From the IMG/VR virus record IMGVR_UViG_3300046722_000030, positions 1 to 30,123 of that record: a stretch of 30,123 bases of DNA; one strand, written 5' to 3'. The stretch's first letter is position 1, and the number at the start of each line of letters is the position of its first letter. Made by a program: the position numbers and the translations under genes. The notes beneath the pieces are model-generated. The model was not told the origin of the DNA, did not search any database, and worked only from the letters and a program-made list of their open reading frames with translations. Shown piece by piece: positions 1 to 30,123 of this stretch. Source of the DNA: a virus.

Positions 1-1746
1 CAATTGCTGGAGCAGCGGACCTAGCACCGAGATGAACTCGCCACGGCGTTTCTTCTCCGCGTTCTCGTCCTGCTGGATCGTGCTGTCCGTTTCGATGTCC
101 AGCACGAATGATTTGGTACGACTGCCTTTGATGAACTGAAGCACCTGTTCGATGGTCGGCTTTTGCGCCAGCTTCTGGATCGCGTGGTTGGCACCTTCCT
201 GCACCTGTTGAAATTGCTGCATGGCCTGCTGGGCCGCCTGCGGGTTCTGCTGACCCATCTGCTGGATCTGCGGTGACTGCATCAGCATCTGCGCCTGCTG
301 TTGCTGCTGCTGCATCTGCTGCTGGATCTTCTCGATCTGCTTTCGGATCAGATCCTGGGTCGGCAGCTGGGTCTGCGACATCGCGATGATGGTTTCAGGC
401 TTGAACTTCTCGGTGATGATCTCGGCGGTGATCTCCACCATGTCGCGGGCGACGCGCACCATCTCACGCTGTTTGTCGCGCACGCGAACAGAGCCATAGT
501 CGGTCTTCAGCTCCTGGGCGCCCAGCGTCTCGTTGGGATCGGTCTCGCCGCGCATGATGTCGGACAGGCCGGTGATGGCGTAGATGTCATCAATGACTTG
601 CTTGCGCAGCGCCACCAGCGCCGTGATGGTCTGCGCGATCATGTCGATCGGCAGCCAGATGATGACTTCCTTGCTGCCGCCGAAGGCCGCCCAGTTGCTG
701 ATGGGGACGAGTACTCGTCCCGGCGTCTTGATCTTGATGGCGGCCTGGATAGCGTCGCTCAACTCGGCACCGCCAGCCGGGTAGAAGCCCTTGACCTCCA
801 GCGCATCACTGAGCGCATGAATGCGGCCCGTCAGCGTGTTGATCTCATCGAGCTGGTCCTGGTACTGCAGCGCGTCCGGCACCGGCACCAGTGAGCCACG
901 CTGCGTCGTGCCGTAGGCGGGCTTCGGGCAAGGGAAATAGTTTTGCAAGTCGAGGTGCGGATCGTCCTCGTCCAGGATGTCTTCGCAGCCCTTGGCGACC
1001 CAGATCACCCGCTCGCTGTTCTTGTCCCAGATCTCCCAGAACTTGGCGCGCTCGCGGTTGTCGGCGCCGCCAACGGAGCGGCTCTCCTTGTCGACGCTGT
1101 ACTCGGCCTTCTGGTATTCGTCGCCGCTGCTGTCGTGGAAACGCTTGCGGGCCTGCGTCCTGGTCAGGTAGCTCGCGCCAGCCACCCACCACACCTCGGT
1201 CCAATTGCGTGAGATGCTGTGCAGGAAGTCGCGCCTATTCTTGAACTCCAGGCAGACCTTCTCGTGCGAGTGATAGGTGTCGGCGTCGTCGTCCTTCTCT
1301 TCGTACCGGCACCACGGCACGCCGCGACCGTTCAGCGCCAGATCGTCGCGCACCAGGATCATGATGTCATCGATGCGGGCCAGATCGAACGCCACGATAC
1401 AGCACCGCTCGATTATCTCGGATGACTGCTGCGGCACCGGACGCCGGTCCTTGAACTTGGGGACGACGACCGGGATCGGCGGCTTGGCGTAGATGCTGGG
1501 CTTGATGACTTCCATGTTCGCCCAAAACATTTGAAACTGTTTGTCGCGGGCGAGGCCGGTCAGCCGGTCCAGGCTGGCATACAGCTTGTCGATCTTGTCG
1601 CAGTGATCGTTCCAATTCTTGTAGGCGTCTTCGCTCTCCTCCAGGATGTTCAGCCACGCCTTGGCTGATCCCTTGGGCTGCGCCGCTGGCGTGTACTCCA
1701 GATCGTCGTGGCGAAGATCCTCATCGTTCGGTTTGTCTTCAGCCAT
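1..1746 (-). CDS. Portal protein (3' end cut by window edge)
   Basis: Reading frame of 582 codons open from ATG at 1746 to the window edge, so the C-terminus is missing. The portal forms the dodecameric ring at the phage head vertex through which DNA is packaged and ejected. Support: position directly downstream of the large terminase, length, and a portal-like sequence with an N-terminal helical part, a middle part rich in W and charged residues (about residues 140-260), and a long helical C-terminal part. Residues about 475-530 are extremely glutamine-rich (runs such as QQQMQQQQQAQ), as in the C-terminal barrel/tail region of P22-type portals. The start overlaps the preceding small ORF by 8 bases (ATGGCTGA). 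No clear Shine-Dalgarno site, which fits translational coupling. The family call is inference from context and composition; no catalytic motif exists to confirm it. Confidence 0.8.
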   Translation of the reverse strand, partial: MAEDKPNDEDLRHDDLEYTPAAQPKGSAKAWLNILEESEDAYKNWNDHCDKIDKLYASLDRLTGLARDKQFQMFWANMEVIKPSIYAKPPIPVVVPKFKDRRPVPQQSSEIIERCCIVAFDLARIDDIMILVRDDLALNGRGVPWCRYEEKDDDADTYHSHEKVCLEFKNRRDFLHSISRNWTEVWWVAGASYLTRTQARKRFHDSSGDEYQKAEYSVDKESRSVGGADNRERAKFWEIWDKNSERVIWVAKGCEDILDEDDPHLDLQNYFPCPKPAYGTTQRGSLVPVPDALQYQDQLDEINTLTGRIHALSDALEVKGFYPAGGAELSDAIQAAIKIKTPGRVLVPISNWAAFGGSKEVIIWLPIDMIAQTITALVALRKQVIDDIYAITGLSDIMRGETDPNETLGAQELKTDYGSVRVRDKQREMVRVARDMVEITAEIITEKFKPETIIAMSQTQLPTQDLIRKQIEKIQQQMQQQQQQAQMLMQSPQIQQMGQQNPQAAQQAMQQFQQVQEGANHAIQKLAQKPTIEQVLQFIKGSRTKSFVLDIETDSTIQQDENAEKKRRGEFISVLGPLLQQL

Positions 1747-1897
1747 GGTGCGCCACCCAATAGTCCCGGTTTACATCGCCTTCCCGGCAGAACGAGAACC
1801 ATCGCTGCAAGTCGTGATCGATCATCGCATACAAAGGTATAGGCCGCCCCAACCGACACCGCGCCTTCCAGCGTCGCAGCGATGTCCGCTTCCGCAT
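1739..1897 (-). CDS. Small basic hypothetical protein, 52 aa
   Basis: A short ORF between the 84-aa gene and the portal. The ATG at 1897 overlaps the upstream stop as TGATG, and its own stop overlaps the portal start by 8 bases, so it sits in the coupled packaging operon with no spacing. An upstream in-frame start at 1963 would overlap the 84-aa gene by about 67 bases and is less likely. The protein is strongly basic at its N-terminus (RKRTSLRRWKARCR) and aromatic at its C-terminus. I recognise no family. It is supported by exact start/stop packing; without it a 150-bp hole would be left in an otherwise gap-free operon. Confidence 0.5.
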   Translation of the reverse strand: MRKRTSLRRWKARCRLGRPIPLYAMIDHDLQRWFSFCREGDVNRDYWVAHHG

Positions 1898-2151
1898 CAC
1901 TTCACCACGCGAACTGTGCGCTCCTCTTTTTCCTTCGCCTCTCGTCTGGCTTCGCTGAGACAATGCTCCACCATCTCCAACGCATGCATCAACTTTCGGG
2001 CGCTCTTCTTACAATTGTATGTGGATGAGCCATGATCACTGAATAGGATCGAGAACTTCAAATCGGCCACCTCCAGCTCAAGCTTGGCCAGATGCTCAAC
2101 AACATCCATTAAATAACTTGCCGTCGTTACGTTAACTGTCTTGTCACTCAC
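1897..2151 (-). CDS. Hypothetical helical protein, 84 aa
   Basis: The ATG at 2151 overlaps the large-terminase stop as ATGA, giving translational coupling. The predicted protein is largely alpha-helical: a leucine-rich amphipathic stretch (about residues 13-37) and a charged C-terminal helix rich in E, K and R (about 65-84), which suggests a small oligomeric or coiled-coil protein. It lies between terminase and portal, a place where phages often keep small accessory morphogenesis genes. The stretch has visibly lower GC than the terminase gene. I do not recognise the family. Confidence 0.6.
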   Translation of the reverse strand: MSDKTVNVTTASYLMDVVEHLAKLELEVADLKFSILFSDHGSSTYNCKKSARKLMHALEMVEHCLSEARREAKEKEERTVRVVK

Positions 2152-3512
2152 AGCTGCAACCCTCCACGACGTGGCTCCGGCGGTGGCGGGATTATCCAGC
2201 CCTCCTGCTTCGGCACCACAACTTCACGGATCTTCGCGCCCTTCCAAGCCAGCGCCAGATAGCGAAAGGAGGCCGCCGGATGTGCTGTCCAGTCGTGAAC
2301 GTCACTGGCTCTGAAGGCCTTCTTCTCATCATCCCATTCTCTTCTGTATTGTTCCAGCGCCGCAATGCCTGTTTCCTCGGTGCGGGTGTGAAACACGCAC
2401 AGCGGCAGCAGCCTGCGCGCCGCGTTGATGCCGTCCTGGAACGAGGCGAACGTCACCAGCATCGGGTTCAGGCGGAAGCCCTGCATGGTCTCGACGCGGG
2501 TCTTGCCGGAGCCCCACTCCTTCACCTTGGCATCGTGCGGCACATAGTCGGTGCCGTGCTTCCAGCCGTACTTGGCGCAACGCTGCTCGATCACCTCGGC
2601 GAAATGCTCGACACCGACGCCACTCGCCGCGTAGTGATCGAGCAGCACGACCTGGGCGCCCTGGGTCTGGAAGAACCAGATCGAGGTGTCGTCGGTGACG
2701 CCAATGTCCCAGGCGCAATCGACTGGCTCTGCCGGGTCAGCCTCGACCTCCAGCACGCGGCCCTCGTTGCGCACTTGCGCCATCTCCAGCGCGAAGTACG
2801 CGCCCAGGATCGCAGCGTTCCAGTCGCAGAAGTACTCCTGGCGATATTGCGCGGTGCCGACGTCGACACCGTACAGCGCCTGATACTCCCTTAAGGTTTC
2901 GGCAAGAGCTTCTGCGCTGACTGCGCCGGTATCTTCGGCGGTGAGCAACTCGGCGAACCACTCGCGTGACTGAGTGGCATGGTGAAACATTTCGAGCGCA
3001 TGATTGCGTCCCCGGGGAGTAGAGATGAACGTCGCCCAGCCGTTGTTCTCTTCGACCATGGGCCGGTGGTAGGCCCACGCTGACGGGTTCGCCAGCGCCC
3101 ATTCGCTGTAGACAATTCCGGCAGTGCCTGCGCCGGTTGTGGCGTCGTATCGATCACTGCCAATGACTTGCCATGTGGATTTGTTTTTGAAACGGATGAA
3201 CATGGAGTGATCGTTAACGCTGTCTCGAAACTCTTCGGGGAATGCCTCATCGATGCGTCGTCGTCCGGTGTGTGCATTGACTGCTGTCCATATTGCTTTA
3301 CGGCCCTGCTCAAATTCGGGGAGGCAATGCCAGTAATTACCAACTCGTTCCGTCGCCGCGATCATGGTGTTGTGCAGACAGACGTCGTCCTTACCGGCAC
3401 GACGATGCCACACCGCCATCGCTCGCTTGCCGCCACCGCGCAGATAGCGCCACAGGTTCATCTGGTGATGCCGTGGCGTCCAGCCGTTGTGCGGCAGCAT
3501 GATGTCGATCAT
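2148..3512 (-). CDS. terL: Terminase large subunit (packaging ATPase-nuclease)
   Basis: The motor that translocates and cuts concatemeric phage DNA at the portal. Visible motifs in 454 aa: Walker A-like WHRRAGKDD (about 35-43), Walker B GIVYSEWA ending in the catalytic acid (132-139), and the coupling motif FISTPRG (162-168). The RNase H-like nuclease follows, with acidic residues at WDIGVTDDT (268-276), PHDA (325-328) and VHDWTAHPAASFRY (405-418). Length and domain order match the family. ATG at 3512 is coupled to the upstream 36-aa ORF by ATGA; an internal ATG four codons later is possible. The stop overlaps the next gene the same way. Packaging strategy (cos, pac or terminal repeats) cannot be read from this gene alone. 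Confidence 0.95.
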   Translation of the reverse strand: MIDIMLPHNGWTPRHHQMNLWRYLRGGGKRAMAVWHRRAGKDDVCLHNTMIAATERVGNYWHCLPEFEQGRKAIWTAVNAHTGRRRIDEAFPEEFRDSVNDHSMFIRFKNKSTWQVIGSDRYDATTGAGTAGIVYSEWALANPSAWAYHRPMVEENNGWATFISTPRGRNHALEMFHHATQSREWFAELLTAEDTGAVSAEALAETLREYQALYGVDVGTAQYRQEYFCDWNAAILGAYFALEMAQVRNEGRVLEVEADPAEPVDCAWDIGVTDDTSIWFFQTQGAQVVLLDHYAASGVGVEHFAEVIEQRCAKYGWKHGTDYVPHDAKVKEWGSGKTRVETMQGFRLNPMLVTFASFQDGINAARRLLPLCVFHTRTEETGIAALEQYRREWDDEKKAFRASDVHDWTAHPAASFRYLALAWKGAKIREVVVPKQEGWIIPPPPEPRRGGLQL

Positions 3513-3619
3513 GGCGAGCCCGCGAACGGCGCAATCAAGAAAACATAAAACACCGCGCCCACGACCGCCGCGCTAACAACGACGCCAGCAACGCCGCCTA
3601 TCAACACCGCACTGTTCAC
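3509..3619 (-). CDS. Single-pass membrane microprotein, 36 aa
   Basis: GTG at 3619 overlaps the stop of the putative small terminase as GTGA, and its own TGA overlaps the large-terminase ATG as ATGA, so it exactly fills the 100-bp gap between two real genes. The peptide is one hydrophobic helix: VLIGGVAGVVVSAAVVGAVF followed by YVFLIAPFAG and a very short tail. No family is recognised. A membrane peptide between the terminase genes is odd; it could be a small holin-like or inner-membrane factor. The perfect double overlap is the main evidence for reality. Confidence 0.6.
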   Translation of the reverse strand: MNSAVLIGGVAGVVVSAAVVGAVFYVFLIAPFAGSP

Positions 3620-3855
3620 TTCTTGCCGCCCTCCAAAATATTTCTGATTGTAATTCTTATGTCGCCGCCGTCCTCGCCGCTGACCGGCTGCACCGGCTTG
3701 CCCCAGCCGCGTTGCAGCAGCAAATCGCTGGCGCGCAAGCGCAGCTCTTCGTTCGCGCCGCTGTCCATGATGCCAGCGATAGTCTGTATAGCGCGCACCG
3801 TGTGATTGCGCGCCAACGAACGCGGATCGGCAATTCGTTCTTTCTTTTTCGTCAA
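3616..3855 (-). CDS. Putative small terminase-like protein, 79 aa
   Basis: Lies just upstream of the large terminase, where the DNA-recognition subunit is normally encoded. The only start in frame is TTG at 3855, because a TGA lies five codons upstream; it overlaps the previous stop as TTGA, so translation probably depends on coupling. The protein has a basic N-terminus (TKKKERIADPR), a helical middle (TVRAIQTIAGIMD, LRLRASDLLLQRG) and a WGKPVQPVSGEDGG stretch common in small alphaproteobacterial phage proteins next to terminases. No HTH is obvious, so the terminase-subunit role is inferred from position only. The neighbouring 77-aa HTH protein is the alternative candidate. Confidence 0.55.
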   Translation of the reverse strand: MTKKKERIADPRSLARNHTVRAIQTIAGIMDSGANEELRLRASDLLLQRGWGKPVQPVSGEDGGDIRITIRNILEGGKK

Positions 3856-4076
3856 TGTCTTAAGGGGTCACCCCCTCCTTGTTCCAGCCTGTCGACGCGA
3901 TCGGTCAATCGCGACACCATGATGCTCAATTCCGAGATCTGCTCGTCGCGTTTGTTGAACTCGGCCAACAACATAGCCTCCAGTGCATCCTCGGCGGCCC
4001 GCAGCGCAATGTAGACGTCGTTGCGCAACTCGATCAACGCGCTCTCGATCAGCGGCCTTATTTTTCCCTCGCTCAC
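3852..4076 (-). CDS. Coiled-coil hypothetical protein, 74 aa
   Basis: A longer open frame extends to 4298, but that part overlaps the HTH gene and reads as low-quality R/G/A-rich sequence. I place the start at GTG 4076, five bases after a GGGGGA Shine-Dalgarno site; a second GTG four codons upstream is possible. The product is almost entirely helical, with heptad-like spacing in the C-terminal half (ISELSIMVSRLTDRVDRLEQ), predicting a coiled coil. It is coupled to the next gene by TTGA. Function unknown; a small oligomer in the packaging operon is a reasonable guess. Confidence 0.6.
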   Translation of the reverse strand: MSEGKIRPLIESALIELRNDVYIALRAAEDALEAMLLAEFNKRDEQISELSIMVSRLTDRVDRLEQGGGDPLRH

Positions 4077-4144
4077 GCTATCCCCCACAGCAAAAAGCGC
4101 GCATTGCCCTGGCGGACAATACGCGCCCTTGCCTGCGGCGACAA

Positions 4145-4378
4145 TTACTGCTGCGGCGGTCGCTCGCCGTGTTCGATCATCGAATTGAGCAGCAAGGCCT
4201 CGGCTGGCCTGACCTTGGTATCCCCGGCGATCATGCGGCGCAGCGTGCGCTCGCTGCGGCCCAGGAATTGACCCAGATAGGACTGCGTCACCTCCCACTC
4301 GATGGCGATCATCTTGAGCTGCGAGCCCCTCATGGTGCGCTTCTTCAGCCAGTCTGAACTACCGTTTTTCAAGACCAT
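4145..4378 (-). CDS. Helix-turn-helix DNA-binding protein, 77 aa
   Basis: ATG at 4378 is preceded by GGAGGGG at 5-base spacing. The central part reads as an XRE-like HTH: MIAIEWEVTQSYLGQFLGRS (helices 2-3 region, about 23-42) followed by ERTLRRMIAGDTKVRPAEAL, in which the SERTLRRM helix would be the recognition helix. Rhizobial genomes contain many such short HTH proteins. It begins 10 bases before the upstream 32-aa membrane ORF ends. It could be a transcription regulator of this operon or the DNA-recognition part of a packaging complex; position does not separate these. A 68-base gap follows before the coiled-coil gene. Confidence 0.75.
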   Translation of the reverse strand: MVLKNGSSDWLKKRTMRGSQLKMIAIEWEVTQSYLGQFLGRSERTLRRMIAGDTKVRPAEALLLNSMIEHGERPPQQ

Positions 4379-4467
4379 CGCTGCCCCTCCATATGCGCGG
4401 TGATGAGGCTACCGATAACGAACAGCACGAACGCCACCAGTAGAATACCTCCTGCTATTTCAAGCAC
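4369..4467 (-). CDS. Membrane microprotein, 32 aa, first gene of packaging operon
   Basis: GTG at 4467 follows a perfect AAGGAGG Shine-Dalgarno site with 5 to 6 bases between, the strongest ribosome site on this side of the window. The peptide is one transmembrane helix (IAGGILLVAFVLFVIGSLI) with a short hydrophilic tail, and it overlaps the HTH gene start by 10 bases. Promoter P1 lies about 33 bases upstream. The strong ribosome site, promoter and overlap argue for a real gene. Function unknown. Confidence 0.65.
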   Translation of the reverse strand: MLEIAGGILLVAFVLFVIGSLITAHMEGQRWS

Positions 4468-4499
4468 TAAAACCTCCTTATCATAAGTTGCGATGGCCT

Positions 4500-4528
4500 T
4501 ACTTAGGCCAACACGGCACCCATGTCAA
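4500..4528 (-). promoter_or_regulatory. Promoter P1 for the packaging operon
   Basis: On the minus strand: TTGACA (4528-4523), a 17-base spacer, and TAAGTA as -10 (4505-4500). The spacer contains GGGTGCC and TGGCC, the same core seen in P3 and P5, so this is a member of the repeated promoter family in reverse orientation. The predicted transcript starts near 4493 and reads AAGGAGG then the GTG of the 32-aa ORF. Confidence 0.7.
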
Positions 4529-4545
4529 TCTGGCCGAGACAGCTG

Positions 4546-4575
4546 TTGACGAGGGATGCCAAGCTGACCTAATGC
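4546..4575 (+). promoter_or_regulatory. Promoter P2, divergent from P1
   Basis: TTGACG (4546-4551), an 18-base spacer carrying GATGCCAAGCTGACC, and TAATGC (4570-4575). It is a weaker family member with the spacer one base longer. Its -35 lies 18 bases from that of P1, so the two promoters stand back to back. Predicted start near 4582, about 20 bases ahead of the ATG at 4602. Confidence 0.6.
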
Positions 4576-4601
4576 TATGCCATCAACAATGGAGTGCTGA
4601 C

Positions 4602-4925
4602 ATGGTCAGGATCACCAACATTCTGCTGCTCGACCCCAGCGTAACCGAAGGCCAGATCGGGATGATCCCGTTCTGGATCGATCCCGGCGACAAGCGCCCG
4701 GCGAAGGAGCAGCTCAACGAACACTACGCCCACGGCGGCGGCTGGGATCCGCAGCCCGGCTTCACACTGAACCAGAAAAACGGGGCACTGAAATACCCCG
4801 GCGATCCGCCACTGCTGCCGCTGGCGGCGCTGCGGCTGCGCGACGAGCTGATCGCGATCTACCCCTACGGCTACGTCTGCATCGTCCAGCCCGACGGCAA
4901 GTTCGAAGCCTGCCGTATGGATTGA
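4602..4925 (+). CDS. Hypothetical protein, 107 aa
   Basis: ATG at 4602 is preceded by GGAG at 8-base spacing and sits about 20 bases after the predicted P2 start. An in-frame extension to 4488 would run back through both promoters and is rejected. The sequence has a hydrophobic start (ITNILLLDPSV), a Gly/Pro-rich middle (HYAHGGGWDPQPGF) and a C-terminal beta-rich part (LIAIYPYGYVCIVQPDGKFE). It looks like a compact folded protein but I recognise no family or catalytic motif. The stop is embedded in a 16-bp palindrome and is followed at once by the P3 palindrome. Confidence 0.7.
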   Translation: MVRITNILLLDPSVTEGQIGMIPFWIDPGDKRPAKEQLNEHYAHGGGWDPQPGFTLNQKNGALKYPGDPPLLPLAALRLRDELIAIYPYGYVCIVQPDGKFEACRMD

Positions 4926-4937
4926 CTTATAAGTCAA
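4922..4937. promoter_or_regulatory. Perfect 16-bp palindrome, possible operator
   Basis: TTGACTTATAAGTCAA is perfectly self-complementary and overlaps the stop of the 107-aa gene. It directly abuts the larger P3 palindrome and itself contains a TTGAC half. Size and symmetry fit a dimeric repressor site. No second copy was noticed. Confidence 0.45.
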
Positions 4938-4976
4938 TTAGGCCAGCTTGACATGGGTGCCAAGCTGGCCTAATCC
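4937..4976 (+). promoter_or_regulatory. Promoter P3 inside a 14-bp-arm inverted repeat
   Basis: Left arm ATTAGGCCAGCTTG (4937-4950) and right arm CAAGCTGGCCTAAT (4961-4974) are perfect complements around a 10-base centre. The -35 TTGACA (4948-4953), a 17-base spacer and the -10 TAATCC (4971-4976) lie across the repeat, so the same DNA can be promoter, operator and, as RNA from upstream, a strong hairpin. The next gene starts at 5005. Confidence 0.7.
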
Positions 4977-5004
4977 TTGTCTATCGCAACCACAGAGGTG
5001 ACCA

Positions 5005-5328
5005 ATGACCACCAAGACCACTCCCCTCGACAGCGGCTCCACTGATTTCGGCTTCACTGACCAGAAAGGCCGCGCCTGCGGCTACTCCTGGGTCATCACC
5101 CAGGTCGTCTATGACCGTCCCACGACCTGGGGCAGCTTCGGCAAGCTCTTCGATATCGCCGCCAACGCCCCTGTCGTTCAGCTGGTCAGCAGCCCCACCC
5201 GCGACGGCAAGGGCTACGGCCCAGCCTTCAACCGCGTCATGTGCCGCACCCTGGAGGAAGCCCGCCAGCTTGCGGTCAAGCGCGCCGACGCCTCGCGCAA
5301 GCGCGACGTCAAGAAATTCTGCAAATAG
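5005..5328 (+). CDS. Hypothetical protein, 107 aa
   Basis: ATG at 5005 follows AGAGGTGACCA; the same GGTGACC leader precedes the genes at 5406 and 16268, so these promoter-proximal genes share their ribosome site. The protein has a Ser/Thr/Gly N-terminus, a beta-like middle (GYSWVITQVVYDRP), and a basic C-terminus (KRADASRKRDVKKFCK), which may bind nucleic acid. Monocistronic between palindromic promoter elements P3 and P4. No family recognised. Confidence 0.7.
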   Translation: MTTKTTPLDSGSTDFGFTDQKGRACGYSWVITQVVYDRPTTWGSFGKLFDIAANAPVVQLVSSPTRDGKGYGPAFNRVMCRTLEEARQLAVKRADASRKRDVKKFCK

Positions 5329-5332
5329 CCTA

Positions 5333-5370
5333 TAGGCCAGCTTGACACCCATGTCAGGCTGGCCTAAACC
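5333..5370 (+). promoter_or_regulatory. Promoter P4 inside a 15-bp-arm inverted repeat
   Basis: Arms TAGGCCAGCtTGACA (5333-5347) and TGTCAgGCTGGCCTA (5352-5366) match at 14 of 15 positions around a CCCA centre. The -35 TTGACA (5342-5347), 17-base spacer and TAAACC (5365-5370) overlap the repeat. It begins 5 bases after the previous stop and lies 36 bases before the next ATG. Confidence 0.65.
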
Positions 5371-5405
5371 ACCTCTACTGAACCCGTCCAACCAAGGTGA
5401 CCAAC

Positions 5406-5702
5406 ATGACCAAGACCAACCTGACTGCCACCATCGATGCCTACGGCGAACTGAAGGCGCAGATGGCCGAACTGGCGATCCGCGAGAAGGCGCTGAAGGA
5501 GGCGCTGGCTGACCTCGCCCCCGGCGCCTACGAGGGCGACTGGTACCGGCTGTCGATCTCGCAGGCGGACCGCGAGACGCTCGACATGGCGGCGGTGCGC
5601 GAGAAGCTTTCGCCGCAGTTCATCGCCGCGCACACCAACGTCACCCCGGTGCGCACGCTCAAGGTCGCCGCCCGTTCGGGCAAGCGGCTGGCGGCAGCGT
5701 GA
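5406..5702 (+). CDS. Conserved phage hypothetical protein, 98 aa
   Basis: ATG at 5406 follows AAGGTGACCAAC; the in-frame GTG at 5397 is part of that ribosome site and is not chosen. The N-terminal half is a helix with coiled-coil character (ELKAQMAELAIREKALKEAL), followed by a compact part with DWYRLSISQADRETLDM and AVREKLSPQFIAAHT. I recall this layout from small proteins in several alphaproteobacterial phages, without known function. The stop overlaps the GTG of a 23-aa membrane ORF. Confidence 0.75.
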   Translation: MTKTNLTATIDAYGELKAQMAELAIREKALKEALADLAPGAYEGDWYRLSISQADRETLDMAAVREKLSPQFIAAHTNVTPVRTLKVAARSGKRLAAA

Positions 5703-5770
5703 GCTGGCCAGCCGCAATCGTCCTCGGGATCCTCTTCATCCTGCTGCTGGATATGCTGGATTATCGCTAA
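5699..5770 (+). CDS. Membrane microprotein, 23 aa
   Basis: GTG at 5699 overlaps the preceding stop as GTGA. The peptide is SWPAAIVLGILFILLLDMLD plus two residues: a single hydrophobic helix with acidic residues near the end. It is the third tiny membrane ORF with a GTG start in this window, and the second in a GTGA overlap. A palindrome follows immediately after its stop. Too short to assign to a family. Confidence 0.45.
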   Translation: MSWPAAIVLGILFILLLDMLDYR

Positions 5771-5775
5771 TTTTG

Positions 5776-5804
5776 GGTGCGGTAGGCTGCCAGCCTACCG
5801 CACC
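5776..5804. terminator. 29-bp near-perfect palindrome (terminator or operator)
   Basis: Arms GGTGCGGTAGGCTG (5776-5789) and CAGCCTACCGCACC (5791-5804) are exact complements around one central base. It lies 5 bases after a stop and 31 bases before the next ATG. As RNA it folds into a very stable hairpin, but no U-run follows, so a classical intrinsic terminator is not certain; an operator is an alternative. Confidence 0.5.
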
Positions 5805-5835
5805 TCACCCTTCAGATCAAATCAGGAACACCCCC

Positions 5836-6030
5836 ATGACCGCCATGACCCAGACCACGCCCACCGCCGTCGTCATCCGGCTTGCCAAGATGAACGGCAC
5901 CCTGCTGCGCCAGGAGATCCCCTACGACGACGCCACCACCCAGGCCATCGCCAGCGCCGTCATCGAGATGATCAGCTTTGGCATGTCGATGGATGTCGGC
6001 GACATGATCACGGTCACCGCCAGCCCCTAA
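5836..6030 (+). CDS. Hypothetical protein, 64 aa
   Basis: ATG at 5836 follows CAGGA at about 8 bases; the in-frame extension to 5773 would be read through the palindrome and is rejected. The protein is small and acidic, with a beta-like start (TAVVIRLAKMNGTLLRQEIP) and a helix (QAIASAVIEMISFG) ending in DVGDMITVTASP, a plausible compact alpha/beta fold. No family recognised. It ends the left plus-strand block, facing the minus-strand operon across a hairpin. Confidence 0.6.
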   Translation: MTAMTQTTPTAVVIRLAKMNGTLLRQEIPYDDATTQAIASAVIEMISFGMSMDVGDMITVTASP

Positions 6031-6031
6031 C

Positions 6032-6079
6032 GGGGGTTGCATTTAGGGGGTTGGGGTTAGGCCTCTAAACGCAACCCCC
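6032..6079. terminator. Bidirectional hairpin between convergent genes
   Basis: GGGGGTTGCATTTAG (6032-6046) pairs with CTAAACGCAACCCCC (6065-6079) at 14 of 15 positions; the odd pair is A-C in plus-strand RNA and G-U in minus-strand RNA. It fills the 61-base gap between convergent stops at 6030 and 6092. No long U-run is present. Confidence 0.55.
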
Positions 6080-6091
6080 AAACCCAACCCC

Positions 6092-6706
6092 TCAAAAGGG
6101 CAGCGGCTCAACATCTCTCTCGTCGTCAAACGAGGCCCCTGCGGATATCCACCGCAGCGGGTCTTCGACGTTCATGCGAACCCCGGTGACGGTAGCGCCA
6201 GGAATGGTCAGCTTGGCTGCCGTAATCTGCCTGTAGTGCCCCAGCAGCTTGCCAATCTCGGCCATGGTGTAGATGGCGACCGCCCGCCCGTCATAACGCA
6301 CCAGCGCCGCTCTCTCGCTGTCTGGCACCACAACGGCAACGGTGCCGTCCTCCAGCGCCACCTCCCACCGTTCCGGCGGCAACGGCTCCGCCCCAGCCTC
6401 CATCGCCATGCGGTCGCAGACCCGCCACGCCGTCGCCATGCGAGGCGCCTCCCGGACCACGTCATCCAGGGTGCCCAGCTGGATCGCCTTGTTGAACAGC
6501 AGCCGCTGCCGGTCGAATTTCTCCCTAGTGGGCTGGTCGACCAGCAGCCGGAGCCGATCGGCACCCCACCTGCGCTCCGCCTCGATAGCCGCCGCATCGG
6601 CGCCATCGATATGGCTGCGCCCGGTCAGGTAGGTGCCGTAGCTGTGGTCCCACCTAGCGGGCGTTGTGCTGCTCGCGATTTTTGGTTCGCTGCGTTTCGT
6701 CGCCAT
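6092..6706 (-). CDS. Conserved phage hypothetical protein, 204 aa
   Basis: Last gene of the replication operon; its ATG at 6706 overlaps the upstream stop as TGATG. The N-terminus is polar and probably disordered (TKRSEPKIASSTTPARWD). The middle is helical with many R and E (AIEAERRWGADRLRLLVDQP), then RMATAWRVCDRMAMEAGAEP, and a C-terminal half of beta character (ALEDGTVAVVVPDSERAALV). I recall similar proteins from alphaproteobacterial phages, function unknown. No nuclease or polymerase motif is visible. Confidence 0.75.
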   Translation of the reverse strand: MATKRSEPKIASSTTPARWDHSYGTYLTGRSHIDGADAAAIEAERRWGADRLRLLVDQPTREKFDRQRLLFNKAIQLGTLDDVVREAPRMATAWRVCDRMAMEAGAEPLPPERWEVALEDGTVAVVVPDSERAALVRYDGRAVAIYTMAEIGKLLGHYRQITAAKLTIPGATVTGVRMNVEDPLRWISAGASFDDERDVEPLPF

Positions 6707-7116
6707 CAGGCATCCTCCCTGACGTACGCCACCAGCAGCTTTTCAAACGACATGGTGTTGGGCTCCAGGCACTGGCCCAGCAGCGCCATGGTTAGCGCCC
6801 GGCACATGGGGATGCTCTGGCTGCCCAGCTGACGGAAGCAGTCCACCTTGCTGAACTCGCGTAGTGTCGCCGCCAAATCGTAACCCTGCATCGCCAGATC
6901 TATCGCTGTCTCCAGCATCAGCAGGGCGCGCTGCTGCTCCGACATTTTTCGCCACTGCGAATATGACGCCCCGATAGGATCACCCCACCAGCCGCCATCC
7001 TTGGCGTGAGAAAACGGTTCGTGCCATTCCCGCAAATGCTCGACATCCTGAACCATGACCTTTCTGCTCTCGTCGTTGACCCAGACCACGCAAAATCTCG
7101 ACTTGATTTTGGTCAC
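6706..7116 (-). CDS. Hypothetical protein, 136 aa
   Basis: Start chosen at GTG 7116 because AGGAGGG lies 4 to 5 bases upstream; the open frame continues to 7152 (TTG) but that lacks a ribosome site. The product begins with a short beta segment (KIKSRFCVVWVND), then has a W-rich loop (REWHEPFSHAKDGGWWGDP) and a helical C-terminal half (ALLMLETAIDLAMQGYDLAA). No family recognised. It is the first gene after the iterated ACTTTCGCC region, so that region may hold its control or a replication element. Confidence 0.7.
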   Translation of the reverse strand: MTKIKSRFCVVWVNDESRKVMVQDVEHLREWHEPFSHAKDGGWWGDPIGASYSQWRKMSEQQRALLMLETAIDLAMQGYDLAATLREFSKVDCFRQLGSQSIPMCRALTMALLGQCLEPNTMSFEKLLVAYVREDA

Positions 7117-7163
7117 CAAACCCTCCTGTTTTTTCACGCTTCTGCCCCTCAACTCGCGGGGGC

Positions 7164-7333
7164 GGCGAAAGTACGCCGCTCCCCCCGTAGGGGGTCACTT
7201 TCGCCAAACCTACTTTCGCCAGTGATATCAAAGACTTCCAGCATGACAGCTCGCCACTTTCGCCACTTTAGTTTCGCCTTTAACTTCAAAGACTTACTGA
7301 TGTACCCCCTTTTACTTTCGCCGCACTTTCGCC
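7164..7333. repeat. Iterated 9-bp motif ACTTTCGCC (iteron-like)
   Basis: Direct copies at 7197-7205, 7212-7220, 7256-7264, 7314-7322 and 7325-7333, one inverted copy (GGCGAAAGT) at 7164-7172 and one degenerate copy (GTTTCGCC) at 7271-7278. CAAAGACTT also occurs twice (about 7229 and 7287). The 227-base gap between the primase-helicase stop and the next gene holds no other feature. Iterons beside a primase-helicase suggest an origin; regulator sites are the alternative. Confidence 0.6.
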
Positions 7334-7343
7334 GCTTATATTC

Positions 7344-9551
7344 CTAGATATCGGTCAATTTCCGATAACCCTTGAGACGTGTTTTGCTGTCCAAAATCTC
7401 CTCCACGATGACATTGTTTGCGACCCAAAAATCGAGCAAGTCCTGCACCGATTTTCTCTTCAACTGCCACCGCGACATGATGAGACGGACAGCTGGCCGC
7501 GCCGAATTAAGCGCCGCTCCCCACGGCTGTTTTTTGAACCACTGCTCCGACAGCGCAGCCAGGATCTCGTGCCTGACATGCAGCGGCGGCCAGCCCCGGG
7601 CATTGTCCTCGGCGTCCGGCGCATTGGGGTCGTCGTCCGTTCCGTCCACCACTATGGAGCTGCGACCCAGCGGCAATTCGATCTTCCTCACAGCGAAGGC
7701 CCGCTCCCAGCCGTCCTCGCCATCCTTGACCTTTTCAACGTAGAACGAGCCGGTCATAGCTCCAGGCTCGCGTCTGGCTTCGATGATGAAGTCGCCAGCG
7801 GCTGGAATGACAGTGGAGCCGCGAAAGCCGCCCTGCCTGTTGGTGTGATGCACGCCCACCACAACACACCCGTAACGCTCACGCACCGCCGCGCAGGCCG
7901 CCACGAAAATGGTCATGTCCTTCTGCTGGTTTTCCTCCGCGCCGGGCAGCACCTTGGAAAGGGTGTCAACAAAGATCGCGGCAATGGGCTGCCCCGCCTC
8001 GGCAACGATGTCCTCCAACGTCGCCAGCAGGGTGCCGACATCCTCTGGGCGCATGAAGTTGATGCTTTGCTTGATCAGGAAGAATGGGGTTTCGGCAGTT
8101 GCCACCCCACGATTGGCCCGCCACGCCGCAATGCGATATTTGAAGAATGCGTGCCCCTCGGCACAAATGTAGATCACCGCCCCCGGCTTGTTGATGTCAT
8201 AACCCCACCATTTCGGTTGCCTAGTTGTTATCGACAGCGCGATGTCGAGGCACATGAATGACTTCAGTGAGCTGGGCGGGCCATAAATGAAGCCCAGCGA
8301 CTGCTCCACCACCAGCTTGTCGATCAGCCAGACCGGGTCGGGGGCGTTCTCGATCGCCGCCATATTGAGATATTCAAACCGCCTGCCAGGATCAGTCTTG
8401 GCCTGCCCAGGCCCGAAATCATCGACCGGGTCGTAGTACCGCCCTTTGCCTCCCCTGGCCTCATAAGCGGCCTGCTTCTGGGCGTGGATGGTCCTTGCCT
8501 CGTCCATGGTCCGCATGCCGGGGATCTTGCCTTCGGCGAACCGCTTGAGGGCATAGACGCACTTGTCCATGAACGCCTCCGCCGTCCATGGCTGGCCATT
8601 GGCGCGGGGCCTGCTGATGTCGTTTGGTGGCCGGGAAAACTGCGGCCACGCCAGATTGTGCAGCGCCTGCGCGGTGGGAGCCGCCCCAGCCTCGCCGACA
8701 AGCTGGGCCAGACACGCCGAGATGGTCTTGAGCATGTAGCCTTCGCGGCCATCGATGACGCCGCCCTCCAGGCCAAGGGCAGTAACGCCGCGCACCACGC
8801 CACCGGTCTCCACCACCCTGGCCGGTGCGGCCTGCTCTGGCGGGGGCTGCGCGCCGGGCTGCGGCGGCGGAAACAGCCGCGCCAGCCGCTCCCAGCTGTA
8901 GCTGCGCGCCAGCGGCTCCCTGGGCGTGATCAGGGACGTCATCTCGGTCACCCGGCCCGGCTTGATCGGCCACGCCACGCTGCCCCCAAGCCGCATGACG
9001 CGAGAGGCGTTGGTCACGGTGGGGTCGCCACTGAGCCCCACGGCCAGCCCCTTCAGCAGCGCCTCCGCCAGCCTGGGGTCGACAACGGGCTCGTCCAGCC
9101 GCCACCACAGCTGCGCCCTCGGATGCGGTGTCTGGCCAGTCACCACCACCTTGGTGGGCTTGTCCGTTCTGTATTTGTCCTTGGCCGTAGTGGCCGCGCC
9201 GGGCTCGTCCAGGTCAGCGTAGGCACAGGTCAGGGCCAGGAAGTCGGCGTCGCTGGCACGGCCAAACACGGCGGTGTCCGGCTTGCGCAGTGCGGCGCCC
9301 AGGTAGACGTTGCAGCCGGGCTGGCTGTTGAGGGTGACGGCGTGAGCGACCAGCTCGTCCAGCTGATCGGTGCCGTACAGCCTCGCGTGCCGCAGCGCCC
9401 GGGTGGTGGTGTCGGTCCAGGCCAGCTCGATCAGGCCATCGTGGCAGCCGCCCAGGTAGCCGCCAAACAGATGCTCCGCATGGGCCAGCATCTCAGCCGG
9501 TCGCGGCTCGAACAGGTTGTGGATATTGGTGTCGTCGTCCGGTATGGTCAT
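7344..9551 (-). CDS. PrimPol-type primase fused to RepA-like helicase
   Basis: Replication initiator of 735 aa. The N-terminal part resembles an archaeo-eukaryotic primase/PrimPol: a DxD metal motif in CAYADLDEP (109-117), HPRAQLWWRLDEP (143-155) as the likely second motif, and GDPTVTNASRVMRLGG (175-190) as the third plus the basic segment. A proline-rich linker (about 228-243) leads to a helical segment and then a RecA-like/RepA-type hexameric helicase: Walker A YGPPSSLKSF (423-432), Walker B AIFVDTLSKV (525-534), then VGVHHTNRQGGFRGST (565-580), the typical sensor and RGS motif. The C-terminus looks like a winged-helix. ATG at 9551 has AGGA about 9 bases upstream. No DNA polymerase is found nearby, so host polymerase is presumably recruited. 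Confidence 0.85.
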   Translation of the reverse strand: MTIPDDDTNIHNLFEPRPAEMLAHAEHLFGGYLGGCHDGLIELAWTDTTTRALRHARLYGTDQLDELVAHAVTLNSQPGCNVYLGAALRKPDTAVFGRASDADFLALTCAYADLDEPGAATTAKDKYRTDKPTKVVVTGQTPHPRAQLWWRLDEPVVDPRLAEALLKGLAVGLSGDPTVTNASRVMRLGGSVAWPIKPGRVTEMTSLITPREPLARSYSWERLARLFPPPQPGAQPPPEQAAPARVVETGGVVRGVTALGLEGGVIDGREGYMLKTISACLAQLVGEAGAAPTAQALHNLAWPQFSRPPNDISRPRANGQPWTAEAFMDKCVYALKRFAEGKIPGMRTMDEARTIHAQKQAAYEARGGKGRYYDPVDDFGPGQAKTDPGRRFEYLNMAAIENAPDPVWLIDKLVVEQSLGFIYGPPSSLKSFMCLDIALSITTRQPKWWGYDINKPGAVIYICAEGHAFFKYRIAAWRANRGVATAETPFFLIKQSINFMRPEDVGTLLATLEDIVAEAGQPIAAIFVDTLSKVLPGAEENQQKDMTIFVAACAAVRERYGCVVVGVHHTNRQGGFRGSTVIPAAGDFIIEARREPGAMTGSFYVEKVKDGEDGWERAFAVRKIELPLGRSSIVVDGTDDDPNAPDAEDNARGWPPLHVRHEILAALSEQWFKKQPWGAALNSARPAVRLIMSRWQLKRKSVQDLLDFWVANNVIVEEILDSKTRLKGYRKLTDI

Positions 9552-9586
9552 GGGGCGTAGTCCTGTTGGAACGGGAATGCGTTCTC

Positions 9587-9623
9587 AGGCCCGGGGGTCG
9601 CGCTGGTCACCGCCCCCGGGCCT
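9587..9623 (-). terminator. Intergenic hairpin upstream of primase-helicase
   Basis: AGGCCCGGGGG (9587-9597) and CCCCCGGGCCT (9613-9623) are exact 11-bp complements around 15 bases, in the 88-base gap between two co-directional genes. The lack of a U-run suggests an attenuator or mRNA-stability structure rather than a full terminator. Confidence 0.45.
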
Positions 9624-9639
9624 AATCACTCCCGCACTA

Positions 9640-10365
9640 TCAGCCGAAGTCGTCGGAGTTTACAGCCGCTTGCTGTTGCGGTGCCGCCGCCCGCTGGCCA
9701 CCAGTGCTGGGGGCTGCGCCGCTGGTGGTCTGCGCCGCCGGGGCATGCCCATTACCGGAAGGCCGCGCCATGGTGCTTGGCGCCGACTTCAGCTGCGGCT
9801 CCAGATCGCCACGCGGTGCCCAGCCGACGATCTTCAGGGTCGGGTGGTAGTTGGTCGAGGACCGCTCACCGGACCCGGTCTTGACCGGCGTGGTCTTGAC
9901 CAACATCAGCACCGGCAGCTTGCCGGGATTGGCGGCGCGCTGCTCCTTGTACTCGACGTACATGGGCTCGACGCCGGACAGGAACGCCTTGGAGGTGCCC
10001 ATGATCTCGCGGATCGGCTTGTCGCCGCCGCAGTCCTTGGCCAGCTTCAGGATGAACCGCAGGCCATTCTTGTGCTTCTCGGAAGGCCGCGCCGGGAGCG
10101 CCCCGCCAGCCTCCATTGCCTTCATGGTGGTCAGTGCCGACGATGGCGCGGAGCCGGGCGGGAAGTCGATCCAGCCCACCTCAAGGTTGTCGAAGTCGCA
10201 CAGCGCCTTGAAGTTTCCCGTGATATCCACAGGATTGCTTTCGAACCCGTTGCCGGTATCGATCCGGTCGACCCGGAAGAACCGCCCGGCGCGGGCGTCG
10301 TACTTCACGATCGGCAGCCAGTCGCCGCCCTGTGAAACCTCGGTAGAAAAACCAAACACAGACAT
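9640..10365 (-). CDS. Putative single-stranded DNA-binding protein, 241 aa
   Basis: ATG at 10365 has GGAGA 7 bases upstream; the GTG at 10371 is too close to that site. The N-terminal two thirds is a beta-rich globular domain (GGDWLPIVKYDARAGRFF, LEVGWIDFPPGSAPSS, TLKIVGWAPRGDL). The rest is a disordered G/A/P/Q linker (about 195-233) ending in an acidic tip, NSDDFG. A folded domain, flexible linker and short acidic aromatic tail is the architecture of SSB-like proteins, whose tip binds partner proteins. Position between the nuclease/resolvase genes and the primase-helicase fits. Homology to a named SSB family was not tested. Confidence 0.6.
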   Translation of the reverse strand: MSVFGFSTEVSQGGDWLPIVKYDARAGRFFRVDRIDTGNGFESNPVDITGNFKALCDFDNLEVGWIDFPPGSAPSSALTTMKAMEAGGALPARPSEKHKNGLRFILKLAKDCGGDKPIREIMGTSKAFLSGVEPMYVEYKEQRAANPGKLPVLMLVKTTPVKTGSGERSSTNYHPTLKIVGWAPRGDLEPQLKSAPSTMARPSGNGHAPAAQTTSGAAPSTGGQRAAAPQQQAAVNSDDFG

Positions 10366-10426
10366 TTTCACTTCTCCAGATGCCGCTATCAGGCCAGCGG
10401 CGGAGCCACACCGGATGATCCCGGTA

Positions 10427-10888
10427 TCAGATGTGACGCCAAATTTTTCGGCGTCTAATTAAACTGACCAAAGATTGGCTGATGCCCATAAGGCGCGCCA
10501 GCTTTTTGCCTTCCATTGGGGAACGTCGAATAGCAAGAACATCTGCATCCGTAATTCTTGCAGCTGGGTTTTTCATCCCACTAAGCTGTCTGCCTCTCGC
10601 CACCATGCCTTGCATATTGGTTTTTCTATCGCCGACACTCAGATGGTCAGGATTAATGCAACATGGCGTGTCACAGGAGTGCATTACGTCAAGCCCTGGC
10701 GGGATTGCACCCTTGAACACCTCGTAAGAAACTCGATGAACAAGCCTTGTTCTGCCTACGATGCTGCTGCCAATTTGGCCATAGCCGTAGGCGTTTAAGT
10801 ACCCCATAAAAATCCAGCATCCGCATTCCGTAACAGGGATACAGCGTGACATCAGATAGACTGGCATGTCGCGTGCTTGGACCTCCAT
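10427..10888 (-). CDS. HNH homing endonuclease with C-terminal HTH, 153 aa
   Basis: A free-standing DNA endonuclease of the His-Me finger/HNH type. Visible motifs: CGCWIFMGYLNAYGYGQI (about 23-40), LVHRVSYEVFKGAIPPG (about 49-65), MHSCDTPCCINPDHLSVGD (about 69-87), with the catalytic His and the paired cysteines, then KTNMQGMVARGRQ. The C-terminus is an HTH (DVLAIRRSPMEGKKLARLMG then SQSLVSLIRR) for target binding. ATG at 10888 overlaps the upstream stop as TGATG. The gene is visibly more AT-rich than both neighbours, consistent with insertion of a selfish element into the operon. Confidence 0.85.
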   Translation of the reverse strand: MEVQARDMPVYLMSRCIPVTECGCWIFMGYLNAYGYGQIGSSIVGRTRLVHRVSYEVFKGAIPPGLDVMHSCDTPCCINPDHLSVGDRKTNMQGMVARGRQLSGMKNPAARITDADVLAIRRSPMEGKKLARLMGISQSLVSLIRRRKIWRHI

Positions 10889-11217
10889 CAACGAAATTCG
10901 TCCTCCAGCGAGGGCGGCTCGTACTTGGTGTACGGCCCGTCGTAATCTTCCATGTCGTGCGGCGACGGCGAGGCCCGCGTCGCAAAGAACTCGCCCAGTT
11001 CAGGGTGCTTGTCCATGAACCACCGCGCCATGCGCGGTGTCCAGTTGTTGTTGCACTTGAAGCTTTTGTCGCCCTGGTCGACGTGAAAATGCCAGCGGAT
11101 ACGGTGCAGGACCGCCCTGGCGGAATACCGGGTAAACTCGCGGGCTGCCAGCTCCAGTGAAAGCTTTTCAAACAGATAGACAACGTCGCCGGGAATGCCG
11201 GACAGATCCTTGTCCAT
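10888..11217 (-). CDS. Conserved phage hypothetical protein, 109 aa
   Basis: ATG at 11217 has GGGGAG about 7 bases upstream and starts 2 bases after the nuclease stop. The protein is helical with a recognisable core: LAAREFTRYSARAVLHRIRW, then HFHVDQGDKSFKCNNNWTPR and MARWFMDKHPELGEFFATR. I know this pattern (basic helix, 'F.CNNN..PRMAR' and 'FF.TR') from many alphaproteobacterial phages and prophages, always without assigned function. Its place in a replication operon suggests a nucleic-acid role. The C-terminus is acidic. Confidence 0.75.
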   Translation of the reverse strand: MDKDLSGIPGDVVYLFEKLSLELAAREFTRYSARAVLHRIRWHFHVDQGDKSFKCNNNWTPRMARWFMDKHPELGEFFATRASPSPHDMEDYDGPYTKYEPPSLEDEFR

Positions 11218-11219
11218 GG

Positions 11220-11954
11220 TCACACTCCCCAAATCTCAAAGGCGGCTTGTCGCGCCGCCGGTTCGGCCCAGTAGAAGCTGTCCAGATCTGGCACCGTGAT
11301 ACTAACAAAAAAATTTGGATCGGACGATAGGTCAAGGAAGTTTTCGGCGGTCTGCGCGATGCGCAGCAGTGCGCGGCGGTGTTCGCGGATGTTCTCCAGT
11401 CCGTACACCTCCAGCTTTCGCGGTGTCACATAAATCAGCCGGGCGTCGATATTGTCGGACAGTGCATACAGCGCCACCTGACGGGCGTGGCCAGTCTTGA
11501 TCTGGCTTGGCATCTTATCGGTGGTTTTGAGATCGCCTAGGATGCCGTGCGAACTCCATTCGTAGTCATAGTAGCCGACAATGGGCAGTTTCAGCCCCTC
11601 AGGCTTCCACTCGACAAAGCCCTGGGTATTGCTGGGTGAGCCGTACTTACGCAGCTCGCTCAGTGCGCTCTCGACCATGGGGCCAATCGTGTCGCGATAC
11701 TTCTCGCGGCGCGGGTCCGACGACATGACAGACAGCGTGTCGTACTTGGCGGCGGCGATGTCGATGCAGTCCTTGAGCGGCTTGGCGAGATCGGTGAGCC
11801 CTGCGGTAACGCCGTCCTCGACGCCAACGCCACGGTGGGCTGGGATGCCGACAGGCTGCTTGCGGCCCAGCACCCTTTCGAGAACAAACATAGCCGGTTC
11901 TGCTGCGAACAGATTGAGCGCCGACGGCGAGTGCCGCACATAGCTGTCGATCAT
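11220..11954 (-). CDS. PD-(D/E)XK nuclease of Cas4/RecB type, 244 aa
   Basis: Probable exonuclease for recombination. Start at ATG 11954, which overlaps the previous stop as ATGA; the frame stays open to 12266 but that part is antisense-like low-complexity sequence. Motifs in order: SALNLFAAEPAMFVLERVLG (11-30), RGVGVEDGV (41-49) with an early acidic residue, GYYDYEW (127-133), ILGDLKT (138-144) with the catalytic D-x-K, and HARQVALYAL (156-165) with the QxxxY motif typical of RecB/Cas4 nucleases. No CRISPR array or other cas gene is present, so this is a phage recombination nuclease. No iron-sulphur cysteine cluster is evident. Confidence 0.85.
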   Translation of the reverse strand: MIDSYVRHSPSALNLFAAEPAMFVLERVLGRKQPVGIPAHRGVGVEDGVTAGLTDLAKPLKDCIDIAAAKYDTLSVMSSDPRREKYRDTIGPMVESALSELRKYGSPSNTQGFVEWKPEGLKLPIVGYYDYEWSSHGILGDLKTTDKMPSQIKTGHARQVALYALSDNIDARLIYVTPRKLEVYGLENIREHRRALLRIAQTAENFLDLSSDPNFFVSITVPDLDSFYWAEPAARQAAFEIWGV

Positions 11955-12202
11955 TGTAGATCTGCCTTCTCGTTGCTCTTCATGGCGGAGCGGATTATTC
12001 GGGAAATGCGGTTGACGTGTTCGTCCCGCTCTTCCGGTGACATGTTCTCGGTCATGACGTGAAGGCAGCCGCCAAGGATAAAAGCCAGAGCCGCCAGGGC
12101 ATCGCGTGGATTGTGATCGGTGATGACACCGAGAACTTGGTGCATCACCTTGTTGATGCGGGCTTTGCTTTCGCGGATCTGGTCTTCCTGGATCTTGTTC
12201 AC
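11951..12202 (-). CDS. Small helical hypothetical protein, 83 aa
   Basis: GTG at 12202 overlaps the RuvC-like stop as GTGA, with GGAGA about 7 bases upstream. A longer frame reaching 12886 reads through two real genes and is rejected. The protein is almost all helical: EDQIRESKARINKVMHQVLG, DALAALAFILGGCLHVM (hydrophobic), and SPEERDEHVNRISRIIRSAM. No family recognised. It is placed between a resolvase and a nuclease and could be a small partner of either. Confidence 0.65.
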   Translation of the reverse strand: MNKIQEDQIRESKARINKVMHQVLGVITDHNPRDALAALAFILGGCLHVMTENMSPEERDEHVNRISRIIRSAMKSNEKADLQ

Positions 12203-12678
12203 AGCTTTTTCTCCGACAGGTCGGCGGCGTAGATCGCCAGCAGCGCCGCCTCGGCGCGGCCAGCATCCTTCTTGCGGGCGAAGTCGGCGGCGTGATTGGG
12301 AAAGCGTTGAATGGCCATGATGCGGCATTGCTCCTTGCCGATAGGACCGCCCTGCACCTTCATCGCCCTTTTCCAGGACGACGCTGGTACTAGCAGTAGC
12401 GGCATTCCGATTAGCGCCACCACCGTCTTGGCCACGGCAAACGTCGCCGAAAACCGCCACGCCTGCATCACGCCATCGCGTGGCATGGGACCGACACGCT
12501 CGATGATGGCGTGATTGGCCCCACTGCTCCTGATCAGGGCGCGGAGTGCATTGGGGTCGACCTCGCTGCCCATCACCGGCATGTCGTGAACCGCCACGCC
12601 AGCCGGGTAGGATGGCGCGTAGAACGCCACCGCCCCGGTCAGGCCAGGATCGATGGCGACGATGACGAGGTTTTCCAT
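12199..12678 (-). CDS. RuvC-like Holliday junction resolvase, 159 aa
   Basis: An RNase H-fold endonuclease that cuts branched DNA before packaging. Four acidic positions of the family are visible: D10 in VIVAIDPGLTGAVAF (5-19), E60 in HAIIERVGPMP (56-66), and D138 with E143 in KKDAGRAEAALLAIYAA (136-152). SSWKRAMKVQGG (100-111) is the usual segment before the substrate-binding helix. Length is typical (about 160 aa). ATG at 12678 overlaps the GcrA-like stop as TGATG; the frame extends to 12792 but that overlaps the upstream gene. Confidence 0.9.
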   Translation of the reverse strand: MENLVIVAIDPGLTGAVAFYAPSYPAGVAVHDMPVMGSEVDPNALRALIRSSGANHAIIERVGPMPRDGVMQAWRFSATFAVAKTVVALIGMPLLLVPASSWKRAMKVQGGPIGKEQCRIMAIQRFPNHAADFARKKDAGRAEAALLAIYAADLSEKKL

Positions 12679-13016
12679 CAGCGAGGGCCGTTGTAGGACG
12701 CCCGGCAGTGCCTGGGGCAGTACGGCGTGCCCTCCTCGACCTGATGGGCGCAGAACAGATACGGAGCCCGCTCGCCCAGCGGCCAGCGGCAATGCCGCCG
12801 CTCCAGATCCTCCAGCAATACTGGCTGCACCTCCTTTGGCTTGGGTTTTGGCTTGGCCTTCTCGACAAGCCGACGCATCCGGCCAATGGCGGAGCCCTTG
12901 CTGATTTCTTTCCTGAACTCGCGGGTCATGGTCTCGCCAATCTCGCGATAGTTCAGCCGCCCCTCACCCACCAGTGACCGCAGCCGGGCATCCATGCCCA
13001 AGGTCCATTCGGTCAT
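12678..13016 (-). CDS. gcrA-like: GcrA-family transcription regulator, 112 aa
   Basis: GcrA is an alphaproteobacterial cell-cycle regulator that binds RNA polymerase sigma-70 and acts at promoters carrying CcrM-methylated GANTC sites. Family signs: N-terminal TEWTLGMDARLRSLVGEGRL (2-21), an HTH of the usual order ending in SKGSAIGRMRRL (about 39-50), a basic Lys/Pro linker (KPKPKPKE), and a C-terminal cysteine/histidine module: HCRWPLGE, FCAHQVEEGTPYCPRHC, RASY. Shorter than cellular GcrA (about 170 aa) through a short linker. ATG at 13016 overlaps the upstream stop as ATGA, with AGAGGAA upstream. A regulator that could redirect host GcrA/CcrM-controlled transcription is the natural reading; promoter specificity is not known. 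Confidence 0.8.
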   Translation of the reverse strand: MTEWTLGMDARLRSLVGEGRLNYREIGETMTREFRKEISKGSAIGRMRRLVEKAKPKPKPKEVQPVLLEDLERRHCRWPLGERAPYLFCAHQVEEGTPYCPRHCRASYNGPR

Positions 13017-13243
13017 CGTTTTTTCCTCTTGATGGTTTTGCGGCGCATCGGCCACAGCTTGCTGGGGGCGCTGAAGCCGTTATCCTCCAGCAATCTAAAG
13101 AAGAGAACGTAGGTGTAGGACGGGAAGCGATTGCGGACCCGCCAATTGCTGACGACTTGCGGCGAGACGCCAAAGACAAGCCACATGCGGTCACTGCCAC
13201 CTAATGCAGCGATAACTTCTCTTGTGGTGCGAAGTGTTTTCAT
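13013..13243 (-). CDS. Cro-like HTH regulator (carph-isopro type), 76 aa
   Basis: First gene of the leftward replication operon. The layout TREVIAALGGSDRMWLVFGV, SPQVVSNWRVRNRFPSYTYV, LFFRLLEDNG matches the short HTH proteins called carph-isopro in alphaproteobacteria: an 'ALGG' helix, then the 'GVSPQVVSNW' HTH and an 'RFPS' turn. The C-terminus is very basic (RRKTIKRKKR). Its start codon falls at about the predicted transcription start, so the transcript may be leaderless. By position it is the likely repressor or Cro-type switch protein for the divergent promoters at 13246-13278. Confidence 0.75.
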   Translation of the reverse strand: MKTLRTTREVIAALGGSDRMWLVFGVSPQVVSNWRVRNRFPSYTYVLFFRLLEDNGFSAPSKLWPMRRKTIKRKKR

Positions 13244-13245
13244 CC

Positions 13246-13275
13246 TTGCAAGCTATTCCCGGGTCGGTTTATTGT
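13246..13275 (+). promoter_or_regulatory. Possible rightward early promoter
   Basis: TTGCAA (13246-13251), 18-base spacer, TATTGT (13270-13275), overlapping the leftward promoter face to face. Predicted start near 13283, ahead of ATG 13300. Both hexamers are imperfect, so support is mainly the need for a rightward promoter in this 56-base divergent gap. Confidence 0.35.
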
Positions 13276-13278
13276 CAA
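13250..13278 (-). promoter_or_regulatory. Leftward early promoter
   Basis: Minus strand: TTGACA (13278-13273), 17-base spacer, TAGCTT (13255-13250). The -10 ends 6 bases before the ATG at 13243, so transcription would begin at or next to the start codon. The spacer does not share the GTGCCA core of the P1-P5 family, so it is under different control. CCCGGG lies in the spacer. Confidence 0.55.
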
Positions 13279-13299
13279 AATAATGTGGAATGACCGCAC

Positions 13300-13578
13300 A
13301 TGACCCTACCCATGACAAGGATACCCGGCGTCGCCGACAAGAGCAGCGTGCTGCCGGGAATGGCGTGGTACAGCGGCACCGGGCCGCAAGGCACCACATG
13401 CGGTACCTGTGTTCACCGCCGCACACATATCCCCACCAGATGCATGAAGTTCCAGATGCTGACCGGCAAGTTTGGACCCATGGTCCGGGCGTTCTGGTAC
13501 TCGTGCCGATATTATGAGGAGAGACCGAAGGATGGCGAACCCAAACAGACTGCCAGCAATCCCATCAAGCATAGGTAA
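13300..13578 (+). CDS. Cysteine-containing phage protein, 92 aa
   Basis: First gene of the rightward block. ATG at 13300 or an internal ATG at 13312; neither has a strong ribosome site. The middle holds a CxxC pair (GPQGTTCGTCVHRR), then RCMKFQMLTGKFG and WYSCRYYEER, giving four cysteines spaced as in small zinc-binding proteins. I recall this pattern in short early proteins of alphaproteobacterial phages. The 3' end overlaps the next gene by 47 bases, so the last 15 residues are poorly constrained. Confidence 0.65.
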   Translation: MTLPMTRIPGVADKSSVLPGMAWYSGTGPQGTTCGTCVHRRTHIPTRCMKFQMLTGKFGPMVRAFWYSCRYYEERPKDGEPKQTASNPIKHR

Positions 13579-13939
13579 CGGGCCGCTGCCGGAGCATCAC
13601 CTCAAGGCCGTCGAAGCCGGGCTGGCCGCCGCAGAGCATCTGAAGGCGGAGCGCGATACGCTGTCCGAGAAGCTGCACGAGGCCAACCTGAAGATCGACG
13701 CCATGACGATCCAGCTCGACAGCGTCAAGAGCGTCGTCAACATGATGGAAAGCACGTTTCTGTCGTCCAAGGCGGCGATGGAAGACACCATGCGGGTGTA
13801 CCGCGAGGAGCGTGATCAGGCGGTGACGCGCTGCGCAGAGCTGAACAGCGTGCTGACCAGCATCACGGCGGTGCTGCACACTGTCAATCAAGCGCCTCCG
13901 CTGTCGCCGGTAGACGAGGAGCAGAGCGATCATGTCTGA
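13532..13939 (+). CDS. Coiled-coil hypothetical protein, 135 aa
   Basis: ATG at 13532 with AGGAGAG about 9 bases upstream; the in-frame extension to 13472 overlaps the previous gene more heavily. After a short Pro-rich start (NPNRLPAIPSS) the product is nearly one long helix, about residues 20-125 (GLAAAEHLKAERDTLSEKLH, NLKIDAMTIQLDSVKSVVNM), with coiled-coil spacing. No enzymatic motif. It could be a scaffold or nucleic-acid accessory protein. Confidence 0.65.
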   Translation: MANPNRLPAIPSSIGNGPLPEHHLKAVEAGLAAAEHLKAERDTLSEKLHEANLKIDAMTIQLDSVKSVVNMMESTFLSSKAAMEDTMRVYREERDQAVTRCAELNSVLTSITAVLHTVNQAPPLSPVDEEQSDHV

Positions 13940-14144
13940 GTTCAAGCAGTACCAGCGCAAGAATATTGCCGAGATCCGGCCCTATGTGCCGGGCGAGGAT
14001 ATGACCGGCATCAGCATTGCCGCCGTCGACAGCATGAATGGTTCGCCTAAGGCAGGCGACATGATTGCTCGCAATCCTGCTGATCACAAAGATCAGTGGC
14101 TGCTGGCAATGGATTACTTCGCGGAAAATTTTGAGCCGCTGTGA
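13932..14144 (+). CDS. Conserved small phage protein, 70 aa
   Basis: ATG at 13932 overlaps the previous stop by 8 bases. The sequence is distinctive: SEFKQYQRKNIAEIRPYVPG, EDMTGISIAAVDSMNGSPKA, GDMIARNPADHKDQWLLAMD. I recall almost the same protein from many phages and prophages of proteobacteria, sitting among small early genes and without known function. The fold looks mixed alpha/beta, and conservation suggests a host-interaction or metabolic role. Confidence 0.8.
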   Translation: MSEFKQYQRKNIAEIRPYVPGEDMTGISIAAVDSMNGSPKAGDMIARNPADHKDQWLLAMDYFAENFEPL

Positions 14145-14614
14145 CGTTGAACCTCGCTGGCCGGACGGTGCATGTTGTCGATGCCGCCGTCTGGGATAGC
14201 GACGGCAACGAAGTGGGGCGAAGATCTTATGCCTATCAAAACCCTATGACCGACAAGTCACGGATGCATCATGAGATCTGCGAATGGCACCTAGACCAGT
14301 ATCCGTGGGAGTGTACCTGTGGGCTGACGGCGCCAAAGGCTCCGTGGTTTGACAAGGCAGTATCTGAATTTGAGGGGCGGAGTGCCTGCATGACCGACAT
14401 CGTTGAGCGGCTGCGCGACCGGGAATGCAAATTCTGTGATGAGGCCGCCGACGAGATCGAGCGGCTGCAAAGGGGCATTCGAGACTATTTGAACGGCGAC
14501 TACGAGCCGAAGGTATCAAATGTCGATAAATGTCCGCACGGCTTCTATGGCTATGAGGTCTGCGAGCACTGCACCGATGACCATTTTCGCAAACTACTTG
14601 GCGTTAAGACATGA
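14141..14614 (+). CDS. Two-part hypothetical protein, 157 aa (possible internal start)
   Basis: GTG at 14141 overlaps the previous stop as GTGA. The N-terminal part (1-83) has HHEICEWHLDQYPWECTCG, with His/Cys spacing that could bind zinc. The C-terminal part begins at an internal ATG (14390) and carries MTDIVERLRDRECKFC, AADEIERLQR and later CPHGFYGYEVCEHC, a second Cys/His group. The internal ATG has GGCGGAG about 8 bases upstream, so a shorter 74-aa product from 14390 may also be made. The DNA at 14390 is identical over at least 27 bases to the starts of the next paralogues, so the long frame could be a fusion. Confidence 0.65.
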   Translation: MTLNLAGRTVHVVDAAVWDSDGNEVGRRSYAYQNPMTDKSRMHHEICEWHLDQYPWECTCGLTAPKAPWFDKAVSEFEGRSACMTDIVERLRDRECKFCDEAADEIERLQRGIRDYLNGDYEPKVSNVDKCPHGFYGYEVCEHCTDDHFRKLLGVKT

Positions 14615-14856
14615 CCGACATCGTTGAGCGGCTGCGCGAATACGCCTTGCTTGGATACTTGCCGGTTGAAGTAGCGGAGGGTCTGCCAGAAGCCGCCAAC
14701 GAAATTGAGCGGTTGCAAGCAGAATTAAAGACCACAAGGAACACCGCCCTGATCAACTTAAAGGTTGCGAAGGACCGCGCCGACGAGATCGAGCGGTTGC
14801 GCAGAAGCGTCGAAATATATCTCGCCGAAATCACGCGCTTGAAAGCTGAAACCTGA
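14611..14856 (+). CDS. MTDIVERLR-type helical protein, 81 aa
   Basis: ATG at 14611 overlaps the previous stop as ATGA. The protein has MTDIVERLREYALLGYLPVE, PEAANEIERLQAELKTTRN and DRADEIERLRRSVEIYLAEI: two 'DEIERLR' modules in a long helical, coiled-coil-like chain. Second of three paralogues in a row. Proteins of this kind are common in rhizobial phages, some labelled Ead/Ea22-like; their function is not established. Confidence 0.7.
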   Translation: MTDIVERLREYALLGYLPVEVAEGLPEAANEIERLQAELKTTRNTALINLKVAKDRADEIERLRRSVEIYLAEITRLKAET

Positions 14857-14919
14857 ATGCAGTGGGTGCCATGGACCGGCCCCGTTCACGGTCAACACAT
14901 TCAACTGGGCATTCCGTAA
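14857..14919 (+). CDS. Possible 20-aa peptide
   Basis: ATG at 14857 directly follows the previous stop and reads MQWVPWTGPVHGQHIQLGIP before a stop. It lies in the 96-base gap between two MTDIVERLR paralogues. No ribosome site of its own, so expression would rely on re-initiation. It may be chance or a remnant; listed as the only content of this gap. Confidence 0.2.
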   Translation: MQWVPWTGPVHGQHIQLGIP

Positions 14920-14952
14920 GCCACCGGGGTGGGCTGCATAGATGGAGCTAAC

Positions 14953-15156
14953 ATGACCGACATCGTTGAGCGGCTGCGCGGCACACTGCTGGACAAGGAC
15001 AACTTCCCGCGCATGGACAGCGAGAAATGGCTGCCGGTCGGGCTGGCAAAAGAGGCCGCCGACGAGATCGAGCGGCTGCGCGCCAGTAACAAGGCTTGGG
15101 AGCTTATCGCCAAAGCCCCGGCAGACTGGAAGGAACTGCCGGAGCGTAAGCCATGA
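14953..15156 (+). CDS. MTDIVERLR-type protein, 67 aa
   Basis: ATG at 14953 has GGAG 7 bases upstream; the frame opens at 14929 but that part is not conserved among paralogues. It contains MTDIVERLRGTLLDKDNFPR, LAKEAADEIERLRASNKAWE and ends in DWKELPERKP. Third paralogue; its DNA shares a 28-base block with 14441-14468 as well as the start block. Function unknown. Confidence 0.7.
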   Translation: MTDIVERLRGTLLDKDNFPRMDSEKWLPVGLAKEAADEIERLRASNKAWELIAKAPADWKELPERKP

Positions 15157-15491
15157 CCGACAAGCGCGCCGACGACTGTCTGCTGCTGGGCATCATAGGC
15201 CTGCTGGCGTTCGCCTTCCTGATGCTGCTGGTGAACGCCGCAGCCGCCGGTCAGGCCTGCCTAACCTACGGCGAGGCCAGGGCAAAATGGCCCAGAGAGT
15301 ATCTGCGCTGGTCCGGCGATCACTGCTGGTACGTCAGGTCGTACCGGCCCGAAAGGCCGGTACGGCGGATTGCCCACGTCCGGCGAAATGTCTCGCCACT
15401 GGTGCAACCAGAGCCGGTTCAAATAATTGAGGATGCGCCCACGTTCGTGCCGTGGGATGATCGTGTTGGAATACCCACCGTAAAACCATAA
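15153..15491 (+). CDS. Membrane-anchored protein, 112 aa
   Basis: ATG at 15153 overlaps the previous stop as ATGA. One transmembrane helix near the N-terminus (LLLGIIGLLAFAFLMLLVNA, about 10-29) precedes a probably periplasmic domain: ACLTYGEARAKWPREYLRWS, GDHCWYVRSYRPERPVRR, with two cysteines that may pair. The 'CLTY.EARAKWP...W......CW' pattern is familiar from rhizobial exported proteins. The AAAAG|Q region could also be a signal-peptide cleavage site. It precedes another exported protein, so the pair may act at the cell envelope. Confidence 0.65.
   Translation: MTDKRADDCLLLGIIGLLAFAFLMLLVNAAAAGQACLTYGEARAKWPREYLRWSGDHCWYVRSYRPERPVRRIAHVRRNVSPLVQPEPVQIIEDAPTFVPWDDRVGIPTVKP
15341..15363. 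repeat. Inverted repeat inside a coding sequence
   Basis: GTACCGGCC (15341-15349) and GGCCGGTAC (15355-15363) pair exactly around CGAAA, a compact hairpin within the 112-aa membrane protein gene. It may be incidental, since Arg/Pro codons favour such GC palindromes. Confidence 0.4.
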
Positions 15492-15502
15492 GGAGGCTAC
15501 CC

Positions 15503-16144
15503 ATGCGACGCTTACTTGTAGCGGCGGCGATGCTTTGCGCCTGCGCTACAGCGACCCGTGCCGACATCATTCTTGACACCACCGGAATTGGCGGTACCGG
15601 CGTCAACGTCACCTTCGAGAGTGTTGCCAGCTCCAACCTGATCCTTGGCCGCCTCAACGGTCAGAACAACGAAGTCGTTCGCTTCCGCGATCTGTCCGGC
15701 AACGGTGCCTTCACGGGTGCCGCCAACGGCAACGACATCAAGATCTTCAACACCAGCGATCTTGATATTTCGGTGTTCAACAGCCTCAACCTTACTCAGC
15801 TTGGCGTCACCAGGGATGTCTTCTCCATCGTCGGCACTGGTACCGTTCTCTTTCATGTCACCGCGTTGGAAAGCAACGGCACTTTCCAGAACTTTAACTT
15901 CAGCAGCGTTTTGACGAACGGCCAGAACGGCTTCGACTTCAAGGCCATCAACGGTGAGAAGATCTGGGACATGGATCTTGTCGTAGCCGGTGGCAGCATT
16001 ACTGACTTCGAACACTTTCGTATCGATGTAGCTCCTGCCGCTGCGGTTCCCGGTCCAATTGCCGGTGCCGGGTTGCCGGGTCTTATTGCGGCGTGCGGTG
16101 CGCTGTTCGGTCTGCATCGTCGTCGGCGTAATCGTCTAGCCTGA
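15503..16144 (+). CDS. Exported protein with PEP-CTERM-like sorting signal, 213 aa
   Basis: ATG at 15503 follows a perfect AAGGAGG site. The product starts with a signal peptide (RRLLVAAAMLCACATATRA, cleavage likely after residue 20). A beta-rich Asn/Thr/Gly domain follows (DIILDTTGIGGTGVNVTFES, FSIVGTGTVLFHVTALES, about 21-178), like repeat-poor surface or matrix proteins. The C-terminus has a sorting module: VPGPIAGAGLPGLIAACGA, then FGLHRRRRNRLA, i.e. a Pro-containing motif, a hydrophobic helix and a basic tail. This resembles PEP-CTERM/exosortase substrates of the variant form seen in rhizobia. It is not a structural-operon gene and looks like cargo that changes the host surface. Confidence 0.75.
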   Translation: MRRLLVAAAMLCACATATRADIILDTTGIGGTGVNVTFESVASSNLILGRLNGQNNEVVRFRDLSGNGAFTGAANGNDIKIFNTSDLDISVFNSLNLTQLGVTRDVFSIVGTGTVLFHVTALESNGTFQNFNFSSVLTNGQNGFDFKAINGEKIWDMDLVVAGGSITDFEHFRIDVAPAAAVPGPIAGAGLPGLIAACGALFGLHRRRRNRLA

Positions 16145-16166
16145 TTGCTCCCAGTAGTCTCGCGTA

Positions 16167-16199
16167 TAGGCCACCCTGGCATCACGCCACGGTGGCCTA
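16167..16199. terminator. Palindrome after exported-protein gene
   Basis: TAGGCCACCcTGGC (16167-16180) and GCCAcGGTGGCCTA (16186-16199) are complementary except for the central c-c, with an ATCAC loop. The TAGGCC arms are the same as in P3 and P4, but no TTGACA is embedded; the promoter P5 stands just downstream instead. Probably terminator, operator, or both. Confidence 0.5.
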
Positions 16200-16212
16200 A
16201 TTTATGACTGAT

Positions 16213-16241
16213 TTGACACGGGTGCCAGACTGGCCTATGAT
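16213..16241 (+). promoter_or_regulatory. Promoter P5
   Basis: TTGACA (16213-16218), 17-base spacer containing GGGTGCCAGACTGGCC, and TATGAT (16236-16241), the best -10 of the family. Predicted start near 16248, then GGAGGTGACC and the ATG at 16268. Confidence 0.75.
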
Positions 16242-16267
16242 GGATTTGTCCATCACAGGAGGTGACC

Positions 16268-16549
16268 ATGTCTGACAAGCCTAGCCTACGCGACCGCCGC
16301 CGCACCGAAGCGCGTGATGCGCTTTATCGTGCGATGGAGCGCCGCGACCAGCTGATCGACAAGCTGGTCCGCAACGCCACTCACATCAAGACACTGAAGC
16401 AGACGCTCAAGCGCCTCAACATCGTTGACGACATCAAGGTATCAACGGTGCGCGCCTCGGTGGCCGAAGGCCGGATACTGGAGCCGCTGGAGATCGATAC
16501 CGGCATCGCCCACGATGACGACATGCCAGACCTGACAGGTGTGGCATGA
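16268..16549 (+). CDS. Helical, basic-then-acidic hypothetical protein, 93 aa
   Basis: ATG at 16268 follows GGAGG in the shared GGAGGTGACC leader. The N-terminal two thirds is a basic helix with coiled-coil character (RRRTEARDALYRAMERRDQ, LIDKLVRNATHIKTLKQTLK), and the C-terminus is acidic (IAHDDDMPDLTG). This charge split suggests nucleic-acid binding with a regulatory acidic tail. Coupled to the next gene by ATGA. Confidence 0.7.
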   Translation: MSDKPSLRDRRRTEARDALYRAMERRDQLIDKLVRNATHIKTLKQTLKRLNIVDDIKVSTVRASVAEGRILEPLEIDTGIAHDDDMPDLTGVA

Positions 16550-16983
16550 AGGTCGTCATCACCGACGGCGGTCGCGCCGCCGCAGGCTACAAGGGCGGCG
16601 CAGGCGATTGCGTCGCTCGCTCCATCGCCATCGTCGCCGGGCTGCCGTACAGCGTCGTCTACGACCGGCTTGCCATTGGCACTGGCACCCAGCGCAAGTC
16701 CAAGCGCAGCACGCCACGCGGCTTCACTGCCGCCAAGGGCATCAACGTGCGGCGAAAATGGTTCAAGGACTACATGACAGAGCTTGGCTTTGTCTGGACG
16801 CCAACCATGGGTATCGGCACCGGCTGCAAGGTGCATCTGGCTGATGGCGAGCTGCCCATGGGGCGCCTCGTCGTGGCGGTGAGCAAGCACTACACCGCCG
16901 TGATCGACGGCGTGATCCATGACACGCATAACCCGCAGCGTGAGGGTAAGCGGTGTGTCTACGGGTATTTTTCAAAGCCCTAG
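16546..16983 (+). CDS. Papain-like small protein, 145 aa
   Basis: ATG at 16546 overlaps the previous stop as ATGA. The sequence has a likely catalytic Cys in GYKGGAGDCVARSIAIVAG (about 14-32) and a His/Asp region in VAVSKHYTAVIDGVIHDTHN (about 109-128). Cys at the start of a helix, with His and then Asp on strands near the C-terminus, is the papain-like arrangement. RGF...RRKWFKDYMTELGF is a conserved middle segment. I recall close relatives in many phages and bacteria, generally unnamed. Peptidase, amidase or deconjugase activity is inference. A hairpin follows the stop. Confidence 0.65.
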   Translation: MKVVITDGGRAAAGYKGGAGDCVARSIAIVAGLPYSVVYDRLAIGTGTQRKSKRSTPRGFTAAKGINVRRKWFKDYMTELGFVWTPTMGIGTGCKVHLADGELPMGRLVVAVSKHYTAVIDGVIHDTHNPQREGKRCVYGYFSKP

Positions 16984-16987
16984 CAAA

Positions 16988-17026
16988 CAAACACCGCCTT
17001 GGCCGGGGAGGCGGGGGCGGTGTTTG
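16988..17026. terminator. Bidirectional terminator-like hairpin
   Basis: CAAACACCGCC (16988-16998) pairs exactly with GGCGGTGTTTG (17016-17026), with a GC-rich 17-base loop, followed by CTTTAG on the plus strand and TTTGC on the minus strand. It separates the convergent plus-strand block and the late minus-strand operon. Confidence 0.65.
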
Positions 17027-17086
17027 CTTTAGTCTGCCCGAAGGGAAGAATGGAGAAACATCATCCATTACGATGATGCGTCCAGC

Positions 17087-17389
17087 CTAGCGCAGCCGGT
17101 CAGGCCCGGCAACATGCTTATTCGCCTCCAGAGCCTCCGCTGGTTTAACAGCCGGTTCTGTGGCGTCGATGTAGACCGGGTTCTCGATGGTGAACATTTC
17201 CAGACCATCGCGCAGATAGACGTGCGAGATGCCGTCGGCGCGGACGGTGATGTAGACGATCTGTGCCGGGTTGACCCACACGACCCGCGTGACAAGCCCC
17301 TCGCTGTCGCATTGCGTAAGCTGAAGCAGCCGGATGGCGGCAGCTCGCTCGATCGGAACGGTCCTGATGTCGTCAGTCGATGCAGGCAT
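17087..17389 (-). CDS. Hypothetical protein, 100 aa
   Basis: Last gene of the late operon. ATG at 17389 has GAGGA 3 to 4 bases upstream and overlaps the lipoprotein stop by 17 bases. The protein has an N-terminal helical part (IERAAAIRLLQLTQ) and a beta-rich core (TRVVWVNPAQIVYITVRAD, GISHVYLRDGLEMFTIENP), like a small strand-rich domain. No named family recognised. A convergent hairpin lies just past the stop. Confidence 0.65.
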   Translation of the reverse strand: MPASTDDIRTVPIERAAAIRLLQLTQCDSEGLVTRVVWVNPAQIVYITVRADGISHVYLRDGLEMFTIENPVYIDATEPAVKPAEALEANKHVAGPDRLR

Positions 17390-17570
17390 CTGTCCTCGTC
17401 GTGGTGGTGCGGGTGCGGCCCAGCACGGTGATGTCGGTGACCCGGCGTTCGGTGTTTACCGTGCCGCCACGACATTTGACGACAGGCACCTCGACGTCCT
17501 CGACCCAACGGCCCGCCCGGCAGCCCGTCATCAGCAGGCCAGTCAGCAGTACCATGGCGAGGCGTTTCAT
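17373..17570 (-). CDS. Small lipoprotein, 65 aa (possible lysis protein)
   Basis: ATG at 17570 overlaps the stop of the membrane protein gene as ATGA. The start is a lipoprotein signal: MKRLAMVLLTGLLMTGC, with lipobox LMTGC (14-18), so C18 would be lipidated. The mature part is short and polar (RWVEDVEVPVVKCRGGTV then many T and R) with two more cysteines. Outer-membrane lipoproteins right after a small membrane protein in a late operon often act in lysis (o-spanin, Rz1), but this one lacks the proline-rich character of Rz1, so the role is uncertain. Confidence 0.65.
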   Translation of the reverse strand: MKRLAMVLLTGLLMTGCRAGRWVEDVEVPVVKCRGGTVNTERRVTDITVLGRTRTTTTRTDACID

Positions 17571-17764
17571 CTTGTTGGCTGACAATTAGCGACGAGGTCC
17601 GAGATCAGCTTATCGCGCCGCAGACCGTGTTCGTTGACCGAATACAATAGCCCGGATGTCATGATCAGGAACAGCACGTTGACCAGGACCAGAGCCAGCG
17701 CCAGCGGCCTGTCCTTTAGGCCGTCGGTGACAGAGCTGATGATCTTGCCGGTGGTCTGGATCAT
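17567..17764 (-). CDS. Single-pass membrane protein, holin-like, 65 aa
   Basis: ATG at 17764 overlaps the LamG stop as ATGA; the frame extends to 17842 only by running into that gene. A polar start (IQTTGKIISSVTDGLKDRP) is followed by one transmembrane helix (LALALVLVNVLFLIMTSGLL, about 22-41) and a C-terminal soluble part (RRDKLISDLVANCQPTR). Size, charge and late-operon position next to a lipoprotein suggest a holin or other lysis factor, but only one helix is predicted and no endolysin gene lies adjacent. Common in rhizobial phages in my recollection. Confidence 0.6.
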   Translation of the reverse strand: MIQTTGKIISSVTDGLKDRPLALALVLVNVLFLIMTSGLLYSVNEHGLRRDKLISDLVANCQPTR

Positions 17765-19125
17765 GTGTACGGCGCTGTCGGTGGCGTGAAATTGGCGGTC
17801 CACATTGCCTTGCCTTTGACAATACGGAACTCGTCCATGCATTGGTACCCACCGTTATATCCCCCGGTATTCCAGTAGCCCCATATTATGGCGCCGCTGT
17901 TGCTTGGGAATGGCTGCGACGAGGCCTGGGTGGATTGCAGTATACCATCCTTGAAGCCGTAGAACGTGGTGCCTTTGCGAACGAGGGCGCGGTGCGACCA
18001 CACGTTGGGAGTAAATGGTCCGAGATTTAAGCTGCCAACAACATTCCAGCTTGCTTGGTCATTTGAGCCATAGGCATACAAAGTCCCGGCGCTTGCGTAA
18101 CCTATCAAGAATGGCTGGTAGACAAGCTGGCCACTATCTCTCACCAATGTCGGGCGACTATCGACTCCGTCTAGACGATAGTCCCACCAATCAATCGTCA
18201 GGTCGCCATAGCCAAAGTTAAAGTCTTCGCTGTTCCCGAAATAAAAGTATGAGCTGTTGTAATCAACGTACAGCGATTGACCGAATTTGGCGGTGCCACT
18301 TATTTGCGATACGCCAGCGACACCGGCATTGCCCTTTGCATATACGGAGCTGTCTGGAAATGTTTGCGCCCCCGGTGTGCCGTCGCCGTGCAGCAGCAGC
18401 ACAGTGTGGTATTGGGAATAATCCGGGATGGGACCATACGGTGTTGTTGGAGGAGAGAAATTAGATACCCATCTGGCAACGCCTTTGCTGAAACGGATTT
18501 GATCCATGTAGCCCTGGTAGTGGGTCGTCCACGGGCCAAAGTACAATCCGCCATTGCCCGTATAAAGCGGTAGCGCGGATGTCCACGTCGCTACTTGCGT
18601 GCCGTTCTTGAAGACGAGAAATGTATTGCCGTTGCGAACGACTGCAAAATGGTTCCACACATTGTACTGAAGCGCGCCGCAATTAACGCCGCTGGCAATG
18701 TCCCATGTACTGTTGTTGCTCGACATGTAAACGAGCCAGTTGCCAGCACTTGAATAGCCAAGAAGGAACGCCTGTGGATTGGTGTCGGCACTTCGCCTCA
18801 CAAAACAAGATTGATCGGAGGCGGCAGTCCTGTACTCCCACCAATCGATTGTAAAATTGCCGCTACCAAAATCAAAGTCGGTGCTATTCGGCATGAACAG
18901 ATAGCTGCCGCCCGGCAGATACATCGAGCCAGCGCCAACCTTGCTGGTGGCACTGATCTGCGTCGTGCCGTATGGAGTGCCAACACGCCGCTGCGTCGCG
19001 CCTATTCCCTTGTTGAGAAAGGTGCCGTCGTCAAACGACAGCAGCAGTGTGGTGTAGCCGTCGTTGCCGGTGGGACTGCCACCGGACGCGCTCATGCCAA
19101 GCGAGGGATTGACCCCCGACAGCAT
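17761..19125 (-). CDS. Double LamG-domain virion/adhesin protein, 454 aa
   Basis: Two tandem concanavalin/laminin-G-like domains of about 205 and 220 residues. Each opens with a TTLLLSFDDGT or TVLLLHGDGT strand, continues with SMYLPGGSYLF or SLYVDYNSSYFYFG, then DFDFGSGNFTIDWWEYR or DFNFGYGDLTIDWWDYR, VWNHFAVVRNGNTFLVFKNG or VWSHRALVRKGTTFYGFKDG, and ends in MDQIRFSKGVARW or MDEFRIVKGKAMW then NFSPPTTPY or NFTPPTAPY. Such domains bind carbohydrate or protein, so this is a likely fibre tip or capsid decoration for host binding. The ATG at 19125 overlaps the upstream fibre stop as TAATG. GC is lower than in the ejection genes. One of only two GANTC sites seen in the window lies here. Confidence 0.8.
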   Translation of the reverse strand: MLSGVNPSLGMSASGGSPTGNDGYTTLLLSFDDGTFLNKGIGATQRRVGTPYGTTQISATSKVGAGSMYLPGGSYLFMPNSTDFDFGSGNFTIDWWEYRTAASDQSCFVRRSADTNPQAFLLGYSSAGNWLVYMSSNNSTWDIASGVNCGALQYNVWNHFAVVRNGNTFLVFKNGTQVATWTSALPLYTGNGGLYFGPWTTHYQGYMDQIRFSKGVARWVSNFSPPTTPYGPIPDYSQYHTVLLLHGDGTPGAQTFPDSSVYAKGNAGVAGVSQISGTAKFGQSLYVDYNSSYFYFGNSEDFNFGYGDLTIDWWDYRLDGVDSRPTLVRDSGQLVYQPFLIGYASAGTLYAYGSNDQASWNVVGSLNLGPFTPNVWSHRALVRKGTTFYGFKDGILQSTQASSQPFPSNSGAIIWGYWNTGGYNGGYQCMDEFRIVKGKAMWTANFTPPTAPYT

Positions 19126-19769
19126 TACCGGAAGTCCGGCTGGAACGAACAGAAGGCCAGATTGATACCGGCAAAATACGAATATGAGATGGCGTCCCTG
19201 GCGCCGTTAGCCGACAGCGTTGGCTTGACGCCGCCGGGGAAGATCCACTGGTTGCCCCACGTCGTGATCGAGGCCCCGGCGGCGTTGGCGAAGAGATAGA
19301 TCAGCCCCTTCTGCGATTTCACGTTGACCGGGTTTGCCAGGGTGCGGCCAGCCGCCGTGACCGACACGGAAAAGTCTATGCCGGTGGAAAAGTCGCAAGT
19401 GATCGTCCCGCTGGTATCCACGATCGTGACGGGACCAGCCGCGCTCCACAGCGTGCCGCTGGTGACCATCCTGGATTGCGGATTGTTGGACAGATACTCC
19501 GCCAGCGTTGCTGCCGTGACAGCGGACGCTGCAGCTCTCGTCGTGTCGGTCGGATGGACGTGATCTTCTCTGGAGTACTTGATCGAGCTGCCGGGCAATG
19601 CCGGTGAGGCGTTGATGAGCGGCAGCGCCACTGAGGCATCGAGTGTGCCAGAGCTGCCGCCGTAGGTTGTCCACTTCTCGCCATCCCAGGTGTAGACCGG
19701 AAGCCCTGGAGTGGGCGTGGCCGGAAACTTTTGGCCTACGACAGGAGCGGCTGGAAAATCAAAGGCCAT
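19125..19769 (-). CDS. Short tail-fibre protein, 214 aa
   Basis: ATG at 19769 follows GAGGTGAGCT. The N-terminal 80 residues are paralogous to the collagen-like fibre: [29 protein letters not shown], then [17 protein letters not shown]. The conserved N-terminus is probably a virion attachment module, and the C-terminal domain (TIVDTSGTITCDFSTGIDF, GNQWIFPGGVKPTLSANG) is a beta-rich fibre tip of the type that ends in a 'W..F.GG..P.L' motif. The neighbouring genes make this a host-recognition cluster. Confidence 0.75.
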   Translation of the reverse strand: MAFDFPAAPVVGQKFPATPTPGLPVYTWDGEKWTTYGGSSGTLDASVALPLINASPALPGSSIKYSREDHVHPTDTTRAAASAVTAATLAEYLSNNPQSRMVTSGTLWSAAGPVTIVDTSGTITCDFSTGIDFSVSVTAAGRTLANPVNVKSQKGLIYLFANAAGASITTWGNQWIFPGGVKPTLSANGARDAISYSYFAGINLAFCSFQPDFR

Positions 19770-19772
19770 AGC

Positions 19773-20075
19773 TCACCTCAACAGTCTGCTGCGTTGGACG
19801 TTGGCTGCCGCCGTTATCTGAGTGGCGGCGGATGTCATCTCGTTTCGGAAGCTTTCGATGGCGGCGCCATTGCCCCTGGTAACTTGGGCATTCTCGACCA
19901 GCAGCAGCGGCAAGAAACTCACGGCGCAGCCCCAGTGGTCGATGTCCTTGGTCGATTGCGGATCTTTGCCGCGAAGCAACTGCCACCAGGGACACTTGTG
20001 GCAGACCTCGCTCATGTCCTTCCGGTGCAGCGGGCAGACCAGACCGGGTTCAGCGTGCGGGATCTGCGCCATCAT
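19773..20075 (-). CDS. Cys/His-containing phage protein, 100 aa
   Basis: ATG at 20075 (or the adjacent ATG at 20072) overlaps the upstream stop as ATGA. The N-terminal half carries LVCPLHRKDMSEVCHKCPWW and DHWGCAVSF: four Cys and two His spaced like a small zinc or redox module. The C-terminal half is a helix (VENAQVTRGNGAAIESFRN). I recall this protein beside fibre genes in several phages; its role is unknown. Confidence 0.7.
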   Translation of the reverse strand: MMAQIPHAEPGLVCPLHRKDMSEVCHKCPWWQLLRGKDPQSTKDIDHWGCAVSFLPLLLVENAQVTRGNGAAIESFRNEMTSAATQITAAANVQRSRLLR

Positions 20076-20398
20076 TGTTTTCCTAGTGCCGGTGGCGCCC
20101 TGCGGCGCGGGTCTAGTGGATGGTACGGGTCATCCGGCCTCTCCTCCGGTGGAGGGGGAGCCGCCGCTTCCCAGGCATCGAGCAGCCACTGGTATGGCGC
20201 AAAGCTGTCGATCTCGATGTTGGGTTCTCGGAGGTTGTCATAGGGATCCTCATCGACAAACTCGATGACGCCCTTGTGCTTCTCCTCGCTCCACTGGATG
20301 GCGTGGATGGTGTGGTCAACCTCGGTGCAGTCAACGCTGCGGCCTACGCCGTCAACGAACACCATGTTGTCAGACGGGATTACTGTTGCCGTTTTCAT
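20072..20398 (-). CDS. Fibre-associated small protein, 108 aa
   Basis: ATG at 20398 has AAGGA 8 bases upstream and overlaps the cupin gene by 29 bases. The start (KTATVIPSDNMVFVDGVGRS) and HTIHAIQWSEEKHKGVIEFV, IDSFAPYQWLLDAWEAA are typical of short proteins encoded next to tail fibres and often labelled fibre-assembly-like. The C-terminus is Pro-rich and disordered (PPPPEERPDDPYHPLDPRRR). A chaperone or adaptor role for fibres is inferred from position. Confidence 0.6.
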   Translation of the reverse strand: MKTATVIPSDNMVFVDGVGRSVDCTEVDHTIHAIQWSEEKHKGVIEFVDEDPYDNLREPNIEIDSFAPYQWLLDAWEAAAPPPPEERPDDPYHPLDPRRRAPPALGKQ

Positions 20399-20708
20399 GC
20401 TCCGGTTCCTTGGCTAGCTTCTTGGTGATGTGTACCGTTCGCGCATTGTCTTCGAGGCCTATGATCTCGTGCGGAAAGCCAGCGAAAGTATCAAGCACGG
20501 TGCCGCTCTCGTGTATGCCGTTCTCCACGGCGCCGTTCTCCATTATGATCCTGATCAGTACGCGCCCTCTGGCAACGATGATGATATGAGACGTTGCATC
20601 ATCGTGATTGTGCATCGGCAAGCAGTCACCCGCCTTTTGATAGTCGTACATCAGCAACTGTAGGTCGCCTATCTTGGCTCCGTTGATGACCGGCATGCCC
20701 ATACTCAT
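20370..20708 (-). CDS. Cupin-domain protein, 112 aa
   Basis: ATG at 20708 overlaps the oxygenase stop as TAATG; the frame reaches 20735 but only into that gene. A small single-domain cupin: motif 1 around PMHNHDDATSHIIIVARG (31-48) with H33, H35 and H41 as probable metal ligands, and motif 2 around TVLDTFAGFPHEI (70-82) with H80. An acidic or His residue in place of the canonical Glu is common in cupins. Fe(II), Mn or Zn binding is expected. Lies directly downstream of a 2-oxoglutarate oxygenase, so the two may form one modification module for fibres or host surface; substrate unknown. Confidence 0.75.
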   Translation of the reverse strand: MSMGMPVINGAKIGDLQLLMYDYQKAGDCLPMHNHDDATSHIIIVARGRVLIRIIMENGAVENGIHESGTVLDTFAGFPHEIIGLEDNARTVHITKKLAKEPEHENGNSNPV

Positions 20709-21277
20709 TAGCGCAACTCCGGTCCCGCCACCCACATAACGAGTGATCGCCGCACACCTTTCGTCACCGGCCTCACCTCGTGAACGATCTCAGAGCGAAA
20801 GAACGTCGCCATGCCCCGCATACGCGGCATGGTAACTGGTGTGAGGTTGTGCGGGTACAGCCACAACTCGCCGCCCTCGTAGTCTTCAGGTTTCGACAAC
20901 TGCAGGCTCATGCTCAGCTTGCGGTGATGATCGGTGTACTTGCCGTATGTACAGTCTGCATGAGAGCAGTAGCGGCCACCGTCGTATTCGGTCAGTTGTA
21001 GGTTTTCGATGGTCGTTAACTCCAGGTGGAAGTGCTTGTTGACTTGGTAGACCGCATCATCGAGAGCGGTGTAGAGCCACTCAATCTCAGGCTTAGGCAT
21101 CAACCAATCGATTGTGCTGTCCCTCTGCTCAGGATTAACCTTGCCAGCGTCAACCTTGCCAGCGTGTTTATTGTCGCTCCACAGCGCATCAATCTTGTCC
21201 AACTCCTCCGCAGCGAACACTTCAGACGAAGCAACCCACGCTTGGCGCGGATACGTTTGTAGCTTCCACATAGACAT
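20708..21277 (-). CDS. 2-oxoglutarate/Fe(II) dioxygenase, prolyl-hydroxylase-like, 189 aa
   Basis: Iron ligands are visible as the HxD motif in YCSHADCTY (H106, D108) and the distal His in SEIVHEVRPV (H166), followed ten residues later by an Arg (VRRSLVMWV, R176) that would bind 2-oxoglutarate. YEGGELWLYPHN and the GMATFFRS strand complete the double-stranded beta-helix. This is the PKHD/prolyl-4-hydroxylase type. Starts 2 bases after the stop of a Gly-rich fibre gene and is followed by a cupin, in the middle of tail-fibre genes with collagen-like repeats. Possible substrates: prolines in those fibres, or a host component. Phage oxygenases of this class near fibres are known in cyanophages. 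Confidence 0.85.
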   Translation of the reverse strand: MSMWKLQTYPRQAWVASSEVFAAEELDKIDALWSDNKHAGKVDAGKVNPEQRDSTIDWLMPKPEIEWLYTALDDAVYQVNKHFHLELTTIENLQLTEYDGGRYCSHADCTYGKYTDHHRKLSMSLQLSKPEDYEGGELWLYPHNLTPVTMPRMRGMATFFRSEIVHEVRPVTKGVRRSLVMWVAGPELR

Positions 21278-21279
21278 GT

Positions 21280-21873
21280 TCAGCTTGTCGTCACTTGCAC
21301 GTAGCCAGGACTACCGGCACTTCCAGGACTACCCCAACCGCCAGTGCCACCAGGACTGCCTGGATTGCCATTCTGAATTGGCACACCAGGGCTTGTATGC
21401 CAGTAACCAGGGGCACCTGCTGCACCGGCAGCACCATACATGCCAGCAGCTCCAGCAGTGCCAGCAGCGCCTACAACAACGCTGACACCTGTGCGTGGTT
21501 GAAGCGTGCTGCTGCTGCGTTGATACGTTGCGGTACCGGCAGCTTGGAATGATGATGCACCACCAGGACCACCAGCACCGCCTGGGCCACCAGCACCTCC
21601 TGCACCGCCACATCCGGGAGGAACATAGTATGCCGCCATACCCGGCCAGTACTGACAATTAGCGGGCGTCCACACGCCAACTCCGCAAGAGCAGTTGTAA
21701 AATATAGGATAGCTACCGGGTGTCCCGGGTGACCCGGGTGATCCTGGTGTTCCAGATGATCCTGGTGTGCCGTTCACAACATTGGCGGCGACGGCACGAT
21801 AATTATTCGGCACGATAAATGACGCAGGGCCATTGATCATGCTTGTCCCAGTTATGATGGCGAAGCCTCTCAT
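21280..21873 (-). CDS. Glycine-rich fibre-tip adhesin, 197 aa
   Basis: ATG at 21873 overlaps the collagen-like fibre stop as TGATG. After a short N-terminal domain (SMINGPASFIVPNNYRAVAA) there is a short Gly-X-Y run (NGTPGSSGTPGSPGSPGTPG) with prolines at the Y position, then a Gly-rich region of GGAGG and GAAG types and a PGGTGGWGSPGSAG ending. Two cysteine clusters (YNCSCG and PPGCGG) occur. This recalls polyglycine-II adhesins such as gp38 of S16-like phages, which cap fibres and set host range; such genes sit right after the fibre gene, as here. Structural similarity is inferred from composition. Confidence 0.7.
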   Translation of the reverse strand: MRGFAIITGTSMINGPASFIVPNNYRAVAANVVNGTPGSSGTPGSPGSPGTPGSYPIFYNCSCGVGVWTPANCQYWPGMAAYYVPPGCGGAGGAGGPGGAGGPGGASSFQAAGTATYQRSSSTLQPRTGVSVVVGAAGTAGAAGMYGAAGAAGAPGYWHTSPGVPIQNGNPGSPGGTGGWGSPGSAGSPGYVQVTTS

Positions 21874-23396
21874 CAGCCCAGGCTCGCGTTGACCGCCACA
21901 AGTTGCAGCAGTGTGTGGGTTGCATCAAAGACAGAATAGCTCATCACGCTCCACTTGTTGGCGATGGTGCCGATAGTGAACGCCGTATCACCGTCGCAGC
22001 AGTAGCCGTTCGATGTCAGACCGCTGAGCGTGCGGCTGCCGGTGGCGTCCTGTTTGATGGCGATCAGCCCATCGGTGCCGACAACCGGCGTCTGCAAATA
22101 GCCAAGGGTGCGATTGCCGCCCATTGAGTTAAGCCTGAAGTTGCGGCCAATTCCCCCACTTGAACCGCCCGGCACAACAATGGTGGCGGCGTCCGTCAGC
22201 AATACCCATGAGGTGTCGGGCGGAGGCGGCACGTTGGCGGCAACCTTGGCGTCCACATACTGCTTGGTTGCGGCGTGAAGAAGCGCCGTGGGATCTGCAC
22301 CCAGCGTTAAAAAACCGGACATGGTATCGCCGGTCTTGCTCACGAAATTGTTGATGTCGGGCTGCGGGCAGGCGACAATCCACTGGCCGGGCGGGCCGGA
22401 CGGGTCAATGTAAAACACATAAAGCAGCCCGCTATCACTCTCCCACCAAAGCGTGCCGGGCAGCGGATTGGCCGGGGCAACGTCCATGATGACAATGCCG
22501 GAACCACCCGTGGTTTTGTCATCGACATATTTTTTGGTGGCGCTGTGCAAATCTATTGTTGGTGCGCCGGACAGCGTCAGCAGGCCGGTCATGACGCCAC
22601 CGGACTTGGCGACCAGCGAGGTGTCGCTGGGGTGAACGTGGTCTTCCCGCGAATAGGCTGTCGCGGCGCCCGGCGCAGCCACTCCGTTCATCACCGGGTT
22701 GACGGTGCTGGGCGCCAGACCAAGGTTGGCGCGGGCAGTGGCGTAATTTGTCAAACCGGCAAGGTTCTCCGACTTGAGCATGTCACCGGAGCCGGAACCG
22801 GCTGGTCCGGTTGCTCCGGTGGGTCCGGTAGGTCCAGGGCTGCCCTGTGGCCCGGGGGGTCCGGTCAATCCAAGGGGTCCGGTCTGCCCAGGCACCCCCT
22901 GGTCACCCGGGTCACCCTTGTCCCCCTTGTCGCCCTTGACGCCCTGCGCCCCAGTCGATCCAGAGGGGCCAGCAGCGCCGGTCGAGCCGGATGCCCCGAC
23001 TGGCCCCTGGGGTCCAGGCGGTCCTGGAGGCCCAACGGCGCCAGCAGGCCCAGGCCCGCCAGACATATCAACGTATCGCTTGGTGGCCGCCTGCAAATCC
23101 AATGATGGATCGCTAGCCAATTCCAGCACGCCGGTCATGACGCCGCCAGACAGGGCCAGCCGTGACGTGTCGCTGGGGTGGATATGATCCTCTCTGGAGA
23201 ACTGAAACGAGATGCCCGGCAGGCCCGGCGTTTGATCCATTAGCGGGATAAGCAAACCGGCGGCGCCGGGCGCCGCCACGATGCCGCCATAAGTCGTCCA
23301 CTTCTCGCCGTCCCAGGTGTACTGGGGCACACCGGATATTCCCGGCGAGGGATACCTGTCTCCGATTGCTGGCGATGCCGGAAAATCGAAGGCCAT
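21873..23396 (-). CDS. Collagen-like tail fibre, 507 aa
   Basis: The N-terminal attachment module ([29 protein letters not shown]) and [19 protein letters not shown] match the 214-aa fibre. Residues 116-199 hold 28 uninterrupted Gly-X-Y triplets ([19 protein letters not shown] and [16 protein letters not shown] among them), which should form a trimeric collagen-like helix; six triplets have proline at Y. Two repeats of the type [12 protein letters not shown]...[13 protein letters not shown] and one near [18 protein letters not shown] follow, then a C-terminal beta-rich tip ending in a knob ([20 protein letters not shown]). ATG at 23396 has no strong ribosome site. Together with the oxygenase gene this is a candidate substrate. 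Confidence 0.85.
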
Positions 23397-23400
23397 CTGA

Positions 23401-24633
23401 TCAACTCTTCTTCGCGAGAATTAGATCAACGTACTGAACCTGGAGCGCGACTGAGTGAGCGTGCGGCTGACCGCCAGCGCCCCCAGCAACGCCAGAGGTG
23501 AGCGCCGGGCAGTCAATGGTGTAGAGCGCGGTAGAGTACACAAAGTATCCCCAGATGCCGCCAGGGTTGTTCTCCTCGAACACGCCATACGGAATGGTAT
23601 GCTTGTGTTCGGCCATCTGCGACGAGGCCAGTGTGGCGCCGCTCGTTGCGTTCTGACTGAACACAGACGAGAACGGCGTGGCGCCGCCAGCGCCACCACC
23701 CGCAGTGCTGACGATGCGAAGCGCCTTGTCGTGATGCGTGGTGACCTGGACCCATCCGGTTGGCGCTGCCGCCTGATAGAACGGCAGCGTGGTGTCGGTC
23801 GGAAACGGCGGCGGGACGACGATGGAGGCGATAGCAGCGGCAATGTGATCGTCTACATATTTCTTGCTGACTGCCTCGTCATCGAACGTCGGCGGTTCAT
23901 GCACATGCAGCGGTCCGGTCATGCTGTCGCCGCTGCGCAGCACCAGCGTGCTGATGTCGGGCTGTGGACAGGCGATAACCCACTGCGGCGGACCGTTCAG
24001 ATCATTGTATCGGACATAAAGTAGTCCGGAGTCTGTATCCCACCAAAGCGTGTTATCGCGTGCTGCCGCAGGCGCCCCGTCTGATGTCTGCAATATTGTA
24101 TCGGCGTATTGCTTGGGCACAGCTTGCAGCGTGCCGGTCGGATCACCGGACAGCGTCAGCAGGCCGGTCATGGTGTCACCGGCCTTCAGAACGAACATCG
24201 ATGACTGATTGAGAACCCACGTCGTCCAGACGCCGCCAATCTTCATGCGGACATAGACGGGACCGTTTGGATCGGTCAGGTCGCGGGCCTCGATAATAAT
24301 CGCGCCTGGAGATGCCCAGTAGGCGATGCCAGCAAAGGCGTGGTTGGCGACGGGTGCATTGGTGGCGAGGATGTCTGAATAGAACGAGCCAGCCATCCAC
24401 GAATAGCTGTCGTAGTTGTCGATATGCTGGAGCATCTTCTCGGCGGATAGATTATTCAGGGCGCCGTCTGCGGTCGACGCACCCGTGCCACCAGCAACGA
24501 TAGGCCGTGGCGTGTTCAGATCCCGCTCAACGTCATGAACGAAAGAGTTGTACTTCTCGCTCTCAATCGTCGTGTCTGGAATGCCCTCGGTGCCGAGAGG
24601 TATGTGATAAATGTTTGAGCCGTCGCGTGGCAT
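23401..24633 (-). CDS. Tail fibre protein, 410 aa
   Basis: ATG at 24633 has GGGGGCG upstream. Begins with an adaptor-like part ([40 protein letters not shown]), the latter a common phage fibre repeat ('GGTGA.T...A..NL'). Two units of [20 protein letters not shown] and [20 protein letters not shown] with KYVDDHI are the same repeat found in the collagen-like fibre. The C-terminal 130 residues resemble a fibre tip: [53 protein letters not shown], with the HxH-type metal-binding signature of some T4/Mu-like fibre tips. Contains the other GANTC site in the window (24029). Confidence 0.8.
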
Positions 24634-24641
24634 GTCGCCCC

Positions 24642-26750
24642 CTATTCCGGTAGCCGGTATTTGCCGGTCCAGGGGACATAGCCCCGTCGCCCTAGATTGT
24701 ACTGCGCGATGCGGTCAGCGATTTGTGTCACCTCGGGGCTTTCTTTTGCCAACAGCACCTTGGCGATAGCATCGCGCTGACTTTCGCTTTGCCCCTTCGA
24801 GGCGCGAAGACCAAACTCGTAAGCGTTGCGGATGAAGCCGCCAGGGTTGCCGTGTGCGGCATTAGTTATCATGCCGACGACTTCGCCGCCTGCCGGTGCC
24901 GACGCCATGTCGGCGAGGTTCTCGGCGGTCGCTGGGCCACCCAGCGCCGCCTTCGAGGTGCGCTGCATTTCCTCTTCGCGATTAAGGAATTTTCGGAGCT
25001 GATCGGGCTGCTCCACGCCCTTAATTACCTGACGCGGCCCCTGGTACAGCGACAGCCGGTCCAGCTCTGCTTCACCCTTCGGGGATTTCTCTCGCAGGAT
25101 GCCGGGATAGTTGCCGGTCTTTTCCAATGGCTCGCGCACTGCATCGGCGTAGCCAATGCGGACGCCCTGCTGTTCGGTTGGCGGCATTCCCTCAAATGCA
25201 CGAAGCGTGTCGTCTGGCCGCCCCCGTGTCACCATCTCGCGTCCGGTTTGAACCGCATCCTTCACCGCCATTGGGCCAGCGAACTCTCGCCTTGCCTCGG
25301 CGTAGGCCGGGTTCATGGCGTCGACTTGTTCCAGCAGCCGGTTCTTCATGCCGACGAGAGCAGCGCCACGATTGGTCATTTTGCCGGTGATTGCGTCAGT
25401 CTCTTTTTCAATCAGCCCGTCCAGCCCCACTTTGAGAGTGTGGATGGTCTTCATGTTCGGTACGCCGCTGATGATCGGATCGCCAGCCTTGTCAAAGCCA
25501 GTAATCGCCGCTTCCTCTGGATTAAACGGCGTGCCGGTCCCGGCATTCCTGATGCGCTGGACAGCGACGCCTTCTCTGATGCCAGCCTTGGCCTCCGGCG
25601 TCGTGAAAATATCTTTCATGACGTCATTCCAGACCGGGTAACCGGGGTTCATGGACTTTTCATAAAGCGGGCCAGCGTTGGTCTCGGCCTGCTGTACCAG
25701 CCCCTCCTGCGCGGCCTTCGCAGTGGTCGGCGCACCAAGCGCCTTGCCTACCTCGCTGCCGACACGATACGGCATGCCAAGGTCGCGGGTTGTCAGCGCC
25801 TCAGTGACACGCTCGCGTGCCGGTCCAGGCTGCTTGGCGACACCGGCAAGGCCGCGCTGGCCTTCCTTGCCGATTGCATCCGCTATCGTGTACCCAGTCT
25901 GCCCAGAGGCATGAGCGTCGGCAACCTTCTGGAGGACTTGCTCCATCGTCTGGCCGCTGTCGCGAGCCATCTTCTCGACTTGCTCGATGGAGACGTTGTC
26001 AGCGGCGCGCAGCCGTGACATCTGCAAGATCCTGCCACCCCAGTTGAGGACAGGCGCAACAGCCGGAAGCACAGCCGCCAAACCACCGCCCAGGACGCCA
26101 CCCATCTTGGCATGAGCAATGCGCTCTTCGGCGGTGTTGCCTTCGCCAGCGCCAGCAGCGCCGCCAAAGCCAATGCCCTTTACAACATTCAGGCCGTACT
26201 GACGGGCCGCCTCTTCACCCTTTGTTGCTCCAGCCAGGGCCGTGGCCCTGGGGCCACCAAACACGCCAGCGCCGCTGGACAGGCCGCCGGTCAGTTCAGC
26301 GGCGCCACCCCAAAAGCCCTTGGTACTTTCGCGGGTCTTTCCCGCGTACAGGTCGGACAACGCCTTGGCGTAGTTATAGCCCTCGCCAATATCGGTGGTG
26401 CCGTGCCGGTACATCTCGATGGGCGTCGAAAGCGCAGCCAGCCCCTCGTCGGTCCAGTTCATGCCGGAGCCAAGACCGGCCCGCGTGGTGTAGTCGGACA
26501 CCCCACCTAGCGGGGCGCCTGCCTTCAGGGCGCGATCATATGTCTCGGTGGCAGCCTGCTGATACTTGTCGGGCGGGGGCGCTACAGGCGCCTGTGGCGG
26601 CGCCACGCGAAACTGCGCCCAGGCGTCCGGCTGCCCTGGCGCTGGCACCACAGTCGGCGGCTGGTCGCGCATGTCCGGCGACATCGTTGCCGGAGCTGGC
26701 AAACGAGGGTCGCGGAATTGTGCCCAGGGATCTTCGCCGTCTGCCATCAT
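24642..26750 (-). CDS. Internal virion / DNA ejection protein, 702 aa
   Basis: ATG at 26750 overlaps the previous stop as ATGA, with AGGAG upstream. The start is disordered and repeats DPWAQFRDPRLPAP and DAWAQFRVAPPQAP, two short copies that might bind a partner. A Gly/Ala-rich hydrophobic segment (about 150-245: GFWGGAAELTGGLSSGAG, GIGFGGAAGAGEGN, GGVLGGGLAAVLPAVAPVLN) could form membrane-interacting helices, followed by a long helical body of about 450 residues. Large, mostly helical proteins next to a lysozyme-domain protein are typical for podovirus ejection proteins that build a channel through the envelope. No enzyme motif recognised. Confidence 0.65.
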   Translation of the reverse strand: MMADGEDPWAQFRDPRLPAPATMSPDMRDQPPTVVPAPGQPDAWAQFRVAPPQAPVAPPPDKYQQAATETYDRALKAGAPLGGVSDYTTRAGLGSGMNWTDEGLAALSTPIEMYRHGTTDIGEGYNYAKALSDLYAGKTRESTKGFWGGAAELTGGLSSGAGVFGGPRATALAGATKGEEAARQYGLNVVKGIGFGGAAGAGEGNTAEERIAHAKMGGVLGGGLAAVLPAVAPVLNWGGRILQMSRLRAADNVSIEQVEKMARDSGQTMEQVLQKVADAHASGQTGYTIADAIGKEGQRGLAGVAKQPGPARERVTEALTTRDLGMPYRVGSEVGKALGAPTTAKAAQEGLVQQAETNAGPLYEKSMNPGYPVWNDVMKDIFTTPEAKAGIREGVAVQRIRNAGTGTPFNPEEAAITGFDKAGDPIISGVPNMKTIHTLKVGLDGLIEKETDAITGKMTNRGAALVGMKNRLLEQVDAMNPAYAEARREFAGPMAVKDAVQTGREMVTRGRPDDTLRAFEGMPPTEQQGVRIGYADAVREPLEKTGNYPGILREKSPKGEAELDRLSLYQGPRQVIKGVEQPDQLRKFLNREEEMQRTSKAALGGPATAENLADMASAPAGGEVVGMITNAAHGNPGGFIRNAYEFGLRASKGQSESQRDAIAKVLLAKESPEVTQIADRIAQYNLGRRGYVPWTGKYRLPE

Positions 26751-29731
26751 TGGCTCCTAGGGACGGTGCCGATATTGCCATCAGGCAAAACAATCCGGCG
26801 GCCCGGCGGCAGCTTCATTGCGTCCGCCGGGGTAGCCACCCTCTCGGGCGGCTTAGCCTGTTCTTTTGCGTAGTCCTCCTTGGCGTAGGCGTCGGTCAGG
26901 CTCTTGACGATTGCCATGCCTTGCGTGCCCACCGTGCTGCCGACGGCATCAACCATGTTGTGGCGTCGCTGCGACTTGATGCGGAGATCCTCGTCGGTGT
27001 CGCCAAGTCGCGGGATGAATGGCGGCAGATTGCGCATTGCTTCTGATGGCGAAACGGCGGCGCCGCTCACTCGCGTCAGGAAGCCCGCACCCCAGTTGCC
27101 GAGAGCGTCTTCTGACGTGTGATAGTCCTGCGAGGTAAGCGTGCGTCCGACTATCGGAATGTTTGCCTTGGCGACTTGCTCTGGATCGGTCAGCGCCTTG
27201 CCGTAGCCGAGATTGTCGACCGTCTGGAGGTCGGCCTTGCTCCGCATGACAAACTCGACGCCCTTCTGCTGCTCCGCCGACATCTGTGGCTGCGGCGAGC
27301 CCGGCGCGAGCTTGTACTCAGTAGCCCCTGGCGGACGCTCATAACGTGCGCCCTGGCTTTCGAACTTGTCTGGATCATTGATCTTCTTTTGCAGCTCTTG
27401 GATGCGAAGCGCGGCTTCTTGTTTTGCCTGATCACGCGGAGTGCCGGTCTTGTAGATCTTCTCTTCGAGATCAGCCTGGGCATTTTGAATATCCACCCTT
27501 AGCTTCGCGATATCGAGCGGGGCCTTGGTCGCAGTTGCCTGCTTGATCTCGGTATCGATGCGATCATTGAGTTGCTTGATGGTGCGATCCGGTGCTTCGC
27601 GAGTAAACTTCGCGTACTCTTTGTTGTATTCCAACCAGCCATCGCGCCGGTTGATGTAGTCAGCTTGGTTCTGCTGCTCGCGCTCCTTGCGGTAGCCTTC
27701 CTCGGTGTCAAACACCGACTTGTAATAGGCCCGCGTTCCCTCGGTGATGTTCGGGTTGTTCATGATCTGCATAGCGTTAGCCTGCGCCTTCGACAGACCA
27801 AGCTGAGCGGGGCGTACCGGAGCCGGTCCCGGCGGTTGCATTTCCTGCTCCGACGCGGGCGGGATCGGTGCCCGCGACGGCGGCATGTCAGGCGCGGGCT
27901 TGATGCCTTGCGAGGTGTCCTGCGAAGGCGGCGGTGCCTGCGCTGCCTGCGGTGCCTGCGGCGACGGGAACATGCCGACATCGGGCCGGAAGCCCGGCGC
28001 AAGCTGGGCGGTAGGCCCGGCGAGCGGCGGTACGTCGCTAGCCGTAGGCGGCCCAGAGGTCGTCGGGGACGGTGAAGTCCCCGCTTGGGTAGGGTCCGGC
28101 GGTGGTGGCGGCACCTCCGGGGCCGGTTGTGGCTGGCCGACGAGGCCTTTGGTGATGGCGTCGCGGCGCTCCGCCGCCGACGTCTCCAGGCCGCCCAGCG
28201 CGCCCATGGGCTGCAACCCAGGCTGCGGCGCATCGGACAGCACGGGAGCGCCACCGCGACCGTCCAGCGAGGCCGTGGCGCGGAATGGCGAGCCGGGCTG
28301 GCGACCGCCGCCCTTGACCAGCTCCAGCAACCTGGCGTCGGAGCCTTGTGGCTGCTCCTCAGCAGCCGGGGCCTGTGGCGTCTCGTTCTGCGCCAGCAGC
28401 GCCATGGTTACGGCGTCGCGAGGGTCGGGTTGTCCGGGTGAGGGTTGTGCCCCCGCGACGCTTGCGCCACCGCCTCTTCCACCTCCAGGGCTATTGACGG
28501 CAACGCCTTCAGTGCCGGGCTCAGCGCCAACATCCCGCGCCAGCCGGTTCATGTAGTCCTGGCCGTATTTCGCGACCGTCAGGCGGCCATGCGCGTCGGT
28601 GGCACCAAGATTGTACATGCCTCGGTCGCCGCCATACCAATTGCGCGCCGCGCCTTCCTCGCCGTACTTCTTGACGGCGTCGCCGAACTGCTGGCGAAAC
28701 TGAATGTGTTGCGCGTTGGGATTATTGAGAAACTCCTGCGGCGTCATCTTGTAGCCAAGCGCCGCCTGGGTGCGTTCCGGGATTTCGTTGCTCATCACCT
28801 GAAACTTGCCGAGAGCGTTGCCGCCCTTAGTGGCAATGCCAACTTCGCCATACGGATTGCGCGATCCGCCGCTCTCGATCCCGGAAATGGCGCGTTCCCG
28901 CGCCTGCATCCTCGGGTCGTCCATCGGGCCGACAAACGGCCCTGGACCCGGCACTGGTCGCTCTTCCGGCACTTCCGGCACCAGCGGCTCCTCCTGAGAG
29001 GTCATCGCCACTCGCTGCTCGTTGCCGGTAGGCGGCGTGAACGCCGTAGTGCTGATCAGATCCCGGTCGGCAAACTGCGATCCCGGCGTGTACGGCGGCG
29101 CGACGCTCTCGGTTGCTGGCGGCCCGGTATCCGGCGCAGCCGCCACCGTCTGCGGCGCGATGCGTTCTGTCGCCACTGCCCTGGCTGGCCCGGGAGCTGG
29201 CGGCGGCATGAAGCGGTCCGCCACGGCAGCGTTGCCGGTCGCTGGTTGGATCGGTGGCGCAGGCGGTCGCATGTCAGCGGTCACCGGCCACGGTGGCACG
29301 AATGTGGCGTTGGGATTGCCCTGCGGTTCAGCGGAAGACTGCGGTGCCGGTGCTGACGCTGGTGCTGGCGCTGGTGCTGGTGCTGGTGCTGGTGCTGTAG
29401 GAGCCCTTGGTGTCGCGTATGGCGAGGTCACCGGAGCTGGAGCGGGCACTTCCTGCTGAACACTTGGCGTGTAGGTGCCCGGCACCTGTGGCAGCTTGGC
29501 TTCGGCGGCCTTCTGCTGCGCCGCCATCCTGGCCAGCATGAAGTCATGCACACCCTCGTTGAAGCTTTCGCCGAGATAGGTCAGGCCCTCGCCCTTGTTC
29601 TTAGGAAACGGCTTCTGCTTGCTGGCCAAGGCTGCAGCAATAGCGCGGCGCTGCTGCAGCTCTTGGGCGTTGAGCCCGGTGTTGCCGCCCCAGATAAACT
29701 GACTTGGGATCAGATCTTCTGCGCCTGCCAT
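26747..29731 (-). CDS. Ejection protein with lysozyme-like domain, 994 aa
   Basis: ATG at 29731 lies 1 base past the previous stop; GAGGG is about 9 bases upstream. The N-terminus (MAGAEDLIPSQFIWGGNTGL) is a likely virion-attachment segment. Residues about 95-275 are a disordered Pro/Ala-rich linker with an AP repeat (112-130). Residues about 278-400 form a transglycosylase (SLT/lysozyme-like) domain: RAISGIESGGSRNPYGEVG with catalytic E286, GNALGKFQVMS, TPQEFLNNPNAQHIQFRQQ and WYGGDRGMYNLGATDAHG. The remaining 590 residues are Pro-rich then strongly helical and charged, and probably line the periplasmic tube. The combination fits a peptidoglycan-cutting internal virion protein used during DNA entry. 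Confidence 0.75.
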   Translation of the reverse strand: MAGAEDLIPSQFIWGGNTGLNAQELQQRRAIAAALASKQKPFPKNKGEGLTYLGESFNEGVHDFMLARMAAQQKAAEAKLPQVPGTYTPSVQQEVPAPAPVTSPYATPRAPTAPAPAPAPAPAPASAPAPQSSAEPQGNPNATFVPPWPVTADMRPPAPPIQPATGNAAVADRFMPPPAPGPARAVATERIAPQTVAAAPDTGPPATESVAPPYTPGSQFADRDLISTTAFTPPTGNEQRVAMTSQEEPLVPEVPEERPVPGPGPFVGPMDDPRMQARERAISGIESGGSRNPYGEVGIATKGGNALGKFQVMSNEIPERTQAALGYKMTPQEFLNNPNAQHIQFRQQFGDAVKKYGEEGAARNWYGGDRGMYNLGATDAHGRLTVAKYGQDYMNRLARDVGAEPGTEGVAVNSPGGGRGGGASVAGAQPSPGQPDPRDAVTMALLAQNETPQAPAAEEQPQGSDARLLELVKGGGRQPGSPFRATASLDGRGGAPVLSDAPQPGLQPMGALGGLETSAAERRDAITKGLVGQPQPAPEVPPPPPDPTQAGTSPSPTTSGPPTASDVPPLAGPTAQLAPGFRPDVGMFPSPQAPQAAQAPPPSQDTSQGIKPAPDMPPSRAPIPPASEQEMQPPGPAPVRPAQLGLSKAQANAMQIMNNPNITEGTRAYYKSVFDTEEGYRKEREQQNQADYINRRDGWLEYNKEYAKFTREAPDRTIKQLNDRIDTEIKQATATKAPLDIAKLRVDIQNAQADLEEKIYKTGTPRDQAKQEAALRIQELQKKINDPDKFESQGARYERPPGATEYKLAPGSPQPQMSAEQQKGVEFVMRSKADLQTVDNLGYGKALTDPEQVAKANIPIVGRTLTSQDYHTSEDALGNWGAGFLTRVSGAAVSPSEAMRNLPPFIPRLGDTDEDLRIKSQRRHNMVDAVGSTVGTQGMAIVKSLTDAYAKEDYAKEQAKPPERVATPADAMKLPPGRRIVLPDGNIGTVPRSQ
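29345..29397. repeat. Hexanucleotide repeat (GGTGCT) coding Ala-Pro
   Basis: About eight tandem copies of ggtgct/ggcgct on the plus strand encode the AP run at residues 112-130 of the ejection protein. It is a slippage-prone tract, so copy number may differ between relatives. Confidence 0.8.
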
Positions 29732-29732
29732 G

Positions 29733-30123
29733 TTATGCAGCCCTCAAAATGTTGCCCATGACCATGCCGTGGTCGAGGTACTTGATGCCGCCGCGTTCGG
29801 TGACCGCCTCTGGGATGATCTTCTCGACATCCTGCGCCATCGGGCCAATGTGCCGTGTCGAGTTTGGATCGCGCTTGAAGCTGTAGGAGTAGATCGGCAG
29901 CTCATCGTGATCGGCCTCCTGCGGACGCAGGATCGAGCCGGGCTGGTCGTGATCGGCGTCAGCGACCGCTGACGGGTGAGCGAACACCGTGCCAATCTTT
30001 TTGATGTTCTCCTTCTCGCGGCGGTCCGACATCCCCATCATGCCCATGCCGCCCTTCAACAGGCCGCCAGCGAGGCCGTAGATGCCCGCCATCTGCTGCT
30101 GATAGTTCTGGTTCTGCTGCTGA
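29733..30123 (-). CDS. S74-type fibre/virion protein, C-terminal 130 aa (5' cut)
   Basis: The frame is open to the right edge with no start required: QQNQNYQQQ precedes the first internal Met at 30092, so the gene continues beyond the window. The C-terminal part is a peptidase-S74/intramolecular-chaperone-like domain: SDRREKENIKKIGTVF, LPIYSYSFKRDP, HIGPMAQDVEKIIPEAVTER, GGIKYLDHGMVMGNIL. The D-R-R/K-x-K-xN-I motif and GPMAQDVE are characteristic. Such domains trimerise and may self-cleave. Its place just before the ejection genes rather than with the fibres makes it a tail-hub or virion-surface protein candidate. Confidence 0.8.
   Translation of the reverse strand, partial: QQQNQNYQQQMAGIYGLAGGLLKGGMGMMGMSDRREKENIKKIGTVFAHPSAVADADHDQPGSILRPQEADHDELPIYSYSFKRDPNSTRHIGPMAQDVEKIIPEAVTERGGIKYLDHGMVMGNILRAA

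Follow-up and report, generated by a model that had tools for sequence, protein, structure and literature searches.

Two intergenic sites in a tailed phage, P3 and P4, each carry a promoter inside a long palindrome, and the same element was found across a family of uncultivated phages. The first-pass annotation had read this arrangement as terminator, operator and promoter in one compact unit; as anatomy the three-in-one unit is right, a role as promoter plus operator is probable, and a hairpin acting on the RNA of the upstream gene is plausible. The stretch analysed, called the window below, is an IMG/VR record of 30,123 bases, and related records are denoted by G numbers.

Anatomy of the palindromic promoters

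P3, on the plus strand at 4937-4976 (element E3), places its -35 box TTGACA at 4948-4953 and its -10 box TAATCC at 4971-4976, and P4, on the same strand at 5332-5370 (element E4), places TTGACA at 5342-5347 and TAAACC at 5365-5370. In both, a perfect -35 box is separated by a 17-nt spacer from a weak -10 box, and because the -10 matches are poor, neither appeared in the strict promoter scan. The palindrome of P3 (4937-4974) has 17-nt arms (4937-4953 and 4958-4974) that are 94% complementary around a 4-nt loop, and that of P4 (5333-5366) has 15-nt arms (5333-5347 and 5352-5366) that are 93% complementary. As the annotation had noted, the arms are the same, TAGGCCAGCTTGACA being identical in both elements, and the centres differ (TGGG in P3, CCCA in P4). 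The stop codons of the upstream reading frames lie at 4923-4925, 11 nt before P3, and at 5326-5328, 4 nt before P4, a nearness that is partly accounted for by the short intergenic gaps. Beginning at the stop codon of gene a and abutting P3, a perfect 14-bp palindrome, TGACTTATAAGTCA, occupies 4923-4936.

Stems were searched with 14-nt arms, at most one mismatch and a loop of 3-6 nt, and 40 first-order Markov shuffles of the window served as control. Such stems were found at four places in the window (about 4939, 5333, 5775 and 16167) and in none of the 40 shuffles, and half-site copies with at most two mismatches numbered six against 0.1 expected. Coordinates and shuffles thus confirm that P3 and P4 are TTGACA/17/TA promoters within long palindromes that follow stop codons. 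A chance origin of the palindromes was ruled out by the shuffles together with the conservation described below; an origin as a mobile repeat is unsupported, the promoter geometry being fixed across copies and no transposon-like boundaries having been seen. Between gene c and the frame at 5836-6030, a perfect 14-bp inverted repeat with a 1-nt loop (5776-5804) is unlike the TAGGCCAGC element, and no promoter or U tract was seen there.

The unit had also been described as repeated along the genome; six sites are present, but they are confined to two clusters, at 4500-5370 and 16167-16241. E1 (minus strand, 4500-4538) is a leftward promoter with TTGACA at 4528-4523, a 17-nt spacer and TAAGTA at 4505-4500, overlapped by an imperfect operator palindrome, TCGGCCAGATTGACA..TGCCGTGTTGGCCTAA; it heads an operon for a small transmembrane peptide, an HTH protein, TerS, TerL and the portal, and its equivalent is present in G002, G004, G010 and others. 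E2 (plus strand, 4546-4575), divergent from E1, is a rightward promoter (TTGACG, 17-18 nt, TAATG) with the right half-operator only. E5 (plus strand, 16166-16200), located 22 nt past the stop of its upstream gene, is a 13-3-13 palindrome (GGCCACCCTGGCA / CGCCACGGTGGCC) without a promoter of its own, and E6 (plus strand, 16213-16241) combines a right half-operator with a near-consensus promoter, TTGACA-17-TATGAT (11/12), the only element site that the strict scan called. Relative to shuffles, P3 and P4 fold with z values of -4.1 and -5.8, whereas E1 (z -0.35) folds no better than shuffles and keeps GGCC and TGNC but not the arm pairing.

The portal, large terminase, small terminase and HTH genes run leftward from about 4.4 kb, and the stretch between 4.6 and 6.0 kb holds four small genes read in the rightward direction. 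Among the latter, gene a (plus strand, 4602-4925, 107 aa) stands behind E2, gene b (plus strand, 5005-5328, 107 aa) behind E3 and gene c (plus strand, 5406-5702, 98 aa), which is conserved in over 20 viral contigs, behind E4; genes a-c gave no match in PHROGs or NCBIfam, and no Pfam family reached its cut-off with them. Behind E6 lies a gene for 94 aa (plus strand, 16265-16549), followed by a PHROG 3754 gene (16546-16983) that is conserved in G001, G002 and G004. On the minus strand, a small frame at 4375-4475, apparently encoding a membrane-spanning peptide, overlaps the start of the HTH gene, and a similar frame, read by eye, seems to occupy the same place in G004. A homing-type HNH endonuclease (Pfam HNH_3) is encoded at 10427-10891 on the minus strand, and no relative of it was seen in G002 or G004. 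The host is probably an alphaproteobacterium, because the window encodes a GcrA-domain protein and a terminase like those of Rhizobium, Bradyrhizobium and Acetobacter phages.

Conservation, arm pairing and recombination

Relatives were collected by pattern scans and homology scans of viral contigs, and the phages carrying the element have a size of about 40 kb. G002, G003, G004 and G010 share the order of HTH and terminase genes, a divergent promoter pair and, beyond it, small genes; their tandem junctions carry full palindromes. In the same four, the element before gene c (the E4 position) is kept, and this palindrome is kept despite a gene c protein identity of only about 69%. The arms, whose absence from close relatives had been set beforehand as grounds for abandoning the reading, are thus conserved, and the reading survives. 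The -10 boxes of relatives are often better than those of the window (TATAAG, TATATC, TATTTT, TATACT, TATTAT), so that the promoter reading is well founded: TTGACA-17-TATxxx stands upstream of genes, and, as in sigma70-type promoters, TTGACA and TATAAT-like boxes lie 16-18 bp apart. Near 4600 in G001, the same 13-4-13 palindrome is found with its right-hand TTGACA serving as the -35 box and TATAAT downstream, from which it appears that the position of the promoter along the palindrome can shift. With conserved arms, better -10 boxes and half-sites common to the promoters within each phage, the comparison supports promoter plus operator well. Among isolated phages, similarity does not go beyond the terminase, which resembles those of Rhizobium, Bradyrhizobium and Acetobacter phages, and none of these showed a TAGGCC-type promoter palindrome; the HTH protein, gene b and gene c had no protein match in the phage collection, and palindrome matches in bacterial genome contigs lacked the TAGGCC-TTGACA promoter design.

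Two layers of symmetry can be distinguished. In a comparison of 15 distinct tandem with 18 distinct divergent promoters, picked by eye from a scan and with p values uncorrected for phylogeny, inner symmetry (TGACA against TGTCA) reached 3.9 of 5 at tandem and 3.4 of 5 at divergent promoters (p 0.07), complementarity at the four positions between inner and outer half-sites reached 2.33/4 and 0.78/4 (p 1e-4; a fixed gap of 4 gave p 2e-3), outer complementarity reached 3.5/5 and 2.2/5 (p 0.008), and the best hairpin energy was stronger at tandem promoters (p 0.001). Arm pairing thus depends on gene orientation, a contrast that is absent in G013 and G022 and reversed in G019 and G020. At divergent pairs the opposing promoter restricts the space for a left arm. 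Arm positions change together between sites (AGC/GCT, ATC/GAT, ACC/GGT), and a single-hairpin search based on RNA folding undercounts interrupted stems such as that at 3610 in G001. The inner half-sites, TTGACA-N4-TGNC, are about equally symmetric everywhere, which fits an operator in all copies; they form a symmetric site that overlaps the promoter and is common to several promoters, as a dimeric operator would be. Because the outer arms pair mainly at promoters that follow a co-directional gene and not at divergent ones, their complementarity suggests that an RNA hairpin forms where the upstream gene ends.

Whether such a hairpin would end the upstream transcript, as the first-pass annotation had proposed, depends on the copy considered. 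The stems are strong (-24 to -27 kcal/mol) and are commoner at tandem junctions, but the sequences that follow them in the window, UAAUCCUUGUC and UAAACCACCUC, contain no U tract, so that the window hairpins fall outside the definition of an intrinsic terminator, and the scan did not call them. That part of the proposal is consequently not supported for the window, and intrinsic termination as the sole role was rejected for its copies. Elsewhere, T8 follows the stem in the relative L126 and U-rich UAUUUUCUUUA follows it in G002 and G004; in these last two, the promoter near 40.0 kb (G002) or 38.8 kb (G004) is immediately preceded by a separate hairpin that has a TATATTTTT tail. Judged by these sequences, termination is possible in some copies and unproven in those of the window. 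Between convergent genes at 6032-6096, nested inverted repeats rich in G/C runs probably form a bidirectional terminator.

One clear case of the element as a gene-shuffling joint was observed. G010 and G003 match in two blocks (99.5% over 1,587 bp and 98.3% over 1,863 bp) whose 30-bp overlap coincides exactly with the promoter element; relative to G003, one gene and one element (933 bp) are missing from G010, and the deletion junction lies inside the element. Gene c directly follows the divergent promoter in G016, G019 and G020; it takes second place in G010 and third place both in the window and in G004, and an element is upstream of it at every one of those places.

Proposed model and its alternatives

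We propose that each element primarily serves the small phage gene behind it as a sigma70-type promoter, on which an operator of inverted TGNC half-sites (TTGACA-N4-TGNC with outer GGCC/TGNCC) is overlaid. A small dimeric HTH protein of the phage, most likely the Xre/Aca-like product of 4145-4378, would bind this operator and block RNA polymerase, jointly shutting down its own operon (E1) and the small genes at E2, E3, E4 and E6. After a co-directional gene, the arms would be completed to a strong hairpin, either ending the upstream transcript or stabilising it, in the window probably without efficient intrinsic termination. Since the element is repeated, it would also be a joint for the loss or exchange of units that each comprise a gene and its promoter. 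We lean towards this model as a whole with moderate confidence; within it, we infer the identity of the binding protein, its action as a repressor and not as an activator, and what the hairpin does to RNA. Aca2 reads both the DNA and the RNA form of its site, and a palindrome used thrice, as DNA operator, upstream-RNA hairpin and recombination joint, with the same HTH protein reading its DNA and RNA forms, seems very improbable here; if true, one HTH protein would control both the start of transcription at the downstream gene and what becomes of the mRNA before it.

The long arms might instead serve only to raise repressor affinity, for example if two dimers cooperated in occupying four TGNC-like half-sites, and the hairpin would then be a by-product without RNA function. 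The four half-sites of E3 (GGCCA, TGACA, TGCCA, TGGCC) are spaced 8-9 bp apart, E1 keeps its half-sites without pairing, and the window hairpins have no U tract, all as this explanation would have it; it would not lead one to expect symmetric changes between the half-sites (AGC, ACC, ATC), pairing enriched at tandem junctions or, in E5, a palindrome that lacks its own promoter, and we hold it possible but doubtful. Alternatively, the element could be a terminator-promoter cassette without a dedicated repressor, as in the promoter early stem-loops (PeSLs) of T4-like phages: the upstream gene would end in the stem-loop, transcription of the following gene would begin at a host-type promoter, and shuffling would take place through the repeats. 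The position after stop codons, the strong stems, the recombination joint, the T8 of L126, the U-rich sequence in G002 and G004 and their separate T-run hairpin near 39-40 kb all agree with such a cassette; given the missing U tracts in the window and the TGNC half-sites kept at divergent promoters, where a terminator is unneeded, we consider it unlikely.

A different phage protein could also control the elements, either the Cro-like product of 13013-13243 or the GcrA-domain protein of 12678-13055. Cro-like homologues occur in G001, G002, G004, G010, G012, G013 and G022, and the GcrA domain in 13 of 15 records. The Cro-like family appears less evenly distributed than the HTH family: G011, G016, G019 and G020 have TGNC operators but no detected homologue, whereas G012 has a homologue and a different operator; in the window, the Cro-like gene has no element next to it. 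With GANTC in only 1 of 19 promoter windows, GcrA/GANTC control was rejected, and control by either protein is improbable.

The HTH product of 4145-4378 (minus strand, 77 aa) is the most likely regulator as judged from sequence comparison. Its match to Pfam PF20432 is below the cut-off, and its AlphaFold model (pLDDT 87) has fold matches that include HigA2, Aca2, Aca10, MqsA and Aca1 with moderate Z scores, which point to a common fold, not to function; sequence similarity to these proteins is marginal (E 0.5 or worse for Aca1 and Aca10). A search of 15 related records detected the family in 14, all but the 22-kb fragment G001, and the HTH gene adjoins the divergent operator pair in several relatives. 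A search of 397 genomes of one bacterial order gave distant, uninformative matches. The recognition helix xRT goes with TGNC operators; G014 (ARQVARL) has a GGACCANTGGTC-type operator and G012 (SRQIARM) has ACCCAAATTATTTGGGT, each a palindrome in the promoter spacer, and this covariation of helix and operator, with RQ instead of RT, is suggestive in only these two contrasting phages. Together with the symmetry of the sites, the covariation points to a dimeric regulator. The operon also includes terminase and portal genes, an unusual location for an early-gene repressor, which counts against the model. Lysogenic immunity is less likely, since no tyrosine integrase was found in the window or 13 relatives, whose records may be incomplete.

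Relation to known systems

Two known kinds of element, the repressor operator and the promoter-stem-loop cassette, are combined here in a new phage group. PMC4503421, citing Arbiol 2010 and Comeau 2014, describes PeSLs that likewise unite promoter and stem-loop in one intergenic element, repeated between small genes and acting as a gene-shuffling joint, and the G010/G003 junction is where such cassettes would predict it. Unlike those PeSLs, the present elements belong to an unrelated, GC-rich group that is not T4-like myoviruses, enclose the -35 box and spacer within the stem, carry operator-like half-sites in its bases and, in the window, have no U tract. They resemble intrinsic (rho-independent) terminators in having a GC-rich hairpin just past a stop codon and differ in that missing U tract.

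Some of the proteins that the HTH model matches (HigA2, Aca2, Aca10, Aca1) repress through inverted repeats over promoters, and Aca10 binds a palindrome over the -35 and -10 boxes and is thought thereby to block RNA polymerase (PMC9410881); by analogy, we propose that the 4145-4378 protein would act in this mode. As in repression by Aca1, Aca2 and Aca10, a small HTH protein of apparently related fold is coded beside the genes that it would regulate, and inverted repeats overlap -35 and -10 (PMC9410881). Unlike in Aca-controlled anti-CRISPR operons, several operators are dispersed, the HTH gene belongs to a terminase operon that points away from the small genes, none of the known Acr proteins was found and sequence similarity is marginal. 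Regulator sites are also repeated in promoters and short intergenic gaps as stoperators of cluster A mycobacteriophages, which are asymmetric 13-mers bound by monomers, oriented with transcription and present more than twenty times per genome (PMC9283540); the present sites are palindromes, few per phage and mostly at promoters, and identity with stoperators was rejected since the sites are symmetric and overlap promoters.

The elements would extend the promoter-stem-loop cassette beyond T4-like phages, with a stem that doubles as a likely repressor operator, and would offer a simple rule by which a phage adds or loses small accessory genes while keeping all under one regulator. They also mark uncharacterised small genes that may serve host takeover or counter-defence.

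GANTC is the CcrM/GcrA methylation site, and the phage-encoded GcrA-like protein (12678-13055, minus strand) matches Pfam PF07750 above its cut-off. GANTC is nearly absent from the window (2 against about 111 expected) and from nearly all of the relatives G001-G023 (0-8 against 75-167), scarce although a GcrA-domain protein is encoded in 13 of 15 records; our literature search brought up no report of GANTC avoidance in such phages. In G012, where no GcrA was found, GANTC occurs 134 times of 189 expected, and in G016, also without a GcrA match, it is still avoided.
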